Of a stretch of 64,000 nucleotides of DNA, positions 1-64,000 are shown in pieces. The stretch is from Aureimonas sp. SK2 (GTDB lineage Bacteria > Pseudomonadota > Alphaproteobacteria > Rhizobiales > Rhizobiaceae): NCBI RefSeq assembly GCF_029813115.1, contig NZ_JAPZDS010000010.1, forward strand, positions 1 to 64,000, read 5' to 3'. The notes beneath the pieces are model-generated. The model saw only the letters and a program-made list of their open reading frames with translations, was not told where the DNA came from and made no database searches. The translations under genes and the position numbers were made by a program. The stretch's first letter is position 1, and every line of letters begins with the position of its first letter.

Positions 1-316
1 AAGGCCAACGGGTCTACCGAACGGTTTTACCAATTTGCGGGTTCGGATAGTCGAACAAAAGCATTCGCAGGCGGTTAGGAACGGTGCTGGGAGTTCAGGG
101 TCCCCAGTCAGCTTCCTCCACTCGATCGCCTCTTGTCCTCCAGACTTGTGCGGTTCCGTCCGCGCGCGGACCATGGGCTCGATACGTCGATCCTGTGCGT
201 CCTCAAGCGCTTGAAACCATGGATTGCGTGCGCAGCCGAAACTTCGCGCCCGCTCTTGCCCTGCCGGCTCGTGCCGCACACAAGGGAAGAATGCAGACGG
301 CCATTCCGACTCAGCC
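1..316. other. Upstream non-coding stretch
   Basis: No convincing gene is visible here. The overlapping open frames on both strands show no recognisable family. The 3' end presumably carries the promoter of the LysR gene at 317, but no clear -35/-10 pair was found. Confidence 0.4.
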
Positions 317-1249
317 ATGATCCCCTCCTCGCTCGTCCGGCGCGTCGACCTCGTCACCCTCCAGCTCTTCGTAACGGTTTGCGAGGAGGAACATCTCACG
401 CGGGCGGCGGAGCGCGCCGGGATCGCGCCGTCCGCCCTGTCCAAACGCCTTGCTGAACTCGAGGCGACGCTCGGCACCGAGCTGTTCCTGCGCCATGCCC
501 GCGGGATGACCCCCACGGCGTCCGGCGACACGCTGCTGCATCATGCGCGCTCGATCCTGCGCTCGGTCGACAAAATGGGCGCGGAGCTGGCCGATCATGC
601 CCAAGGGCTGCTCGGGCACGTACGGATCCTCGCCAATATTTCATCGATCGTCGAATTCCTGCCCGACGACCTGTCGGACTTCTACCGGGCCAACGGGCGC
701 GTGCGCATCGAACTGGAGGAGCGGACGAGCTACGCCGTGGTCAAGGGGATCGAGGAGGGCGTCGGCGACATCGGGCTTTGCGTTTCCAGCGTCGACAGCC
801 GCGATCTGACGGCCGCTTCCTACCGCCGGGACCGACTGGTGCTCGCCGTGCGGCGCGATCATCCGTTGGCCGGTCACGAGCGCCTCGGCTTCCTCGATAC
901 GCTGGACTACGAGCATATCGGACTGCATCAGGACAGCGCCATCTATCGCCGGTCGGCGGTGGAGGCCGCGCACGCTGCGCGCGACGTGAAGCTGCGCATC
1001 CACGTGCCGGGCTTCGACGCCGTGCTGCGCATGGTCGAAAGCGGGCTCGGCGTCGGCCTGATCCCGGACCGGGCCTTCGCGGTCGTCGCAAGAGGCATGG
1101 ACCTCGTCGCGATCCCGTTGACGGATCGATGGGCGCATCGCGAGTTGAAGCTCGTATCGCGCGACCCCGCCGCCCTGCCACAGGCGACTCGCCTCCTGCG
1201 CGAGCATCTCCTTCGCCCCGAAGGTTCGCCGACGACGAACGAAGGTTGA
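317..1249 (+). CDS. LysR-family transcriptional regulator
   Basis: A 310-residue LysR-type regulator, the usual length for the family. The N-terminal winged helix-turn-helix (about residues 8-66) contains the typical TRAAERAGIAPSALSKR recognition helix region and ends in an LFLRHARGMTPT wing. The rest is the periplasmic-binding-protein-like effector domain. The ATG at 317 is chosen because homology begins a few residues after it; an in-frame start at 224 would add an unrelated 31-residue leader. It lies just upstream of, and in the same direction as, the CoA-transferase/lyase genes and may control them, although LysR genes are more often divergent from their targets. The effector is unknown. 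Confidence 0.88.
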   Translation: MIPSSLVRRVDLVTLQLFVTVCEEEHLTRAAERAGIAPSALSKRLAELEATLGTELFLRHARGMTPTASGDTLLHHARSILRSVDKMGAELADHAQGLLGHVRILANISSIVEFLPDDLSDFYRANGRVRIELEERTSYAVVKGIEEGVGDIGLCVSSVDSRDLTAASYRRDRLVLAVRRDHPLAGHERLGFLDTLDYEHIGLHQDSAIYRRSAVEAAHAARDVKLRIHVPGFDAVLRMVESGLGVGLIPDRAFAVVARGMDLVAIPLTDRWAHRELKLVSRDPAALPQATRLLREHLLRPEGSPTTNEG

Positions 1250-1325
1250 CCGGAGACGACTGGACCCCTGGCCACGCCTCGCCCTTCAATCGCCGCCGAC
1301 GACGATTGCACGGCGGGAGGCGGGC

Positions 1326-2573
1326 ATGGACACCTGGAATGAAGCGGCGACGGCAGCCAGGCCCGCCGAGGGCCCGCTCGCGGGCTTGCGCATCCTCGAG
1401 CTCGGACACTTCGTGGCGGCCCCGTTTGCCACGCGCCTCCTCGCCGATCTCGGCGCCGACGTCGTGAAGATCGAGCCGCCCGGCGGCGATCCGGTGCGGC
1501 AATGGGGCGAGCAGGCCAACGGCCAGTCGCCCTGGTGGTCCATGCATGCGCGCAACAAGCGCTGCATCGCGCTGGATCTCAAGCATCCCGGCGCGCGCGC
1601 CGTGGTTCTGCGGCTGGCGAGCGGTGCCGACGCTCTGGTCGAGAACTTCCGGCCGGGCCAGCTCGACAAGCTCGGACTATCGGAAGCTGCGCTGCGCGAA
1701 GCGCGCCCCGGCCTCGTGATCTCGCGCATCTCGGGCTTCGGGCAGGACGGGCCCTATCGCGACCGCGCCTCCTTCGGCGTGATCGGCGAGGCGATGGGGG
1801 GGCTGCGCTACCTCACCAATCATCCGCCGGAGGACACCGACCTGCCGCCCTCGCGCGTCGGCATCTCAATCGGCGACTCGATCGCGGGGCTCTATGCCGC
1901 GTTCGGCGTGATGGCGGCGCTCTGGCAGCGCGATCGCACCGGTGGCACCTCGGGACCGTTCACGCTCGACGTCGCGCTGACCGAGGCCATGCTGTCGATG
2001 ATGGAGGGCACCCTGCCCGAATACGGCGTGTTCGGCACCATCCGAGAGCCACAGGGCTCGCGCATCAAGACGGCCGCGCCGACCAACGCCTATCCGACGC
2101 GTGACGGCAAGTGGCTCCTGATCGCAGCGAACTCCGACCCGCTGTTCCGCCGTCTCGCGCGCGTGATCGGGCGTCCGGAACTTGCCGACGATCCGGACTT
2201 CTCCGCCAATCCCGGCCGGCTGCGCAATGTGGCGAAGCTCGACGCCATCATCGCGGACTGGTCGCGCGGCTTCGATGCGGCGGAGGCCGACCGCATTCTG
2301 ACGGAAGCCGACATCCCCTCGACCCTCTGCTTCAACGCCGCCGATATCGCTGCCGATCCGCAGTATCGCGCGCGCGGCATGGTGCAGGAGCTCGACGATC
2401 CGCAGATCGGCCGCGTGCTCCACGCCGGCATCGTGCCACACGTGCCGGAAGCGCCGGGCTCGATCCGCTGGACCGGTCCTGCGATCGGCGCCCATACCGA
2501 CGAGATCCTCGGCGAAGCGGGCTTCGCCGAGGCCGAGATCCGGTCGCTGCGCGAGGAAGGTGTCGTGCGATGA
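1326..2573 (+). CDS. CaiB/BaiF (class III) CoA-transferase
   Basis: A 415-residue class III CoA-transferase of the formyl-CoA transferase/CaiB fold. The N-terminus has the family pattern LRILELGHFVAAPFATRLLADLGADVVKIE, here split as LRILELGHFVAAPF then ADVVKIEPPGGD. The catalytic aspartate is likely D184 in the GISIGDSIAGLYAA motif. It would move CoA from a donor thioester to a carboxylic acid, forming an acyl-enzyme at that aspartate. Its stop overlaps the start of the HMG-CoA-lyase-like gene in an ATGA, so the two are co-translated. The pairing suggests activation of a 3-hydroxy-3-methylglutarate- or citramalate-like acid followed by retro-aldol cleavage. The exact substrate cannot be read from sequence. 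Confidence 0.9.
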   Translation: MDTWNEAATAARPAEGPLAGLRILELGHFVAAPFATRLLADLGADVVKIEPPGGDPVRQWGEQANGQSPWWSMHARNKRCIALDLKHPGARAVVLRLASGADALVENFRPGQLDKLGLSEAALREARPGLVISRISGFGQDGPYRDRASFGVIGEAMGGLRYLTNHPPEDTDLPPSRVGISIGDSIAGLYAAFGVMAALWQRDRTGGTSGPFTLDVALTEAMLSMMEGTLPEYGVFGTIREPQGSRIKTAAPTNAYPTRDGKWLLIAANSDPLFRRLARVIGRPELADDPDFSANPGRLRNVAKLDAIIADWSRGFDAAEADRILTEADIPSTLCFNAADIAADPQYRARGMVQELDDPQIGRVLHAGIVPHVPEAPGSIRWTGPAIGAHTDEILGEAGFAEAEIRSLREEGVVR

Positions 2574-3499
2574 GCCCCCTCGATCGCCGTACCGATGTCG
2601 AGATCGTCGAGGTCGCCCCGCGCGACGGCTTCCAGCCGATCGGGCCGTTCATCGAGACCGCCACCAAGATCGACTTCGTGCGCCGCCTCCATGCGGCGGG
2701 CCTGCGGCGGATCGAGATCGGCTCCTTCGTCAGCGCGTCGGCGGTGCCGCAGATGGCCGACACGCCTGCGGTGCTGGATGGGGTGCGCGGCGAGGCCACC
2801 CTGCTGCCGCAGCTCCTGGTTCCGACGGAACGGCGAGGCGCCGACGCGCTGGCAACCGGTGCGCCGATGGTGGCTTACGTCCTGTCGGTGTCGGAGGCGC
2901 ACAACCGCAACAACGTACGCCGCACGCCGGCCGAATCGGCCGCCGACTACGAGCGCTTCGCGTCGAGCGTGCCGGCGGGGACGCCCTTGCGCCTCAGCCT
3001 CGCCACCACGTTCGACTGCCCGTTCGACGGCCGCATCGAGCCGACGGATGTGATGGCCCTGTTGGAGCGCCTCGTTCCCACGCGCCCCGACGCCGAGATC
3101 TGCCTCTGCGACACGACGGGCCGGGCCGTGCCCGATCAGGTGCGCCGCGTGTTCGGCGAGGCGATGGCCCGGTTTCCGGACGTGCGGCATTGGGCGATGC
3201 ACGGACATGACACCTACGGGCTCGGCCTCGCCAACGTCTTCGCCGCCTACGAGGAGGGCGTGCGGGTGTTCGACGCGGCGGCGGGCGGTCTCGGCGGCTG
3301 CCCCTTCGCGCCGGGCGCGACCGGCAACACGGCGAGCGAGGACGTCGCCTGGATGTTCGAGCGGATGGGCGTCTCCACCGGCATCGACATCGAAGCGTTG
3401 CGGACGGTCGCGGAAGACGCCGCGCGCCTGCCGGGCGCGCAGGCCGGCGGCCGGGTCCGGGACGCCCTTCGTTCGCGGCCGGAACTCTGCGGGCTTTGA
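2570..3499 (+). CDS. Hydroxymethylglutaryl-CoA lyase-like enzyme
   Basis: A 309-residue TIM-barrel enzyme of the HMG-CoA lyase family. Diagnostic features are the EVAPRDGFQ motif near the N-terminus, the metal-binding HGHDTYGLGLAN segment, and the catalytic-cysteine loop GGLGGCPFAPGATGN. Members cleave HMG-CoA or related 3-hydroxy-acyl-CoAs to acetyl-CoA or pyruvate plus a keto product. The ATG at 2570 overlaps the CoA-transferase stop by four bases, which fixes the start. It works with that enzyme in a short catabolic operon. Leucine breakdown, itaconate/citramalate and terpene-derived acids are all possible contexts; no other leucine-pathway genes are present to decide. Confidence 0.88.
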   Translation: MSPLDRRTDVEIVEVAPRDGFQPIGPFIETATKIDFVRRLHAAGLRRIEIGSFVSASAVPQMADTPAVLDGVRGEATLLPQLLVPTERRGADALATGAPMVAYVLSVSEAHNRNNVRRTPAESAADYERFASSVPAGTPLRLSLATTFDCPFDGRIEPTDVMALLERLVPTRPDAEICLCDTTGRAVPDQVRRVFGEAMARFPDVRHWAMHGHDTYGLGLANVFAAYEEGVRVFDAAAGGLGGCPFAPGATGNTASEDVAWMFERMGVSTGIDIEALRTVAEDAARLPGAQAGGRVRDALRSRPELCGL

Positions 3500-3598
3500 G
3501 CGTTCGCGAATGGGAAACACCCGTTGCGGCCTAACGCATGTTACGCAGCCCCGGGCATCATCTAGTCTTGTGGACCAACGACGTCGGGGAGGACGCCG

Positions 3599-3673
3599 AT
3601 GACAACGAACGAAGCGCCTGGCGCTGGACGGGGGCGGATGCCGTCTTCGCGCCGAGGCAGACCGTCATGCTGA
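3599..3673 (+). CDS. Putative 24-residue leader ORF overlapping the ABC ATPase start
   Basis: An ATG at 3599 follows a near-perfect ribosome-binding site (GGGGAGGA, about six bases upstream). It opens a 24-codon frame rich in Arg, Gly and Ser, ending at TGA 3671-3673. That stop lies two bases inside the following ABC ATPase gene (ATG 3667), in another frame. This arrangement suits translational coupling of the ATPase to a leader peptide. No family is recognised. It could instead mark a frameshifted true N-terminus or a fortuitous Shine-Dalgarno. Confidence 0.35.
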   Translation: MTTNEAPGAGRGRMPSSRRGRPSC

Positions 3674-4527
3674 CCGCGGTGCAGCCGGCACAGGCCGCGC
3701 CGGCGCAGGTCGCGACCGCAGCCGCGCAGGCGATCGGCCTGTCGGGTGTCGAGATCGCCTTCCGCCTCGCCAATGGCGGCCGCTTCGAAGCCGTGGCCCC
3801 GACCGACCTCGTGGTGCGCGAAGGCGAGTTCGTCGCCGTGGTCGGTCCGACGGGCTGCGGCAAGTCCACGCTTCTGAACGCGGCGGCCGGCCTTCTCAAG
3901 CCCTCGGCCGGCAGCGTGCGCATCTTCGGCGATGAGCTGTCCGGCCTCAACGACAAGGCCGGATACCTCTTCCAGCAGGACTCGCTGATGCCGTGGAAGA
4001 CGGTGCTCGACAACGTGTCGATCCCCTTGACCATCGCCGGCACGCCCAGACGCGAGGCCGAGGAGCGGGCGCGCGAATGGCTGGCGCGCGTCGGCCTCTC
4101 GGCCTTCGGCGACCGCTACCCGCACATGCTTTCGGGCGGCCAGCGCAAGCGCGTCGGCCTGGCGCAGGTGCTGATCCGAAACCCACGCATCCTCCTGATG
4201 GACGAGCCCTTCGGGCCGCTGGATGCGCAGACGCGCGTCATCATGGGCGGCCTCCTGCTCGACCTGTGGTCGGCGCAGCGCAAGGCGGTGATGTTCGTCA
4301 CCCACGATCTCGAAGAGGCGATCGCCCTGTCCGACCGGGTGGTGATCATGTCGGCCGGTCCGCGCGCGCGCATCATCGGCGACTACGTCATTCCGATCGC
4401 GCGCCCGCGCGAGATCGCCGACGTACGGCTCGACCCGCTCTTCCACGACATCCATCGCGAGATCTGGAACGCCCTCAAGGAAGAGGTCGTGAAGGGCTAT
4501 CGCCAGACCAACGGGCTGCCCGCATGA
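3667..4527 (+). CDS. NitT/TauT-type ABC transporter ATP-binding protein
   Basis: A 286-residue ATPase of the nitrate/sulfonate/taurine ABC family (SsuB/TauB-like). It has Walker A GPTGCGKST, the signature LSGGQRKRVGLAQ, and Walker B ILLMDEPFGPLD, followed by the VTHDLEEA switch region. The ATG at 3667 has GAGG nine bases upstream. An in-frame start at 3538 would add an unlike, low-complexity leader. The gene is followed by its permease in an ATGA overlap and then the binding protein. Together with the CoA-transferase and lyase upstream it may import the acid those enzymes degrade, though family members more often carry sulfonates, pyrimidine precursors or aromatic acids. Confidence 0.9.
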   Translation: MLTAVQPAQAAPAQVATAAAQAIGLSGVEIAFRLANGGRFEAVAPTDLVVREGEFVAVVGPTGCGKSTLLNAAAGLLKPSAGSVRIFGDELSGLNDKAGYLFQQDSLMPWKTVLDNVSIPLTIAGTPRREAEERAREWLARVGLSAFGDRYPHMLSGGQRKRVGLAQVLIRNPRILLMDEPFGPLDAQTRVIMGGLLLDLWSAQRKAVMFVTHDLEEAIALSDRVVIMSAGPRARIIGDYVIPIARPREIADVRLDPLFHDIHREIWNALKEEVVKGYRQTNGLPA

Positions 4528-5312
4528 CGAGGCCGGTTCTCATCCTTCTCCAGGTTTCCGTCGCGGTCGTCGTGCTGGTGGTCTGGCACCTGTTCACGGC
4601 GACGAGCCTGTTCGGCAATCCGGCGAACGCGAAGTTCTTCTTCGCCACCCCGATCGACGTCGGCGGGCGGATCGTCGAGTGGTTCGTCTCCGGTTCGATC
4701 TGGTACCACCTCGGCATCACGCTGGCCGAATCCATGCTGGCCTTCGCGATCGGCTCGCTCGGCGGCGTCGCGATCGGCTTCTGGTTCGCCCGCAAGCCCC
4801 TGCTCGCGATGGTCTTCGACCCCTACGTCAAGGCGGCCAACGCCCTGCCCCGCGTGGTGCTGGCGCCGATCTTCGCCTTGTGGCTGGGGCTCGGCATCTG
4901 GTCCAAGGTGGCGCTCGGCGTCACGCTCGTCTTCTTCATCGTCTTCTTCAACGTCTACCAGGGCGTGAAGGAGGTGAACCAGACGGTCCTGTCCAACGCG
5001 CGCATGCTCGGCATGACGGAGCGCCAGCTCCTGCGCCACGTCTACCTGCCCTCCGCGCTCAGCTGGATGTTCTCCTCGCTGCACACGGCCGTCGGCTTTG
5101 CGGTCGTCGGCGCGGTGGTCGGCGAGTATCTCGGTTCCTCGGCGGGGCTCGGCTACCTCATCCAGCAGGCGGAAGGCGTCTTCGACGTCACCGGCGTCTT
5201 TGCCGGCATGTTCGTCCTCATGGCCTTCGTGCTGGTGATCGACGCCGTGGTCACGCTGGTCGAGGATCGCCTTCTGGTCTGGCGCCCGCAGGCGCAGGTC
5301 GCGACCGCCTAA
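4524..5312 (+). CDS. NitT/TauT-type ABC transporter permease
   Basis: A 262-residue inner-membrane permease with about six hydrophobic helices. The first is VAVVVLVVWHLF near the N-terminus. The cytoplasmic EAA-like loop (NARMLGMTERQLLRHVYLP) contacts the ATPase. This is the SsuC/TauC/ThiX class of binding-protein-dependent permease. Start ATG 4524 overlaps the ATPase stop by four bases (ATGA), so the pair is translationally coupled. A 40-bp gap separates it from the binding-protein gene. Confidence 0.9.
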   Translation: MTRPVLILLQVSVAVVVLVVWHLFTATSLFGNPANAKFFFATPIDVGGRIVEWFVSGSIWYHLGITLAESMLAFAIGSLGGVAIGFWFARKPLLAMVFDPYVKAANALPRVVLAPIFALWLGLGIWSKVALGVTLVFFIVFFNVYQGVKEVNQTVLSNARMLGMTERQLLRHVYLPSALSWMFSSLHTAVGFAVVGAVVGEYLGSSAGLGYLIQQAEGVFDVTGVFAGMFVLMAFVLVIDAVVTLVEDRLLVWRPQAQVATA

Positions 5313-5352
5313 CCGACAATCCATCGAACCGGCCTTGGGAGGGGCCTTATCC

Positions 5353-6393
5353 ATGAAACGCAGAGACTTCCTCATGGCCGGCGGCAGCCTCGCCGCCCTC
5401 GCCGCCCTGTCCGCCCGCCTGCCCGCTTTCGCGCAAGACACGGGGGCCGCGATCGAGAAGCCGTCGCTGACGCTCGGCGTTGGCGGCAAGCCGCTCCTCT
5501 ACTACCTGCCGCTGACCATCGCCGAGCGGCAGGGCTTCTTCGAAGAGGAGGGCCTTACCGTCGCGATCAACGACTTCGGCGGCGGAGCGAAGTCGCTCCA
5601 GGCGCTGGTCGGCGGGTCGGTCGACGTCGTGACGGGCGCCTACGAGCACACGCTGCGCATGCAGCATCGCGGCCAGGACATCCGCGCCGTCGCCGATCTC
5701 GGGCGCTTCCCCGGCATCACCATCGCGGTGCGCTCGGCCCTGAAGGACGAGATCAAGACGATCGCGGATCTCAAGGGCCGCACCATGGGCGTCACGGCGC
5801 CCGGCTCTTCGACGGCGCTGATGCTGCAATATGCGCTGGTGAAGGCGGGCCTGAAGCCGGACGACGTGTCGCTCGTCGGCATCGGCGGCGGCACCAGCGC
5901 CGTGGCGGCCGTGAAGCGCGGCGAGATCGCCGGCCTCTCGCACCTCGACCCCGTGACCTCGCGGCTCGAAGTGGACGGCGACATCGTGCCCCTCATCGAC
6001 ACCCGTACCGAAGAGGGCACGCGCGAACTCTTCGGCGGCACCAATCCGGCCGCCACCGTCTACCTGCGCCACGACTTCGTGGAAGCCAATCCGGTGACGA
6101 CGCAGCGGATCGTCAACGCCTTCCTCAAGTCGCTCGCCTGGCTTCAGACCGCGACGCCCGATCAGGTCGCGGACTCCGTGCCGGAGGACTACCTCTTCGG
6201 CGACCGCGAGTTCTACAAGACGGCCTTCGAGAAGGCGCGGCCGATGTACTCGCCGGACGGCGTCATCACCGAGGATGGCTTCCAGTCGATGCTCTCGATG
6301 TTGAAGACGCTGGAACCGGACGAGTTCGGCAGCGCCGACCTTACCTTCGCGCAGACCTTCGATCCGCGCTTCGTAACGGCGGCCAAGGGCTGA
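5353..6393 (+). CDS. ABC transporter substrate-binding protein (NMT1/SsuA-like), Tat-exported
   Basis: A 346-residue periplasmic binding protein. The N-terminus MKRRDFLMAGGSLAALAAL is a twin-arginine (Tat) signal with an RRDFLM motif and an Ala-rich hydrophobic stretch ending at a likely PAFAQ cleavage site. The mature part shows the SsuA/TauA/NMT1 pattern, including LTIAERQGFFEEEGL and the FGGGAKSLQALVGGSVDVV segment. The ATG at 5353 is preferred over 5335 because the signal peptide begins there and GGGAGG lies upstream. The last gene of the ABC set, it is followed directly by a terminator. The ligand is unknown. Confidence 0.9.
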   Translation: MKRRDFLMAGGSLAALAALSARLPAFAQDTGAAIEKPSLTLGVGGKPLLYYLPLTIAERQGFFEEEGLTVAINDFGGGAKSLQALVGGSVDVVTGAYEHTLRMQHRGQDIRAVADLGRFPGITIAVRSALKDEIKTIADLKGRTMGVTAPGSSTALMLQYALVKAGLKPDDVSLVGIGGGTSAVAAVKRGEIAGLSHLDPVTSRLEVDGDIVPLIDTRTEEGTRELFGGTNPAATVYLRHDFVEANPVTTQRIVNAFLKSLAWLQTATPDQVADSVPEDYLFGDREFYKTAFEKARPMYSPDGVITEDGFQSMLSMLKTLEPDEFGSADLTFAQTFDPRFVTAAKG

Positions 6394-6397
6394 CGCC

Positions 6398-6430
6398 CGA
6401 ACGCTCCCTGGTTCCGCCAGGGAGCGTTCG
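6398..6430 (+). terminator. Intrinsic terminator of the CoA-transferase/ABC operon
   Basis: A perfect 14-bp inverted repeat (cgaacgctccctgg and its complement) with a 5-base loop starts four bases after the binding-protein stop. It is followed by CCCTT rather than a long T-run, so it may terminate imperfectly or also protect the 3' end. Confidence 0.75.
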
Positions 6431-6583
6431 CCCTTCTCATACCATAGGTCCGCCACGCCCGGCCCGGATCGTGAATGTCCGCTTCCAGATGAAGGCCAAC
6501 CCTGCGGGAGCAGCTGGAAGGGTCGTTTTCGGAAGGGTAGCTTTCCGGTCGTTGCGCCCGAACGCGGACCGCCGGCTTACGTC

Positions 6584-7312
6584 CGAGGCTGTTTCGAAAC
6601 CCTGATCTGAATCTGGCTAGCGGCCTCACCTGGGGAGGTCGGCAAGGGTCGGTTCATCGAAGGGGAAGACCGGCGCCAGTCCTGGCTTCTTCCCGCTTCG
6701 CTGGACGACTAAGTGGCCGAGGACAATCCGGTGCGGGTCGTCGAGGCTTTCATCGAAGAGCTCGATTGGGGTGCCTTGGGCTTCATCCGTTCGGAGCCTG
6801 CCTCGACGGGGCGTCCGGCCTACGATCCGGCGACGCTCTTGAAGCTCTACCTCCTCGGGTATCTGAACCGCGTTCCGTCCAGCCGCCGACCGGAGCGCGA
6901 GGCGCAGCGCAACGTCGAGGTCATGTGGCTGGTGGTCGCCTGGCGCCCGACCACAAGACGATCGCCCTGTTCCGGCGCGACAACGAGCTCGCAATCCAGG
7001 CGGCGTGCCGGCAGTTCGTGGTGCTGTGCCGTCAGCTCGGTCTTTTTGCCGGAGCGGTGACGGCCATCGACGGCTCGAAGTTCAAGGCGGTGAACAACCG
7101 CGATCGCAACTTCACCGTGGTCAAGGTCGGCAAGCGGATCGAGGAGAATGAGCCTGGCGACCCTGGCCTACAACAGGAAGCGGATGATCCGCCTGTTCGG
7201 CACCGCCAGGCTCGTCGAGGCCATCCGGGCGTGAACCAAGCACGCCGCGTCGTGCTTCACCCGCATACGGTCATTCCTTCCGGTGCCGAATCCCGGTGTT
7301 GAAACAGCCTCG
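6584..7312 (+). mobile_element. IS1182-like insertion sequence remnant
   Basis: The 12-base sequence cgaggctgtttc at 6584-6595 recurs as its exact reverse complement at 7301-7312 (gaaacagcctcg), giving terminal inverted repeats. Between them lies a broken IS1182-type transposase on the + strand. At about 730 bp the element is less than half a normal IS1182 copy, so it cannot move on its own, though the intact ends could be used in trans. No target duplication was recognised. Confidence 0.75.
6713..7234 (+). pseudogene. IS1182-family transposase, frameshifted and internally deleted
   Basis: The N-terminal frame from 6713 reads like an IS1182 transposase (FIEELDWGALGF, GRPAYDPATLLKLYLLGYL). 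A frameshift at about 6940 moves the reading into another frame, which carries APDHKTIALFRRDN, CRQFVVLCRQLGL and the conserved AIDGSKFKAVNNRDRNF segment. At about 7148 the sequence jumps to the extreme C-terminal motif MSLATLAYNRKRMIRL and then stops at 7234. The whole central catalytic part is missing, so two separate lesions have inactivated it. Confidence 0.8.
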
Positions 7313-7362
7313 ATCCTTCTGCGTCGTGCCCGGACTGTCGGAGCATTCCCGAAAGACGACAT

Positions 7363-8592
7363 TCAAACGCTCGGTCGCGGCAGCCTGGCGAGCATCATCC
7401 AGGCGACCGCGATCCCGAGACCGGACAGCATGGTCGCGGCCGCGAAGAGATTGGCGTAGCCGAAGCGATCGGCGACGAAGCCGGCCAGCGACGAGCCGGC
7501 CATGTAGATCACGAGTTCGGCGCAGGTCAGGAGCGTGAAGTCGGTGCCCGGCTGGTCGCGCGAGGCAAGGCCCATGAAGACGGAGTAGAGCGCGACGAGT
7601 TCCATGTAGCGCAGGAAGGTCTGGAACGCCGAGGCCGCCATGGCGACCTCCACGCCCGGCCAAAGCGCGAAGGCGTTGAGTGAGAAGGCCAGGAAGCAGA
7701 GGGTGCGCAGCGCCCCCAGACCGATCAGCGTCGCGGTCAGGCCGAGGCGCCGGATCGCGAGCGCGGCCGCGAGTGCGCCGAGCAGCCCCGACGTCGCGGC
7801 TGCCGCGCCCGACAGGTAGCCGATCCAGGCGACCGGCAAGCCTGCATCCACGAGGTAGGCCCCCTCCATGCCACGCACGAGCCCCTCACTCGCCCGGTAA
7901 GTCAGGGCGAAGCCCAGAAGGACCCATGCGTCCGGACGCCGGAAGAACGCGAGAAGCGAGGAACGGGACCCGACCGAATGAGGATCCGTCTCCTCCTCGC
8001 CCATCCACGGTGTGACCAGAAGCGGCAGGAGCGACAGCGCGGCAACCGTCAGGAGCGTTGCGCGCCAACCGAGGTGTCCGAAGAGAACCAAGGCCAGCGT
8101 CCCACCGAGGATCACGCCGAGCGCCACCGCACCGGCCTGGATCGCGTTGCCGATAGGACGCGTGCGCGCCGTCAGCATGCGCGCCGCGTAGCCGTCGGTC
8201 GCGATGTCCTGTGTCGAGGACAGGAGCGTGATCGCGGTCGCGATCGTGAAGATCGTCCCGACGTCGCTCGGGGACACGAATGCCATCGCCGCGATGCCGG
8301 CGCTGACCAGTGCTTGGGTCGGGACGATCCAGCCGCACCGGTGCCCGAGGGCTGCCACGAGCGGAATGCGGTCGACGAGCGGCGCCCAGGCGAACTTCAG
8401 GATCAGCGGGATCATCAGGAGCGAGAAGAGGCCGATCGCCGTTCGCGACGCGCCGCCCTCGCGCATCACCGGCGGCAGGGCGACCAGGAGAAGGTAGGTT
8501 GGCACGCCCTGCGCCAGATAGAGCCCGCCGAGGACGGCATAGAGCCGGCCCTCCGGGGCGACTCGTGCCACCCCGTCGATGTGTGCGGCCAT
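7363..8592 (-). CDS. MFS transporter, RhtX/FptX-like siderophore importer
   Basis: A 409-residue major facilitator protein with about twelve hydrophobic helices. Segments such as YLAQGVPTYLLLVALPPVM and LLSSTQDIATDGYAARML resemble the AmpG/RhtX/FptX group. RhtX and FptX are single-component inner-membrane permeases that carry ferric or free siderophores delivered by a TonB receptor. The start ATG (8592) overlaps the TonB receptor stop as ATGA, so receptor and permease are co-translated. That is the arrangement expected for RhtX-type uptake and supports the functional call over an AmpG muropeptide role. Confidence 0.8.
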   Translation of the reverse strand: MAAHIDGVARVAPEGRLYAVLGGLYLAQGVPTYLLLVALPPVMREGGASRTAIGLFSLLMIPLILKFAWAPLVDRIPLVAALGHRCGWIVPTQALVSAGIAAMAFVSPSDVGTIFTIATAITLLSSTQDIATDGYAARMLTARTRPIGNAIQAGAVALGVILGGTLALVLFGHLGWRATLLTVAALSLLPLLVTPWMGEEETDPHSVGSRSSLLAFFRRPDAWVLLGFALTYRASEGLVRGMEGAYLVDAGLPVAWIGYLSGAAAATSGLLGALAAALAIRRLGLTATLIGLGALRTLCFLAFSLNAFALWPGVEVAMAASAFQTFLRYMELVALYSVFMGLASRDQPGTDFTLLTCAELVIYMAGSSLAGFVADRFGYANLFAAATMLSGLGIAVAWMMLARLPRPSV

Positions 8593-11129
8593 CAGAAGGC
8601 CTTCGACATGGAGACCGAGAAGGTGCGGCCTCGGCCGCGATAGTCGAAAATCGCCTCGCTCGCGAGCGCGCCGTAGAGGTTGGCAGCGCGCTGACCCCAG
8701 ACGGTCGTGTAGTCCTTATCGAAGAGGTTCAGCACGCCGAAGTCGACGGTGAGGTCCTGCTCGGCGAAGCGATAGGAGCCGGACAGGTCGAACAGCGTGA
8801 AACCCTCGATCTCGCCGCCGAAGTCGTCGGAAAGGTCGAACGTGTGCTGCCCGTCGAGCCGCACGCTCAACGTCTCGTTGGCCCAGCCGAGATGGCCGCC
8901 GAGTTTGGACACGCTGCTGGTACCGATCGTGTCGCGCAGCCAGTCGCCGTTCCGATCGACTTCGGTGCGAACGAGATGGATATTGGCGCCCGTATCGAAG
9001 CCGTAGGGAAGCTGGACGCCGCCCGCCGCTTCGAAGCCGTAGACACGCTTGTCCTGGTCGCGCACGTCGATCGTCAGGGTCTGGCGATTGATGTCCACTA
9101 TCTTGTCGGACAGGGAGTAGTAGCCAGCGAGTTGAAGGTTCCACAGACCGTCGTCGAAGCGGTAGCCGCCCTCGAACGAGTTCGTCTTCACCTCCTGAAG
9201 CGCGGACGAGGCGACGTCGACACCGTTCAGGAGGACGTAGCGGCTGCCACGCAGCGCGTAGGTGCCGATGCCGTAGTACTTGCCGGGATCGGGGAGCTCG
9301 AACCCCTGCGAGAAATTGGCGTAGATCTGGCTGGCATCGGTCAGGGCGTAGGTCGCGCCCGCGTTGAAGAGCGTCGCGCCGTAATCGATCGAGCCGCCGG
9401 GGATGGCATCGGCCGTGCGGCCGAGTCCAAGCAGGATCTGCGTCTGCTGGGCAGCGCCCACGAAGTCCGACACGTCCGTGTGGACATACTGGTAGCGTAC
9501 CCCCCCGGACAGGGTCAGTCCGTCGGTCGCCTCGAACTTGGCGTCCGCGAAGCTCGCCAGCGTCGAGACCTTGATGTCAGGGTAGAGCCCCGTCACCCCC
9601 AGCGTCTGGAAGCGTAGAGCCCCGCTCTGGGCTGCGATCCGGTTGTCGAAGATCGACTGCGTCGCGGAGAAGTCGTCGACGTCGCCGTCGACACCGTAGG
9701 TGATCGAGAGCCGGTCGAGAGGCTTGGCGACCAGCGCGGCCTTGAAACCGTAGTAGTCCGTGTCCTGCTGGCTGGCGCCGAAGTAGAGCGAGCGTCCCGC
9801 CGTTCCCGGGAAGGGATGAAAGCCGATCTCCTCGTTGCGGAAGAAGGCCTGGAGCAGGAGTTGTTGGCCGAACACGTCCTCGTCGGAATAGCTGGCGTTG
9901 AGAAGCGAGCGCTTCGTCCGAGGGTCGACGTCGGACTGGTAGCCTTCGCGCGTCTCGAACAGGGACGGGTTGCGTAAGGCCGACAGGTTGGGGCCGAAGT
10001 AGAGCCCGATCGGGCTGTCCTGCCGGCTGTCGTAGAACTGCCCCGTCACCTCGAGGCGACGTCCGGAATCGATCTGGTAGCCAAGTGATCCCATGAGATC
10101 GATGCTGGAATTGTAGGCGTAGGAGGTCTGGGTGATGTCGGGAATAAGGAGCATGCCCGACCCGTCGTAATAGGCACCGTCGTCGCGCCCCGCCAGCGAG
10201 ATCCGCGCATCCCACGTCTCGTCCTTCCAGGTGAGGGCCGCCCCGCCCTTGAGGTCGCGGTCGCGGCCCGACTGGAAGCCGGTCTCGATACCGCCCATCA
10301 CCTCGCCGTGCAGGCCTGCCTCGGCGTTCTCGGCCGTCTTGGTGATGATGTTGATGATGCCGCCGGTAGCGTTGCCGCCGTAGATGGCGGTTGCGCCCGA
10401 CAGGACCTCGACGCGCTCGATGTTGAAGGGGTCGATCGAATCGAACTGGCGCGACAGGCCGCGTGCGGAGTTGAGCGAGATGCCATCGATCAGGACGAGG
10501 GCCGTGCGGCCCCGCAGGTTCTGGCCGAAGGCGGTGCGGGCGCCGCGGCTCGCCGCATCGAAGCTCGGGATGCGCTGGCCGAGGATCGTCTGGAGCGACT
10601 GCCCGGCCCGCGCCTGGGCTTGTATTGCCTCGCCCTCGACGACATAGATGGTGCGGGCTGTCTCGGAAATCTGCTGGGGGGAGCGGGAGGCCGTCACCAC
10701 CACCGTGTCGAGCGTGACACCATCGGACGGCGCACCGGCACCGATGGGAAGAGCGGCGTCCTGCGCGCCACCCTCGACCGCCGCAGCGCCTTCCCGCCGC
10801 ACGGTGACCGTTCCGTCGGCCGCGAAGACCGTCTCCAGATCGGTCCCCGCAAGGAGCCTGTTCATGGCGTCAACCGGCGTGAACGAGCCGCGCAGCGCTG
10901 GGCTGCGCCGTCCCTCGGTCAGATCGGAAGGAAAAATGATGCGAAGACCCGATCGCTCGGCGGCTTGCGTCAGGGCCCGCCCGAGCGGCTGTGCGGGGAG
11001 ATCGTAGGAGACGGACGCGTCCTGGGCATGCGTCGCCGCTATGCCCAGGACGATCGCGCCGATCGAGGCGCCCGACAGCAAGAGCATGGCATGCCAAGCT
11101 CCACGGATTGATTCCCTGCGTTCGACCAC
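8592..11129 (-). CDS. TonB-dependent siderophore receptor with N-terminal STN signalling domain
   Basis: An 845-residue outer-membrane receptor. After a signal peptide (cleaved near ATHAQDA) comes a secretin/TonB short N-terminal domain (about residues 38-105, VSYDLPAQPLGRALTQAAE). This domain in FecA/FpvA/FoxA-type receptors signals to a FecR protein. A TonB-box-like DTVVVTASRS segment precedes the plug (TIYVVEGE, FGQNLRGRTALVLIDGISLN), then the 22-strand barrel ending in an aromatic residue (SMSKAF). FecI and FecR genes lie upstream on the same strand and an MFS importer downstream. Together they form a cell-surface signalling siderophore system. The ligand is probably a hydroxamate or citrate-type siderophore, but that is not shown by sequence. 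Confidence 0.9.
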   Translation of the reverse strand: MVERRESIRGAWHAMLLLSGASIGAIVLGIAATHAQDASVSYDLPAQPLGRALTQAAERSGLRIIFPSDLTEGRRSPALRGSFTPVDAMNRLLAGTDLETVFAADGTVTVRREGAAAVEGGAQDAALPIGAGAPSDGVTLDTVVVTASRSPQQISETARTIYVVEGEAIQAQARAGQSLQTILGQRIPSFDAASRGARTAFGQNLRGRTALVLIDGISLNSARGLSRQFDSIDPFNIERVEVLSGATAIYGGNATGGIINIITKTAENAEAGLHGEVMGGIETGFQSGRDRDLKGGAALTWKDETWDARISLAGRDDGAYYDGSGMLLIPDITQTSYAYNSSIDLMGSLGYQIDSGRRLEVTGQFYDSRQDSPIGLYFGPNLSALRNPSLFETREGYQSDVDPRTKRSLLNASYSDEDVFGQQLLLQAFFRNEEIGFHPFPGTAGRSLYFGASQQDTDYYGFKAALVAKPLDRLSITYGVDGDVDDFSATQSIFDNRIAAQSGALRFQTLGVTGLYPDIKVSTLASFADAKFEATDGLTLSGGVRYQYVHTDVSDFVGAAQQTQILLGLGRTADAIPGGSIDYGATLFNAGATYALTDASQIYANFSQGFELPDPGKYYGIGTYALRGSRYVLLNGVDVASSALQEVKTNSFEGGYRFDDGLWNLQLAGYYSLSDKIVDINRQTLTIDVRDQDKRVYGFEAAGGVQLPYGFDTGANIHLVRTEVDRNGDWLRDTIGTSSVSKLGGHLGWANETLSVRLDGQHTFDLSDDFGGEIEGFTLFDLSGSYRFAEQDLTVDFGVLNLFDKDYTTVWGQRAANLYGALASEAIFDYRGRGRTFSVSMSKAF

Positions 11130-11244
11130 GCTCGATACCCCTCGTCAGATATGTCCCCGCGAGCGCGATCCCCATCGCCGCCCGCCTGTATGGAAGACGA
11201 CGGGGGACGCGCGATCTTGCAGCCGCAGCGGAGATTTTTTGCGA

Positions 11245-12183
11245 TCAGCGGATGAGGGTGACGAAGGGCAGGCGGTGGACGCGGACCGGCAGCGTCGCCT
11301 CGATGGCGGACAGGACGCTCTCCGGGTCGTCGAGGCGGAAGCTGCCGGTGACGGCCAGGGCTTCGAGCCGGGGATCGAGGACGAGGATGGGCTCCGATCG
11401 ATAGCGGCCGAGTTCCGCCACGACATCGCCCAAGGGCCGGGCGTCGAACCGGAGCCGCCCCCGGCGCCAAGCCGTCTCGGCATCGACGTCGAGAGGCGCG
11501 ACCGGCGCGTTGGAAGCACCGATCCGTGCGCCCTGCCCGGCGGCGAGTTCGAAGGAGCCCGACCGGTCTCCCCCCACCCGCACGCGCCCTTCCAACACGC
11601 TGATCGTATCGACCTCGGAGCCGAGGTTCACGTCGAACACCGTGCCGATCGCCTGGATGCGGCCGCGGGCCGTTTCCACCACGAACGGGCGAGCGACATC
11701 CTTCGCCACCATGAAAGTAGCCTGACCCGCGTCCAGATGAATGAGCCGAAGGGGACCGGAGAAGGACGGACGCATGCGGGTGGCGGCGTTCATGTCGACC
11801 GTGGAGCCATCCTCGAGCATGAGTGTCCGGCGCTCCGCGATCGCGGTCGCGATCCCGCTCCCGCCTGTGCGACGGAGGTCGTAGACGCTTCCCGCCAGGA
11901 CGAGCAGGCCGGCGCCGGCGCCCAGAACTGCCCGTCTTGAACGCCGCTTCCGGCCGCTCCGCTCGGCGTCGCCCGCAAGACCCAGCAGGCCCCACAAGCG
12001 CTCCGCTTCCCGCGCCGCGCTTTCGTGATCCGGGCTGCGCAGGCGCCAGACGGCGAAGGCATCGTGATCGGCGAGACCGGCCTCCCCAGACCGAAGCCTG
12101 ACGATCCAGGCGATCGCTTCGTCGCTCAGCTCGTGTTGCGCGTCTCGGTGGTCTTGCAAGTTCGCTGCACCTTCGCTCGTCAT
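11245..12183 (-). CDS. fecR: FecR-family anti-sigma/sigma-regulator protein
   Basis: About 312 residues from the ATG at 12183; a start at 12204 would add seven. The N-terminal FecR-associated domain reads SDEAIAWIVRLRSGE and has the expected conserved tryptophans. It is followed by one transmembrane helix (RAVLGAGAGLLVLAGSVY) and a periplasmic FecR domain (RRTLMLEDGSTVDMNAAT). FecR proteins hold a FecI-type sigma factor in check until the cognate receptor's STN domain signals loaded ligand. It sits between fecI (89 bp upstream) and the receptor (115 bp downstream), all on the minus strand, so the partners are clear from position. Confidence 0.9.
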   Translation of the reverse strand: MTSEGAANLQDHRDAQHELSDEAIAWIVRLRSGEAGLADHDAFAVWRLRSPDHESAAREAERLWGLLGLAGDAERSGRKRRSRRAVLGAGAGLLVLAGSVYDLRRTGGSGIATAIAERRTLMLEDGSTVDMNAATRMRPSFSGPLRLIHLDAGQATFMVAKDVARPFVVETARGRIQAIGTVFDVNLGSEVDTISVLEGRVRVGGDRSGSFELAAGQGARIGASNAPVAPLDVDAETAWRRGRLRFDARPLGDVVAELGRYRSEPILVLDPRLEALAVTGSFRLDDPESVLSAIEATLPVRVHRLPFVTLIR

Positions 12184-12272
12184 CCGTTCGTCTTCGCTCC
12201 ACACGCAAGACAGTTCGAGGCTGTCCCTCCCCTATGACGGCCTGACGCGAGCGAACTTGCAGTTCGCCCGGC

Positions 12273-12863
12273 TCAGCGGTCGCGGGGAAGATGGTCGCGG
12301 CAATGGCGCAGCGCCTGCACCAGATACTTGGCCACCATGCTGGACGACACGCCGAGCCGATCAGCGATCTCGGCATGGGTGAGTTGGTCGCAACGCGCCA
12401 TCAGGAGGGCCTGGCGCGGCTTTGGCGGGAGTAGCGCCAAGGCGCGAACCAGGGCCCGCAACTCGTCGCGGTCGATCGCATGCGCCTCGGGTGACGGTGC
12501 CGGGTCGGCGAAGGTCGCAAGAACGGCTTCGGACAGAGGCACCGCCGCGCGCCGGCCTTCGCGACGAATGAGGTCGATCGCGATGTTTCCGGCGATCCGC
12601 AGGAGATAGGCGTGCCGATCGAGAATCGCGGGCGTCGTCTCCGATGGGCTGGCGATACGCAGCCATGTCTCCTGAACGGCCTCCTCCGCGATGTCGACCG
12701 AGCCGGTCCGACATCGAAGGATCGAGAGCAGCGAGCGCCACTCCCTTAGGTAGATGCCGGCAAGATCATCGGCCTTCGAAGAGGCAGCCACCACGTTCCG
12801 ACAGCCCTTCCGGATACCTCGGGTCCGGTCGTGCCTACCGCAAAACATGACAATAGTCGTCAT
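12273..12863 (-). CDS. fecI: ECF sigma factor, FecI-like
   Basis: An extracytoplasmic-function sigma factor of the FecI group. Region 2 includes DIAEEAVQETWLRIAS; region 4 includes LPPKPRQALLMARCDQLTHAEIADRLGVSSSMVAKYL, split here as ALLMARCDQLTH and AEIADRLGVSSSMVAKYL. It would direct polymerase to the receptor/MFS genes. The start is uncertain: ATGs at 12863 and 12848 both sit on a palindrome that could be an iron-regulator box, and GTG 12794 would begin closer to family homology (VVAASSKADDLAGIYL). The longer 12959 frame is rejected because it reads through an IS3 remnant. Confidence 0.85.
   Translation of the reverse strand: MTTIVMFCGRHDRTRGIRKGCRNVVAASSKADDLAGIYLREWRSLLSILRCRTGSVDIAEEAVQETWLRIASPSETTPAILDRHAYLLRIAGNIAIDLIRREGRRAAVPLSEAVLATFADPAPSPEAHAIDRDELRALVRALALLPPKPRQALLMARCDQLTHAEIADRLGVSSSMVAKYLVQALRHCRDHLPRDR
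12848..12862. promoter_or_regulatory. Candidate iron-responsive operator (TGA-N9-TCA) at fecI
   Basis: The sequence tgacaatagtcgtca matches the TGA-N9-TCA core described for RirA iron-responsive operators in rhizobia. It also extends to an atgac-N7-gtcat palindrome. It lies at the 5' end of fecI, next to an AT-rich patch. Both ATG start candidates of fecI fall on it, which favours a later translation start if the box is real. Confidence 0.45.
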
Positions 12864-12883
12864 ATTTTTACGGTGACGAGCCA

Positions 12884-13088
12884 CCTCCGGTTCTCGGTCT
12901 CCGGATCCTTCGGCCGCTTCACCTGGTCGACCTTCAGACCGCCGAACTCCTTGCGCCACCGACAGTCGGCGACCTCCGTCACGCCGATCGAGCGAACCGC
13001 GTCCGCAACGGACTTCCCTGGCGACACCAGACCGTCAACCTGCCGCAGCGTCGCGGCAATCTGTCCGGGCCTGGGTCGTCTTGCCGTG
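12884..13088 (-). pseudogene. IS3-family transposase OrfA remnant
   Basis: A minus-strand open frame (12860-13117) contains an IS3-type OrfA helix-turn-helix region: ATLRQVDGLVSPGKSVADA, RSIGVTEVADCRWRKEFGGLK, and QVKRPKDPETENRRW. The match begins part-way into the frame and stops after about 70 residues. The start, the leucine-zipper tail and the whole of OrfB are missing. The remnant lies within 25 bp of fecI and may have replaced its original upstream region. Confidence 0.75.
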
Positions 13089-13393
13089 CCCGTCCTCCCA
13101 CAGGCTCCAAAAGCCATACTTCAGGGCGGAGCATTTCGATGGGGGTGGATCATTTGGCTTGCATGGCACACGCCATTCAACTTGCTTCACACGTCAGGCG
13201 AGAATGTAGAAGAGGAATCCTTCAACGTCAGCAAGACCGACGCCAGACGAAACAGCACCCAATCGGGATAAACCGAACATTTCTGATGATTTTCCGGGTC
13301 TGTCGCCCGATATCAACGAGTGTCGGCAATTTCGTAAGGCTCCCGTTATCCCTGCTACTGCACTGTGCCCGGATTGAAACCTGGCCGGATCCG
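13089..13393. other. Non-coding stretch between IS3 remnant and FecR-repeat gene
   Basis: About 300 bp with no recognisable gene. In-frame extension of the downstream gene to 13139 is open but has no family similarity and precedes the signal peptide. The 13260-13350 part is relatively AT-rich and probably holds that gene's promoter. Confidence 0.4.
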
Positions 13394-14923
13394 ATGCACG
13401 CTCGTCTGTTCTTTCTCACCCTTTTGCTGACAGTCCTTTCCCATGCGAATGTGGGATGGGCGCGTGAGTGGCGTGTCGAGCGCGTCAGCGGGACTGCCTG
13501 GACGATCGAAAGCGTCGAGAAACGCAACGTCCTGACGGAGGGCATGATGGTGCCGGAAGGACTGACGATCGCCACCGCCAAATCCGGGCGCGTTCGTCTG
13601 TCGAGCGAGAACAACGTCATGACGCTCGGGCCGGGAAGTGTCGCCGTCGTTCAGCCGAGCGGACGGTCCCGTTCCAAGACCGAAGTGCTCCAGCGCGTCG
13701 GGAGTATCACTTTCGACATTGAGAAGCGATCCGCGCCGCACTTCACCGTGCAGAGGCCGTTCATGGCGGCGGTGGTGAAGGGCACGGCCTTCACCATCAG
13801 CGTCTCGAAGACGGACACGAAGATCGACGTCGACCGGGGGCTCGTTCAGGTGAGCGACCTGAGGACGGGCGAGACGGCAGGGATCGGCGCAGGCCAGCGC
13901 GCCAGCGTGTCGGCCAATGCGTCGGGCCTCAGCACGGCGGGGATCAATGCGCCGCAGGTGGCGCCGGGCAAGCCGTCCGCCCCGAGTGTCGCGCCCGTCG
14001 GACAGACGCTGAGCGCCGCCCGCGAGGCGCACGCGGCGGAGGCGGCGCGCTCTGCGGCCGCATCTGTCGGCGGCCCCGCTGGGGCGGCGCCCTCGCGCTC
14101 GCCCGACGCATCGGACTTCGGCGGATTCGGTGGCGACAACTCCGACGGGCGTGACCGTTCGGGGGTCGGCAGCAGCGTCTCGGAAACCGCGGCGACCGGA
14201 CAGGGCACGCAGGATCGAACGGAGAAACGCAACGATCGGGGTGATGGCCTCGGTGAACCGGGCGGCGGCGCTGTCGAGAACCACGACACGACGGGAAGTG
14301 ATGCGACCGGCGGTCGTCGCGGCAACGGCAGCCCGAGCGGAACGGACGGCGGTGGGAGCGTCGTCGGTAACGTCGGAAACACGATCGGCGGCATCGGGAA
14401 CACCGGCGGCAAGGCGGGTCCCGGCAGCGCCGACAGCGGCGGGAATGTCGTCGACACCATCGGAAACACGATCGGCGGTATTGGGAACACACTTGGCGGC
14501 ATTGGAAACACCATCGGCGGTGTCAGCCCGAACGGCACCAATGGTGGTGGGGGCGTCGTCGGCAACATTGGAAACACCATCGGCAGCATCGGGAACACCA
14601 TCGGCGGCATCGGCAACACGATCGGCAATGCGAGCCCCAGCGGCACCGATGGCGGTGGCGGTGTCGTCGGCCACGTAGGAAACACCATCGGCAGCATCGG
14701 GAACACCATCGGCGGCATCGGCAACACGATCAGCAATGCGAGCCCCAGCGGCACCGATGGCGGTGGCGGTGTCGTCGGCAACGTGGGAAACACCATCGGC
14801 AGCATCGGGAACACCATCGGCGGCATCGGCAACAGCATCGGAAATGGCAGCTCAGGCGGCGGCTTCGGGGGCCTTGGCGGCTTCGGTAACAGCATGAATG
14901 GCATGGGCGGGTCCGGCGAGTAG
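13394..14923 (+). CDS. Secreted FecR-domain protein with Gly/Asn-rich tandem repeats
   Basis: A 509-residue exported protein. The ATG at 13394 opens a signal peptide (MHARLFFLTLLLTVLSHA, cleavage near GWA). Residues about 25-180 form a stand-alone FecR domain (SGTAWTIES, TAKSGRVRLSSENNVMTLGPGS, VVKGTAFTISVS). A low-complexity Ala/Ser/Pro linker follows. The C-terminal third consists of repeats of GNTIG/GIGNT blocks arranged in 36-residue units (108 bp at DNA level). It ends GLGGFGNSMNGMGGSGE. FecR domains without a membrane anchor or sigma partner are seen in surface or adhesin-like proteins. The next gene, a CHASE2 cyclase/phosphodiesterase, is 45 bp downstream on the same strand. Confidence 0.8.
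   Translation: MHARLFFLTLLLTVLSHANVGWAREWRVERVSGTAWTIESVEKRNVLTEGMMVPEGLTIATAKSGRVRLSSENNVMTLGPGSVAVVQPSGRSRSKTEVLQRVGSITFDIEKRSAPHFTVQRPFMAAVVKGTAFTISVSKTDTKIDVDRGLVQVSDLRTGETAGIGAGQRASVSANASGLSTAGINAPQVAPGKPSAPSVAPVGQTLSAAREAHAAEAARSAAASVGGPAGAAPSRSPDASDFGGFGGDNSDGRDRSGVGSSVSETAATGQGTQDRTEKRNDRGDGLGEPGGGAVENHDTTGSDATGGRRGNGSPSGTDGGGSVVGNVGNTIGGIGNTGGKAGPGSADSGGNVVDTIGNTIGGIGNTLGGIGNTIGGVSPNGTNGGGGVVGNIGNTIGSIGNTIGGIGNTIGNASPSGTDGGGGVVGHVGNTIGSIGNTIGGIGNTISNASPSGTDGGGGVVGNVGNTIGSIGNTIGGIGNSIGNGSSGGGFGGLGGFGNSMNGMGGSGE
14525..14848 (+). repeat. Three 108-bp tandem repeats in the FecR-domain gene
   Basis: Units beginning at 14525, 14633 and 14741 share the order S-P-x-G-T-x-G-G-G-G-V-V-G followed by three GNTIG/GIGNT blocks. 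The second and third are almost identical at DNA level, the first slightly diverged. Looser related blocks extend upstream to about 14330. Unit number is likely to vary between strains. Confidence 0.85.
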
Positions 14924-14968
14924 CTGGGCGGCTGCGTCCTGACCAAGCCCACGGGGAGCCCGTCCACG

Positions 14969-17806
14969 ATGTCGAGTTCGAAGACGCTTGGCCGCCCGCC
15001 CGGCCTCTCGCCCTTGTCGATCCGGTCTCTCGTCCCGCTTCTGGTTGCGGCGGCCTGCCTCCTCGGAGCCTCGCTGTCCGGCGTTCCGCGGTTTCTGGAC
15101 ACGAGACTTTCGGATGCCCGCTTCGTCGTCGGCCAGCGTCCAGCGTCGGGCGGGATCGTGCTGGTCGACATCGATGCGGCGAGCATGGCCGAGGTCGGCG
15201 TCTGGCCCTGGCCGCGCCGGCTTCATGCCGATCTCCTGAGGGCGGCGGCTGACGCCGGTGCGAGCCGCGTCGCCTTCGACATCGACTTCTCCACGCGCTC
15301 GGGCGCCCTGGATGACGAGGCCCTGGCGGAGGCCCTCGGCAGCGCCGGGCCGGAAACGTTCCTCGCCGCCTTCGTCCAGTACGATCCGGCTTCGGGGGCG
15401 AGGCTGGCGTCCATGCCGATCGAGCCGCTGCTCTCGGCGTCCTGGCCCGCCGCGATCAACGTTCCGGTCGATGCCGACGGACGCGTGCGGCGCTTTCCCA
15501 TGTCGATCGACATGGATGGCGAGGAGGTCGCCTCCATGCCTGCCCTCCTGGCGGGCCGACAGACCACGCAAGGACTGTTCGGGATCGACCACGGCATCTC
15601 GGCCGCCTCGATCCCGCGCGTGTCCTACGCCGATCTCCTGCGCGGTCGCATCCCAAAAGGCGGACTTGCCGGCAAGACACTGATCGTCGGCGCGACGGCG
15701 ATCGAACTCCATGACCTGTTCCCCGTTCCCGGCGCCGGCATCGTCTCCGGATCGACGGTGATCGCGCTGGCCACGGAAACCCTGTTGCAAGACAGGGAGT
15801 TGGCAGCCTGGCACCCGCCGCTTGCCCTGGTGCTTCTCGTCCTGGGAGCCGGCTCGTGGCTTGCGGCGCGCACCCGCCTTCGCCGGAGCCTCGTCGTCCT
15901 CGCCGTGGCCGCGGTCGCGGTCGAAGGCGGGGCTACGTGGCTCTATGTCGAGCGCGCCGTGATGCCGCAGACGGCCTGGCTGCAACTTTCGATCGGCGCG
16001 ATCGCGCTTTGGAGCCTTGCGCGGGAATTCGACCTCCGGCAGTTGCGGCTCCGGGTTTCGCGCGTGGAGACCCGCAACACGGCGCGGCTCCTGGAGCGCG
16101 TCGTCGACGACGGTTTCGACGCCATCGTTATCGTCGATGCGCAAGGCCGGATCATGCGGATCAACGAGGTCGCGCGCACCCTCCTCGACCTGCCGCGGGG
16201 CGAGCGTCCCGGTGCGCTGGCCGATCTGCCCGCCGCGCTCGTGCACGCGGTCGAAGAGGCGATGGCCGAGACGGACGGGCCCCCCTGTGGTCGGCCGCCC
16301 GAGCAAAGGATCGTCCGGCTGCCGCGCGAGGACGACGTGCGCATCCTCGAATACACGGTCTCGCCGTTCTGGCTGGAAGACAGGCGGCGGCGCGGCGATG
16401 CCCGGCCCCTGCGCTACGCCAGCCTCGTGCTGCACGACGTGACGGACCGCGAAGGGGCGCAGGAGCGCCTTCGCTTCGCGGCCTTCCACGACAGCCTGAC
16501 GGGCCTTCCCAATCGACGCGCTCTGGAGACGCTCCTCGACGAGTTGGGTGCGGATCCGCCTCCGGTGGCCCTCCTCGCCTTCGACCTCGATCGCTTCAAG
16601 GGCGTCAACGATGCGCTGGGACACGCGACGGGGGATGCCGTGCTCGTGGAAACGGCACGCCGCGCCGAGGGCCTTCTGACCGAAGAGGCGATCCTGTTCC
16701 GCATCGGCGGCGACGAGTTCCTCGTGCTCCTGCGATCACGAGACGCGGAGATGGCCCGCACGCTCGCCGAAGGCATCGTGGGCGCGGTCTCGCGCCCCTA
16801 TGACGTCAACGGACACCGCGTCTCCATCGGAACCTGCGTCGGCATCGCCTTCGCACATGAAGGGTGCAGCGATCCCTCGGTGCTGCGCCGGCGAGCCGAT
16901 GTCGCCCTTTATCAGGCAAAGCGGACGGCGGCCGGGCCGGTGGTCGAATTCGATCCGACGATGGAGAAGGCGCGGCTCGAACGGCTCGCGCTCGAACGCG
17001 ATCTCGCCGACGCAATCGAGACCGGCGGGTTCGAGACCGGCGGGTTCGAGCTAGCCTACCAGCCCCAGGCCCGCCTTCGCGACGATGCCTGGACCGGGGC
17101 GGAAGCGCTCGTGCGCTGGCGTCATCCCGAACGGGGGCTGGTCTCGCCGGCCGACTTCATTCCGGTCGCGGAGGAAACGGGGCTGATCCACGCACTGGGC
17201 GCCTGGGTGCTCCACCGGGCCTGCGAGGATGCGCGGCTCTGGCCGGACGCGATCAAGGTCGCCGTGAACGTCTCGCCGCTCCAATTCCTGGCCGGCGACA
17301 TCGTCGGGGCGGTGCGCTCTGCCTTGGCGTCGTCCGGGCTCGACCCCCGGCGCCTGGAACTCGAGATCACGGAGTCCGCCTTCGTTGGCGAGAACCATCG
17401 TCTGTCCGGCATTTTCGCCGAGCTTCTCGGCCTCGGCGTCAGCTTCGCGCTCGACGACTTCGGGACCGGCTATTCCTCGCTCGGCTACCTCCATCGCTTT
17501 CCCATCGCGAAGATCAAGATCGACCGGAGCTTCGTGACCGACATCCCGGACAACCGGCACTCGATGGCCGTGCTCCGCTCGGTCGTGGTCCTGGCGGACG
17601 GGCTGGGAATCCGCACGATCGCGGAAGGGGTCGAAACCGCCTCGCAGGCGGACGTCCTGGAAGAACTCGGCTGCGGCGAGGTTCAGGGCTATCTCTACTC
17701 CAGGCCCCTCGGCATCGTTCGGGCGACCGAACTGTTCGAAAGGGGGCCGGCAAGGGCGGGAAGCGTTGACGGGAACGACGGGCAAGGCATCCGTGCCGCC
17801 GGTTGA
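14969..17806 (+). CDS. CHASE2-PAS-GGDEF-EAL cyclic-di-GMP enzyme
   Basis: A 945-residue membrane protein. An N-terminal transmembrane helix (SLVPLLVAAACLLGASL) is followed by an extracytoplasmic CHASE2 domain (about 40-280, DTRLSDARFVVGQ, GGIVLVDIDAAS, WPWPRRLHADLL). Three closely spaced helices (about 270-355) lead to a PAS-like segment (about 375-490). The GGDEF domain has an intact IGGDEFLVLL near residue 580, and the EAL domain an intact AEALVRWRHP near 712 plus the DDFGTGYSS loop. Both synthesis and breakdown of c-di-GMP are therefore possible. Position after the secreted FecR-repeat protein suggests that protein or its ligand feeds the CHASE2 sensor. A 15-bp tandem duplication lies in the GGDEF-EAL linker. 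Confidence 0.92.
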   Translation: MSSSKTLGRPPGLSPLSIRSLVPLLVAAACLLGASLSGVPRFLDTRLSDARFVVGQRPASGGIVLVDIDAASMAEVGVWPWPRRLHADLLRAAADAGASRVAFDIDFSTRSGALDDEALAEALGSAGPETFLAAFVQYDPASGARLASMPIEPLLSASWPAAINVPVDADGRVRRFPMSIDMDGEEVASMPALLAGRQTTQGLFGIDHGISAASIPRVSYADLLRGRIPKGGLAGKTLIVGATAIELHDLFPVPGAGIVSGSTVIALATETLLQDRELAAWHPPLALVLLVLGAGSWLAARTRLRRSLVVLAVAAVAVEGGATWLYVERAVMPQTAWLQLSIGAIALWSLAREFDLRQLRLRVSRVETRNTARLLERVVDDGFDAIVIVDAQGRIMRINEVARTLLDLPRGERPGALADLPAALVHAVEEAMAETDGPPCGRPPEQRIVRLPREDDVRILEYTVSPFWLEDRRRRGDARPLRYASLVLHDVTDREGAQERLRFAAFHDSLTGLPNRRALETLLDELGADPPPVALLAFDLDRFKGVNDALGHATGDAVLVETARRAEGLLTEEAILFRIGGDEFLVLLRSRDAEMARTLAEGIVGAVSRPYDVNGHRVSIGTCVGIAFAHEGCSDPSVLRRRADVALYQAKRTAAGPVVEFDPTMEKARLERLALERDLADAIETGGFETGGFELAYQPQARLRDDAWTGAEALVRWRHPERGLVSPADFIPVAEETGLIHALGAWVLHRACEDARLWPDAIKVAVNVSPLQFLAGDIVGAVRSALASSGLDPRRLELEITESAFVGENHRLSGIFAELLGLGVSFALDDFGTGYSSLGYLHRFPIAKIKIDRSFVTDIPDNRHSMAVLRSVVVLADGLGIRTIAEGVETASQADVLEELGCGEVQGYLYSRPLGIVRATELFERGPARAGSVDGNDGQGIRAAG
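17018..17047 (+). repeat. 15-bp tandem duplication in the GGDEF-EAL linker
   Basis: The unit gagaccggcgggttc occurs twice back to back and encodes ETGGF-ETGGF immediately before the ELAYQPQ start of the EAL domain. Exact identity suggests a recent slippage event. It adds five residues without breaking the frame. Confidence 0.9.
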
Positions 17807-18008
17807 ACGGCGCTCTCCCCGTTCGACATTTCCGATACAGGAAGGGCAGCAAACGATCCATCACGGGCATAGAGCGTGGCATTAGACACTTCCGCATAGC
17901 GGACGTTCGGGCGAACGATGATCAACCCCGCGCCCACACTCGCCGTCTTGCCGCCGGCAACCGTTAAGGTATTTGAGGCGACCCCTACTGCGAACCGTGG
18001 ATTCCGCA
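17807..18008. other. Intergenic stretch upstream of the AmiC-like gene
   Basis: About 200 bp with no convincing gene; a minus-strand frame across it has no recognisable family. It should hold the promoter of the amiC-amiR pair, but no clear -35/-10 pair was seen. Confidence 0.4.
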
Positions 18009-19178
18009 ATGACCTCGACATCGGCAGGATCGGATCCGTGGCGGGTCGGCCTCCTGTTCTCGCGCTCAGGATACCTCCGGTTCACGCAAAGCGAGCACTT
18101 CTTCGGTGCGGCGCTGGCGATCAAGGAGATCAACGAGCGCGGTGGTGTCCTCGGCCGTCCCGTCGAGGTCATTGCCTACGACCCGCAGTCTGATCCGCAT
18201 CTCTACCGCGAGTTCGCCGAGCGGCTTCTCGTCGAGGACGGGATCTCCGTGATCTTCGGCTGCTCCTCGTCGGCCGAGCGGAAAGCGGTCCTTTCCTCCA
18301 TCGAGCGGCGCAACGGGCTCCTCTGGTACCCCTCCTTCTACGAGGGTTTCGAGTACTCGCCGAACGTCATCTACACGGGGGCGTGCCCGAACCAGAACAG
18401 CTTCCCGCTGGCCAACTTCATCGTGGCGAAGCTCGCCAGGCGCGTGTTCCTCATGGGGTCGGACTACATCTATCCTCGCGAGACCAACCGGATCATGCGC
18501 GACCTGATCGAGACGCAGGGCGGGACCGTCGTCGGTGAGGTCTACGGGCCACCGACGGGCGATCCGGCATGGATTCGACGCACGGTCGACGAGATTGCCC
18601 GCTTGGCGGATAACGGACCACTGACGGTGTTCTCAACCCTCGTCGGAACGCCCTCGCACGACTTCTACCGGCTCGTCCACGCGGAGGGGCTGACGGCCCG
18701 AGGCGTAGCCATGACGAGCCTGACACTCGCCGAGGGAGAGGTTCGGGCGATCGGCGCCGATGTCTGCGCCGGGCACATCACGTCGGCGACCTACTTCGCA
18801 AGCCTCCCCGGACAGGCAAGCGATCGGTTCAGGCGCAGCTTCGAGGCCGAATACGGCGATCGGGCAACGCCCAGCCAGTGGAGCGCGTCGTCCTATGCGC
18901 AGGTGCTCCTCTTCGCCGCCGCACTCGAACGCTGTGGGACGCTCGACACGCAGCGCTTGGCGGATGCGGCACAGGGTCTCGGCGTCGACGCTCCCGAGGG
19001 GCCAGTCCGGATCGATTCCGACAACAACCATGCCTGGTTGACGCCCCGCATTGCCGCGGCTTGCCGAGACGGCAGCTTCGAGATCCTCTGGCAGGGCCGC
19101 GAGCCCGTGAAGCCGGACCCCTATCTCTCCTCGACCAGCTTCCGCGCCAAGTGGATCGACGCGGTGGAAGAGGCATGA
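18009..19178 (+). CDS. amiC: AmiC-like amide/urea-sensing regulator
   Basis: About 389 residues of the periplasmic-binding-protein fold but with no signal peptide, as in AmiC, the cytoplasmic ligand sensor that sequesters the antiterminator AmiR. Family-type segments are RVGLLFSRSGYLRFTQ, WYPSFYEGFEYSPN and YTGACPNQ. The ATG at 18009 is chosen; the in-frame TTG at 17973 adds residues unlike the family. The stop overlaps the AmiR-like start as ATGA. It shares the SFYEG and VVGE motifs with the exported binding protein encoded at 20897, so sensor and transporter probably bind related ligands. It could instead be a mis-localised binding protein, but the neighbour argues against this. Confidence 0.85.
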   Translation: MTSTSAGSDPWRVGLLFSRSGYLRFTQSEHFFGAALAIKEINERGGVLGRPVEVIAYDPQSDPHLYREFAERLLVEDGISVIFGCSSSAERKAVLSSIERRNGLLWYPSFYEGFEYSPNVIYTGACPNQNSFPLANFIVAKLARRVFLMGSDYIYPRETNRIMRDLIETQGGTVVGEVYGPPTGDPAWIRRTVDEIARLADNGPLTVFSTLVGTPSHDFYRLVHAEGLTARGVAMTSLTLAEGEVRAIGADVCAGHITSATYFASLPGQASDRFRRSFEAEYGDRATPSQWSASSYAQVLLFAAALERCGTLDTQRLADAAQGLGVDAPEGPVRIDSDNNHAWLTPRIAAACRDGSFEILWQGREPVKPDPYLSSTSFRAKWIDAVEEA

Positions 19179-19777
19179 AGCCCGCGGTCCAGCGCCTGAT
19201 GGACGGGCTTCGCGGCTCGCGTGTCCTGGTCATCCACCCCCGCGACCGCGAGGGCGACATGCTGCTCGACCAACTGCGCCGGTTCGGCTGCGAGGTCGTG
19301 GGGCTCTGGCCCACGCCAAGCGTCCTGCCAACGAACTTCGACACAGTGTTCCTCCTGATCGAGGCGGATCAGTCTGTCACGGTCCCCGACGAGCGCCCGA
19401 CGCTCATCGCCATCGTCGACTACGAGAACCCGACCATCCTGCGAAAGGCCCTCGACGTCTCGGCCGAGGGCGTCGTGAACAAGCCGCTGCGGGCCTTCGG
19501 CATCCTGTCGGCGCTGGTGCTGGCACGGGCGCAGCACGGCTACGTCGCGCGTCTCAATGCCAAGGTTACCAAGCTCGAGGAGACGCTGAAAGCCCGCCGG
19601 GACATCGACAAGGCGGTCAAGATCCTGATGGGGCTGAAGAAGCTCGAGGAGCCGGAGTGCTACGAGCTCCTCCGTCAGCAGGCGACGCAGCGTCGGCTTC
19701 CGATGGCGGATGTCGCGAGGGGGATCATCCAGGCGCAGGAAGCCCTCGGCGGCTTCGGTCTCCTCGGCTCCGAATGA
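19175..19777 (+). CDS. amiR: AmiR-like ANTAR-domain antiterminator
   Basis: A 200-residue protein with the AmiR layout. The N-terminal pseudo-receiver domain (about 15-130) has IAIVDYENP but no evident phospho-acceptor signalling context. A coiled-coil linker (NAKVTKLEETLKARRDIDKA) precedes a C-terminal ANTAR RNA-binding domain (KAVKILMGLKKLEEPECYELLRQQA, MADVARGIIQAQ). ANTAR proteins bind hairpins in nascent leader RNA and prevent intrinsic termination. AmiC-bound AmiR is inactive; amide releases it. Translation is coupled to the sensor gene, and the gene ends about 50 bp before a strong promoter whose leader contains a terminator. Confidence 0.88.
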   Translation: MKPAVQRLMDGLRGSRVLVIHPRDREGDMLLDQLRRFGCEVVGLWPTPSVLPTNFDTVFLLIEADQSVTVPDERPTLIAIVDYENPTILRKALDVSAEGVVNKPLRAFGILSALVLARAQHGYVARLNAKVTKLEETLKARRDIDKAVKILMGLKKLEEPECYELLRQQATQRRLPMADVARGIIQAQEALGGFGLLGSE

Positions 19778-19826
19778 CTGCATCATCATGAGGCATCGCC
19801 GCCGCTTATTTATGCATCCAGCGCAC

Positions 19827-19855
19827 TTGACCCATGCGCAAAAAGCATCTCTAAT
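19827..19855 (+). promoter_or_regulatory. Sigma70-type promoter of the nitrilase/amide operon
   Basis: TTGACC (19827-19832) and TCTAAT (19850-19855) are separated by exactly 17 bp, in an unusually AT-rich patch. Transcription would start near 19862, giving a leader of about 120 bases before the nitrilase ATG. Confidence 0.6.
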
Positions 19856-19861
19856 GTTCTC

Positions 19862-19897
19862 AAGCTGAGATCAGCTTTCAACGGCCGGGCGGCCGTT
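19862..19897 (+). promoter_or_regulatory. Tandem leader hairpins, candidate ANTAR target
   Basis: Two stem-loops start at the predicted 5' end of the transcript. The first is 19862-19877 (aagctg/cagctt, 6 bp, 4-base loop) and the second 19880-19897 (aacggcc/ggccgtt, 7 bp, 4-base loop). A weaker acat/atgt hairpin follows at 19901-19915 and overlaps the region before the terminator. Known ANTAR targets are paired hairpins, usually with six-base loops. These do not show the conserved loop bases, so the binding role is inferred from position. Confidence 0.5.
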
Positions 19898-19917
19898 CCC
19901 ACATTCAGGCTATGTAG

Positions 19918-19960
19918 CCCTCGTCTTGCGCTTCACTGCGCTGGCGGGGGTTTTTGCTTT
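19918..19960 (+). terminator. Intrinsic terminator in the leader of the nitrilase operon
   Basis: The 5' arm ccctcgtc-tt-gcgc pairs with gcgc-t-ggcggggg through 4 bp and 8 bp (two G-U) around a small internal loop, with a six-base loop ttcact. It is followed at once by TTTTTGCTTTT. It lies 24 bp before the nitrilase ATG and downstream of the promoter at 19827. It therefore should block expression unless read through, as expected for an AmiR-controlled operon. Confidence 0.7.
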
Positions 19961-19983
19961 TGGCGCAAAGGAAACTCGCGTCC

Positions 19984-20874
19984 ATGACCTCGCACGCCCC
20001 TATGCCGGACGGCGGATCGACGATCCGTGTCGCCTGTATTCAAATGGAACCCAAGGTCGCCGAGAACGCGGCCAACCTCGCCCTGGCCATCGGGCTCGCT
20101 GGACAGGCAGCCGATCGCGGTGCACGCCTCGTCGTCCTGCCCGAACTCTGCACGTCCGGCTATGTCTTCCGCACCAAGGCCGAGGCGCGGGCGGGCGCCG
20201 AGGCGCTGACCGACGGCCCGTCGCTTCGCGCCTTCGAGACTTTCTGCCGCGAGCGAGACCTGTTCGTCGCCTTCGGCTTTGCCGAACGCGACGGTGAGGC
20301 GCTCTACAACAGTGCGGCGCTGGTCGGCCCCGGCGGGCTCGTCGGCTCCTACCGCAAGGCGCATCTCTGGGGCGAGGAGAACCTGTTCTTCGAACCCGGC
20401 GACCGCGGGTTCCCGGTCTTCCAGACTGCCATCGGCCGTATCGGCATGGCGATCTGCTACGACGTCTGGTTCCCCGAGACCTTCCGCCTGATGGCGCTCC
20501 AGGGCGCCGAGATCGTCTGCGTCCCCACGAACTGGGTGCCGATGCCCGACCAGCCGGCGGGGCAGCTCGCCATGGCCAACATGCTGACGATGGCCGGGGC
20601 GCACACGAACTCCGTCTTCGTCGCCTGCGCCGACCGCATCGGGACCGAGCGCGGACAGCCCTTCGAGGGGCAGAGCCTCATTGTCGGCTGCAACGGCTGG
20701 CCCGTCGCCGGCCCGGCCAGCCGCGACCGCGAGGAGATCGTGATCGCCGACCTCGACCTCCTCGACGCACGGCGCAAGCGCGCCTGGAACGCCTTCAATC
20801 AGCCGCTCCGGGACCGGCGCACCGACGTCTACTCCGAACTCCTCGGCGCCGACATCCGGCGCAGTTGGTACTGA
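19984..20874 (+). CDS. Carbon-nitrogen hydrolase (nitrilase/amidase superfamily)
   Basis: A 296-residue nitrilase-superfamily enzyme. The Glu-Lys-Cys triad is visible as the Glu of VVLPELCTSGY, the Lys of YRKAHLWGEE, and the Cys of GMAICYDVWFPE. These enzymes hydrolyse amides, nitriles or N-carbamoyl compounds to acids and ammonia. The length and LCTSGY context suit an amidase or carbamoylase branch, but the substrate is not determinable. ATG 19984 is preferred over 19954 because 19954 lies within the terminator T-run. It is the first gene of the AmiR-controlled operon and precedes an amide-type ABC importer. Confidence 0.88.
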   Translation: MTSHAPMPDGGSTIRVACIQMEPKVAENAANLALAIGLAGQAADRGARLVVLPELCTSGYVFRTKAEARAGAEALTDGPSLRAFETFCRERDLFVAFGFAERDGEALYNSAALVGPGGLVGSYRKAHLWGEENLFFEPGDRGFPVFQTAIGRIGMAICYDVWFPETFRLMALQGAEIVCVPTNWVPMPDQPAGQLAMANMLTMAGAHTNSVFVACADRIGTERGQPFEGQSLIVGCNGWPVAGPASRDREEIVIADLDLLDARRKRAWNAFNQPLRDRRTDVYSELLGADIRRSWY

Positions 20875-20896
20875 CCCCCAAGAGAAGGAAACACCG

Positions 20897-22057
20897 ATGA
20901 CCCCTTCCATGCGCATGTTCGCCGCGGCTCTCGCAGCCTCGACCTGTCTCCTCGGTTCAGCCCATGCGGCCGAGACGATCAAGATCGGCGTTCCCGTCGG
21001 CCTGTCGGGCGCCAACAGCACCGTCGCTCCTTCTGTCGTCCAGGCGAGCGAACTCGCCGTCGACGAGATTAACGCCAAGGGCGGCGTGCTTGGCAAGAAG
21101 CTCGAGCTCGTCGTGGTCGATGACGCCTCGGGCGCCGCGGGCGCTCAGAAGGCTTTCGACGCTTTGGTCTTCCAGAACGAGGTGAACGCGGTCGTCGCGA
21201 TGGAGACGAGCGCGGCCCGCAACGCGGCGCTGCCGATCGTCCAGCGGGGCAAGGTGCCGTACATCTACACCTCGTTCTACGAGGGCGCGTCCTGCAACCC
21301 GTACCTCTTCGCCAACGGTTGGGTGCCGCAGCAGCAGGTCCCGCCCATCGTCAACTTCTTCATGGACGAGAAGAAGGCGAAGAAGTTCTTCCTGATCGGG
21401 TCGGACTACGCGTTCGGACGCGGCATGCTCGCCTTCGCCAGGAAGGCGATCGAGGAGAAGGGCGGCACCGTGGTCGGCGAGGAGTACCTGCCGATCGACG
21501 GAACGGACTGGACCCCGGTCCTCTCCAAGCTCAAGGCGTCCGGAGCCGAGGCCCTCGTGACCTCGACGTCCGGCGGCGCGCCGAACGTCACGCTGACCAA
21601 GCAGCTCCGCTCCAGCGGCATCGACCTGCCCTACGGCAACCTCGCGGTCGACGAGGGAACGGCCCGCAGCATGGGGGCCGACGCGGCGGGCATCTACCTC
21701 TCCGCGTCCTACGTGACGGGCATCGATTCGCCTGCCAACAAGGCCTACCTCGAGGCGATGAAGGCGAAGTTCGGCGACAACCTCGTCACCCCGAACGACC
21801 TGTCGACGCCGCAGTACGAGGGCATCCTCGCTTACGCCGCCGCCGTCGAGAAGGCCGGCACGACCGATGCCCGTCCCGTCCTCGAGGCGTTGAAGACGGT
21901 CTCGGTCGACGGACCCCGCGGCACGATCACGATGTCGAAGCAGCATCACGCGCCGCTCACGATGTACCTCGCGCAGGTCCAGGCCGACGGCTCGGTCAAG
22001 GTGATCCAGTCGTTCGCTGACGTCGATCCGGGCGACCAATGCCCGAAGCTCAATTGA
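20897..22057 (+). CDS. Urea/short-chain-amide-type ABC substrate-binding protein
   Basis: A 386-residue type I periplasmic binding protein with a signal peptide (MFAAALAASTCLLGSAHAA). Mature features are IGVPVGLSGANSTV, YIYTSFYEGASCNPYLF and KFFLIGSDYAFGRGM, typical of the UrtA/FmdD amide and urea branch of the branched-chain amino acid transporter family. Its start follows AGAGAAGGAAAC. It resembles the AmiC-like sensor at 18009, suggesting a shared ligand class. A stable hairpin follows the stop, before the permease gene. Confidence 0.88.
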   Translation: MTPSMRMFAAALAASTCLLGSAHAAETIKIGVPVGLSGANSTVAPSVVQASELAVDEINAKGGVLGKKLELVVVDDASGAAGAQKAFDALVFQNEVNAVVAMETSAARNAALPIVQRGKVPYIYTSFYEGASCNPYLFANGWVPQQQVPPIVNFFMDEKKAKKFFLIGSDYAFGRGMLAFARKAIEEKGGTVVGEEYLPIDGTDWTPVLSKLKASGAEALVTSTSGGAPNVTLTKQLRSSGIDLPYGNLAVDEGTARSMGADAAGIYLSASYVTGIDSPANKAYLEAMKAKFGDNLVTPNDLSTPQYEGILAYAAAVEKAGTTDARPVLEALKTVSVDGPRGTITMSKQHHAPLTMYLAQVQADGSVKVIQSFADVDPGDQCPKLN

Positions 22058-22073
22058 CCCGTCGCTGAGCCGG

Positions 22074-22095
22074 GGCGGCGTGCGGATGCGCCGCC
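22074..22095 (+). promoter_or_regulatory. Hairpin downstream of the binding-protein gene
   Basis: A 7-bp GC stem (ggcggcg/cgccgcc) with an 8-base loop lies 16 bp after the binding-protein stop, followed by a pyrimidine-rich stretch. It could act as a 3' stabilising element or partial terminator that lets the binding protein be made in excess of the permeases. Confidence 0.5.
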
Positions 22096-22127
22096 GCCCT
22101 TCCCTTTCCCCAACGAAAGACGCGCGC

Positions 22128-22961
22128 ATGACGCTGCTCCTCGACGTCGTGACGACGGCGGCCATCCTCTTCTGTCTGTCTGCCGGGCTCCTCGTGGTCT
22201 TCGGTGTCCTGAAGATCATCAACTTCGCGCACGGCGCGTTCATCACCGTCGGCGCCTTCGCCGCCCTTCTCGGCACCTGGATCGGCCTTCCCTTCGTAGC
22301 GGCCGTCGCCTTGGCTTTCGCGGTCGGCGCTCTTCTCGGCGGTGTCGTCGAACGGGTCCTCGTACGGCCCCTCTACCACCGGCCGCTGGACGCCATCCTC
22401 GTCACTTGGGGCCTCGGCATCGTGCTGGCCCAGCTCATCATCATGGGATTCGGGCGTGGCATCCAGTTCGTCGATGCGCCGCTCCCCGGGACGGTGGACG
22501 TCCTCGGCACGTCCTACTCGACCTATCGGCTGGCGATGGTGGGCGCGGCCATCGGCATCGGCGTCGCCTTCACGGCACTTCTCAACGGAACGCGCCTCGG
22601 CCTGTCGACCCGCGCCGTCATCATGAACGAGACGCTGGCCCAAGCGCTCGGCATCAACTCGGCCCGAGTCCGCTTCGTCACCTTCGGCCTCGGTTGCGGG
22701 CTCGCCGCCATGGCGGGCGCCCTCATCACCCCGCTCGCCAGCGTCGATCCCAACATGGGCATCGCCTACCTCACCGGTGCCTTCATGCTCGTCATGGTGT
22801 CCGGCGGCTCGCTTCCGACGCTCGCCGTCGCCTGCCTCGTCCTCGGAAGCGCGCAGGTGTTGGCCTCCAGCTTCATCACCCCCGTGGTCGGCGCCCTCGC
22901 GATCCCGATCCTCGCCGCGCTTGCGCTCAGACTCCGCCCGGAGGGCTTCGCCCGTGCCTGA
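22128..22961 (+). CDS. Amide/branched-chain-type ABC permease (LivH/UrtB-like)
   Basis: A 277-residue inner-membrane permease with about eight hydrophobic helices. The LivH/UrtB pattern FGVLKIINFAHGAFITVGAFAA appears near the N-terminus, and ALGINSARVRFVTFGLGCGLAAMAG in the ATPase-contact region. ATG 22128 starts at the first hydrophobic helix; the in-frame 22080 start lies on the hairpin. The 3' end overlaps the next gene by 8 bp. Confidence 0.9.
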   Translation: MTLLLDVVTTAAILFCLSAGLLVVFGVLKIINFAHGAFITVGAFAALLGTWIGLPFVAAVALAFAVGALLGGVVERVLVRPLYHRPLDAILVTWGLGIVLAQLIIMGFGRGIQFVDAPLPGTVDVLGTSYSTYRLAMVGAAIGIGVAFTALLNGTRLGLSTRAVIMNETLAQALGINSARVRFVTFGLGCGLAAMAGALITPLASVDPNMGIAYLTGAFMLVMVSGGSLPTLAVACLVLGSAQVLASSFITPVVGALAIPILAALALRLRPEGFARA

Positions 22962-24756
22962 CATCGCCCTTTCGCCCTCGTCGACCCCCCGCAGTCTTCC
23001 CGGCGGCCGAGCAATCCCTGCGCTTTTCCTCGCACTGGCCCTGGCCTTCGTCGTCTTCGGACCTGCCGTCCTCGACCTCTACGCCATCAATCTTCTGACG
23101 CGTGCGTTTTTCGTCGCGATCGTCGCCATCACCGTCTCGATCCTTTGGGGAGCGACCGGGTTCCTCACGTTCGGACAGTCGGCCTTCTTCGGTATCGGCG
23201 CCTACGCGCTGGCGATGACCTTCACGGAGTTCGATTTCGGTCCATGGCAGGCCGCGCTCGGCTTCGCCCTTGCGATCCTGGCCGCAGGCGCCGTCGCCGC
23301 GTTCGTCGGCTGGATCTCGTTCTACCCGGGCTCTACCCCTCTCTACGCCACGGTGATCTCGCTCGTCCTGCCGATCGTCCTGGTCCAGGTTCTCTACTCC
23401 GGCGGGGAACTCACCGGGTCCTCCAGCGGGCTTGTCGGCTTCTTCACCTTCGATCTCGACCTCGACGTCTGGTTCCGAATTGGCGGCATCGCCCTCCTCC
23501 TCGTGACCGTCCTCGCGCAGGTCATGTTGTCCAGTGACGCGGGCCGGCTCCTTCTCGCCGTCCGCGACAACGAGGCCCGTTGCGCCTATCTCGGCATCGA
23601 CACGCCGAAGCTGCGCATCCTCCTCCTCGTCCTATGTGCGATGGTCGCCGCGGCGGCCGGCTTCGGCTACGCAGGCTTCGGCGGTGTCGCCGCTCCGGAG
23701 AACGCAAGCTTCGTTTTCGGCACGCAGCTCGTCGTCGCCGTCGCCCTGGGCGGACGCGGCTCTCCGATCGCCGCCGCCATCGGCGCCGTCGCGATCGAGA
23801 TCGCAACCGCCTACCTCTCCGGCATCCTGCCCTTCGTCTGGGAACTCCTCGTCGGAGCCGCATTCATCCTGACCATCCTGCTCCTTCCTGAGGGCCTGTT
23901 CGGCAGCATCCTCAAGCGGGTCTCGCCGCCGACGAAGGGTGCGCGCCTTGCCGAAACTGCGAGGGCTGTGGCTCCCGCGACGAGGAGTAGCGATGCGGCT
24001 GTCGTATGCCGCAACGTCTCGAAGAGCTTCGGATCCTTGCAGGTCCTGCGCGACGTCAACCTAGCGACGGCTCCCGGGGAGCTTGTCAGCCTCGTCGGCC
24101 CGAACGGTGCGGGCAAGTCGACCCTGATGAAGTGCCTTGCCGACGGGCGTGAGCGCAGCGGGGGCGACATCGCGGTCTTCGGACACGACATCGACAAGCT
24201 GCCACCGGACCGCCTTGTCCGCTTCGGCCTCGGCCGCAAGTTCCAGATGGCGTCGGTGTTCGAGAGCTTGACCGTCGCGGAGTGCCTCCGGGTCGCACGG
24301 GCCCGCTTCGAAAGCCCCTCGACGATTCGGCGCGCTACCGACTTGGCCTTGCCCGCGTCCGCCATTCGCATCGTCGAGATGTCGGGATTGGCGGATCGGC
24401 TGGACGTCGTCGCACGCGACCTCAGCCATGGCCTCAAGCAGGCCCTGGAGCTTGCGATGGTCATGGCGCTCGAGCCGAAAGTGGTGCTTCTCGACGAACC
24501 GACGGCCGGGCTGACGCGCATCGAGCGCCGGCAGATCGGTGCTATCCTTCAGGACCTCTGCCGCCAGGACGGGATCTGCATACTCCTCGTCGAGCACGAC
24601 CTCGACTTCGTGAAGGACATCTCGTCCCGCATCGTCGTCCTGCACCAGGGACGGATCGTGCTCGACGGCTCGACGGACGATGTCTTGTCGTCGCCGCTGA
24701 TCGAGGAAATCTACGCAGGGGCCCATGCGCCCGCAGCCGCGGAGGCACGCTCGTGA
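22954..24756 (+). CDS. Fused ABC permease-ATPase (LivM-LivG / UrtC-UrtD type)
   Basis: A 600-residue fusion starting with GTG at 22954, eight bases inside the preceding permease gene. Residues 1 to about 330 form a LivM/UrtC permease (ILWGATGFLTFGQSAFFGIGAYALAM). Residues about 350-600 form an ATPase with Walker A VGPNGAGKST, signature LSHGLKQALELAM and Walker B VVLLDEPTAGLT. The LSHG signature is closer to UrtD of urea transporters than to LivG. The GTGA overlap couples it to the second ATPase. Continuous reading through the junction without a stop or lost domain suggests a real fusion. Confidence 0.88.
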   Translation: MPDIALSPSSTPRSLPGGRAIPALFLALALAFVVFGPAVLDLYAINLLTRAFFVAIVAITVSILWGATGFLTFGQSAFFGIGAYALAMTFTEFDFGPWQAALGFALAILAAGAVAAFVGWISFYPGSTPLYATVISLVLPIVLVQVLYSGGELTGSSSGLVGFFTFDLDLDVWFRIGGIALLLVTVLAQVMLSSDAGRLLLAVRDNEARCAYLGIDTPKLRILLLVLCAMVAAAAGFGYAGFGGVAAPENASFVFGTQLVVAVALGGRGSPIAAAIGAVAIEIATAYLSGILPFVWELLVGAAFILTILLLPEGLFGSILKRVSPPTKGARLAETARAVAPATRSSDAAVVCRNVSKSFGSLQVLRDVNLATAPGELVSLVGPNGAGKSTLMKCLADGRERSGGDIAVFGHDIDKLPPDRLVRFGLGRKFQMASVFESLTVAECLRVARARFESPSTIRRATDLALPASAIRIVEMSGLADRLDVVARDLSHGLKQALELAMVMALEPKVVLLDEPTAGLTRIERRQIGAILQDLCRQDGICILLVEHDLDFVKDISSRIVVLHQGRIVLDGSTDDVLSSPLIEEIYAGAHAPAAAEARS

Positions 24757-25454
24757 GCGAGACACTCAGCATCCGCAACCTGACGAGCGGCTACGGCGGG
24801 GCCATAGTGCTCGACGACGTCTCGCTCGGGGTCGGCACAGGCCGCATCAGTGCCCTGATCGGACGGAACGGCGTCGGCAAGTCGACGCTCCTGAAGACGG
24901 TCATGGGGTTCCTGCCCGCACGTCGCGGCTCGGTCACCGTGGGCGGCGAGGAAGTGACCCGGGTCGCTCCGAACCGCCGCGCCGAGCAGGGCATCGCCTA
25001 CGCGCCCCAGGAGAAGGCGCTCTTCCAGGACCTGTCCGTCAGGGACAATCTTCGCCTCGGGATCCGGAGCGATGCGGAGTTCGATCGCCGCTTCGTCGCG
25101 GCCGAGGAGGCTTTCCCGTTCCTCGCCAGCCGCTTTCACCAACGGGCCGGCTCGCTGTCAGGCGGCGAGCAGAAGATGCTGATCGTCGCACGCGGCATCA
25201 TGGCAGAGCCGCGTCTCTTTATGCTCGACGAGGTGACGGAGGGCCTCCAGCCGTCGGTGATCGAGCGACTCGGCACCGTCCTGCGCTCATTGCGCGACCG
25301 CACGGGCGTCTCGATCCTTCTGGTGGAGCAACATCTCCCGTTCGTCATGAGTGTCGCCGACGACTTCGCCGTCATGAAGGGCGGACAGGTCGCGGCTTCG
25401 GGTCCGATGGGCCCCGAGGCGCAGGGCGCGATCGAGGAGGCCATGCGGTTCTGA
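24753..25454 (+). CDS. Amide-type ABC ATPase (LivF/UrtE-like)
   Basis: A 233-residue ATPase starting with GTG 24753 in a GTGA overlap with the fusion gene. It has Walker A IGRNGVGKST, signature LSGGEQKMLIVARG and Walker B LFMLDEVTEGLQPSVI. The EGLQPS wording is typical of UrtE-like subunits and supports urea or amide as the transported class. It completes the importer, and its stop overlaps the asparaginase start by one base (TGATG). Confidence 0.9.
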   Translation: MSETLSIRNLTSGYGGAIVLDDVSLGVGTGRISALIGRNGVGKSTLLKTVMGFLPARRGSVTVGGEEVTRVAPNRRAEQGIAYAPQEKALFQDLSVRDNLRLGIRSDAEFDRRFVAAEEAFPFLASRFHQRAGSLSGGEQKMLIVARGIMAEPRLFMLDEVTEGLQPSVIERLGTVLRSLRDRTGVSILLVEQHLPFVMSVADDFAVMKGGQVAASGPMGPEAQGAIEEAMRF

Positions 25455-26464
25455 TGTCCTCCCGCAACGAACCACGACGGGTGCATGTCCTGACCACTGG
25501 GGGGACGATCGCCTCCAAGAGGCGCGATGTCGACGGAGACGTCGTTGCTGCTGCGAGCGGCGCTGACCTCCTTGCATCGGTCGGCGGCGCGATCGCCGGC
25601 ATCGACGTGACCGTCGAGGACTTCTGCCAAGTGGGCAGCTACGCCATGGACCTGCCGCTGGTGCTGTCGCTCTCCCGACGTATTCGTCAACACCTGTCGC
25701 GATCCGACTGCGACGGCGTCGTCGTCACGCACGGCACCGACACGATGGAGGAGAGTGCCTATCTCTGCGACCTGACGGTGCCCGGCGACAAGCCGGTCGT
25801 CTTCACCGGAGCCCAGCGCAACGCCGACATGCCGAACACCGACGGACCGGAGAACCTGCGCGACGCGATCTCCCTCGCAGCGACCCCTGCCGCGGGCGGC
25901 ATGGGAACCCTCCTATGCTTCGACGGAACCTTCCATGCCGCCCGCGACGTCACCAAGACGCACACGACCAGGCTCGACGCCTTCGGTTCTCGCGGGCACG
26001 GACCACTGGGCACGATCGCGTTCGGACAGGTCGACGTCCGTCGCCGCTGCCGGCGATCCGAGACCTTAGATCCGACGCGCCTCGACGGTGGGGTTCAGTT
26101 GCTGAAGCTCTCTTTGGGAGCCGACCCCAGGATGATCGTTGCGCTAAGGGAGTTGGGGGCCACTGCCATCGTGATCGAGGCGTTCGGTCTCGGGAACGCA
26201 CCGCCGGCGCTCCTCCGACCGATCGAGGAATGCGTGGACTCGGGCGTTCCCATTATCATCTCCAGTCGATGCGCCGAGGGTCCTACGCGCCCCCTCTATG
26301 GGAACGGAGGCGGTCGGGATCTCGAGCGGAGCGGTGCAATCTTTGCTTCAGACCTCGCGGGGACGAAGGCGCGGCTCCTCGCATCCGTGCTTCTTGGCTC
26401 GGGTCATGCCGGGCACGAATTCGAGCAGGCGTTCGTGCGGTGCGTGACGTTTGCCGCGGAATGA
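25454..26464 (+). CDS. ansA: L-asparaginase-family amidohydrolase
   Basis: A 336-residue asparaginase. The first catalytic threonine lies in HVLTTGGTIASK and the second in VVVTHGTDTMEESAY. It hydrolyses L-asparagine (possibly glutamine) to the acid and ammonia. There is no signal peptide, so it is cytoplasmic. It is the last gene of the nitrilase/ABC operon (start ATG 25454 overlaps the ATPase stop). The operon thus carries two different amide-cleaving enzymes behind one amide sensor and one importer, which suggests use of amides or asparagine-like compounds as a nitrogen source. Confidence 0.88.
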   Translation: MSSRNEPRRVHVLTTGGTIASKRRDVDGDVVAAASGADLLASVGGAIAGIDVTVEDFCQVGSYAMDLPLVLSLSRRIRQHLSRSDCDGVVVTHGTDTMEESAYLCDLTVPGDKPVVFTGAQRNADMPNTDGPENLRDAISLAATPAAGGMGTLLCFDGTFHAARDVTKTHTTRLDAFGSRGHGPLGTIAFGQVDVRRRCRRSETLDPTRLDGGVQLLKLSLGADPRMIVALRELGATAIVIEAFGLGNAPPALLRPIEECVDSGVPIIISSRCAEGPTRPLYGNGGGRDLERSGAIFASDLAGTKARLLASVLLGSGHAGHEFEQAFVRCVTFAAE

Positions 26465-26599
26465 ACCGTCTTCAGGCCTGCCGCCAATGCAGGCTACCAC
26501 AGCGCTTTGCTCAACTGATCAGGATCCGGGTAAAGATCGGCAGGTATCCTCGGCTCGGCGCCGTAAAGCAGACGGTCGGGAAACCACCCGTCCGACCCA

Positions 26600-27340
26600 T
26601 CAACGCTGACGTACGATTGCCCCGATGGCGTTGACGACGATGCGCGAGACGGTGAGCGCCGATAGCCCGTCGACGTCGGCGGCCGGCAGCAACTCGACCA
26701 CGTCCATCCCGACGATCCGCCCCCGTCGCACCACGCCCGCAACGAGGTCGATGGTCTGCGTGTAGGTGAGACCGCCCGGCGTTCGAGCCGCCACCCCCGG
26801 CATGACGGACGGGTCAAGGCCGTCGCAGTCCAGCGTCACGACACCCGTGCGCCCTCGGGCAGATGGCGCAGCGCGGCCTCAACCTCGACCTGTCCCGCAC
26901 TACCGACGCTGCGGATGCCGACCTGAGCGATGCCGGCGACATGCCGCATTTCGCTCGCCCAACGCATGGGACTGGAGTAACCGTCTCGCTCGCCCTCAAC
27001 CTCATCGCGCCAGTCGATATGCGCGTCGATCTGTAGGATCCAGATGGTCCGTGCTCGGCGAAGGCAGCGAGAAAGGGGATCGGCACGGAGTCGTCGCCCC
27101 CGATCAGGATCGGCACGGCCCCTTGGGCCAGAACCTCGCGGGTCTTCCACTCGATCCGCTCACGGTTGCCCGCGCCGTCGCCCATCACGGTCTCGACATT
27201 TCCTGCATCAACGCAGCAGACCGGGCCGCCATCGAAGAGGGGACCGTCGAGGTCGAAGTCCCAGCGCTCAACCAGCGCTGCGTCCTCCTGACTGGTGGCG
27301 CGGATGGCATCCGCTGCGAGCGCGTGACCACTACTGTCCC
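26600..27340 (-). pseudogene. Ureohydrolase (agmatinase-family) pseudogene
   Basis: Minus-strand fragments in three frames read as one agmatinase-type protein. The first piece has ADAIRATSQEDAALVERWD and PILIGGDDSVPIPFLAAF; a shift near 27045 leads to LQIDAHIDWRDEVEGE (the DxHxD metal site), and another near 26840 leads to VTLDCDGLDPSVMPG. It stops at 26600. Two frameshifts and loss of the N-terminus at the junction with a GMC fragment make it non-functional. Sequencing error could explain the shifts but not the truncation. Confidence 0.75.
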
Positions 27341-27344
27341 GGCA

Positions 27345-28317
27345 GAGCTCCATCAACGCCATGATCTTCGTGCGCGGCGCGCGGGAGGATTTCGACGACT
27401 GGCGCGCGGCCGGAAATCCGGGATGGGGCTTCGACGACGTCCTGCCCTTCTTCCGCAAGCTGGAGACGCACGAGAGCGGGGACGGTCCCTGGCACGGCGA
27501 CCAAGGGCCGATCCATGTAACGCCGATGCGCCCCGGCATCCACGCGGTCTCGAAAGCCTTTCTCGAGGGATGCCGCGAACTGCAACTGCCTGAAAACCCG
27601 GACTTCAACGGCGAGCGGATCGAGGGGGCCGGCGTCTACGACGTGAACACGCGCGCCGGCCTGCGCTCGTCCTCCTCGCGCGAGTATCTCCATCCCGCGC
27701 GCCGCCGGCCCAACCTGAGGATCCTGCACCATACCCAGGTGGACCACCTCCTCTGGCGGGACGGACGCATCGATGGCGTCACGGCGCGACGCGGCGGGGA
27801 AGCGGTGATGTTCCGTGCGCGCAGCGAGGTGATCCTATGCGGGGGCGCCTTCGCGAGCCCGAAGCTCCTGCAACTCTCCGGCATCGGCGACGGCGCCCAT
27901 CTTGGCGCGATCGGCGTAGAGGCCCGGCGGCATCTGCCGGCCGTCGGTCGCAACCTCCAGGACCATGTCTGCGCCAGCTTCTACTATCGTTCGCGCGTGC
28001 CGACGCTGAACGCCGCCTTCGGCCACCCGATCGGACTGGCGCGGCTGGCGCTGCAATGGCTCCTCACGCGCCGGGGGCCCTTTGCCATGAACGTCAATCA
28101 GGCCGGCGGCTTCTTCCGTGGACGACCGGACCGGGAACGGGCGAACCTGCAACTCTATTTCAATCCGCTCTCCTACCGCATCCCCGACGATCCGAAGGCG
28201 GGGCTCGCCCCAGAGCCCTATCCAGGCTTCCTCCTCTGCTTCAATCCCGGCCGCGCACCGACAATGATGGTAGCCGAGAAAGGCGCGGCGATGATTGTCG
28301 AGGATCAAGGGCTGTGA
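27345..28317 (+). pseudogene. GMC oxidoreductase fragment, truncated at both ends
   Basis: From about 27345 the + frame reads SSINAMIFVRGAREDFDDW and continues through SSSREYLHPARR, ILCGGAFASPKLLQLSGIG and GRNLQDHVCASFYY, which is the middle of a choline-dehydrogenase-like GMC enzyme. The FAD-binding N-terminus is missing, being replaced by the opposite-strand ureohydrolase remnant. Similarity stops near 28262 (CFNPGRAPT), before the C-terminal catalytic domain. The remaining open frame to 28317 is unrelated. Confidence 0.8.
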
Positions 28318-28478
28318 CGCTGGGACGTCGGCGTCCGAAAGTGGACGAACCGCTTTGGAGGCGCAACGAGTGGAAAGCTGCCGTTGCGCAGATGAACGGG
28401 GATCGCCGACCCGGAGCTTGAGCGAGGTGGTTGAATGCTGCTGTCGAACCCATTCTCCCGCCTCGATCGTGCTTCTAC

Positions 28479-29237
28479 CTACTCGTAGAACATGCAGATC
28501 CGTCGCCCGTCGATCTCGTGCACGCCGATCTCCATCTCGTAGATGTCGCGCAGGATGTCCGGTCGGATGATGGCGGCGGGGGGGCCCTGCCGGCGGATCG
28601 CACCGTGGCGCATGGCGACGATGTGGTCGGCGTACCAGGAGGCGAAGTTGATGTCGTGGAGGACGACCACGACCGTCTTGCGGAAGTCCTTGGCCGCCTC
28701 GCGCCAGAGCCGCATCATCGCGGCGGCGTGCTTCATGTCGAGATTGTTCAGCGGCTCGTCGAGAAAGACGTAGTCGGTGTCCTGGCACAGCACCATGGCG
28801 ACGAAGGCTCGCTGGCGCTGGCCGCCGGAGAGTTCGTCGAGGAACCGGTGCGAAAGGTCGGTGAGGTTCAGGTAGTCGAGCGCGCGCGCGACATGGGCGG
28901 CGTCGTCCGTCGTCGGCCGGCCGCGCGAATGGGGATAGCGCCCGAAGGTCACGAGGTCGCGCACCGTGAGCCTCGCCGCCATATGGTTATCCTGCCGCAG
29001 GACCGCGAGCCGCCTGGCAAGGGCGTCGCTCGGCGTCGTCGCGACATCGAGCCCGTCCACGGTGACGGTTCCGGCATCCATGCCGACGAACCGTGCCATC
29101 ATCGAAAGAAGGGTCGACTTCCCGGCGCCGTTCGGGCCGATGATGGCCGTGATGCCGTGCGCGGGAAGTTCGAGGGTGACGTCGTCGACGACGAGCGTCT
29201 CGCCGTAACGCTTGGACACGCCGGAGGCGACGATCAA
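28479..29237 (-). CDS. Iron-siderophore ABC transporter ATP-binding protein
   Basis: A 252-residue FepC/FecE-type ATPase: Walker A IGPNGAGKST, signature LSGGQRQRAFVAMVL and Walker B YVFLDEPLNNLDMKH, where NNLDM is typical of iron-siderophore ATPases. Translation probably starts at a TTG (29237) overlapping the permease stop (TTGA), because family homology begins at once (IVASGVSKRYGE) and no ATG lies near. It is the last gene of the second siderophore operon. Confidence 0.88.
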   Translation of the reverse strand: MIVASGVSKRYGETLVVDDVTLELPAHGITAIIGPNGAGKSTLLSMMARFVGMDAGTVTVDGLDVATTPSDALARRLAVLRQDNHMAARLTVRDLVTFGRYPHSRGRPTTDDAAHVARALDYLNLTDLSHRFLDELSGGQRQRAFVAMVLCQDTDYVFLDEPLNNLDMKHAAAMMRLWREAAKDFRKTVVVVLHDINFASWYADHIVAMRHGAIRRQGPPAAIIRPDILRDIYEMEIGVHEIDGRRICMFYE

Positions 29238-30226
29238 CGGGCGGCTCCCCGAACGATGAGAATGAGGAAGACGAACCCGCCCAGGAACTCGACGATGATC
29301 GAAAGGGCGGTGTCGAAGGCGAACACGCGCTCCAGCACGGCCTGTCCGCCGACCAGCGCGACGATGCCGAGAAGCACGGCCGCCGGCAGGACGTGGCGGT
29401 GCAGGCTGTCTCCCAGAAGAGCCCGTGCGAGGCTCACGACGAGAAGACCGAAGAAGGTGATCGGACCGACCAGCGCGGTGGAGACCGCGACGAGCACGGC
29501 GATGCCCGTCAGGATGGTCATCACCGCGCGGGGATAGTCGACGCCGAGGCTGATCGCCTGCGACCGGCCGAGCGTTAGGACGTCGAACGTATGGGCGATC
29601 CGCCAGAGCACGGCGGACACGAGACCGGCCAGCGCGAACGAGACGCCGAGCAGCGTGGTCTCGACGCTCTGGAAGCTGGCGAACAGCGCGTCCTGCAGGA
29701 CTTGAAACGCGTTCGGATCGAGAATGCGCTGCATGAACGTCGAGATCGAGCGGAAAAAGATGCCGAACACGATCCCGACGAGGATCAGACGATGCAGGCT
29801 CCGTTCCTCGCCGAGGAACAGCCACCGGAACAGCACCCAGGCGAACCCGGTCATCAGGACGACCTCGGCCAGGAAGCGCATGTGCGGGTCCGCAAGTGCC
29901 AGCGTCTGCGTTCCCAGAAAGAACACGATCGACGTCTGCACCAGAACGAAGATCGCGTCGAAGCCCATGATCGACGGCGTCAGGATGCGGTTGTTGCTGA
30001 CCGTCTGGAACAGGACGGTGGACACCGCGATCGTATAGGCCACGAGAACGAGGGCGAGGAGACGTTGTCCGCGGAAGGTCAGGACGAAGCTCCAGGGGCC
30101 CCGCGCGCCGAGCGTCAGGAACGCCGCAACGGACAGGAGGGCGAGCCCACTGAGAACGGCGATCACGATCGCCGGCCGGCTCCAGCGTCCCGCCGGGGCG
30201 GTCCGAAGCGCTGCGATCCGCGTCAC
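29234..30226 (-). CDS. Iron-siderophore ABC permease (FecCD family), second subunit
   Basis: A 330-residue FecCD-family permease with about nine hydrophobic helices. Segments include VLVAYTIAVSTVLFQTVSNNRILTP (split AYTIAVSTVLFQ and NNRILTPSIMGFD) and the conserved GPITFFGLLVVSLAR region. The start is a GTG at 30226 in a GTGA overlap with the first permease. The QTVSNNRILTP motif resembles FatC/CeuC-type subunits paired with FatB-like binding proteins. Confidence 0.88.
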   Translation of the reverse strand: MTRIAALRTAPAGRWSRPAIVIAVLSGLALLSVAAFLTLGARGPWSFVLTFRGQRLLALVLVAYTIAVSTVLFQTVSNNRILTPSIMGFDAIFVLVQTSIVFFLGTQTLALADPHMRFLAEVVLMTGFAWVLFRWLFLGEERSLHRLILVGIVFGIFFRSISTFMQRILDPNAFQVLQDALFASFQSVETTLLGVSFALAGLVSAVLWRIAHTFDVLTLGRSQAISLGVDYPRAVMTILTGIAVLVAVSTALVGPITFFGLLVVSLARALLGDSLHRHVLPAAVLLGIVALVGGQAVLERVFAFDTALSIIVEFLGGFVFLILIVRGAAR

Positions 30227-31230
30227 GGGCGCCGACCCTGGCTGCGCAGAAGCAACCCCAGAAAGATCGCCGCCCCGATCGTGCCCACCACGACGCCGAT
30301 CGGAACCTCGTAGGGGTAGCGGATCAGTCGGCCGACGATGTCGCAGGCGAGAACGAAGAGCGCGCCGAGGCTGGCGACCCAGGGAACCGTGATGCGCATG
30401 TTGTCGCCGACCATCAGCGAGACGAGATTGGGCACGATCAATCCGAGGAACGGTATCGAGCCGACCGAGACCAGCGTCACCGAGGCGATCACGGAAACGA
30501 GCACGAGACCGAGCGTCATCACGGCCGCGTAATTCAGCCCGAGATTGGTGGTGAAGTCGTCCCCCATGCCGGCCACGGTAAAGCGGTCGGCGGCGATATA
30601 GGCCAGGATCGTCGCGCCGAGGCCGAACCAGAGAAGTTCGTAACGGCCGCGCAGGACGCCCGAGAAGTCGCCGATCGTCCACGCGAGAACCGAGGGCAGA
30701 AGATTGAAGCGATAGGCGATGAAGGTGGTGACGGCCCCGATCATGCCGCCCAGCATGATCCCCACGAGCGGCACCAGCATCGCATCGCGCAAGGGAACGA
30801 AGCGTAGGATGCGCAGGAACAGCGCCGTGCCGGCCATCGCGAACAGCGCCGCCACGATCATCTTGGCCATCAGTGGCCAGCCGGGTGCCAGAAGGGTGAC
30901 AGTGAGAAAGCCGAGCGAGGCCGCCTCCGTGGTTCCGGCCGTCGACGGCTCGACGAACCGGTTGCGCACGATGATCTGCATGAGGAGACCGGCGATGGCG
31001 AGCGCCGAGCCGGCGAGAAGGATCGCCGCCGTGCGCGGAATGCGGCTGACGAGGAGGACCTGCATCACGCGGTCGTCCTCGCCCGTTCCGAAGAGCCGGT
31101 CCGGCGATACGTCGCTGATGCCGATGAAAAGGCTCAGCACCGCGAGCCCCGTCACCAGCGCGAGCGTCGCGCCAAGCAGGACGGGATGCGCGCCCGGGTC
31201 GCGGGGCGTTGGCGTGCCGATCGCCGTCAT
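30223..31230 (-). CDS. Iron-siderophore ABC permease (FecCD family), first subunit
   Basis: A 335-residue FecCD-family permease with about nine helices. It has the family segments SRIPRTAAILLAGSALAIAG, IIVRNRFVEPSTAGTTEAAS (FatD/CeuB-like) and VGSIPFLGLIVPNLVS. The ATG at 31230 lies 14 bp after the binding-protein stop, so the genes are tightly coupled. It forms the heterodimeric channel with the next gene. Confidence 0.88.
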   Translation of the reverse strand: MTAIGTPTPRDPGAHPVLLGATLALVTGLAVLSLFIGISDVSPDRLFGTGEDDRVMQVLLVSRIPRTAAILLAGSALAIAGLLMQIIVRNRFVEPSTAGTTEAASLGFLTVTLLAPGWPLMAKMIVAALFAMAGTALFLRILRFVPLRDAMLVPLVGIMLGGMIGAVTTFIAYRFNLLPSVLAWTIGDFSGVLRGRYELLWFGLGATILAYIAADRFTVAGMGDDFTTNLGLNYAAVMTLGLVLVSVIASVTLVSVGSIPFLGLIVPNLVSLMVGDNMRITVPWVASLGALFVLACDIVGRLIRYPYEVPIGVVVGTIGAAIFLGLLLRSQGRRP

Positions 31231-31244
31231 GGGTCGCCCGCTCG

Positions 31245-32168
31245 TCAGGACGCGCGTCCGTAGCCCGCGATCACCTGGTCGAGCAGCAGCATCAGTCCGG
31301 TATAGCCGTGCATCGTCACATAGGCCGCAGCGGGATCGAGATAGATGATCCGGTCGCGCTGCCAGAAGTTCGTGCGGTGGATCAGTTCGTTGTCGAGCGT
31401 CGCGCGGGCCGCGCCTTCGCGTCCGATCGCTGCGTCGCGATCGATCACGAAGAGCCAGTCCGGATTGGTCTCGACCAGATACTCGAAGGACGCCCCGTCG
31501 CCGCCGTCGCGGCGATCGTCCACCGTTTCGGCGACCGGCGGGATGCCGACCGCGTCGTGAAGCCAGGCGACGCGCGACCGGGTGCCGTAGATGCCGAGCC
31601 GCCCGGCGTTGGTGATGACGACCAGCGCGCTCCCCTTGCCCGCGGCCGCCGCCCGGGCTTCCATGATCTTGCGGTCAAGCGAGGCTGCAAGGTCCGCGGC
31701 GCGCTCTTCGACGCCGAAGATCTCGCCGTACTTGGCTAGGTTCGCCTTCACGCCGCCGACGATGTCGGCATTGTCCACCGACATGTCGATCGTGGGAAGG
31801 AGGGGGCTGAGTGTCGGGTAGGCGCGGCGCGAGCGCCCGGCGACGATCACGAGATCTGGCCCTGCCGCCGCGATACCCTCGACGTCCGGCTCCTGCAGGG
31901 AGCCGTAGCGCGGCAGGTCGTCCGGCACGAGGGCGGAAAGGTAAGGCGGCTCGGCGGAGGCCGGCGCCCCCGCCACCGCGACCCCGAGCGCGTGAAGGTT
32001 GTCGAACGCCGCCCAATCGGCGACCACCACCGTCTGCGGAACGGCTTCAAGCGTCGTCTCGCCCTGCGCGTGCGTCACGCTGAAAGGCTCGGCGTGCGCC
32101 GCGGGCACGAAGGCGGGAAGCGTTAGTGCGGCGGCGAGAAGCGCCCGGCGAAGATGGATCTGCAGCAT
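31245..32168 (-). CDS. Siderophore ABC substrate-binding protein (FatB/CeuE-like)
   Basis: A 307-residue class III periplasmic binding protein with a signal peptide (LLAAALTLPAFVPAAHAE). The mature part has TVVVADWAAFDNLHALGV, PDLVIVAGRSRRAY and SALVVITNAGRLGIYG, the pattern of FatB/CeuE/YclQ proteins that bind catecholate-type siderophores. It lies 33 bp downstream of the TonB receptor and 14 bp upstream of the permeases, giving receptor, binding protein, two permeases and ATPase in order. Confidence 0.88.
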   Translation of the reverse strand: MLQIHLRRALLAAALTLPAFVPAAHAEPFSVTHAQGETTLEAVPQTVVVADWAAFDNLHALGVAVAGAPASAEPPYLSALVPDDLPRYGSLQEPDVEGIAAAGPDLVIVAGRSRRAYPTLSPLLPTIDMSVDNADIVGGVKANLAKYGEIFGVEERAADLAASLDRKIMEARAAAAGKGSALVVITNAGRLGIYGTRSRVAWLHDAVGIPPVAETVDDRRDGGDGASFEYLVETNPDWLFVIDRDAAIGREGAARATLDNELIHRTNFWQRDRIIYLDPAAAYVTMHGYTGLMLLLDQVIAGYGRAS

Positions 32169-32201
32169 GGTGCGGCTCCGAGGGGAGAGAGGCCTGATGG
32201 T

Positions 32202-34376
32202 TCAGAAGCTGGCGTTGAGGCTCGCCCAGAAGCGGCGTCCCTCGACCACGGTGTTGTAGGCGTCCGGCAGAACCTCCTTGTCGAAGAGGTTGTAGATCGT
32301 GCCGTTGACCGTGAAGTTCTCGTTGATCTGGTAGGAGGCGCCGATGTCGGCGGTGAAGTAGCCTGGATACTTGCGGGCGACGATCGTGCCTGCGTTGTTG
32401 CGCACGGGCGATCCGTTGGTGCCGATGCGAAGGCCCGCGTTGATCTGGTCGCCCTCGTAGAAGCCGGCCGCGAAGGCGGTCAGCCCCTCCACAGGCGTGA
32501 TCCAGTCGACGCGAACGTTGGCGCTGTGCTCGGGCGTGCGCGTCAAGGCCAGACCGTCGTACTCGCCGCCCTTCTGCTCCGAGTCGGTGTAGGTGTAGCT
32601 GGCGAGAACGGAGATCGTGTCGGTGGCGTTGAAACCGAGCGTCAGTTCGGCGCCCTTGATCACGGCCGCATCGATGTTGAAGACACGGAACAGCGTATAG
32701 TTCGGGTCGAGATCCCAGCGCGCGAAGGAGCCATCCGGATTGTAGACGCGGTCGTTGTCGATCTTGTCCTGGAAGTCGGTGTAGAACAGCGTCACGCCGG
32801 CCGTGAACCCGCCGAGGTCGTCGAACAGGACCGCCGCCTCGTAATTGATCGAGGTCTCCGGCGACAGGTCCTCGTTGGAGACGATCACGCCGCAGGGGCT
32901 CCGGTTGCCGCGACGGGCCTCCGGCCCGTAGAAGCACCCCCCGCCGCCCGTGGTGTAGGCGTAGTCCGGCGCGATCGACCGGATGTCGGGCGCTCGGAAG
33001 CCGGTGGAAACGCCGCCCTTGAAGGTCCATTGCTCGAGCGGCCGCCAGACACCGTAGAGGCGCGGCGAGTAGTTCTCCTCGTAGATCTCGTGATAGTCCA
33101 TGCGCACGCCGCCGGTCAGGGCGAACGTGTCGGTGATCTGCCACTCGTCCTCGACGAAGAACGCGTACTGGTAGAGCCCGAACTCCTCGTCGAGGTTCGT
33201 GCGTCGGCCTGGATTCTGATCCGTGAGTTCGTTGTCGATGAACTGCGTGCCGGTCGTCAGGCGATGACCGCCGAACGCCTCGAAGGGGGTCACGGCCTTG
33301 AGGTCGGCGACCGTGTTCACGATCTCCGGCGAACGAACGTTCTCTACGAAGTTGCGCGTGATCGCATCCTCGTTGCTGGTGGTGCGCTCGCCCCATTCGC
33401 GCTGGATCGAACCGGTCACCTGTCCCCATCGGAACGTGCCGTCGTAGTTCGCGCGCAGATGATCACGATCATTGGCGCCGATGCGGCCGAGCGTACCGTC
33501 GGCGAGCGTGCGTCCCGCCGTTGCCTGCTGCTCGAGACGCGTCATACCGCCTTCGAGGAAGAAGCGGTGGTCGACGCTCGGCGACCATGTGAGGCGCCCG
33601 GTGAGGTCGCCCTCCTCGCGTGCCGTGTCGCCGGCGATCAACCGGTCCTCGCCTCGCTTGTAGCCCCGGCCCCAGACCTGAAGGCCGAGAATGTCCTCCA
33701 TCAGCGGCGTCGCGGCATAGAGCTGCGCCTGCCCCGAGTTGCCGTGCCGCCCGCTGCCCTGGCCGGTGGCCTCGAGCGTCACCGACCCGGTCGGCTCGGT
33801 CGCCACGGCCCGCGTGATGATGTTGATCACGCCGCCCACGGCGTCGGACCCGTAAAGGGTAGAAGCGGGTCCGCGCACCACTTCGATGCGCTCGATGGCG
33901 TTCAGCGGGGGAATGAAGCTCTGCTCGAAGCCTGCCGATCCATTCGGACGCGCATCCCGGGTCCCTTGTCGCACCCCGTCGACGAGGATCAGGGTGTACT
34001 GGCCGGGCAGGCCGCGGATCGAGATGTCGCGCTCGTTGGCGACGCCGGTGACGGACACGCCCTGCACGTTGCGCAGAGCGTCGGTCAGATCCCGGAACTG
34101 ACCGCGATCGAGATCCTGGCGGGTGACGACGGAGATCGATGCCGGCGCGTCCGCGACCGTCTGCTCGAAGCCCGCGGCGGTCACCACCACCGTGTCGAGG
34201 GCGATGGTGAGCCCGTCGGACGCGACACCGTCGTCCTGCGCCTCGATCGGCGCCTCCGGGCGGCCGGGTTCGTCGATTACCGTCTGCGCCGGACTTTGCA
34301 GGGTGGTCAGGGCCAGCGCCGATGCGCCGAACAGTCCCGTTAAAATACGGCCTTCGCCAACCCCTAGACCCCGCAT
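32202..34376 (-). CDS. TonB-dependent outer-membrane siderophore receptor
   Basis: A 724-residue receptor without an STN domain. A signal peptide is followed by a TonB box-like DTVVVTAAGF, the plug (ISVVTRQDLDRGQFRDL, DISIRGLPGQYTLILVDG, IEVVRGPASTLYGSDAVGG) and a barrel ending in a terminal phenylalanine (LNASF). The plug wording resembles FepA/CirA/IrgA catechol receptors, matching the FatB-like binding protein. It is divergent from a MarR regulator, with a palindrome and TGA-N9-TCA core in the shared promoter region. Iron control is therefore likely. Confidence 0.9.
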   Translation of the reverse strand: MRGLGVGEGRILTGLFGASALALTTLQSPAQTVIDEPGRPEAPIEAQDDGVASDGLTIALDTVVVTAAGFEQTVADAPASISVVTRQDLDRGQFRDLTDALRNVQGVSVTGVANERDISIRGLPGQYTLILVDGVRQGTRDARPNGSAGFEQSFIPPLNAIERIEVVRGPASTLYGSDAVGGVINIITRAVATEPTGSVTLEATGQGSGRHGNSGQAQLYAATPLMEDILGLQVWGRGYKRGEDRLIAGDTAREEGDLTGRLTWSPSVDHRFFLEGGMTRLEQQATAGRTLADGTLGRIGANDRDHLRANYDGTFRWGQVTGSIQREWGERTTSNEDAITRNFVENVRSPEIVNTVADLKAVTPFEAFGGHRLTTGTQFIDNELTDQNPGRRTNLDEEFGLYQYAFFVEDEWQITDTFALTGGVRMDYHEIYEENYSPRLYGVWRPLEQWTFKGGVSTGFRAPDIRSIAPDYAYTTGGGGCFYGPEARRGNRSPCGVIVSNEDLSPETSINYEAAVLFDDLGGFTAGVTLFYTDFQDKIDNDRVYNPDGSFARWDLDPNYTLFRVFNIDAAVIKGAELTLGFNATDTISVLASYTYTDSEQKGGEYDGLALTRTPEHSANVRVDWITPVEGLTAFAAGFYEGDQINAGLRIGTNGSPVRNNAGTIVARKYPGYFTADIGASYQINENFTVNGTIYNLFDKEVLPDAYNTVVEGRRFWASLNASF

Positions 34377-34436
34377 CGTCCTGTCCCCACTCCGTTGCCG
34401 CTGTACCCGGCGGCGATGAGAGGAGTTACGAAAACA

Positions 34437-34452
34437 TGATTGACTGAGTCAA
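34437..34452. promoter_or_regulatory. Operator candidate between TonB receptor and MarR genes
   Basis: The palindrome TTGACTGAGTCAA (34440-34452) overlaps a TGA-N9-TCA core (34437-34451). It lies 61 bp upstream of the receptor start and about 47 bp upstream of marR. On the minus strand TTGACT could double as a -35 element, with TAACTC 18 bp further as -10. Either RirA or the adjacent MarR protein could bind here. Confidence 0.5.
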
Positions 34453-34498
34453 CTAAAACAATAAGTGAGCCAAAACATTAGAACCGCTCGAAAAACGG

Positions 34499-35053
34499 GT
34501 GACGACCTGCGGCCTCGCTCGTAAGGTCCCGCGCCTCGAAGGTTGGGAGCGCGAGCATTTGAAACACGGAGCTGGAGGAGCGAGCCGGACGCCGGACGCG
34601 GCGTCGAGCCGCGACGTGGACGGCGAGGAGATTGCCGACCTCCTGTCCGAGATCGGACGGGCCTTCAAGGCACGGCTGCGCAGCCTGCCGGATAGTCCCG
34701 CCAAGGACTTGAGCCTCCCGCAGCGAGACGTCCTGAAGATGATCGGACGCCGGCCCGGCGTGACGCCCGCACAGATCGGCGAGCGCATGGGGCGAGACCG
34801 CGCGCAGATCACCCGTCTCGTCTCGGAACTTCAAGAGATGGGTCTCATCGAGCGGACGCGATCGACGCAGGACCGCCGATCGGTCGTTCTGAACCTCTCG
34901 CCGGACGGCACCGCCCTCTTCGCGCGCATGCTGAAGCGCCGGGCCGGCCTGTCGCAGATCATGCTGTCCGACCTGACCGACACCGAGACGCAGACTTTAA
35001 AGTCGCTGCTCCAACGCCTGCGCGGCACGCTGAAAGGCCCATCCATCTCTTAG
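34499..35053 (+). CDS. MarR-family transcriptional regulator
   Basis: Up to 184 residues from GTG 34499; a shorter start within the first 40 codons is possible because those residues have no family similarity. The winged-helix core runs about 75-145: PQRDVLKMIGRRPGVTPAQIGERMGRDRAQITRLVSELQEMGLIERTRSTQDRRS, seen here in pieces such as TPAQIGERMGRDRAQITRLV and the D-R-R wing. It is divergent from the TonB receptor with a palindrome between them. The natural guess is local control of siderophore uptake or autoregulation. Its stop codon TAG lies at the edge of a 97-bp inverted-repeat element. Confidence 0.85.
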   Translation: MTTCGLARKVPRLEGWEREHLKHGAGGASRTPDAASSRDVDGEEIADLLSEIGRAFKARLRSLPDSPAKDLSLPQRDVLKMIGRRPGVTPAQIGERMGRDRAQITRLVSELQEMGLIERTRSTQDRRSVVLNLSPDGTALFARMLKRRAGLSQIMLSDLTDTETQTLKSLLQRLRGTLKGPSIS

Positions 35054-35148
35054 AGCCCGTCCGAAAAGTTCGCCGGGTCGGGTCGGCGGTGCTTCCCGCC
35101 ACCCCTTTCGTTGCCGATCCTCCGCCGGGGACTTTCCGGACGGGCTCT
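35052..35148. mobile_element. 97-bp MITE-like element with 18-bp inverted ends
   Basis: The 18-base end agagcccgtccgaaaagt (35052-35069) is repeated in inverse at 35131-35148, with one mismatch (17 of 18). The 61-bp interior has no coding content of its own. Size and structure suit a miniature inverted-repeat transposable element derived from an IS. It touches the marR stop on one side and broken genes on the other. No clear target duplication was seen. Confidence 0.55.
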
Positions 35149-35317
35149 CGATCCATTCGCGCGTTTCCGCGGGGAAGATGCTTCCCTCGTAGGCTTTGCC
35201 CGCCATACGCAACCGACCCTTCTCGAACGCCTCGAGGTAGCCTCCGGGAAGCCCGGCTGCGACGCGGGCATGTTGATCGAAGAACAGGCTCGGGACGCAG
35301 GGCACCGAGCCTGTCGA

Positions 35318-35482
35318 TCACGCGTTCGGAATGTCGACCCACCGTCCGATGCGCGAAGACTCCATGCAGGCGTCGACGATCTGGCAGATGTGATGGCCCG
35401 CCTCGAAGGTCGGCCACATCGGCGTGTTCGTCGCGACGGAGCGGACCACTTCGGCGACCTCGATGATCTTCGTCTCGTTGTA
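35318..35482 (-). pseudogene. C-terminal fragment of a Gfo/Idh/MocA oxidoreductase
   Basis: The minus strand encodes 54 residues (TKIIEVAEVVRS, TPMWPTFEAGHHICQIVDAC, SSRIGRWVDIP) ending at a stop at 35318. This is the typical tail of Gfo/Idh/MocA sugar or inositol dehydrogenases. The rest of the gene is missing. It is joined directly to an N-terminal GMC fragment at about 35482. The 150 bp beyond its stop hold an open frame (PGGYLEAFEKG) that I could not assign. Confidence 0.65.
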
Positions 35483-36110
<628 letters not shown>

Positions 36111-36115
36111 AGCGC

Positions 36116-36601
36116 ATGACCACGCCCAGCCTCGAGGAGCTCGCACGGGAGCTTGAGGAGCTCCGCTTCGACCGCTTCGACCTGAACGTCGCCTGGAGGC
36201 TGGGATGCCTCGTGCGCGAAATGGCCGACGCCGACGCCCTCCCCGTCAGGATCGAGCTGAGCGTGGGCGGAAACGTGGTGTTCGCGACCGCCCTCCCTGG
36301 CACGACCCCCGACAACGCGGAATGGATCCGCCGCAAGCGGAACGCCGTCATGCGCTTCCATCGGTCCTCGCTCGCGCTGCGCCTGGAATGCGAGGCGAAG
36401 GGTACCACGCTGGGCGCACGTTTCGGACTCGACGACCGGGAATTCGTGGCCAGTGGCGGCGGCGTGCCGATCGCCACGGAGGCGAGCGGCGTCATCGGGG
36501 CGGCCGTCGTGAGCGGCCTCCCGGACGTGCAGGACCACCGGCTCATGGTGCGCGCCATGCGGACGTTGCTTGCGGAGCGCCGTGGTCAAGCACCCGTCTG
36601 A
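36116..36601 (+). CDS. UPF0303 / heme-degrading-domain family protein
   Basis: A 161-residue intact protein of the UPF0303 (HbpS-like) family. Recognisable parts are SLEELARELEELRFDRFD, AEWIRRKRNAVMRFHRSS and the C-terminal VVSGLPDVQDHRLMVRAM. Relatives are annotated as heme-degrading or heme-binding, and others sit in sugar or alcohol operons; the role here is not certain. ATG 36116 is chosen over 36017, whose first 33 residues lie in the GMC remnant. It is flanked on both sides by broken genes, so it has lost its original operon partners. Confidence 0.8.
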   Translation: MTTPSLEELARELEELRFDRFDLNVAWRLGCLVREMADADALPVRIELSVGGNVVFATALPGTTPDNAEWIRRKRNAVMRFHRSSLALRLECEAKGTTLGARFGLDDREFVASGGGVPIATEASGVIGAAVVSGLPDVQDHRLMVRAMRTLLAERRGQAPV

Positions 36602-36811
36602 CATACCCGTCCGTTCGATGATTTTCGGCCGATCGCGAAATGCGTCGCCACATCGATCGCGAGCGAGGTTCGGCCAAACGAGCGGAGTCCTCCCAAGCGG
36701 TAGCAAGCTCTCCGGTACGTTTGGTCCTGGCCGGGCCCAGCTTTCCGGGCTTCCCGTGCCGGGCACCTGAGCCTTGTCGAACCGAAGGTTATGTCGGCGA
36801 TCTAAGCTTGC
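36602..36811. other. Non-coding stretch between UPF0303 gene and IS91 remnant
   Basis: About 210 bp. No gene, terminator or end repeat could be recognised. The right boundary is where IS91 similarity begins. Confidence 0.4.
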
Positions 36812-37405
36812 CGCACCGCCGTGATCGGGGGCCATGTCGAGGGCCGTGACAACTGCGGCTATCTGCGGGTCGCCTACAACTTCTGCCGCAACCGGCACTG
36901 TGCGCGCTGCCAGGGAGGCGGCGTCTCTTGACTGGCTGGCCGAACGTGAAGCGGACCTCCTGCCGGTCGGATATTTCCACGTCGTCTTCACGCTGGCCGC
37001 CGAGATCGCCGCCGTGGCGTTCCAGACCAAGGCGGCCGTCTACGACCTCCTGTTCCGCGCCTCCACGCAGACGATGACGACGATCGCGGCCGACCTCGAA
37101 CACCTCGGCGCCCGCATCGGTCTCACGGCCGTGCTCCACGCCTGGGGCCCGGCCATGACCCACCATCCGCATGTCCAAATGATCGTGCCCGGCGGCGGCT
37201 TGCGCCGGATGGAACGCGATGGATCTCGTCGCGCCCCGCCCTCCTCCTGCCCGTGCGGGTGCTCGGGGGCCCTGTTCCGCCGTCTCTTCCTTGCAGGGCT
37301 TGTCGCCGGGCACGCCGGCGGCCAAGCTCGCCTTCCACGGCACACCCGCGCAACTCGCCGATCCAGGCGCCTTCGCCCCCCATCTCGTCCTGGTGCATCA
37401 CCGCC
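36812..37405 (+). pseudogene. IS91-family transposase remnant
   Basis: The + strand carries IS91 transposase pieces in several frames. First comes the zinc-finger part (VIGGHVEGRDNCGYLR, NFCRNRHCARCQ); then, after a shift near 36915, LDWLAEREADLLPVGYFHVVFTL, VYDLLFRASTQTM and HHPHVQMIVPGGG. Further shifted pieces end in KLAFHGTPAQLADPGAFA at about 37380. The 3' half, with the second catalytic tyrosine region, is absent. The remnant abuts and may extend the 3' end of the opposing GH63 gene. Confidence 0.75.
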
Positions 37406-37421
37406 TTCGACGGCCGCGCCA

Positions 37422-40175
37422 TCACCAAGCCGTTGTCCGTTCCGTCATCGCCGAACTGGTCGCGGCAACCGTCGGAGAGACGGGGAGCGACTGGCCCCGA
37501 ACGATCCTTCGGGGCTGGAGCAGAAGGGCGACAAGCGCCGTCCAGCCGGTCTGGTGCGAGGCCCCCAATCCCTGTCCGGTGTCCCCATCGAAGAACTCGT
37601 TGAAGGTCACGCGGTCGGCGTCCTCCGGGTCGATCGTCGCAGGATCGGTGCCCGATTTGCCATCGGCCCTGAAAGGACGCCGGCCGTTCCCATCCTTGAG
37701 GAACAGGCCGCAGAGGCGACGGGAGATCGCGTCCGAGATGTCCGCCAGCCCCATCGTCCGCCCGGAGCCGGTCGGGCATTCGATCTTGTATGCCTCCCCG
37801 TAGAAGCGCTCGAACTCGAGCAGCGCCTCGATGATCATAACGTTGAGAGGCATCCAGACCGGGCCACGCCAGTTGGAGTTGCCGCCGAAGATCCCGGCCT
37901 GCGAGGTTCCGGGTTCGTAATGCACCTCGAAATGCGATCCAGCGAGATCGAGCCTGAACGGCTGCCGGGCATGCGCCTTCGACAGCGAACGCAGGCCGTG
38001 CGGTGAGAGGAACTCGTTCTCGTCCAGCATCCGTCTCAACAGCGCCGTCATGCGCTGGCGGCGCAGGAGCGACAGAAGAAGGCGCTGGTCCTTGCCGGGC
38101 TCGGAGAAGCGGGAGACCTGGCCCGTCAGGTCCGGGCGGTTCCGGAGCATCCAGCTCAGCCGAGCGGCGAAGAACGGATGGCGCTCCGCGATATCGGCAT
38201 CGAGCACTTCCACCGCGCAGAGAGGGATGAGTCCGACGAGCGAGCGCACGCGAAGGGTGGTCTCGCTGCCGTCCGGCAGGATCAGCGCATCGTAGAAGAA
38301 CCCGTCCGCCTCGTCCCAGAGGCCGCGGCCCGGATCCGCGTCCTTTTCGGCCTCGCTGCCGCCGACATGGGTCATGGCGGAGGCGATCGTCAGGAAGTGC
38401 TCGAAGAACTTGGTCGCCACGTCCTCGTACACGGGGTTCTCGCGTGCCAGTTCCAAGGCCATGCGCATGAGGTTCAAGGCATACATCGCCATCCAGGCCG
38501 TGCCGTCGGACTGCTCGATATAGCCGCCGCCCGGGATCGGCGCGGAACGGTCGAAGACGCCGATATTGTCGAGGCCGAGGAAGCCGCCCTGGAACAGGTT
38601 GCGCCCTTCGGTGTCCTTCCGGTTCACCCACCAGGTGAAGTTGATCATGAGCTTGTGGAAGATGCGCTCCAGGAAGTCGCGATCCGCAACGCCCGTCAGC
38701 GCCTCGTCCATGCGGTAGACGCGAAGCGCCGCGAAGGCGTGGATCGGCGGATTGGCGTCTCCAAACGCCCATTCGTAGGCCGGCAACTGCCCGCTCGGGT
38801 GCATGTACCATTCGCGCGTCAGCAGGAGGATCTGCGCCTTAGCGAGGTCGGGATCGACGATGGCGGCCGAGATCGCGTGGAAGGCTAGATCCCAGGAGGC
38901 GTACCAGGGGTACTCCCACTTGTCGGGCATCAGGATCACGTCCGAGTTGGCCAGATGCGTCCAGTCGGCGTTGCGGCCTCGCCGCCGCTCCGGCGGCGGC
39001 GGCGGAGAGGCGGGATCGCCGTCGAGCCAGCGCTTCACGTCGTAGCGGTAGACCTGCTTCGACCAGAGGAGGCTGCCGAGCGCCTGGCGCTGAACGAGAC
39101 GCGCGTCGGGATCGGCGATGTCGCTCTGAAGCGCGGCATAGAATTCATCGGCCTCGGCCTGGCGCTGGGCGTAGATGGCATCGAAGGCCGGGGCCTCGAG
39201 CGGGGGCGCCGCGTCCGGCGACAGGCGGTAGCGCAGGGTCACGCGTTCGCCGGACGCCAGCACATGGTCGGACAAGGCCGCGCATTTCGTGCCGTGGTCG
39301 GGCAGCGGCGCGTTCCGCTTGCCGGTCACGTGATCGTTGATTGCGTCCTTGAAGGCGCCGTCCGGACCCACGCCATCGAGCCGGCGCATGTTGGTCTCGT
39401 TCTCGCAGAACAGCATGCGGACGGGGTGGAGAGCGCGAAAGCGCATCGGCGGCGCCGACGGATGCCGGGTTTCGACGCTGCCGTCCGCCGCGAGCGTCAG
39501 CGACGGCTTCTCGCCGGCTGTGCCCCAGCTCCAGATGTTGCGCGCCACGAGCTGCGGCAGGATTTGAAGCGTGGCTGCGTCCGGGCCGCGATTGACGACC
39601 GAGACGCGCATCAGAAGGTCGCCCGGACCCGCCTTGGCATAGGCGATTTCGACGTCGAAGTAGCGTTGCGCGTCAAGAATTCCGGTGTCGGCGAGCTCGT
39701 ACTCCGGCAGGTCCGTTCCCCGTCGCCGCCCGTTCTCCGCGACGAGGTCGTTGTAGGGAAAGGGTCCCTGCGGGTAGCGGTAGATCATCGTCTGGAAGGA
39801 ATGGGTCGGGGTGCCGTCGAGATACCACCAGACCTCCTTCACGTCCTCGCCGTGGTTGCCCTCCTCGTTGGTGAGGCCGAACATCCGCTCCTTGACGATC
39901 GGGTCGGCACCGTTCCAGAGGGCGAGCGAGAGGCACCAGTACTGATGGCGGTCGCAGAAGCCGGCGATGCCGTCCTCGCCCCATCGGTAGGCGCGAGAGC
40001 GCGCGTGATCGTGCGGCAGGTAACCCCAGGCGTCCCCGTCCGCGCTGTAGTCCTCACGCACCGTGCCCCATTGGCGCTCGCTGAGATAGGGCCCCCAGTG
40101 CCGCCAGCCGCCGGCCTCGGCGTCGCGCAGGCGCTTGCCTTCCGCGGTGTCGAAGATCGAGGCGGGCGCCCTCAT
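37422..40175 (-). CDS. GH63-type glucosidase (MGH1-like glycoside hydrolase)
   Basis: A 917-residue protein with the (alpha/alpha)6-barrel glycoside hydrolase pattern of GH63/MGH1-like proteins: [40 protein letters not shown] and [18 protein letters not shown]. No signal peptide is present, so it is cytoplasmic. Family members trim alpha-glucosyl residues from oligosaccharides or glucosylglycerate-type solutes; the true substrate is unknown. Similarity ends near [14 protein letters not shown], and the last 30 residues run towards the IS91 remnant, so the natural C-terminus may be altered. Its start overlaps the stop of the shrunken zwf frame (ATGA). Confidence 0.85.
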   Translation of the reverse strand: [917 protein letters not shown]

Positions 40176-40684
40176 GCGGTGCGCTCCAGCGGCGACGACG
40201 CCCCGACGCGAGCGTCGGGGTCGCTCCGGAGCGAGGTCCAGCGGCGCCCGGCGCGCGCGGGAAGCCCATCCGACCTCGCAATCCCCGCCGAGCCGGCCGG
40301 ATAGATTTCCACGACCGGCGCAAGAGGCATTCCCGGTCCCGGGGCCTTCCTACGGAACTTCGTGCGGATCCCCTTTTTGCCGTCGACCTGCTGGATCAGC
40401 CGGTTCACGGCCGGGGCCGAGGCGTTGGCCTCCTGAAACAGCGGATGGGACGCCGGCTTGAAGGCGATGGCGACGTGCGGTCGATGCGCCGTCATGCGCT
40501 CGCCGGAGCGCGGAGAGAAGGGAACGCTCGACCAGCGCGGCGTATCGACGTGGAGCTTGAGCGCGGCGCAGGTCTCCCCGCGGCTGTCGGGCGCGACGTT
40601 CGGCTCGGACCTGTGGCCGGCCGCGCCGAAGATCGCCATCGTGCAGACGGGCGCGACGCGACGCGCGTCGGGTCGTTCCGTCAT
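40172..40684 (-). pseudogene. zwf: Glucose-6-phosphate dehydrogenase (zwf) remnant, deleted but still open
   Basis: A 170-codon open frame keeps separate pieces of G6PDH (normally about 490 residues). They are the N-terminal nucleotide-site start (VCTMAIFGAAG), a C-terminal-domain strand (CAALKLHVDTPRW, VPFSPRSGERM), the KAPGP turn, and the C-terminus (EIYPAGSAGIARSD, AGRRW). The active-site region is missing, so it cannot be catalytic. The frame nevertheless stays open and overlaps both neighbours by four bases (GMC stop and GH63 start). It may persist because it couples translation of the two genes. Confidence 0.7.
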
Positions 40685-42336
40685 CAAGCTGGCTCAGGGG
40701 ACGGCGCCGTCGCTTCGGTCGTGGACGTGATCCGCTGCGCGATCCGGTCCGCGACGCGCAGCGCGTTGGCGATGATGGTGAGGGTCGGGTTCACCGCGCC
40801 GATGGAGGGAAAGAAGCTCGCATCGGTCACGTAGAGATTGTCGATCTCGTGCGCGCGACAGTCGCGATCAAGCACGGATGTCGAGGGATCTTCGCCGAAG
40901 CGCAGCGTACCGGCCTGGTGCGCGGTGCCACCAATCGGCGTGTCCTTGCCCAGATACAGCGAGCGATCCATCAGATGCGGGTGAATGCCGGCCCGGTCGC
41001 AGATCGTGCGCAGCATCTCGCGAAGGTGACGGTGGCCATCCATGTTGCTCTGGGTAAGGTCGAGGTGGACCTTTCCGCCGCGATAGAAGATGCGGTTCTC
41101 CGGCTTCGGAAGATCCTCCGAGGTCAGCCAGAAGTCGATCGAATGGCGCGCGATCCAGTCGAAGGGCTTTTCCGGCAGCCATTGCAGGAACGGCGGCAGC
41201 CCCTCGACCTCGATCTGCGTCCCGTCCGACTTGCCGACCATCTGGATGTGGCCGAGCGGAAATTCGAACGGGTTCAGCGGCGACTTGTCGTGGGCGTGGT
41301 AGAAGTCGTTGAGGCCGAGCGTCTTCTGGAACTCGGTCGGGTTCGGCTCGCGCGAGATGGCGAGGACCGTCGCGTTGTTGTGGCGCATGTAGTTGCGCCC
41401 GACCTGGCCCGATCGGTTGGCGAGCCCGTCCGGATGCGCTGCGCTCGCGGATCGCAGGAGCAGAAGCGCCGAGGAGAGGGCGCCGCAGGCGATCACGACG
41501 ACATCGCCTCGAAGGAGATGCGTCCTGCCTTCGATCGCGGTCTCGATCGCCGTGACCGTCCGGCCGGACGCATCGGTGACGAAACGCTGGACGGTGGCGT
41601 TCTTGAGGAGCGTCAGGTTCGGATGGGCCTTCAGCGCGGGGTCGACGCAGATCACCTGTGCATCCGCCTTGCCGTTGGTGAGGCTCGGATACCCGTCGAA
41701 GGGGTCGCAGCGCAGGAGCGCGGAACCGGGCGTCGCCGCCCCCGTCTCGTCCTGGTCGAGAAGAGCGCCCATCGGCAGATGGAACGGGTGAAGTCCCTCG
41801 CGTGCCCAGTCGTCGGCCAGCTTTTGGATGCGCGGCTCGTGCCGGATCGCCGGATGCTTGTAGGGCTTCGTGTAAGGGGGCTCGGTCGGGTCCTCGCCGC
41901 GCGCGCCGCGAACCTCGAACAGTTCCTCCGCGGCCTGGTAGTAGGGTTCGAACTCGTCGTACCCCACCGGCCATGCCGGGGCGATGCCATCCGGATGACG
42001 CACGGCTCCGAAATCCTCGGCCCGCAGCCGCAGGAGGACCGCGCCGTAGACCTTCGAGTTCCCGCCGACGAAGTAGTGGAGGCCGGGCTTGAAGGTCTCG
42101 CCATTCGAGGAGGTCCAGGTCTCGTCTACCTGATACCGCGCCTTTGCGAAGACCTCTTGCGTGTCCCAGTTCTGGCGCTCGCGCTTCAGATAGTCGCCGC
42201 GCTCGACAAGGAGGATGCGCTTGCCAGTCTGGGCGAGCTTCCAGGCCATCGTCGCCCCACCCGGACCGGAACCGACGATGACGACGTCGTAGCTGTCTTC
42301 GATCACGGAGCGCGCTTTCGGGTTGGGGACCGGCAA
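40684..42336 (-). CDS. GMC-family oxidoreductase, full length
   Basis: A 550-residue flavoprotein. The N-terminal FAD site reads DVVIVGSGPGGATMAWKL with LLVERGD after it; the middle has YFVGGNSKVYGAVLLRLR. The C-terminus carries TAHQAGTLRFG, containing the catalytic histidine position, and GAVNPTLTIIANALRVAD. It would oxidise an alcohol or sugar hydroxyl. No signal peptide is seen. It heads an operon with the zwf remnant and GH63 glucosidase, so a sugar or polyol substrate is plausible. It is the only intact GMC gene here; the others (27345, 35483, 35916) are fragments. Confidence 0.88.
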   Translation of the reverse strand: MPVPNPKARSVIEDSYDVVIVGSGPGGATMAWKLAQTGKRILLVERGDYLKRERQNWDTQEVFAKARYQVDETWTSSNGETFKPGLHYFVGGNSKVYGAVLLRLRAEDFGAVRHPDGIAPAWPVGYDEFEPYYQAAEELFEVRGARGEDPTEPPYTKPYKHPAIRHEPRIQKLADDWAREGLHPFHLPMGALLDQDETGAATPGSALLRCDPFDGYPSLTNGKADAQVICVDPALKAHPNLTLLKNATVQRFVTDASGRTVTAIETAIEGRTHLLRGDVVVIACGALSSALLLLRSASAAHPDGLANRSGQVGRNYMRHNNATVLAISREPNPTEFQKTLGLNDFYHAHDKSPLNPFEFPLGHIQMVGKSDGTQIEVEGLPPFLQWLPEKPFDWIARHSIDFWLTSEDLPKPENRIFYRGGKVHLDLTQSNMDGHRHLREMLRTICDRAGIHPHLMDRSLYLGKDTPIGGTAHQAGTLRFGEDPSTSVLDRDCRAHEIDNLYVTDASFFPSIGAVNPTLTIIANALRVADRIAQRITSTTEATAPSPEPA

Positions 42337-42863
42337 CGACTATAGGCCGAACGCGGCTTGGCCCTCCATGATTCTTTGTTAATATTTCCCGTCGAATGGA
42401 CGGCGCCATGCTGGCTGAAAGTCCCGCCGCGCATCGGGATTCTCGACCGGTTTTCCGACCGGATGTGGCCCAAGGAGACGGCGCCCGGCGAGCTTGAGGC
42501 TTCCTCTGGAGATCGCGCGCAGCCCGACTTGGATCGGTGACCCTCAATCGGGCGGCATGAACCGGAGGCGGACAGTCGGTTTTCTGCGTTGCCTGACCGA
42601 AGGCCGACGGCCCGCATTCCACCCGACCGAGCCGATCGGCGGCGAGAAGGCGGACGCCTATGAGCCGTCGGACTGGTCTCGACCCTTCACGACCGTTGGC
42701 ACCTCGCAGGCCGCGTCTTGATGGCAGACATGATTCTCGTGATGAACGCGCGATCGCCTCGGAAAGGAAGCGTGGCAGGCTCCTACGGCATGCCGGCCGA
42801 GATACGCATCCGGGGTAGGCGTCATCTTGTGCGGATGGTGCGACTAGGGCCATATCCTCCGTC
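42337..42863. other. 527-bp intergenic stretch between GMC and FNR genes
   Basis: Short open frames exist on both strands but none shows a recognised family, a good ribosome-binding site or coupling. It must contain the divergent promoters of the GMC operon and the FNR gene. No TTGAT-N4-ATCAA box was found in it, so autoregulation by FNR is not evident. Confidence 0.4.
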
Positions 42864-43613
42864 ATGGGACAGGTTCTCAACAACGCCATCAGACGGGAAG
42901 CACATCGCCAGCCCTGCGGCGCGTGCGCGCAGTGCGACGTGCGCACCATGGCGGTCTGCGCAGCTCTGGACGACGACGAGGTCGGGGCGCTGGAGCGCAT
43001 CATGACCTCCCGGCGGCTGGACCCGAACGAGACCCTCGTCGAGGAGGGCGCGCCGAGGGTGCGCGTCTTCACGCTGACCTCCGGCATGCTGCGGCTCTCC
43101 GTCGCCCTGCCCGACGGGCGTCGCCAGATCACCGGCTTCCTGATGCCAGGCGACTATCTCGGCCTTGCCGACGACGAGGTCCATTCCGCCAGCGCCGACG
43201 CCGTCGAGCCCTCGACACTGTGCGCCTTTCCGATCCGGCAGATGGACGCCTTGACCGGGCGCTACCCCAAGCTCCAGGACCGGCTGCATCGCTTCACGCG
43301 CGCAGCGCTGCGGCAGGCGCGCGAACACCAGCTCATTCTCGGCCGCCTCGCGCCGGTCGAGAAGCTGGCGAGCTTCCTCGTGCTACTCTCTGCGCGGGCG
43401 GTCGAGCACCGGCTCGCCCCGAGCCCCGTCCGCCTGCCGATGGGACGCGGCGACATCGCCGACTATCTCGGCCTGACGGTCGAGACGGTGAGCCGATCCT
43501 TCACCAAGCTGCGGAACCAGGGCCTCATCGCCATGCCGGATCCGCACGCGATCGAGATCATCGACGCCCGCGCCCTGAAGGCCGTGGCGGGACTGCCCGA
43601 TCACGGGTCCTGA
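42864..43613 (+). CDS. fnrL: FNR-type oxygen-sensing transcription regulator
   Basis: A 249-residue Crp/Fnr protein. The N-terminal cysteines in CGACAQCDVRTMAVC plus a central cysteine (STLCAFPI) fit a [4Fe-4S]-binding FNR/FnrL/FixK-type sensor. The helix-turn-helix reads GRGDIADYLGLTVETVSRSFTKL, and E-x-x-S-R is the set of residues that reads TTGAT half-sites. A matching TTGAT-N4-ATCAA box lies upstream of cydA 4 kb away, so it likely activates the cyd/hemN genes under low oxygen. Its 3' end overlaps the convergent cydC gene by 13 bp. Confidence 0.88.
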   Translation: MGQVLNNAIRREAHRQPCGACAQCDVRTMAVCAALDDDEVGALERIMTSRRLDPNETLVEEGAPRVRVFTLTSGMLRLSVALPDGRRQITGFLMPGDYLGLADDEVHSASADAVEPSTLCAFPIRQMDALTGRYPKLQDRLHRFTRAALRQAREHQLILGRLAPVEKLASFLVLLSARAVEHRLAPSPVRLPMGRGDIADYLGLTVETVSRSFTKLRNQGLIAMPDPHAIEIIDARALKAVAGLPDHGS

Positions 43614-45262
43614 ACCAGTCCGCCGTTCACCAGCCGGAACGTTCGATGGAAGGCGCCCGCCGGAAACTCCGCATGGGTCGCGAGGACCACCGTGCGGCCG
43701 GCGCAGGTTTGCGCGATCTCGCCGAGAAAGGCCGCCTCCGTCTCGCGGTCCAGGCCGCTCGTCGGCTCGTCCAGGACGAGGATCTCGGCCGAGGATAAGA
43801 GGATCCGTGCCAGGCAAAGGCGCCGCGCCTCGCCGGCCGAAAGCGTGCGGCCGGCTTCGCCCAGCGGGGTGTCGAGCCCGAGCGGCATCGAACGCACGAG
43901 CGGCGCCAGCCGCACCCGCTCCAGCGTGGTCCAGAGGTCGTCGTCCGAAGCCTCGGGGCGGCCGAGGAGAAGGTTGCCGCGCACCGTGTCGAGGAAGACC
44001 GGCGTGGACTGCTCGAGGAAGGCGACACGCGAGCGCAGGGCGGCCAGGTCGCACCGGCGCACGTCGACGCCCGCCACGAGAACGCGTCCGCCCTGCGGGT
44101 CCGACAGCCGCATGAAGAGGTGGAGGAGGGCGGACTTGCCCGAGCCGCTCGGACCCCGGATCGCGACGTGCTCGCCGGTCCCGACCGTCAGGCAGACATC
44201 GCGCAGGACCGGCCGGGCGGGATCGAAGCCGAAGGTCACCCGTTCGCAGACGAGCGATCCGCCCTCCGGCAGGCAGGATGGCACGGCCGGCTCCATGATC
44301 GCGGGCGGGCGGGCGGCGAGATCGCGCAGGCGCCGGGCCGCCCCTTGCGCTTCTCCGAGGCGAGCGGTGCCCCGGAGGATGAGCGCGCTCCCTTCGAAGC
44401 TGCCGAGTACGGCAAGGACCAGCCCGACGAGCAGCGGACCGCCGATCGCGCCCCTTTCCACCGCCGCAATGCCGACGATGAGCACGCCGAGGACCGTCGC
44501 TCCGGCGCAAAGCTGGACGGCGGCCGACCCGATGGCCGCCCGTCGGCTCTGCCGCCTGCGCAAGGCACCGAGGCGGCCGGCGTGGGCGGCGAAGTCGCTG
44601 GCCGCCTCTTCGACGCGGCCGAATGAAACGAGGTCAGCATGGCCGTCCATGTCGTCGAGCGCGGTGGCGCGCAGCTCGGCGGAAGCCACGCGGATCGCCG
44701 CGCCGCCGCGCCGCCCGGCAAGCGCCAGCCCAAGCGGTGCGAGGACGCCCGCCCCGAGCCAACCGGCAGCAAAGATCGGCGCAGCCTCTGGCAGGAGGTG
44801 GAGGGCCGCCACGAAGAGCATGGCGCCGACCGCGAGGTTCGCGAGGAGCGGCCCCACCGCGAGGAGGAACACGGTGTCGAGCGCGTCGACGTCGGCGGTG
44901 AGCCGCGAGACGAGATCGCCGCGCCGCACGGCGGGGTCCGCGGGCGAGATGCGCGGCAGCATCCGGTGGAAGGTCCAGGCCCGGATCGTGCCGAGGGTGC
45001 GCAGGGTCGCGTCGTGGCCGGCGAGCTTCTCGCCGTACCGTGCACCGATCCGCAGGAAGGATAGGCCCCGCACCGCCGCCGAGGGGCCGAAGAGGTTGAA
45101 GGCGGCGCCGAGCGTCGTCAGGCTGGCGGCGGTGAGGAACCAGCCGGAGACCCCGAGAAGCAGGATGCCGGCGCCGATCCCGACGATGGACAGGATGAGC
45201 GCGAGGACGAAGCCGCGGGCGTGGGGCGCGAAGAGCGGGCGAAAGACCAGAAGCGCGCTCAT
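43601..45262 (-). CDS. cydC: CydC: glutathione/cysteine ABC exporter subunit for cytochrome bd assembly
   Basis: A 553-residue fused membrane-ATPase half-transporter. The N-terminal six-helix domain begins MSALLVFRPLFAPH and has LLLGVSGWFLTAASL, characteristic of CydC. The ATPase has Walker A IRGPSGSGKSALLH, signature TLSAGEARRLCLAR and Walker B ILVLDEPTSGLD. With CydD it exports reductants or loads heme needed for cytochrome bd maturation. Start ATG 45262 overlaps the cydD stop (ATGA). Confidence 0.92.
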   Translation of the reverse strand: MSALLVFRPLFAPHARGFVLALILSIVGIGAGILLLGVSGWFLTAASLTTLGAAFNLFGPSAAVRGLSFLRIGARYGEKLAGHDATLRTLGTIRAWTFHRMLPRISPADPAVRRGDLVSRLTADVDALDTVFLLAVGPLLANLAVGAMLFVAALHLLPEAAPIFAAGWLGAGVLAPLGLALAGRRGGAAIRVASAELRATALDDMDGHADLVSFGRVEEAASDFAAHAGRLGALRRRQSRRAAIGSAAVQLCAGATVLGVLIVGIAAVERGAIGGPLLVGLVLAVLGSFEGSALILRGTARLGEAQGAARRLRDLAARPPAIMEPAVPSCLPEGGSLVCERVTFGFDPARPVLRDVCLTVGTGEHVAIRGPSGSGKSALLHLFMRLSDPQGGRVLVAGVDVRRCDLAALRSRVAFLEQSTPVFLDTVRGNLLLGRPEASDDDLWTTLERVRLAPLVRSMPLGLDTPLGEAGRTLSAGEARRLCLARILLSSAEILVLDEPTSGLDRETEAAFLGEIAQTCAGRTVVLATHAEFPAGAFHRTFRLVNGGLVQDP

Positions 45263-47007
45263 GCGGCCGCCTCCAGGTCGATGCGCGGTTTGGGCACCCG
45301 AACGAGGCGCCCGCCCTGGAAGCGCAGCGACGCGCCGAGCGCCCCGGCGACGCGGGCCGAATGGGTGGCGACGAGGAGCGTCCGTCCCTTGCCGAACTCG
45401 AGGAGGCCGCCCAGGACCTCGGCTTCCGTAAGCGGATCGAGATGGGCCGTCGGCTCGTCGAGGAGGATCAGCGAGGGGTCGCGCAGGTAGAGCCGGGCCA
45501 GCGCCACGCGATGGCGCTCGCCGCCCGACAGCCCGAGCCCGTTCTCGCCGACGGGCGTGTCGAGGCCGAGCGGCAGCCCTCGCGCGAAGCCGTCGACGCA
45601 GGCCCGGGCCGCAGCCGCCTCGACCTCGGCGTCGGTCGCTCCTGCTTGACCAAAGCGTATGTTGTCGCGGATCGTGCCGGCGAAGAGATGCGGGCGCTGG
45701 GGCAGGAAGGCGAGGCGCTCGCGCAAGGTCGCCTCACCGATCTCCGGCAACGGGACCCCGCCGAGGAGGACGGTGCCCTCGCCGGCCCGAAGTCCCGCCA
45801 GCCGTTCCAGGAGCGTGGACTTGCCGATGCCGCTCGGGCCTTCCAGCGCGACATGGACGCCGGCTGCGACGGACAGGTCGATCCCCCGAAGAATTTTCCG
45901 CGTACCGTCCGGGGTCGCAACGACCAGCCCGCCGGCGGCAAGACCAAGCGGGCCTTCGGGAAGCTGCGCCGTCGAAGCCGCCGCGACTGTCTCCGACCTG
46001 ACGTCGGGCAGCGTGCCGAGCAGCTTGGAGAGTTCGGCCACCGCCGCCTTGGCGCCCGCGCGGTCGTGGTAATGGGCCGCCATGGTGCGCAGCGGCTGAT
46101 ACACGTCGGGGGCCATCAGGAGGCAGAACAAGCCGGCCTGGAGGGTCAAGCCATGGGCGTTGAGACCGACGAGGCCGAGATAGGTGAGCCCGACATAGAG
46201 CGCGACGCCCGCGACGCCGAGCGCGGCGAAGAATTCCAGCACGGCCGACGAGAGAAAGGCGATGCGCAGGACGCGCAGCGTGCGACGGCGCAGCTCGTCC
46301 GTCGCACGCTCGGTGCTGGCGGCTTCCGCCTCGCCACGCCCGAGAAGGGCCAGCGTCGTCAGCCCCCGCAGGCGGTCGGCGAAGTGGCCGGACAGCCGCG
46401 CGAGGGCGTCGGCCTGCGCTTCCGCCGCGCCTTTCGCGCCCCAGCCGGCCAGCACCATGAAGAGCGGGATCAACGGTGCGGTGAGAAGGAAGAGCAGTCC
46501 GACGACCCAGTCGACCGGCATGACCGCGGCGGCGAAGGCGAGCGGCAGCACGGCGGCGCCGACCGTTGCGGGGAGGAAGCGCAGGAAGTAGCCGTCGAGC
46601 GCCTCGACGTGGTCGACCAGCGCGGTGCCGAGCGCGCCGGACGGGCGCCCGGCCGTCCAGTCCGGACGCTCCGCGAGAAGCGCGAGGAACAGGACGCGGC
46701 GCAACTCGAGCTTGATCCGCTCGACACCCGCCGCCGCGCCCATCTCTCCGGCGAGACCGACAAGGACGCGAAGTGCAAGAACCGCGCTGAGGATGAGGAA
46801 ATCGGCTCGGAGGTCCATGACCGGCGTGCCCTCGCCGATCGCCCCGCCGAGAATACGCGACAGGAAGAACACCTGCGCGACGAGCGCCACGCCCGATAGG
46901 AGAGGCGCCGCCAGCCCAAGCACCAAGGGCCAGCCACCGAGCCGCCGAAGCTCCGACATCCAACGCGCCTGCGCCCGCTCTCCGGTTGAGTCCATCGCCA
47001 TTGCCAC
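45259..47007 (-). CDS. cydD: CydD: partner ABC subunit for cytochrome bd assembly
   Basis: A 582-residue half-transporter. Membrane-domain features are RILGGAIGEG and RALAGLAGEMGAAAG-like sequence (here LRVLVGLAGEMGAAA). The ATPase has Walker A LEGPSGIGKSTLLERL, signature LSGGERHRVALARL and Walker B LILLDEPTAHLD. The start is somewhat uncertain, since MAMAMD offers three close ATGs. It is divergent from cydA, and an FNR box lies 52 bp upstream of its start, so one box may serve both directions. Confidence 0.92.
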   Translation of the reverse strand: MAMAMDSTGERAQARWMSELRRLGGWPLVLGLAAPLLSGVALVAQVFFLSRILGGAIGEGTPVMDLRADFLILSAVLALRVLVGLAGEMGAAAGVERIKLELRRVLFLALLAERPDWTAGRPSGALGTALVDHVEALDGYFLRFLPATVGAAVLPLAFAAAVMPVDWVVGLLFLLTAPLIPLFMVLAGWGAKGAAEAQADALARLSGHFADRLRGLTTLALLGRGEAEAASTERATDELRRRTLRVLRIAFLSSAVLEFFAALGVAGVALYVGLTYLGLVGLNAHGLTLQAGLFCLLMAPDVYQPLRTMAAHYHDRAGAKAAVAELSKLLGTLPDVRSETVAAASTAQLPEGPLGLAAGGLVVATPDGTRKILRGIDLSVAAGVHVALEGPSGIGKSTLLERLAGLRAGEGTVLLGGVPLPEIGEATLRERLAFLPQRPHLFAGTIRDNIRFGQAGATDAEVEAAAARACVDGFARGLPLGLDTPVGENGLGLSGGERHRVALARLYLRDPSLILLDEPTAHLDPLTEAEVLGGLLEFGKGRTLLVATHSARVAGALGASLRFQGGRLVRVPKPRIDLEAAA

Positions 47008-47058
47008 CCGTCATCGTGACCGATGAGCACGGCTTAGAGGGGGCGCTCGGGGAGTGCC

Positions 47059-47072
47059 TTGATCCAAATCAA
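47059..47072. promoter_or_regulatory. FNR/Anr box between cydD and cydA
   Basis: TTGATCCAAATCAA is a perfect match to the TTGAT-N4-ATCAA consensus, and the palindrome extends two to three bases further on each side (GCC/GGC). Its centre is 84 bp upstream of the cydA ATG and 58 bp upstream of cydD. An activator at -41.5 would place the cydA transcript start near 47107. Confidence 0.85.
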
Positions 47073-47149
47073 GGCGCCCAGCGAGGCACGGCCCTAGAGG
47101 ATTCGGGACGGCCGGCGGGGTGTCGGCTTCAATTCCTGGGTGAACCCTC

Positions 47150-48736
47150 ATGATCGACATGACGGTCGTCGAGCTGTCGCGGCTCCAGTTCGCGGCGACG
47201 GCGATGTACCACTTCCTCTTCGTGCCGCTGACGCTCGGCCTGTCCTTCATGATGGCCATCATGGAGAGCGTCTACGTGATGACGGGCCGCGAGGTCTGGC
47301 GGCGCATGACGCTTTACTGGGGCACGCTCTTCGGCATCAACTTCGCCATGGGCGTCGCCACCGGCATCGTCATGGAGTTCCAGTTCGGCATGAACTGGAG
47401 CTACTACTCCCACTATGTCGGCGACGTGTTCGGCGCGCCGCTGGCGATCGAGGGCCTGATGGCCTTCTTCCTCGAGGCTACCTTCATCGGCCTCTTCTTC
47501 TTCGGCTGGGACCGCCTGTCGAAGGTCGGCCATCTCGTCGTCACCTGGCTGGTCGCGCTCGGCGCCAACTTCTCGGCGCTGTGGATCCTGATCGCCAACG
47601 GCTGGATGCAGAACCCGGTCGGCGCGACCTTCAACCCCGACACGATGCGCATGGAGATCACCGACTTCATGGCGGTGGTCTTCAACCCGGTGGCGCAGGC
47701 GAAGTTCGTCCATACGGTCTCGGCCGGCTACGTGACGGGCGCAATGTTCGTGCTCTCGATCAGCGCCTGGTTCCTCCTTCGGGGAAGGCACGTCGACCTC
47801 GCCAAGCGCTCGATCGCCGTCGCGGCGTCCTTCGGCCTCGCCTCGTCCCTGTCGGTCGTGGTGCTCGGCGACGAGAGCGGCTACGCGGCCACCGAGCACC
47901 AGAAGATGAAGATCGCGGCGATGGAGGCCATGTGGCACACCGAGCCCGCGCCCGCCGGCTTTAACCTCTTCGCGGTGCCGGGCGACAAGGAGAACTCCTT
48001 CGAGGTTCAGATCCCCTACGCGCTCGGCCTGATGGCGACGCGCTCGCTGTCCGGCGAGATCCCCGGAATCCTCGACCTCATCGAGAGTGCCGGCCAGCGC
48101 ATCAGGAACGGCATCGTGGCCTACGAGGCGCTCCAGCGCATACGCGCCGACGGCGCGGACACGGCCGCACGCGAAACCTTCTCGGCCGGTTGGCGCGACC
48201 TCGGCTACGCCCTCCTCCTCAAGCGCTACCGCGACGACGTGGAGAACGCGACGCAGGAAGAGATCACGCAGGCCGCCTTCGACACGGTGCCGGGCGTCGC
48301 GCCGCTCTTCTGGAGCTTCCGCCTGATGGTCGCCTGCGGGCTCTATCTCATCGTCTTCTTCGCAGTGGCCTTCGTCCTCGCCTCGCGTCACCGCATCGGC
48401 AAGAACCGCACGCTCCTCTGGATCGCACTTCTGTCGCTGCCGACGCCCTGGATCGCGATCGAAGCGGGCTGGTTCATCGCCGAATACGGGCGCCAGCCCT
48501 GGGCGGTGGAAGGCGTGCTGCCGACCTTCTACGCGGCATCCGGTCTCAGCCTCACCGACCTTGCGATCAGCCTCGCCTTCTTCCTGACGGTCTATACGAC
48601 GCTCGCCGTGGTGATGGTGTTCCTGATGCTGAAGGTGATCAAGGCCGGCCCTTCGAAGACCAACGCGCTCCTCGACGGCATCGGCGGCTCGCGGACGATC
48701 CCCGAAGGCGCGGCCGCCGCGCCCGAGACGCGCTGA
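47150..48736 (+). CDS. cydA: Cytochrome bd ubiquinol oxidase subunit I
   Basis: A 528-residue subunit with about nine helices. The heme b595 ligand histidine is in TAMYHFLFVPLTLG, the b558 histidine in AKFVHTVSAGYVTG, and the GRQPW quinol-site motif in EYGRQPWAVEGVLP. Length and the long 240-340 loop match the CydA (long Q-loop) form rather than the shorter CioA. It reduces oxygen with ubiquinol at high affinity. Start ATG 47150 (MIDMTVVELSR) is kept; a second ATG three codons on is possible. It is preceded by the FNR box and followed by cydB, cydX and hemN. Confidence 0.95.
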   Translation: MIDMTVVELSRLQFAATAMYHFLFVPLTLGLSFMMAIMESVYVMTGREVWRRMTLYWGTLFGINFAMGVATGIVMEFQFGMNWSYYSHYVGDVFGAPLAIEGLMAFFLEATFIGLFFFGWDRLSKVGHLVVTWLVALGANFSALWILIANGWMQNPVGATFNPDTMRMEITDFMAVVFNPVAQAKFVHTVSAGYVTGAMFVLSISAWFLLRGRHVDLAKRSIAVAASFGLASSLSVVVLGDESGYAATEHQKMKIAAMEAMWHTEPAPAGFNLFAVPGDKENSFEVQIPYALGLMATRSLSGEIPGILDLIESAGQRIRNGIVAYEALQRIRADGADTAARETFSAGWRDLGYALLLKRYRDDVENATQEEITQAAFDTVPGVAPLFWSFRLMVACGLYLIVFFAVAFVLASRHRIGKNRTLLWIALLSLPTPWIAIEAGWFIAEYGRQPWAVEGVLPTFYAASGLSLTDLAISLAFFLTVYTTLAVVMVFLMLKVIKAGPSKTNALLDGIGGSRTIPEGAAAAPETR

Positions 48737-48762
48737 CCTCTTTCCCCAAGGCAACAACGGAC

Positions 48763-49911
48763 ATGACCCACATTCCCCTCGACTACGAGACGATGCGTCT
48801 CGTCTGGTGGGCGCTGCTCGGCATCCTCCTGATCGGCTTCGCGATCATGGACGGCTACGACCTCGGCGTCGGCACGCTCCTGCCCTTCGTGGCCCGGACC
48901 GACGAGGAGCGGCGCATCCTCATCAACCTCGTCGGCCCGACCTGGGAAGGAAACCAGGTCTGGCTGATCCTCGGCGGCGGGGCGATCTTCGCCGCCTGGC
49001 CGGCACTCTACGCCGCGAGCTTCTCCGGCTTCTACCTTGCGATGATCGCAATCTTGGCTGCGCTGATCCTGCGCCCCGTCGGGTTCAAGTTCCGGGGCAA
49101 GGTCAAGGATCCGCGCTGGCGCGAGACCTGGGACTGGGCGCTCTTCGTCGGCGGCTTCGTGCCGGCGCTGATCGCTGGGGTCGCTGTCGGCAACGTCCTT
49201 CTGGGCGTGCCCTTCGGCCTCGACGCGACGCTGCGCCCATCCTACTCGGGGAATTTCTTCGGCCTCCTCTCGCCCTTCGCGCTTCTGGCAGGCCTCGTGA
49301 GCGTCGGCATGTGCGTGGCGCAGGGTGCGGGGGTGATCGCGGCGCGATGCGATGGTCCGGTGGCGGCACGAGCCCGGCGCTACGGCGCTACGGCGGCGCT
49401 GCTGACGGCTGCGCTCTTCGCGCTCGGCGGCCTTTGGGTCGCCTTCGGTCTCGAAGGCTACGTCGTCACCTCCGTCCAGGACGTGGCCGCCCCGTCCAAC
49501 CCGCTGGCGAAGACCGTGGCGCGCGAGGCGGGTGCCTGGGTCGCCAACTACGGCCGGCACCCCTGGATGCTGATCGCCCCGGCGCTTGGCCTTTCGGGAA
49601 GCCTTGCCGGCTTCGTCGGCCTTCGGCTCGGGCTGAAGGTGCCGACGATCCTCGCGACCAGCGCGGCCATCTTCGGCATCATCTCGACGGCGGGCCTGTC
49701 GCTGTTCCCGTTCCTCCTGCCGTCGTCCTCGGCGCCGGACGCCAGCCTCACCGTCTGGGACGCCTCGTCCAGCCACCTGACGCTCTTCGTCATGCTGATC
49801 GCGACCGCGGTCTTCCTGCCCCTGATCCTTCTCTACACGACCTGGGTCTACCGCGTGATGCGCGGACCGGTGACCGGCGCCTCCATCGGCCGCAACCCCA
49901 ACGCTTACTAA
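48763..49911 (+). CDS. cydB: Cytochrome bd ubiquinol oxidase subunit II
   Basis: A 382-residue subunit with the CydB start YETMRLVWWALLGILLIGFAIMDG and the DLGVGTLLPF motif, GPTWEGNQVWLI and a C-terminal YTTWVYRVMRG. The ATG at 48763 is set by homology, 26 bp after the cydA stop. The next gene, cydX, starts 12 bp after its stop with a clear AAGGAG site between. Confidence 0.95.
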   Translation: MTHIPLDYETMRLVWWALLGILLIGFAIMDGYDLGVGTLLPFVARTDEERRILINLVGPTWEGNQVWLILGGGAIFAAWPALYAASFSGFYLAMIAILAALILRPVGFKFRGKVKDPRWRETWDWALFVGGFVPALIAGVAVGNVLLGVPFGLDATLRPSYSGNFFGLLSPFALLAGLVSVGMCVAQGAGVIAARCDGPVAARARRYGATAALLTAALFALGGLWVAFGLEGYVVTSVQDVAAPSNPLAKTVAREAGAWVANYGRHPWMLIAPALGLSGSLAGFVGLRLGLKVPTILATSAAIFGIISTAGLSLFPFLLPSSSAPDASLTVWDASSSHLTLFVMLIATAVFLPLILLYTTWVYRVMRGPVTGASIGRNPNAY

Positions 49912-49923
49912 GGAGATCCGCTC

Positions 49924-50076
49924 GTGTGGTACTTCAGTTGGATCCTCGGCGTCGGCCTCGCCTGCGCCTTCGCCATCCTCAACGCGATGTGGTTCGAGAT
50001 ACGTGAGGACCGGCGGCTGTCGGCGCTGGCCGGCGACCCCGCAGGGCGCCCCGGCGCGGGAGATCCCGCCCGATGA
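49924..50076 (+). CDS. cydX: CydX small subunit of cytochrome bd oxidase
   Basis: A 50-residue single-helix protein starting with GTG at 49924, eight bases after AAGGAG. The start WYFSWILGVGLACAFAILNAMWFE (here in pieces: WYFSWILGVGLACAF and AILNAMWFE) is the standard CydX/YbgT sequence. The tail REDRRLSALAGD is cytoplasmic and longer than in E. coli. CydX stabilises the CydAB hemes. Its stop overlaps the hemN start in an ATGA. Confidence 0.9.
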   Translation: MWYFSWILGVGLACAFAILNAMWFEIREDRRLSALAGDPAGRPGAGDPAR

Positions 50077-51398
50077 CCCTTGCCCGGCATCTCGCGGCGG
50101 CCCGCGTGCCCCGCTACACCTCCTACCCGACGGCAGCGGACTTCACTTCCGCCGTCGGGCCCGAGCAGGCGGCGCGCTGGCTCGGGGAGATCGAAAGCGA
50201 CGAGCCGATCTCTGTCTATCTGCACGTCCCCTACTGCCGGGACATCTGCCACTACTGCGGCTGCCATGCGAAGGCAGCGCGCCGGGAAAGCGTTGTGGAC
50301 GCCTTCCGGACAGCGCTCCTGGCCGAGATCGCGCTCGTGGCGCGCCATGCCAAGGCTCCCGTCCGCATCGGCAGGATCGCTTGGGGCGGCGGCACGCCGT
50401 CGATCCTCGGTCTCGGTGGCCTGGCCTCGATCCTCTCGCGGCTTCGCGAGTCCTTCGACATGCGTCTCCTCGCCGAGCATGCGATCGAGCTCGACCCGCG
50501 AACCGTCGATCCCGGCCTCGCCGTGGGCCTCGCGGCGCTCGGAGTGACGCGCGCGAGCCTCGGCGTGCAGGACCTCGATCCCCAGGTGCAGGAGGCGATC
50601 GGACGCTTCCAGCCGCAACCCCAAGTCCGGCGGGCAGTCGATGCCCTGCGCGCGGCCGGGATCGGGCGACTGAACTTCGACCTCGTCTACGGCCTGCCGC
50701 ATCAGACGGAGGCGAGCCTGCGGCGCACACTGGACGCGGTGGTCGACCTCGCACCCTCTCGCATCGCCTTCTACGGCTACGCCCACCTGCCGGCGCGCCG
50801 GGCCAACCAGCGCCTCATCGACGAAGAGGCCCTGCCCGGCCCGCAGGCCCGTCTCCGCCAAGCAGCGCTGATCGGCGACACCCTTGAGACCGCGGGGTTC
50901 GAGCGGATCGGCATCGACCACTTCGCGAGGCCCGACGACCCGCTTGCCGTCGCCGCGCGGCAGGGACGCCTCCGTCGCAACTTCCAGGGATACACGGACG
51001 ATCCCCACGACGTCCTCATCGGTTTCGGCCCGTCCGCCATCTCGAAGCTGCCCGGGGGCTTCGCGCAGAATGCGAGCGATATCGGGCATTGGCGTGCCGA
51101 GGTGACCGCCGGCAAGCTCGCGACGCGTCGAGGTCATGGCTTCACGGGTGACGATCGGATCCGGGCACGCCTCATCGAGAGCCTTATGTGCATCTTTTTG
51201 ACGGAGCTGGGGGAAGCGGATCTTCGCATTGCCGACGAATTGGCTTTGCTCAGGCCCTTCGTAATGGAGGGTCTGATCGAACTGGAGCGCGGGCAGTTGC
51301 GCCTAACGGAGAACGGCCGTCCCTTCGTGCGTCTTGTCGCTGCGGCGTTCGATCGCTTTCGTACGGAAGCGGACCAAACCTTCAGCGAAGCGGTCTGA
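50073..51398 (+). CDS. hemN: Oxygen-independent coproporphyrinogen III oxidase
   Basis: A 441-residue radical-SAM enzyme. The cluster motif is HVPYCRDICHYCGCHAK (CxxxCxxCxC), preceded by the RYTSYPTAADF substrate-site segment and followed by GGGTPSIL. It makes protoporphyrinogen for heme when oxygen is scarce. The ATG overlaps cydX by four bases, so heme supply is coupled to the heme-rich bd oxidase and probably to the same FNR box. Confidence 0.93.
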   Translation: MTLARHLAAARVPRYTSYPTAADFTSAVGPEQAARWLGEIESDEPISVYLHVPYCRDICHYCGCHAKAARRESVVDAFRTALLAEIALVARHAKAPVRIGRIAWGGGTPSILGLGGLASILSRLRESFDMRLLAEHAIELDPRTVDPGLAVGLAALGVTRASLGVQDLDPQVQEAIGRFQPQPQVRRAVDALRAAGIGRLNFDLVYGLPHQTEASLRRTLDAVVDLAPSRIAFYGYAHLPARRANQRLIDEEALPGPQARLRQAALIGDTLETAGFERIGIDHFARPDDPLAVAARQGRLRRNFQGYTDDPHDVLIGFGPSAISKLPGGFAQNASDIGHWRAEVTAGKLATRRGHGFTGDDRIRARLIESLMCIFLTELGEADLRIADELALLRPFVMEGLIELERGQLRLTENGRPFVRLVAAAFDRFRTEADQTFSEAV

Positions 51399-51801
51399 TC
51401 GAGCGCGGGCGACAATCAACGACCAAGGACACGAAAGAGGCGATCCAGCCTCTCCTAGTTGAAGTTACGTCCGCTTCAGGCCTGCGATCCCTGAGGTTGG
51501 ATCCCCTACCTCGATGTTTGGTCCCGGAGTTTGATGGTGTGGATCACAGGTGAACCGGGAGGGCTCTTCCGTCCAGGCTTTGCAGATGGCCTCGTACGGA
51601 GTGAGGCCGCGTAGGGCCGGCGCCGCCAGCCCTCGGTTCAAGGTCCGTTCGACGCCCGCACGGCGTCCAGGAATGCCGTAAGCGCGGCGCTCGGGTGGGT
51701 GGGGGCTGGCATGCGAGAGCCGTCTGGCGGCGCCTGTGGCGCGCGGCCCTCCGCCATGCCCTTTCGTCTCTCGCCGAAACAGAGCCCATGACGCCGAGGT
51801 T
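51399..51801. other. Gene-free stretch with an IS481-type transposase tail
   Basis: Between hemN and the IclR gene no intact gene is visible. A small hairpin (agaggc/gcctct, near 51440) follows hemN but has no T-run. The middle holds a transposase C-terminus, listed separately. The rest (51620-51800) is unassigned. Confidence 0.5.
51470..51612 (-). pseudogene. C-terminal remnant of an IS481/IS3-type transposase
   Basis: On the minus strand GLTPYEAICKAWTEEPSRF is followed by DPHHQTPGPNI, the familiar end of integrase-core transposases of the IS481/IS3 groups. Only about the last 35-45 codons are left. The upstream part is gone and no end repeat was recognised. Confidence 0.65.
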
Positions 51802-52572
51802 TCAGGCGAAGGAGGGCTCGAGCGCCGCTGCGGCCGCTGCGAGCTTGGCCAGATAGTCCGCGTGGTTGCGAAGGGCGTCGGCCTTGGGCGCGACGAGGCA
51901 GAGCGTGGCCGCCGCCGTGCCGTCCGGCCGGGTGACGGGCACCGCGAAGCAGTGCGTGTAGCTGTCCACGATGGAATCGAAGGTGAAATGCCCGTCCGCG
52001 ACGGCCTTGCGGGCCTGCCTTGCGAACTCCTGGGGCGGGAGCCACTCGCCGGAAGGAAGCTGGAAATCCTCGGCGGGCACGAAGGCGCGGATGTCGTCCT
52101 CGTCGAGATGGCCGAGCAGCAGGCGGCCGGAGGCGGTCCAGGGAATGGGGGTGCGCTCGCCGACGCTGGACGAGATGCGAAAGGGCCGCGAGCCCTCGCG
52201 CATCATGGCGACCGTGTACTTGTTGCCGTCGAGCAGACAGAACTGCGCCGTCTCCTGCGTCTCGGTCGCGAGCCGGTCGAGGACCGCCGAGACGCGGCTC
52301 GGCAGATCGGAATGGTGGCCGTAGGCCTGGCCGTAAAGGAACAGGCGCCGGCCGAGGAAGACGCGCCCCTCGCCGTCGGCCGCCTCGAGGACGTCGAGCT
52401 TCACGAGGGCGGCGACGATCTCATAGATGGTCGATCGCGGCGCGCCCATCGCGGCCGCGATCTCATTGGGGCGAAGCGGACGGCCCGCCTCGCGCAATGC
52501 GTCGAGGATGTCGAAGGCCCGGTCGAGCCCACGGGCCCGCCGGTTGACGGTCTCCTCCACGCGCAAATCCAT
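51802..52572 (-). CDS. IclR-family transcriptional regulator
   Basis: A 256-residue IclR regulator. The N-terminal winged helix reads LDRAFDILDALREAGRPLRPNEIAAAMGAPRSTIYEIV (in part, GRPLRPNEIAAAMGAPRS). The C-terminal effector domain has RISSSVGERTPIPWTASGRLLLG. It lies at the 3' end of the RidA/ABC operon on the same strand, 29 bp after ridA, and most likely controls that operon and the divergent PLP enzyme, perhaps through the palindrome at 56046. Its effector may be the transported amino acid. Confidence 0.88.
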   Translation of the reverse strand: MDLRVEETVNRRARGLDRAFDILDALREAGRPLRPNEIAAAMGAPRSTIYEIVAALVKLDVLEAADGEGRVFLGRRLFLYGQAYGHHSDLPSRVSAVLDRLATETQETAQFCLLDGNKYTVAMMREGSRPFRISSSVGERTPIPWTASGRLLLGHLDEDDIRAFVPAEDFQLPSGEWLPPQEFARQARKAVADGHFTFDSIVDSYTHCFAVPVTRPDGTAAATLCLVAPKADALRNHADYLAKLAAAAAALEPSFA

Positions 52573-52601
52573 CCCCGTGTCTCCGATGCCCGATCCGGCG
52601 G

Positions 52602-52985
52602 TTATTTCCGCTTGAAGGCCACGCAGTCAATCTCGACCTTGCAGTCGACCATCATGGAGGACTGCACGCAGGCGCGGGCCGGCGGGGTTGCGCCGAAATA
52701 CTCGGCATAGACGCCGTTGAAGCTCCAGAAGTCTCTGGGGTCGTCGAGCCAGACGCCGACGCGCACGACGTCCTCCAGGCCGTAGCCGGCCTCGGTGAGA
52801 ATGGCGATGACGTTCTCCATGGTCTTCTTCGTCTGCTGGACGATGCCGCCCGGCACGATCTCGCCGTTCTCCATGGCCACCTGGCCGGAGACGTAGAGCC
52901 AGCCGTCGGCCTCGACCGCGCGGGCGAAGGGCAGCGGCTTGCCGCCGGCGCCGGTCTCGCCGGCACCATAGCGCTTGAGGGTCAT
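52602..52985 (-). CDS. ridA: RidA-family enamine/imine deaminase
   Basis: A 127-residue YjgF/YER057c/UK114 protein. Family motifs are YVSGQVAMENGEIVPGG and the C-terminal ARACVQSSMMVDCKVEID, which includes the key arginine. RidA hydrolyses reactive 2-aminoacrylate and similar imines released by PLP-dependent dehydratases. Its position with an amino-acid importer and a D-serine-dehydratase-like enzyme fits that role well. Confidence 0.9.
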   Translation of the reverse strand: MTLKRYGAGETGAGGKPLPFARAVEADGWLYVSGQVAMENGEIVPGGIVQQTKKTMENVIAILTEAGYGLEDVVRVGVWLDDPRDFWSFNGVYAEYFGATPPARACVQSSMMVDCKVEIDCVAFKRK

Positions 52986-53003
52986 GCGTCTTGTCCTGTT
53001 CTG

Positions 53004-53774
53004 TCAGTTGAAGCGGGAGGATTGGAGAAAGGCGGCGAGGCGCTCGGTCTTCGGGGCGGCGAACATCTCCCGCGGATTGCCCTCCTCGCCGATGCGGCCG
53101 CCGTTCATGAAGATGACGCGGCTCGAGACTTCGTAGGCGAAGCGCATCTCGTGGGTGACGAGAAGCATGGTCATGCCGTCCTCGGCGAGCGAGCGCACGA
53201 CCTGCAGCACCTCCGCGACGAGCTCGGGATCGAGCGCGGAGGTCACCTCGTCGAAGAGCATCAGGCGCGGACTCATGGCGATGGCGCGGGCGATCGCCAC
53301 GCGCTGCTGCTGGCCACCGGAAAGCTTGGACGGATAGTGGTCCTTGCGTGACAGAAGGCCGACGCGGTCGAGCCAGGTCTCGCCGAGCGCCCTCGCCTCC
53401 TCGCGGCCCATCCGGCGAACGAGGGTCAGGCCGAGCGTGACGTTTTCGAGCGCCGTCATGTGCGGAAACAGGTTGAACTGCTGGAAGGCCATGCCGGTCA
53501 GCGCGCGCTGACGGGCGATCTCCTTCTCGCTCTTGCGCCGGCGCTGGCCGCCCGACGAGGTGAAGCCGATCTCCTCGCCGTCGATCCGGATCGAGCCCCC
53601 CTCGAACTCCTCCAGCATGTTGACGCAGCGCAGCATCGTGGTCTTGCCGGAGCCGGACGAGCCGATGATCGAGATCACCTCGCCCGCCTTGACGTCGCAG
53701 TCGACGCCCTTCAGCACCTCGACCGGACCGTAGCTCTTGCGCAGGTCCCGGATTTCCAGAAGGTTCGCGGTCAT
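53004..53774 (-). CDS. Polar amino-acid ABC transporter ATP-binding protein
   Basis: A 256-residue GlnQ/HisP-type ATPase: Walker [15 protein letters not shown], signature [14 protein letters not shown] and Walker [19 protein letters not shown] 53774 has AAAGG nine bases upstream and begins [20 protein letters not shown] at 53789 overlapping the permease stop (GTGA) is an alternative that adds five residues. It is followed by ridA after 18 bp. Confidence 0.9.
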
Positions 53775-53785
53775 GGAAGCGCCTT

Positions 53786-54448
53786 TCACGCGAGGCTCAC
53801 GCGGCGCTCGACGGCGCGGCCGAGACGCTCGATGGCGAAGTTGACGAGGAAGTAGAGAAGGCCGGCGAGCAGGTAGAATTCGAGGCTGTGGAAGGCGCGG
53901 CTGATGACCTCCTGCGTACGCAGCAGAAGCTCGGCGACGCCGATCACCGACAGAAGCGTCGAGGCCTTCACCATCTCGGCCGCCGTGTTGACGAGCGGCG
54001 GCAGGGCGAGCCGCAGCGCCTGGGGGCCGAGGACATGGCGGAAGGTCTGACCGAAGGTGAGGCCGATGGCCTTGGCGGCCTCCGTCTGCCCCTTGTGCAG
54101 GGTCTGCAGAGCGCCCCGCGTGATCTCGCCGACATGCGAGGCGCAGAACAGCGTCAACGCAAGGACGCCGGCCTGGAAGGCGGAAAGGTCGAGCCCGACC
54201 GTGCCGAGGATGTAGAAGCTCGCGAGCACGAGGACGAGCACCGGCGTGCCGCGGATCACGTCGGTATAGACACGGGCCAGGCCCCGCACGACGCGGTTGC
54301 CGTAGGTCAGCGCCAGGCCGAGCAAGGTGCCCAGCACCGTACCGCCGAGAATGGCGAGAAGGGAGATCGCGACCGTGGTGCCGAGACCGTAGAGAAGCGG
54401 CCAGCGGGCGAGCCAGACGATTTCGGGGAAGGACAGGGGAGCGTTCAT
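53786..54448 (-). CDS. Polar amino-acid ABC transporter permease (second)
   Basis: A 220-residue HisM/GlnP-type permease with about five helices. The family segments are [38 protein letters not shown] and [22 protein letters not shown], the EAA loop. ATG 54448 fits homology; the frame upstream is a shadow of other genes. It pairs with the permease at 54454, only 5 bp away. Confidence 0.9.
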
Positions 54449-54453
54449 GGGCC

Positions 54454-55116
54454 CTACCTCGAAACGGCGAGCCGCGTCTCGACGCGGCGCAGGAGGGCGG
54501 CGAGGATCGAGCATGTCGCGATGTAGAGACCGCTCGCCACGATCCAGGTCTCGATCACGCGGAAGGTCTCGACATTGATCTTGCGCGCCTCGAATGTGAG
54601 TTCGGGCACGGCGATGGCGGCAGCGAGCGAGGTGTCCTTGAAGAGGCCGATGAAGGTCGAGCCCAAGGCCGGGAGGACGGCGCGGAACATGACGGGCAGG
54701 ACGATGCGGCGGCGGATCTGCCCGTCCGTCAGCCCGATGGCGAGGCCCGCCTCGCGAAGGCCCTTCGGCACCCCGAGGAGACCGCCCCGGAATACCTCGG
54801 CGAGATAGGCCGCCGAGTAGAGGGCCAGTGCCAGCACGAACGAATTTCCCTTCGAGAGCCGCAACCCGAGCTGAGGCAGCGCGAAGAAGGAGAAGAGCAC
54901 GATCACGAGGAGCGGCAGGTTGCGGAACAGCGTGACATAGGCGCCGGCCGGCAGGGACAGGAGCCGCGAGCGGCTGATCCGCCCGAAGGCGAGCACCAGC
55001 CCGAGCGCGCAGCCGATGCCGATCGCGACGACGGCCAGCACGAGGCTGAGACCGAGCCCCCAGAGGAGATCGTCGAAGTTCCGCCAGACGGCGTCGAAGT
55101 TGAGGGTGTATCCCAT
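54454..55116 (-). CDS. Polar amino-acid ABC transporter permease (first)
   Basis: A 220-residue permease of the same HisQ/HisM family: [38 protein letters not shown] and [20 protein letters not shown] (EAA loop). ATG 55116 ([11 protein letters not shown]) is chosen; the frame open to 55182 would read through the intergenic hairpin. Equal length to the next permease indicates a heterodimeric channel. Confidence 0.9.
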
Positions 55117-55147
55117 CGGGACCGCTCGCTTGGGCGCGGGGGATCGG

Positions 55148-55177
55148 GGCGATCCGGGCGCCATGGCCCGGATCGCC
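55148..55177 (-). promoter_or_regulatory. Strong hairpin between binding-protein and permease genes
   Basis: A perfect 12-bp stem (ggcgatccgggc/gcccggatcgcc) with a 6-base loop lies 11 bp downstream of the binding-protein stop. No T-run follows. It probably protects the upstream mRNA segment or reduces read-through, so binding protein exceeds permease. Confidence 0.65.
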
Positions 55178-55188
55178 GGCACAGGTCG

Positions 55189-56031
55189 TTACTTGAACTC
55201 GACGGGGAAGCCGATCGCCGGGGGCGGAAGGTCCTTGCCGAACCACTTCTTGAACGAGGCGGCGTAGGTGTCGAACTCGACGCCCGTCATCGCCTCGTGG
55301 AGGGCGGTGTTGACGAAGTTCAGCCAGTCCTGGTCGCCCTTGGCGACGGCGCAGGCATAGGTCTGCGGGCTCCAGCCGTAGCCGGCGTCCTTGTACTGGC
55401 CGGGGTTCTGCGTGACGTACCAGGCGATGGACGACTGGTCGGTCGCGGCGGCGTCCGCGCGGCCCGACTGCAGCGCCTGATAGAGAAGATCCTGCGCTTC
55501 GTACTGGTCGACGCTCGCCTCGGGCAGCGCCTTGTGGACGAGTTCCTCGGCATAGACGTTCTGCAGGACCGCGATGGTCACGGACGAGCCCGCCGCCTTC
55601 AGCGCATCGTAGTCGGCATACTGGCCGCCCTCCTTCAGCATCAGGCCGACGCCCTCGCGATAGTAGGGGATGGTGAAGTTGACCTGCTGGGCGCGCTCGC
55701 CGGTCACGGTCATGAACTGGCAGGTCATATCGACCTTGCCGGTGGTGATGTTGGGGATGCGCGCATCCGACGACTGGTTGACGAACTCGACCTTCTCGGC
55801 GTCGCCGAAGAGCGCCTTCGCCACGATCTTGGCCATGTCGACGTCGAAGCCCTGCAGCGTGTCCGACGCGTCCTTGAAATGCCAGGGGGCGTTGGTCGAA
55901 CCGGTGCCGACGACGAGCTTGCCGCGGGCCAGAACGTCGTCGAGTTTCGCCGCCTGGGCCCCGGCGGGAACAAGGGCGACGGACGCGGTCGCCATGAGCC
56001 CCAGCAGTACTGCCTTCACATCCATTGCCAT
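55189..56031 (-). CDS. Polar amino-acid ABC substrate-binding protein
   Basis: A 280-residue family 3 binding protein. A signal peptide (VLLGLMATASVALVPAGAQA) precedes LDDVLARGKLVVGTGSTNAPW, GFDVDMAKIVAKALFG and KVDMTCQFMTVTGERAQQV. ATG 56031 has GGAG a few bases upstream; ATGs at 56040 and 56025 are alternatives. It is the first gene of the minus-strand operon and divergent from the PLP enzyme. The ligand is likely the amino acid degraded by that enzyme. Confidence 0.9.
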   Translation of the reverse strand: MAMDVKAVLLGLMATASVALVPAGAQAAKLDDVLARGKLVVGTGSTNAPWHFKDASDTLQGFDVDMAKIVAKALFGDAEKVEFVNQSSDARIPNITTGKVDMTCQFMTVTGERAQQVNFTIPYYREGVGLMLKEGGQYADYDALKAAGSSVTIAVLQNVYAEELVHKALPEASVDQYEAQDLLYQALQSGRADAAATDQSSIAWYVTQNPGQYKDAGYGWSPQTYACAVAKGDQDWLNFVNTALHEAMTGVEFDTYAASFKKWFGKDLPPPAIGFPVEFK

Positions 56032-56045
56032 GCTCTCCATCCGTA

Positions 56046-56063
56046 TGTCCGTTATAATAGACA
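56046..56063. promoter_or_regulatory. Imperfect palindrome, candidate IclR operator
   Basis: TGTCCGTTATAATAGACA is an 18-bp imperfect palindrome (14 of 18 positions) in an AT-rich patch between the divergent binding-protein and PLP-enzyme genes. A related TGTCCA-CTGATAA half lies in inverse orientation ending at 56099. The adjacent IclR gene is the likely reader. Confidence 0.45.
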
Positions 56064-56064
56064 T

Positions 56065-56093
56065 TTGACCGCAACAGCGGATTGCCTTATCAG
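56065..56093 (+). promoter_or_regulatory. Sigma70-like promoter of the PLP-enzyme gene
   Basis: TTGACC (56065-56070) and TATCAG (56088-56093) are 17 bp apart, 42 bp before the ATG at 56135. The candidate IclR palindrome lies immediately upstream of the -35 element. Confidence 0.5.
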
Positions 56094-56134
56094 TGGACAT
56101 GCCTTGATCTTTGTCAACCGGCTTGTGGGAGCGA

Positions 56135-57196
56135 ATGGTGGGACATGAACCGGAGACCCCGGCGGTGGTGGTCGATCTCGCCGTTGCGCTGCGCAACATC
56201 GCCCGGGCGCAGGATCACCTGAGAGCGCAGAACCTGGCCGTGCGCCCCCATATCAAGACCCACAAGCTGGCGAAGCTGGCGGAGGCGCAGATCGCCGCCG
56301 GCGCCGTCGGCATCACTTGCCAGAAGATCGGGGAGATCGAGGCGCTGCTCGACGAGGCACCGTCCATCGCCGATGTCCTCCTCACCTATCCGATCCTCGG
56401 GACAGCGAAACTCGCGCGGCTGAAGGCGCTGGCAAAGCGCGTCCGCCTGTCCACCGTGGCCGACAGTCCCGAGGTGGTGGTCGGCCTGTCGTCGGCCTTC
56501 GCGAAGGAGGCGCAGCCCCTGCACGTTCTGGTCGAATGCGACACGGGCGGACGCCGCTGCGGCGTCCAGTCACCCGAGGACGCAGCGGCTCTCGCCCGGC
56601 AGATCGCGGAAGCGCCGGGCCTCGTCTTCGGCGGGCTGATGACCTATCCCGCCGCCGGCGGCCAGGCGGCGGCAACCGCATTCCTCACGGCGGCGAAGGC
56701 AGCCATAGAGGGGCAAGGGCTGGAGGTGCCCGTCGTCTCCTCGGGTGGAACGCCCGATCTCTGGCAGACGCGGGCCGACGGCGTGGTGACCGAATACCGG
56801 CCGGGCACCTATGTCTACAACGACCGCTCGCTGCTCGCACGCGGCGCCGCCTCGCAGGCCGATTGCGGCCTGCGCGTCGTGGCGACCGTCGTCTCCAAAC
56901 CGACGCCGGAGCGCGCCGTGATCGACGCGGGAACCAAGGTCCTGACCTCGGATCTCCTCGGCCTCGTCGGTCATGGCTTGGTCTGCGGGCTGCCGGACGT
57001 GACGATCGACCAGCTTTCGGAGGAACACGGGCGACTGACCAGCGCCAGCCCGATCCCGCTTTCGGTCGGCGACCGCGTCGAGATCATCCCCAACCATGCC
57101 TGTGTCGTCACCAACATGGTGGACGCCGTCCATGTCCGCATGCCGGATGGAACAATCGAGCTCTGGCCGGTCACAGCACGTGGACGCGTGACCTGA
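56135..57196 (+). CDS. D-serine dehydratase/D-threonine aldolase-like PLP enzyme
   Basis: About 353 residues of the fold-III (alanine-racemase-like) PLP family. The PLP lysine is in RPHIKTHKLAKLAEAQ. The C-terminal metal site reads PNHACVVTNMVD; the H-x-C pair matches eukaryotic-type D-serine dehydratase, whereas D-threonine aldolases use H-x-D. This favours a dehydratase of D-serine or a 3-hydroxy-aspartate, releasing an aminoacrylate that RidA would hydrolyse. ATG 56135 follows GGGAGCGA. It is divergent from the amino-acid ABC operon containing ridA and iclR. Confidence 0.85.
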   Translation: MVGHEPETPAVVVDLAVALRNIARAQDHLRAQNLAVRPHIKTHKLAKLAEAQIAAGAVGITCQKIGEIEALLDEAPSIADVLLTYPILGTAKLARLKALAKRVRLSTVADSPEVVVGLSSAFAKEAQPLHVLVECDTGGRRCGVQSPEDAAALARQIAEAPGLVFGGLMTYPAAGGQAAATAFLTAAKAAIEGQGLEVPVVSSGGTPDLWQTRADGVVTEYRPGTYVYNDRSLLARGAASQADCGLRVVATVVSKPTPERAVIDAGTKVLTSDLLGLVGHGLVCGLPDVTIDQLSEEHGRLTSASPIPLSVGDRVEIIPNHACVVTNMVDAVHVRMPDGTIELWPVTARGRVT

Positions 57197-57396
57197 AGGT
57201 CGCGACGAGCCGTCCGAAGCCATTCGGGAATGCTCCGGCCGGATGCCGTGAATCGCCGGGTCACCGCCGGAGCGTCTTTCGATGCTCGGTGGGCGGAAGG
57301 CGCGGGGCGAAGGGAAGGAGGCGAGAGCCGTCGATGCGTCCATGGCGGACCGCCGTCCGGACCGCCGTCATGTGATTCGGACGGGCGACGCCATGC
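57197..57396. other. Short gene-free stretch
   Basis: About 200 bp between the convergent ends of the PLP-enzyme and SDR genes. No clear terminator or remnant was recognised. Confidence 0.4.
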
Positions 57397-58179
57397 TTAA
57401 ACCGTTCTGATCGTCCCGCCATCGATGACGAATTCGGCACCGTGGATGGCTGCGGCTCGGTCGGAGGCGAGGTAGGCGATGAGGTCGGCCACCTCTTCGG
57501 GTTCGGCTCCACGCCCGATCGAAATGCCGCCCAGGGCATCGAGCACCGATCGACGCGCGTCCTCGATCGTGCCGCCGTTGGCGGCTCGAAGCATCTCAAG
57601 GAAGTCCCCGGTGGCTTCCGTCATGATCCAGCCGGGCGAGACGGAATTGACGCGCACGCCCTTGGGGCCGACTTCCTTCGAGATCGACTTGCTGTAGGTC
57701 CGCAACGCGGCCTTTGCGGCGGCATAGCCTGTCGTCGACTCCGGCAGCGGCAGGACGGACTGGATCGAGGTGACGTGCACCACGGCACCCTTGCCTTGCT
57801 CCAGCATCTGCGGGATCAGAAGCCGATCGAGCCGGACGCTCGCCAGGAGGTTGAGGTTCAGTTCGGCAAGCCAGTGGTCGTCCGTCAGTGCCGCAAAACC
57901 GCCTGCCGGCGATGCCGAACCGCCGATGACATGGGCCAGGATGTCGATGCCGCCCAGCCGCTCGACGGCTGCCTTGCCCAGTGCTTCGCTGCCCGCCGCA
58001 GTGGTCAGGTCGGCCTGGACGTATTCGACGCCCTCCATCGGGTCCTTGATCGTGCGGGCGGCCGTGACGACGCGGGCCCCGCCGGCAAGGAAGCGTACGA
58101 CGGTTGCGCGGCCCAGACCTTTGGTGCCGCCGCTGACCAACACCCGCTTGCCGGCGAACTCGCCTGGATCCGCCTTCAT
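57397..58179 (-). CDS. Short-chain dehydrogenase/reductase
   Basis: A 260-residue classical SDR. The NAD(P) site is VLVSGGTKGLGRATVV (a G-x-x-x-G-x-G form) and the active-site pair is TTGYAAAKAALRTYSKS (Y-x-x-x-K). NPG-type segment VNSVSPGWIMTEA and a C-terminal YLASDRAAAIHGAEFVIDGG complete the family pattern. Substrate unknown. The ATG overlaps the upstream SnoaL-like gene (ATGA). The pair is divergent from a LysR regulator. Confidence 0.9.
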   Translation of the reverse strand: MKADPGEFAGKRVLVSGGTKGLGRATVVRFLAGGARVVTAARTIKDPMEGVEYVQADLTTAAGSEALGKAAVERLGGIDILAHVIGGSASPAGGFAALTDDHWLAELNLNLLASVRLDRLLIPQMLEQGKGAVVHVTSIQSVLPLPESTTGYAAAKAALRTYSKSISKEVGPKGVRVNSVSPGWIMTEATGDFLEMLRAANGGTIEDARRSVLDALGGISIGRGAEPEEVADLIAYLASDRAAAIHGAEFVIDGGTIRTV

Positions 58180-58508
58180 GCCGACACCGTGGTTTCGAGG
58201 GTCTTGATGGCGTCGTCCGCCATCGTGAACCGATAGGTGAAGCGAAGCGGGCTGCCCGGAAAGTCGCCCTCGGTCGGACCTTCGAGCACGATGCGGCCGT
58301 CGTCGTCTCGGACAGCGTCGGGGTAGAAAATCGCTTTCTCCCCAACGGCTTCGTCGAGCAGCTTGCGAATTGCACCCACACCCTCATGGCGCTTGCCGTT
58401 GTCGATGAGGACGGCGTCGCGCAGGAAGTGCTTCATCATGCCATCGACGTCGAGACGCTTGTTGGCCTCGATGTAGTCGGCGATCGTCTTGGGCAGGTTC
58501 GGTGACAT
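58176..58508 (-). CDS. SnoaL/NTF2-like small protein
   Basis: A 110-residue protein with the SnoaL/NTF2-like cone fold pattern: [42 protein letters not shown]. Members are small isomerases, hydrolases or ligand-binding proteins, and similar short ones are often paired with SDRs. It is co-transcribed with and translationally coupled to the SDR gene. No precise reaction can be named. Confidence 0.8.
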
Positions 58509-58591
58509 CGGTCGTCTCCCGTGTTGGTGATAGGCTCAACTTAGCGTTGGACTTTCCACCCGATAATCGAGACAATCCGGGATATCGTGTC

Positions 58592-59518
58592 ATGGAATCC
58601 GAGATAATGACGCGCCATTCGCTGATCGAGCTCGAGGCGGTGCTCGCCATCGTGCGGTGCGGGTCGTTTCGAGCCGCGGCGCTTGAACTCGGCATGTCGG
58701 CCACGGCCATCAGCAACGCGGTGGGCAAGCTCGAACGGGAACTCGACGTGCGGCTGTTCAATCGAACCACACGCAGCGTCTCGCTGACTTACGCGGGGCG
58801 GATCTTCGTCGCGCAGATCAAGCCGGCATTGGAAGGCATCCAGAAGGCGATGAACACGGCGCGCTCCCAGCAGGAGACGCCGTCCGGCACACTGCGGATC
58901 AATGCGTTCGCCACCGCAGCGCGCGAGATCATGGCACCGCTGGTCCTCGCCTATCTCCAGCGCTATCCGCAGGTCCATATCGACATCGTCACCGAGGGAC
59001 GGCTCATCGACGTCGTGGCGGCCGGCTTCGATCTGGCGGTGCGCAGCGCGGATCTCGTGCCCGGCGACGCGATCGCGATACCGCTGGCGCAGTCGCGGCG
59101 CATGGCGGTTGCCGCAACGCCCGCCTTCTTCGACAACAGGCCGATCCCGGAAAGACCGCAGGACCTGCTCGCCTACCCTTGCGTCCGCGGGCGACTTCCC
59201 GATGGCACGCTGCTGCGGTGGCGCTTCGCGAAGGGCGGCGTAGAACTGCATCTGGACGTTGACGGACCGATCACGCTCGACGAAGCATCCCTGGCGCGGA
59301 TCGCGGTCATGAACGGCCTCGGGATCGGCTATTTCATGGAGGCCGACGTCCGCGACGACATCGCCACCGGTCGGCTCATCCGCATTCTCGAGGACTGGAC
59401 GCCGCCCCTCGCACCGCTCTGCCTCTACTACTACAACCGCCGCAATTCGTCCGCCGCCTTCCAGGCCTTCATCGCACTCGCACGCGACTTTGCCGCCGGA
59501 CGGCTCACACAGCCCTGA
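58592..59518 (+). CDS. LysR-family transcriptional regulator
   Basis: A 308-residue LysR regulator from ATG 58592 (ATG 58607 is also possible). The helix-turn-helix is [35 protein letters not shown], in part [17 protein letters not shown], with a [11 protein letters not shown] wing typical of the group next to SDR or quinone-type genes. The effector domain includes [21 protein letters not shown]. It is divergent from the SnoaL/SDR pair across 83 bp, the normal arrangement for a LysR regulator and its target. Confidence 0.9.
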
Positions 59519-59755
59519 CGCTGCGTCGCGTCGTCAGCAAGGGCAACTGCATACGGCTTGGCTCACGGATGCCACCTGATGATGGGAGCGGAAAGGCCAT
59601 TCGCTGCTGCTGCCCTTCCACGGGCCGGACCGACAGCGATCAACCCCTTCCACTCGTCGGTCGGTTTTCCTGTCTTCCCGAAGCCGGATACCCCTGACGG
59701 GTCTGCATCGGTTCGACGGAAACGCCCATTTCCCTGAAAGCGAGATCGCTGTTCC
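59519..59755. other. Gene-free stretch between LysR and LivF genes
   Basis: The genes converge here. A ctgacg/cgtcag inverted repeat overlaps the LysR stop (59515-59537) but is not followed by T residues. Otherwise nothing was recognised. Confidence 0.4.
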
Positions 59756-60490
59756 TCAGACAGCCACCCCTGCCGCCGGCCGCGCTCCGGCGCCGACGCC
59801 GAGGTGGCGTTCGAGAATGGCGGGGTCGGCGAGGAACCCCGCGCCCGTGCCCCGCTCCACCACCTGACCGCGATCGAGGACGATCGCCTGGTCGGCGAGC
59901 TTCAGGATCTTCTTCGCCTTCTGCTCCACGATGACGGCCGACAGGCCCTCCCCCTTCACGATGCGCGAAAGGGCTCGCAGAAGCTCCTCCGCGACGACGG
60001 GGGCGAGCCCTTCCAGCGGCTCGTCGAGGAGCAGGAGCTTCGGGTTGAGGACGAGGGCGCGGGCGACGGCCAGCATCTGCTGCTCGCCGCCCGACAGCTG
60101 GTTGCCGAGATTGGCGCGGCGCTCGCGAAGGCGCGGGAACATGGCGAAGGCCCGCTCGACATCCCACGGTCCGGGCCGTGCGACGGCGGTGAGGTTCTCC
60201 TCCACCGTGAGGGAGCGGAAGATGTTGCGCTCCTGCGGCACCCAGCCGATGCCGAGCGCGGCGCGCGCTTCGGGCGAGCGGCGCGTCACGTCCTCGCCGC
60301 GAAAGCGCAAATGGCCGCCCTGGTGCGTGGTGACGCCGACGATCGAGTTGATCAGCGTCGTCTTGCCCGTGCCGTTGCGGCCGAGAAGCGCCAGCGTCTC
60401 GCCTTCCTTCAGGACGAAGGATACGCCGCCGAGCACCCGCGCCTCGCCGTAGCCGGCCTCCAGCCGCTCGACGGTCAAGAGCTCAGTCAT
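59756..60490 (-). CDS. livF: Branched-chain-amino-acid-type ABC ATPase LivF
   Basis: A 244-residue ATPase: Walker A LGRNGTGKTTLINS, signature LSGGEQQMLAVARAL and Walker B LLLLDEPLEGLAP. Last gene of the liv operon, starting 8 bp inside livG. Substrate range of such systems includes branched-chain amino acids, other amino acids, amides and aromatic acids. Confidence 0.9.
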   Translation of the reverse strand: MTELLTVERLEAGYGEARVLGGVSFVLKEGETLALLGRNGTGKTTLINSIVGVTTHQGGHLRFRGEDVTRRSPEARAALGIGWVPQERNIFRSLTVEENLTAVARPGPWDVERAFAMFPRLRERRANLGNQLSGGEQQMLAVARALVLNPKLLLLDEPLEGLAPVVAEELLRALSRIVKGEGLSAVIVEQKAKKILKLADQAIVLDRGQVVERGTGAGFLADPAILERHLGVGAGARPAAGVAV

Positions 60491-61235
60491 CCCCGTCCTC
60501 CCCGAGATAGGCCGTTCGCACGCGCGGATCGGCTGCGATCTCCGCCACCGTCCCTTCCGTCAGGAGGGCGCCCGAGACGAGAACCGAGATGCGGTCGGCG
60601 AAGGCGAAGACGAGGTCCATGTCGTGCTCGATCAGGAGGATCGTCACGTCCGCCGGCAGCGCCTTCACGATGCCGAGGATCTCGTGCCGCTCCTCCTCCG
60701 GTACGCCCGCCGCCGGCTCGTCGAGCAGGAGCACGCGCGGCTTCAAGGCGACGGCGGTCGCGATCTCCAGAAGGCGCTGCTTGCCGTAGGCGAGGTCGCC
60801 CGTCCGCTCGTTGCAGACGTCGGCGAGAAGGAACCGCCCGATGATCTCGCTGGCCTCGCGCACGGTGGCCCGGTGCGAGGCGAGCGGCGCCCACCAGCGC
60901 CCGCCGCCGCGCTCGCGTTCCGAGATCGCGAGGCAGATCGTCTCCAGCGGCGTCAGGTCGGCAAAGAGCTGGTTGATCTGGAACGTGCGCGCCAGACCCC
61001 GGCGCACCCGCCCGTCCTGCTTGAGATGGGTGATGTCCTCCCCCTCCAGCCGGATCGTGCCGGAACTGACCGACAGAACGCCCGTCAGGAGGTTGATCAG
61101 CGTCGTCTTGCCCGCGCCGTTCGGCCCGATCAGCGCATGCCGCGCACCCTTTGCGAGCGACAGCGAAACCCTGTTCGTCGCCACGAGGCCGCCGAAGCGC
61201 TTCTCGATGGCGCTCGTCTCGAGTACCGCGCTCAT
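60483..61235 (-). CDS. livG: Branched-chain-amino-acid-type ABC ATPase LivG
   Basis: A 250-residue ATPase: Walker A IGPNGAGKTTLINLL, GLARTFQINQLFADLTPLE, signature-region GDLAYGKQRLLEIATAVAL and Walker B VLLLDEPAAGVPEEE. ATG 61235 overlaps the livM stop (ATGA). Here the permease and ATPase are separate genes, in contrast with the fused pair at 22954. Confidence 0.9.
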   Translation of the reverse strand: MSAVLETSAIEKRFGGLVATNRVSLSLAKGARHALIGPNGAGKTTLINLLTGVLSVSSGTIRLEGEDITHLKQDGRVRRGLARTFQINQLFADLTPLETICLAISERERGGGRWWAPLASHRATVREASEIIGRFLLADVCNERTGDLAYGKQRLLEIATAVALKPRVLLLDEPAAGVPEEERHEILGIVKALPADVTILLIEHDMDLVFAFADRISVLVSGALLTEGTVAEIAADPRVRTAYLGEDGDD

Positions 61236-62281
61236 GCCGCCCTCCCCTTGAGGCGATGGCGCAGGGCCGAGAGGAGCCGGCGCGGCGCCCCGGTCAGCCG
61301 CTCGCGGCCGACGAGGACGATGGCGACGAGGATGAAGCCGATCCAGAACTGCCAGTATTGCGCCGTGATGCCCGACAACCATTCCTGCAGCACGCGGAAG
61401 ATCACCGCGCCGATGATGCCGCCGTAGAGATAGCCCACCCCGCCGAGGACGAGGACGAGCAGCGCGTCGGCCGATCGGTGCAGCGCGAGGACGTCGAGCG
61501 AGACGAACTGCGTGGTCTGGGCGAGAAGCGCGCCCGCGACGCCCGCATAGGCGGCAGCGATCGTGTAGACCGCGACGAGCCGGCGCTTGGGCGCCATGCC
61601 GAGGGCCGCCGCGCGCAACGGGTTGTTGCGGATCGCCTTGAGCGACAGGCCGAAGGGCGAATGGACGATCCGCCGGGCCAGGACGAAGAGGCCGAAGAGC
61701 ACGGCGAGGCTGTAGCCGTAAGCGACCTGCCCCCAGAGGTCGAACTCGAAGAGCCCGAGGATCGGCAGCATGGTGATGCCGAGGAGCCCGTCCGCCCCGC
61801 CGGTCAGCCCCGCGAAGCGGTTGGCCGCCTCGAACAGCATGAGCGCGAGGCCGAGCGTGATCATCAGGCGCGTGAGGTCGGAGCCGCGCAGCACCAAGAA
61901 GCTCGTGACGAAGCCGAGGAGCCCCGACGCCGCGCCCGCGACGAGAAGCCCCGTGACGGGCTCGCCGTAGATGTCGCGGGCGAACAGGCCGGCGGCATAG
62001 GCGCCGAAGCCGAAGAAGGCGGCGTGGCCGAGCGACACGATGCCGGCATATCCGAGGATGAGGTCGAGCGAGAGCGCGAAGAGCGCCAGGATCGCGATCT
62101 CGTTCAGAAGGAGGAGATGGTCGGGCAGGAGGAAGAGGCTGGCGAGCGCGGCCAGCCAGAAGCCGAACTCCGTCAGCCGCCAGCGGGAGCGTCGGCGCAG
62201 CGCCTCGGCGCCGGGCGTGCCCGCTTCCGCTGCCCCGATCGGTCCTGCGGGCGCGGCCAGATGGTCCACCGAGGCGCTCAT
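61232..62281 (-). CDS. livM: Branched-chain-amino-acid-type ABC permease LivM
   Basis: A 349-residue permease with about nine helices. It has the LivM pattern LILGYAGIVSLGHAAFFGFGAYAAG and LKAIRNNPLRAAALGMAPKR. A roughly 40-residue hydrophilic N-terminal extension precedes the first helix. Start overlaps livH by four bases (ATGA). Confidence 0.9.
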   Translation of the reverse strand: MSASVDHLAAPAGPIGAAEAGTPGAEALRRRSRWRLTEFGFWLAALASLFLLPDHLLLLNEIAILALFALSLDLILGYAGIVSLGHAAFFGFGAYAAGLFARDIYGEPVTGLLVAGAASGLLGFVTSFLVLRGSDLTRLMITLGLALMLFEAANRFAGLTGGADGLLGITMLPILGLFEFDLWGQVAYGYSLAVLFGLFVLARRIVHSPFGLSLKAIRNNPLRAAALGMAPKRRLVAVYTIAAAYAGVAGALLAQTTQFVSLDVLALHRSADALLVLVLGGVGYLYGGIIGAVIFRVLQEWLSGITAQYWQFWIGFILVAIVLVGRERLTGAPRRLLSALRHRLKGRAA

Positions 62282-63138
62282 CGGCCGGCCTCCCGGGTCA
62301 GAAGCCCGTGCGGGCGCAGGAGGAGGATGGCGACCGTCACGGCATAGATCGTGAAGGCGCCGAACTCGGGCATGTAATATTTGCCGGCGACGTCGGCGAT
62401 GCCGAGGATCAGGGCGGCGAGGAACGGGCCGGTGATCGAACTCGTGCCGCCGACCGTCACCACGACGAGGAAGTAGATCATGAACTTCAGCGGGAAGGTG
62501 GGGTCGAGGCCGAGGATCTCGCCGCCCATCGCGCCGCCGAGCCCGGCTATCCCCGAGCCGACCGCGAAGGTCGTGGAGAAGACGAGCCCGACGGGAATGC
62601 CGAGACCGCGCGCCACGCGCCCGTCGTCCACTGCCGCGCGCAGGCGGCTGCCGAAGCGGGTGCGGGTGAGCGCGAGCTGGAGCGCCACGGTCAGCGCGGC
62701 GCAGACGAGGATGATGAAGAGACGATAGACGCCGATCTCGGCGCCGAAGACATCGAAGCGCCCGCGCAGGGCGTCCGGCAGGAGGATGATCTGCTGGCGC
62801 GAGCCCATGAAGAAGTCGACCGCCGCGATCGACATGAAGACGAGGCCGATCGAGAAGAGCACCTGGTCGAGATGGCTGGCCTCGTAGAGCCGCCGATAGA
62901 GCGTGCGCTCCAGGACCGCGCCGATCAGCGCGACACAGACGAAGGCGATCGGCAGGCAGAGAAGGAAGGGCACGCCGAACCGCCCCATCAGGACGACGGT
63001 GATGTAGCCGCCCGCCATGGCGAAGGCGCCATGGGCGAGGTTGACGAAGTTCATCAGCCCGAGCGTCACCGCGAGGCCGCAGGCCAGGATGAAGAGCAGC
63101 ATGCCGTAGGCGATGCCGTCGAAGAGAATGGTCAGCAT
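62278..63138 (-). CDS. livH: Branched-chain-amino-acid-type ABC permease LivH
   Basis: A 286-residue permease with about eight helices: TLGLMNFVNLAHGAFAMAGGYI near the start and AVDDGRVARGLGIPVGLVF in the ATPase-contact region. It lies 67 bp downstream of the binding-protein stop, across a strong hairpin. Confidence 0.9.
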   Translation of the reverse strand: MLTILFDGIAYGMLLFILACGLAVTLGLMNFVNLAHGAFAMAGGYITVVLMGRFGVPFLLCLPIAFVCVALIGAVLERTLYRRLYEASHLDQVLFSIGLVFMSIAAVDFFMGSRQQIILLPDALRGRFDVFGAEIGVYRLFIILVCAALTVALQLALTRTRFGSRLRAAVDDGRVARGLGIPVGLVFSTTFAVGSGIAGLGGAMGGEILGLDPTFPLKFMIYFLVVVTVGGTSSITGPFLAALILGIADVAGKYYMPEFGAFTIYAVTVAILLLRPHGLLTREAGR

Positions 63139-63166
63139 GGCGCCTCCGCTGCCGGCTCCGTGGAGG

Positions 63167-63197
63167 GGTCCGGGCGGGCGGACGCGCCGCCCGGACC
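63167..63197 (-). promoter_or_regulatory. Strong hairpin between liv binding-protein and livH genes
   Basis: A perfect 11-bp GC stem (ggtccgggcgg/ccgcccggacc) with a 9-base loop begins 8 bp after the binding-protein stop. There is no T-run, so an mRNA-stabilising or partial-termination role is likely. Confidence 0.65.
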
Positions 63198-63205
63198 GGA
63201 CGGGG

Positions 63206-64000
63206 TCAGTTGGTCGCGGCCTTCACCGGGTCCTTCACCGCCTCCACCTCGTCGAACTCGACGTTCCAGAGCTGGCCGTCCTGTTCCTTTACCTCGCGGA
63301 AGTAGACGTTCTGGACGATGTCGCGCGTCTCGGGATCGATCGAGACCGGGCCGCGCACGCTGGTCCACTGGAGGCCCTTCATCGCCTCGACCATCTCCGC
63401 GCCGTCGGTCTCTCCGTCGGTCTTCTTCAGCGCCTCGTAGATGAGGTGCATCCCGTCATAGCCGCCGACGCCCATGAAATTCGGCCGCATCCCGTTGTTG
63501 GCGGCCTCGAAGGCCTTCACGAATTCCTTATTCTCGGGGGAATCGTGGGCGGCCGAATAATGGTGCGTGGTGATGGTGCCGAGCGCCGCCTTGCCCATGC
63601 CGTTGAGGAGGTCGTCGTCGGTCACGTCGCCGGTCGCGATCAGGCGGATGCCGGCCTCGGCCAGGCCCCGGTCGTCGAACTGCTTCATCAGCGCCGAGCC
63701 GACGCCGGACGGCACGAATGAGAAGACGGCATCGGGTTTCGCGTCGCGCACGCGCTGGAGGAAGGGCGCGAAGTCGGGGTTGGCCAGCGGCACGCGGATG
63801 GATTCCACGATCTCGCCGCCCGCTTTGGCGAAGGTCTCGGTGAAGGCCTTCTCGGCGTCGAGGCCGGGCGCATAGTCGGCGACCAGCGTCACCACCTTCT
63901 TCAGGTCGTTCTTAGCGGCCCAGTCGGCCAGCGGCACCGTCACCTGCGGCAGGGTGAAGGAGGAGCGCACGATGAAGGGCGACTTCTCCGTGATGATCGA
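63206..64000 (-). CDS. ABC substrate-binding protein of the liv operon (partial)
   Basis: The C-terminal 264 codons of a type I binding protein of the branched-chain amino acid family; the 5' end lies beyond the window. Family parts are VVTLVADYAPGLDAEKAF, PDAVFSFVPSGVGSALM, MGVGGYDGMHLIYEAL and SVRGPVSIDPETRDIVQNVYFRE. The conserved FxxTFPxL-like RSSFTLPQV segment near the visible start resembles aromatic- or amide-type binding proteins, so the ligand may not be a branched-chain amino acid. Confidence 0.88.
   Translation of the reverse strand, partial: SIITEKSPFIVRSSFTLPQVTVPLADWAAKNDLKKVVTLVADYAPGLDAEKAFTETFAKAGGEIVESIRVPLANPDFAPFLQRVRDAKPDAVFSFVPSGVGSALMKQFDDRGLAEAGIRLIATGDVTDDDLLNGMGKAALGTITTHHYSAAHDSPENKEFVKAFEAANNGMRPNFMGVGGYDGMHLIYEALKKTDGETDGAEMVEAMKGLQWTSVRGPVSIDPETRDIVQNVYFREVKEQDGQLWNVEFDEVEAVKDPVKAATN

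Follow-up and report, generated by a model that had tools for sequence, protein, structure and literature searches.

A conserved ANTAR-type leader with complementary loop ends between amiCR and a nitrilase operon in Aureimonas sp. SK2

The window analysed here, a stretch of 64,000 nucleotides from Aureimonas sp. SK2, contains between an AmiR-like gene and a nitrilase-like gene a leader that, judged by comparison with its homologues, is real and conserved, and whose hairpins P1 and P2 are recognisable by the same comparison as an ANTAR-type pair. Control of the downstream nitrilase/ABC operon by AmiC-AmiR antitermination through this leader is by far the simplest reading of these sequences, and we put its probability at about 0.9. 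The antitermination mechanism itself is already known; what departs from its published definition are the target loops and the AmiR residues that would read them. Throughout, AmiR homologues and the leaders next to their genes are called T172 or M172, after the residue (Thr or Met) at the position equivalent to EutV 172, and the window belongs to the T172 clade.

Genes and parts of the leader

The locus (Table 1) starts with a gene for an AmiC-like protein, whose best matches among solved structures are those of P. aeruginosa AmiC (1qnl/1pea, E ~1e-84). Its stop is overlapped by the AmiR-like gene (ATGA), which thus has the overlapping upstream AmiC-type partner of the AmiR family. The AmiR-like product contains an AmiR_N pseudo-receiver and an ANTAR domain, both above the cut-off (121.7 bits for PF21332 and 51.1 bits for PF03861), matches AmiR 1qo0 with an E of 3.7e-23, and aligns with EutV 6wsh without gaps over 111 residues. 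The nearest solved structures to the nitrilase-like protein are nitrilase-type CN hydrolases (E ~1e-56). For the remainder of the presumed operon, the LivF-like frame was judged from its sequence and the other frames by domain scan. Gene order in Rhizobium leguminosarum WSM1325 pR132502 is identical through the second ATPase, after which an amidase family gene takes the place of the asparaginase-like gene, and Paracoccus yeei and Agrobacterium vitis contain the sensor, the ANTAR protein, the nitrilase and the binding protein in the window order.

Table 1. Features of the amiCR-nitrilase locus and its leader (positions in the window).
Feature	Position	Strand	Basis or remarks
AmiC-like amide/urea-binding sensor gene	17973..19178	+	Peripla_BP_5, E 1.8e-115; listed TTG start, true start maybe downstream
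AmiR-like antiterminator gene (AmiR_N + ANTAR)	19175..19777	+	PF21332, E 1.9e-35; PF03861, E 1.2e-13
Predicted promoter TTGACC-17-TCTAAT	19827..19855	+	TTGACC 19827-19832, spacer 17, TCTAAT 19850-19855
Hairpin P0, accessory; AAGCUG[AGAU]CAGCUU, 6 bp, ends 2 nt before P1	19862..19877	+	sequence, folding
Hairpin P1, ANTAR-type; AACGGCC-GGGC-GGCCGTT, 7 bp; loop C[CGGGCG]G, positions 1/6 complementary	19880..19897	+	covariation
Linker element CACAT between P1 and P2	19900..19904	+	conservation in T172 leaders
Hairpin P2 (predicted antiterminator); GGC[UAUGUA]GCC, GGCTATGTAGCC	19908..19919	+	98.5% of cells paired (33 leaders)
Intrinsic terminator	19916..19955	+	outer helix 19916-19925/19943-19952, 10 bp incl. 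G-U; U-run 19951-19955
Nitrilase/N-carbamoylputrescine-amidase-like carbon-nitrogen hydrolase gene, presumed regulated gene	19984..20874	+	CN_hydrolase, E 2.5e-53
Presumed operon remainder: LivK-like binding protein, LivH, LivM+ATPase fusion, LivF-like ATPase, asparaginase-like protein	20897..26464	+	domain matches

An earlier note on this DNA, made from the letters alone, had proposed a leader placed for ANTAR antitermination. That proposal is strongly supported, by comparison of the protein family, of the AmiC partner and of the covarying P1, P2 and terminator; its assignment of the hairpins was wrong. The promoter lies where the note had it, and the AmiR-like gene, said to end about 50 bp upstream, has its stop 49 bp from the -35. 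Both tandem hairpins, of 6 and 7 bp, are likewise present, and were mistaken for the ANTAR pair: the first is the accessory P0 and the second is P1, while the true P2, with the letters GGCUAUGUAGCC, had been overlooked. The terminator, described as 4+8 bp, does have its inner 4-bp helix (GCGC 19928-19931 with 19938-19941) and its U-run; the outer helix, counting G-U, comes to 10 bp instead of 8.

In 35 of 42 T172-clade leaders, TTGAC precedes P1 by 25-80 nt, whereas letter shuffles lead one to expect about two. The second letter of the window -10 is C, and the -10 elements of the homologues are variable and, in several, poor. A simple promoter/terminator scanner listed neither TTGACC-17-TCTAAT nor the leader terminator, because its rules require the second letter of the -10 to be A and the loop length to be 3-8. 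The terminator ends in TTTTTGCTTTT, with 28 nt from the U-run to the ATG of the nitrilase. It is very improbable that this terminator merely ends the amiC-amiR transcript and that the nitrilase is expressed from its own promoter with no attenuation; although a terminator placed after amiR would serve both purposes, the distance to the ATG is just 28 nt, TTGAC precedes P1 in most homologous leaders, and the conservation of P1 and P2 would be left unexplained.

The layout follows the canonical ANTAR motif as given in PMC3369931 in having two tandem hairpins of at least 3 bp (P1, 6-7 bp; P2, 3-4 bp) and a second hairpin that overlaps the terminator, AGCC (19916-19919) being common to both. Since this 3' arm of P2 opens the 5' arm of the terminator, P2 and the terminator base are mutually exclusive. 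Free folding of 19862-19983 gave P0, P1 and the terminator (z = -2.78, with 1 of 200 shuffles equally stable). P2 alone has an energy of -3.5 kcal/mol, as compared with -23.7 kcal/mol for the terminator, which is thus favoured energetically, so that the default state should be off. The best leader fold (-42.3 kcal/mol) changed to -38.0 kcal/mol with P2 forced and then retained part of the terminator stem, indicating that P2 excludes the base of the terminator and not the whole hairpin. The loops of P1 and P2 can be drawn as C:G-closed hexaloops, yet their positions 1 and 6 are complementary; the free fold closes P1 to a tetraloop and, by folding energies, P2 with the 1-6 pair closed is the more stable form. 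In 5000 dinucleotide shuffles of 19778-19983, tandem tetraloop hairpins of at least 6 and at least 7 bp never occurred, and 11 shuffles had a C:G-closed hexaloop hairpin whose 3' arm also belonged to a terminator helix of 8 bp or more.

Comparison thus establishes which parts make up the leader, that they are conserved and that P2 and terminator are mutually exclusive. Taken together, the protein family, the AmiC partner and the covarying P1, P2 and terminator speak strongly for antitermination by the AmiR-type protein encoded next to the leader. Transcription would start near 19862. Without inducer, AmiC would hold AmiR, the terminator would form and transcription would stop before the nitrilase. 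Binding of the AmiC ligand, probably an amide, urea or a nitrile-derived compound, would free AmiR to bind both loops, P1 and P2, in the growing transcript and to stabilise the weak P2, which would sequester the AGCC needed by the terminator and let the polymerase read through.

Conservation and covariation among homologous leaders

A covariance search of homologous leaders had been suggested as a check, and it upheld the leader: in an alignment of 33 distinct leaders located downstream of AmiR homologues of a single clade, P1, P2 and the terminator are conserved with covariation. For P1 plus P2, 98.8% of 330 cells were paired, with 26 double changes (shuffles, 90.6 +/- 0.7; slid versions, 62.4% at most), and for P1 plus terminator 98.9% of 462 cells, with 45 double changes (slid versions, 56.1% at most); none of 500 shuffles was as high as these paired fractions of 98.8-98.9%. 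Taken singly, P1 has 99.0% of its cells paired and double changes at four of six pairs, and the 8-bp terminator helix 98.9% and double changes at three pairs. The further pair types were not unusual, being reached by 223 of 500 shuffles for P1 plus P2 and by 34 of 500 for P1 plus terminator. RNAalifold, unaided, recovered P1 and the terminator from this alignment. This conservation across leaders is stronger evidence than the shuffle tests of the window.

Column 44 of the alignment takes part in both P2 and the terminator, and changed jointly with its partner columns 31 and 76 in L089 and L091, close relatives in which the three-way change was probably one event. The change is direct comparative support for a switch between P2 and terminator.

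When the 4.56-Mb genome was searched with covariance model R2, built without the window, nothing but the window leader matched up to E 10; its score was 74.3 bits (E 1.5e-12). Model R1, among whose members the window is, found 25 places at E<=0.01 in 24 of 397 genomes of the order, 22 of them, by coordinates, within 250 nt downstream of an AmiR hit; the others are in G793, in G791 and at a second place in G738. An R1 place is present in all 21 genomes with AmiR at E<=1e-45 and, among the 19 genomes with weaker AmiR hits only, in G840 (beside an AmiR fragment) and G791 (E 0.007, elsewhere). Because most leaders are R1 members, this co-occurrence is a consistency check and not an independent test. 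The place in G793 (L128, G793:C12) has a partly broken P1, in a genome without an AmiR hit at E<=1e-20, and is perhaps a decaying copy of the leader. No recognisable leader follows the T172 AmiR genes L131 and L136, from Paraburkholderia.

The dual-hairpin model does not explain the conserved linker ACAU or the extra P0, which might speak for a ligand-binding riboswitch or for a factor other than AmiR. We consider this extremely unlikely: Rfam gave no match in the whole window at the gathering threshold, nor in 19700-20050 at the permissive E<=1; the motif tracks AmiR genes, as counted above; and the conserved helices in the modelled stretch are small hairpins, with no larger conserved fold. 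Pairing of the linker ACAU with the P2 loop AUGU, which is possible in the window, was rejected as a general anti-antiterminator, ACAU being constant while the P2 loop varies (UUUGGA, UUCGUA).

Further leaders were seen in relatives. Several M172-type amiCR operons have an additional ANTAR-type leader match, weaker than the first, in front of amiC (model R2, E 0.03-0.7; L054:2725-2798, L055:2727-2791, L056:2721-2791, L057:2722-2792, L058:191-264, L059:192-265, L104:219-290, L139:345-409, L147:341-411), and its position suggests autoregulation of those operons; the window gave no R2 match upstream of amiC at E<=1. In L064 (1035-1119 and 1159-1241, minus strand), in L143 (2163-2236 and 2264-2348) and in the L164 leader, the next gene is apparently preceded by two consecutive attenuators, each made up of small hairpins plus a terminator.

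Reading residues, loops and hairpins of the T172 clade

In the structure of EutV with RNA, G4 of the loop is flipped out onto Tyr164 and held by Arg142, Lys149 and Glu160, A1 makes no specific contact, and Met172 sits in the loop, where it was suggested to exclude smaller loops such as tetraloops; the M172A change abolished RNA binding (PMC8934654). With EutV numbering assigned from the residues named in that paper, both the ungapped EutV alignment and a wider alignment place Thr at position 172 and Val at 149 of the window AmiR, in place of the Met172 plug and Lys149. The residues around G4 (Y164, E160 and R142) are all present by ungapped alignment, and R168 and R175 are likewise kept. Position 163, preceding Tyr164, is Cys in the window, where Ala is nearly constant.

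The 97 AmiR-type rows that we compared comprised 48 T172, 43 M172 and six unparsed rows. Lys at 149 was found in none of the 48 T172 rows, as compared with 40 of the 43 M172 rows. Loss of K149 was rejected as a mark unique to the T172 clade, since it is also absent from three of the 43 M172 AmiR rows and from other ANTAR proteins. A control scan of L013-L031 for residues 149 and 172 parsed five of 19 loci, one of them (L025) misplaced. T172 is one change on the tree, and in 86% of bootstrap trees, on a weakly supported branch (84/55); in a second tree it is a single change in 92%, with branch support of 94/87. Because T172 arose about once, its link with the loop changes described below is confounded by descent. 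The clade ranges over Hyphomicrobiales, with members in Paracoccus and Paraburkholderia. Searching 398 genomes of the phylum brought in L155 and L156; extension to the family of G103 (8 genomes) and that of G147 (20 genomes) yielded no further members. L156 (G1065) is a T172 AmiR outside the class, with leader loops AGGGCU in P1 and UAGGAA in P2; by eye, this leader seems to precede a binding-protein gene rather than a nitrilase.

The target of ANTAR proteins is a pair of small hairpins whose hexanucleotide loops both contain A1 and G4, and of which the second overlaps the terminator (PMC3369931). The earlier note held that the hairpin loops lack the usual ANTAR bases, and that either the target differs or another fold forms. 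Both alternatives apply, P2 forming the other fold and the A1 of the A1/G4 code not being kept. As to the bases, A1 is indeed absent (C in P1, CGGGCG; U in P2, UAUGUA), and for this reason we did not place the leader within the canonical A1/G4 motif of PMC3369931; its G4 is kept in both loops.

For comparison across the two groups, P1 was assigned in 46 of 48 T172 rows (all except L131 and L136) and in 23 of 43 parsed M172 rows, the remaining M172 rows being left uncounted for an unclear P1 call or weaker hairpins (e.g. L101, L102). The automatic caller identified P1 in 39 of 46 T172 and 17 of 38 M172 rows; other loops were assigned manually, including those of L004, L085, L088, L093, L095, L132 and L137 and of L007, L011, L081, L104 and L147, and the P1 stem is interrupted by one mismatch in L004, L132 and L137. 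Positions 1 and 6 of the P1 loop are complementary in 46 of 46 T172 leaders versus 10 of 23 M172 leaders and, treating distinct loops as independent although the sequences are related, in 14 of 14 versus 5 of 14 loops (p = 0.0006). The pair is A-U, C-G or U-A in T172 leaders, and in the alignment of 33 leaders it is 26 times A-U, six times C-G and once U-A, never broken; on the tree, two changes are required to account for C at position 1, and U-A is a further event. G4 of P1 is kept in 28 of 46 T172 leaders, being lost in the other 18, versus 21 of 23 M172 leaders (all except L011 and L143), and in 6 of 14 versus 12 of 14 distinct loops (p = 0.046, on the same assumption); this G4 difference, obtained with L011, L143, L147, L164 and others included, is weaker than without them.

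In P2, compiled by hand without L085 and L088, which have longer P2 loops, G4 is nearly constant (11 of 12 distinct T172 loops and 17 of 18 distinct M172 loops). All 12 distinct T172 hexaloops read U....A, and 8 of the 18 M172 loops are complementary. T172 as the explanation of the U...A loop was rejected, as M172 leaders (L054, L055, L057, L007, L099, L101, L103, L105) have it too. In two Paracoccus leaders (L132:2288-2377 and L137:2288-2378; T172, A149, F164), GGCA forms the core of P1 and of P2 alike, C having replaced G4 in each hairpin.

These data bear on how AmiR would read the leader. In ordinary ANTAR antitermination, the protein would open the 1-6 pair and bind a normal hexaloop, T172 and V149 would be tolerated, and the complementary ends would reflect selection for stable GC-rich hairpins. 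We give this slightly less than an even chance. G4 in both window loops and in nearly all distinct P2 loops of the clade agrees with it, as do the spacing, the C:G closing pair and the terminator overlap, which are those of the canonical motif, and the U...A loops common to some M172 leaders. It is harder to reconcile with the loss of EutV RNA binding in M172A (PMC8934654), with a 1-6 complementarity that is invariable in T172 leaders and maintained through A-U, C-G and U-A, and with the Paracoccus change of G4 to C in both hairpins, giving identical cores.

Alternatively, an AmiR clade whose recognition surface has changed, through loss of K149 and replacement of M172 by Thr, may read loops with paired 1/6 bases and not the open A1/G4 hexaloop, a tentative proposal whose odds we place below even. 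On the same tentative footing, the clade may have switched to a second ANTAR-RNA code of closed, tetraloop-like hairpins with a covarying closing pair, typically three in tandem (P0, P1 and P2). It is plausible from the sequences, at similarly modest odds, that A1 and, in P1, G4 would no longer be needed under such a code. The proposal rests on protein and RNA having changed in parallel within a group that probably arose once, and is weakened by the M172 relatives that partly have the same loops.

The third hairpin follows the clade. In a search for any loop, run with a control and in leaders with enough sequence (four M172 leaders were too short), a hairpin of at least 4 bp ended within 3 nt of P1 in 41 of 42 T172 leaders (all except L004) versus 4 of 19 M172 leaders; when 5 bp or more were required, the counts were 39 of 42 and 3 of 19. 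A stricter caller, which demands C:G closure, gave P0 in 18 of 39 T172 and 4 of 17 M172 leaders with a called P1. P0 being frequent in T172 and rare in M172 leaders, the third tandem hairpin goes with the T172 clade. Its loop is in many members P1-like, C[A....U]G, and has drifted in the window, in Bradyrhizobium and in most Ancylobacter leaders; the core AGAU of the window is identical in L083. The linker ACAT is found in 35 of 39 T172 leaders versus 2 of 17 M172 leaders, the latter count including three miscalled rows (L056, L104, L143).

The frequency of P0 beside P1 in this clade, and its often P1-like loop, could mean that P0 and P1 are the ANTAR pair and that P2 is incidental. This is improbable, because P0 is variable in loop and stem, and its hexaloop is not C:G-closed in the window, in Bradyrhizobium and in most Ancylobacter leaders, whereas P2 is nearly invariant, overlaps the terminator and shows the three-way covariation. 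Furthermore, the distance between the P1 and P2 loops, 22-26 nt in all 39 T172 leaders measured, is near that of the M172 leaders (21-28 nt in 14 clean calls of 17), which mostly lack P0. P1 and P2 thus remain our ANTAR-type pair.

Relation to known ANTAR systems and significance

The AmiC-AmiR/amiE system of P. aeruginosa shares with the window a homologous sensor and antiterminator, a C-N hydrolase target, a leader terminator, and P1 plus P2. In the window, amiCR is upstream of the leader, and the P. aeruginosa ami gene order differs from this amiCR-before-leader order. The dual P1/P2 hairpin reported for amiE has A1 and G4 in both loops (PMC3369931); in contrast, the window loops are without A1, there is the extra P0, and T172/V149 replace M172/K149. 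EutV and the eut motif of E. faecalis also feature a nitrogen-metabolism operon preceded by two small hairpins, of which the second overlaps the terminator and both contain G4, and the window AmiR keeps Y164, E160, R142, R168 and R175 of EutV. Unlike in the eut motif, the window has no A1 and its loop ends are complementary, and K149 is changed to V, M172 to T, N173 to Q and R177 to P. The dual hairpin of Klebsiella oxytoca NasR/nasF has, like the window, a C:G closing pair atop each stem; its SELEX, however, prefers this C:G closing pair with A1 and G4, and NasR has K347 and the Met equivalent, the K347R change weakening binding about tenfold (PMC7496416). K347 of NasR aligns with K149 of EutV in the wider alignment, with numbering from the residues that the papers name.

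The M172 AmiR leaders, mostly of the same order (e.g. L054-L057, L008, L048-L051), are like the window in their layout of P1, P2 and terminator, and several have the U...A P2 loop. They differ from T172 leaders in the scarcity of P0, in the near-constant G4 of P1, in the less frequent 1-6 complementarity and, in several, in the second leader upstream of amiC. The window genome itself contains two ANTAR proteins in a Pfam search, the second of which has K149/M172. As the genome has both, we conjecture that a changed code would insulate the nitrilase operon from the canonical ANTAR protein of the cell.

In literature searches confined to open-licence PMC papers, we recognised no title describing a T172 AmiR or this P1/P2 leader. 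The published ANTAR target search, as set out in PMC3369931, used A1/G4 loops as a criterion, and surveys based on A1/G4 may miss such leaders. Although Met172 was reported to be essential in EutV (PMC8934654), a natural clade without Met172 and Lys149 keeps a conserved putative antiterminator beside its gene. The T172 clade therefore offers a direct test of the loop bases and protein residues that set ANTAR specificity, and its AmiR and leader are a possible orthogonal antiterminator pair. For the bacterium, the nitrilase/ABC operon is placed under likely AmiC-AmiR control.
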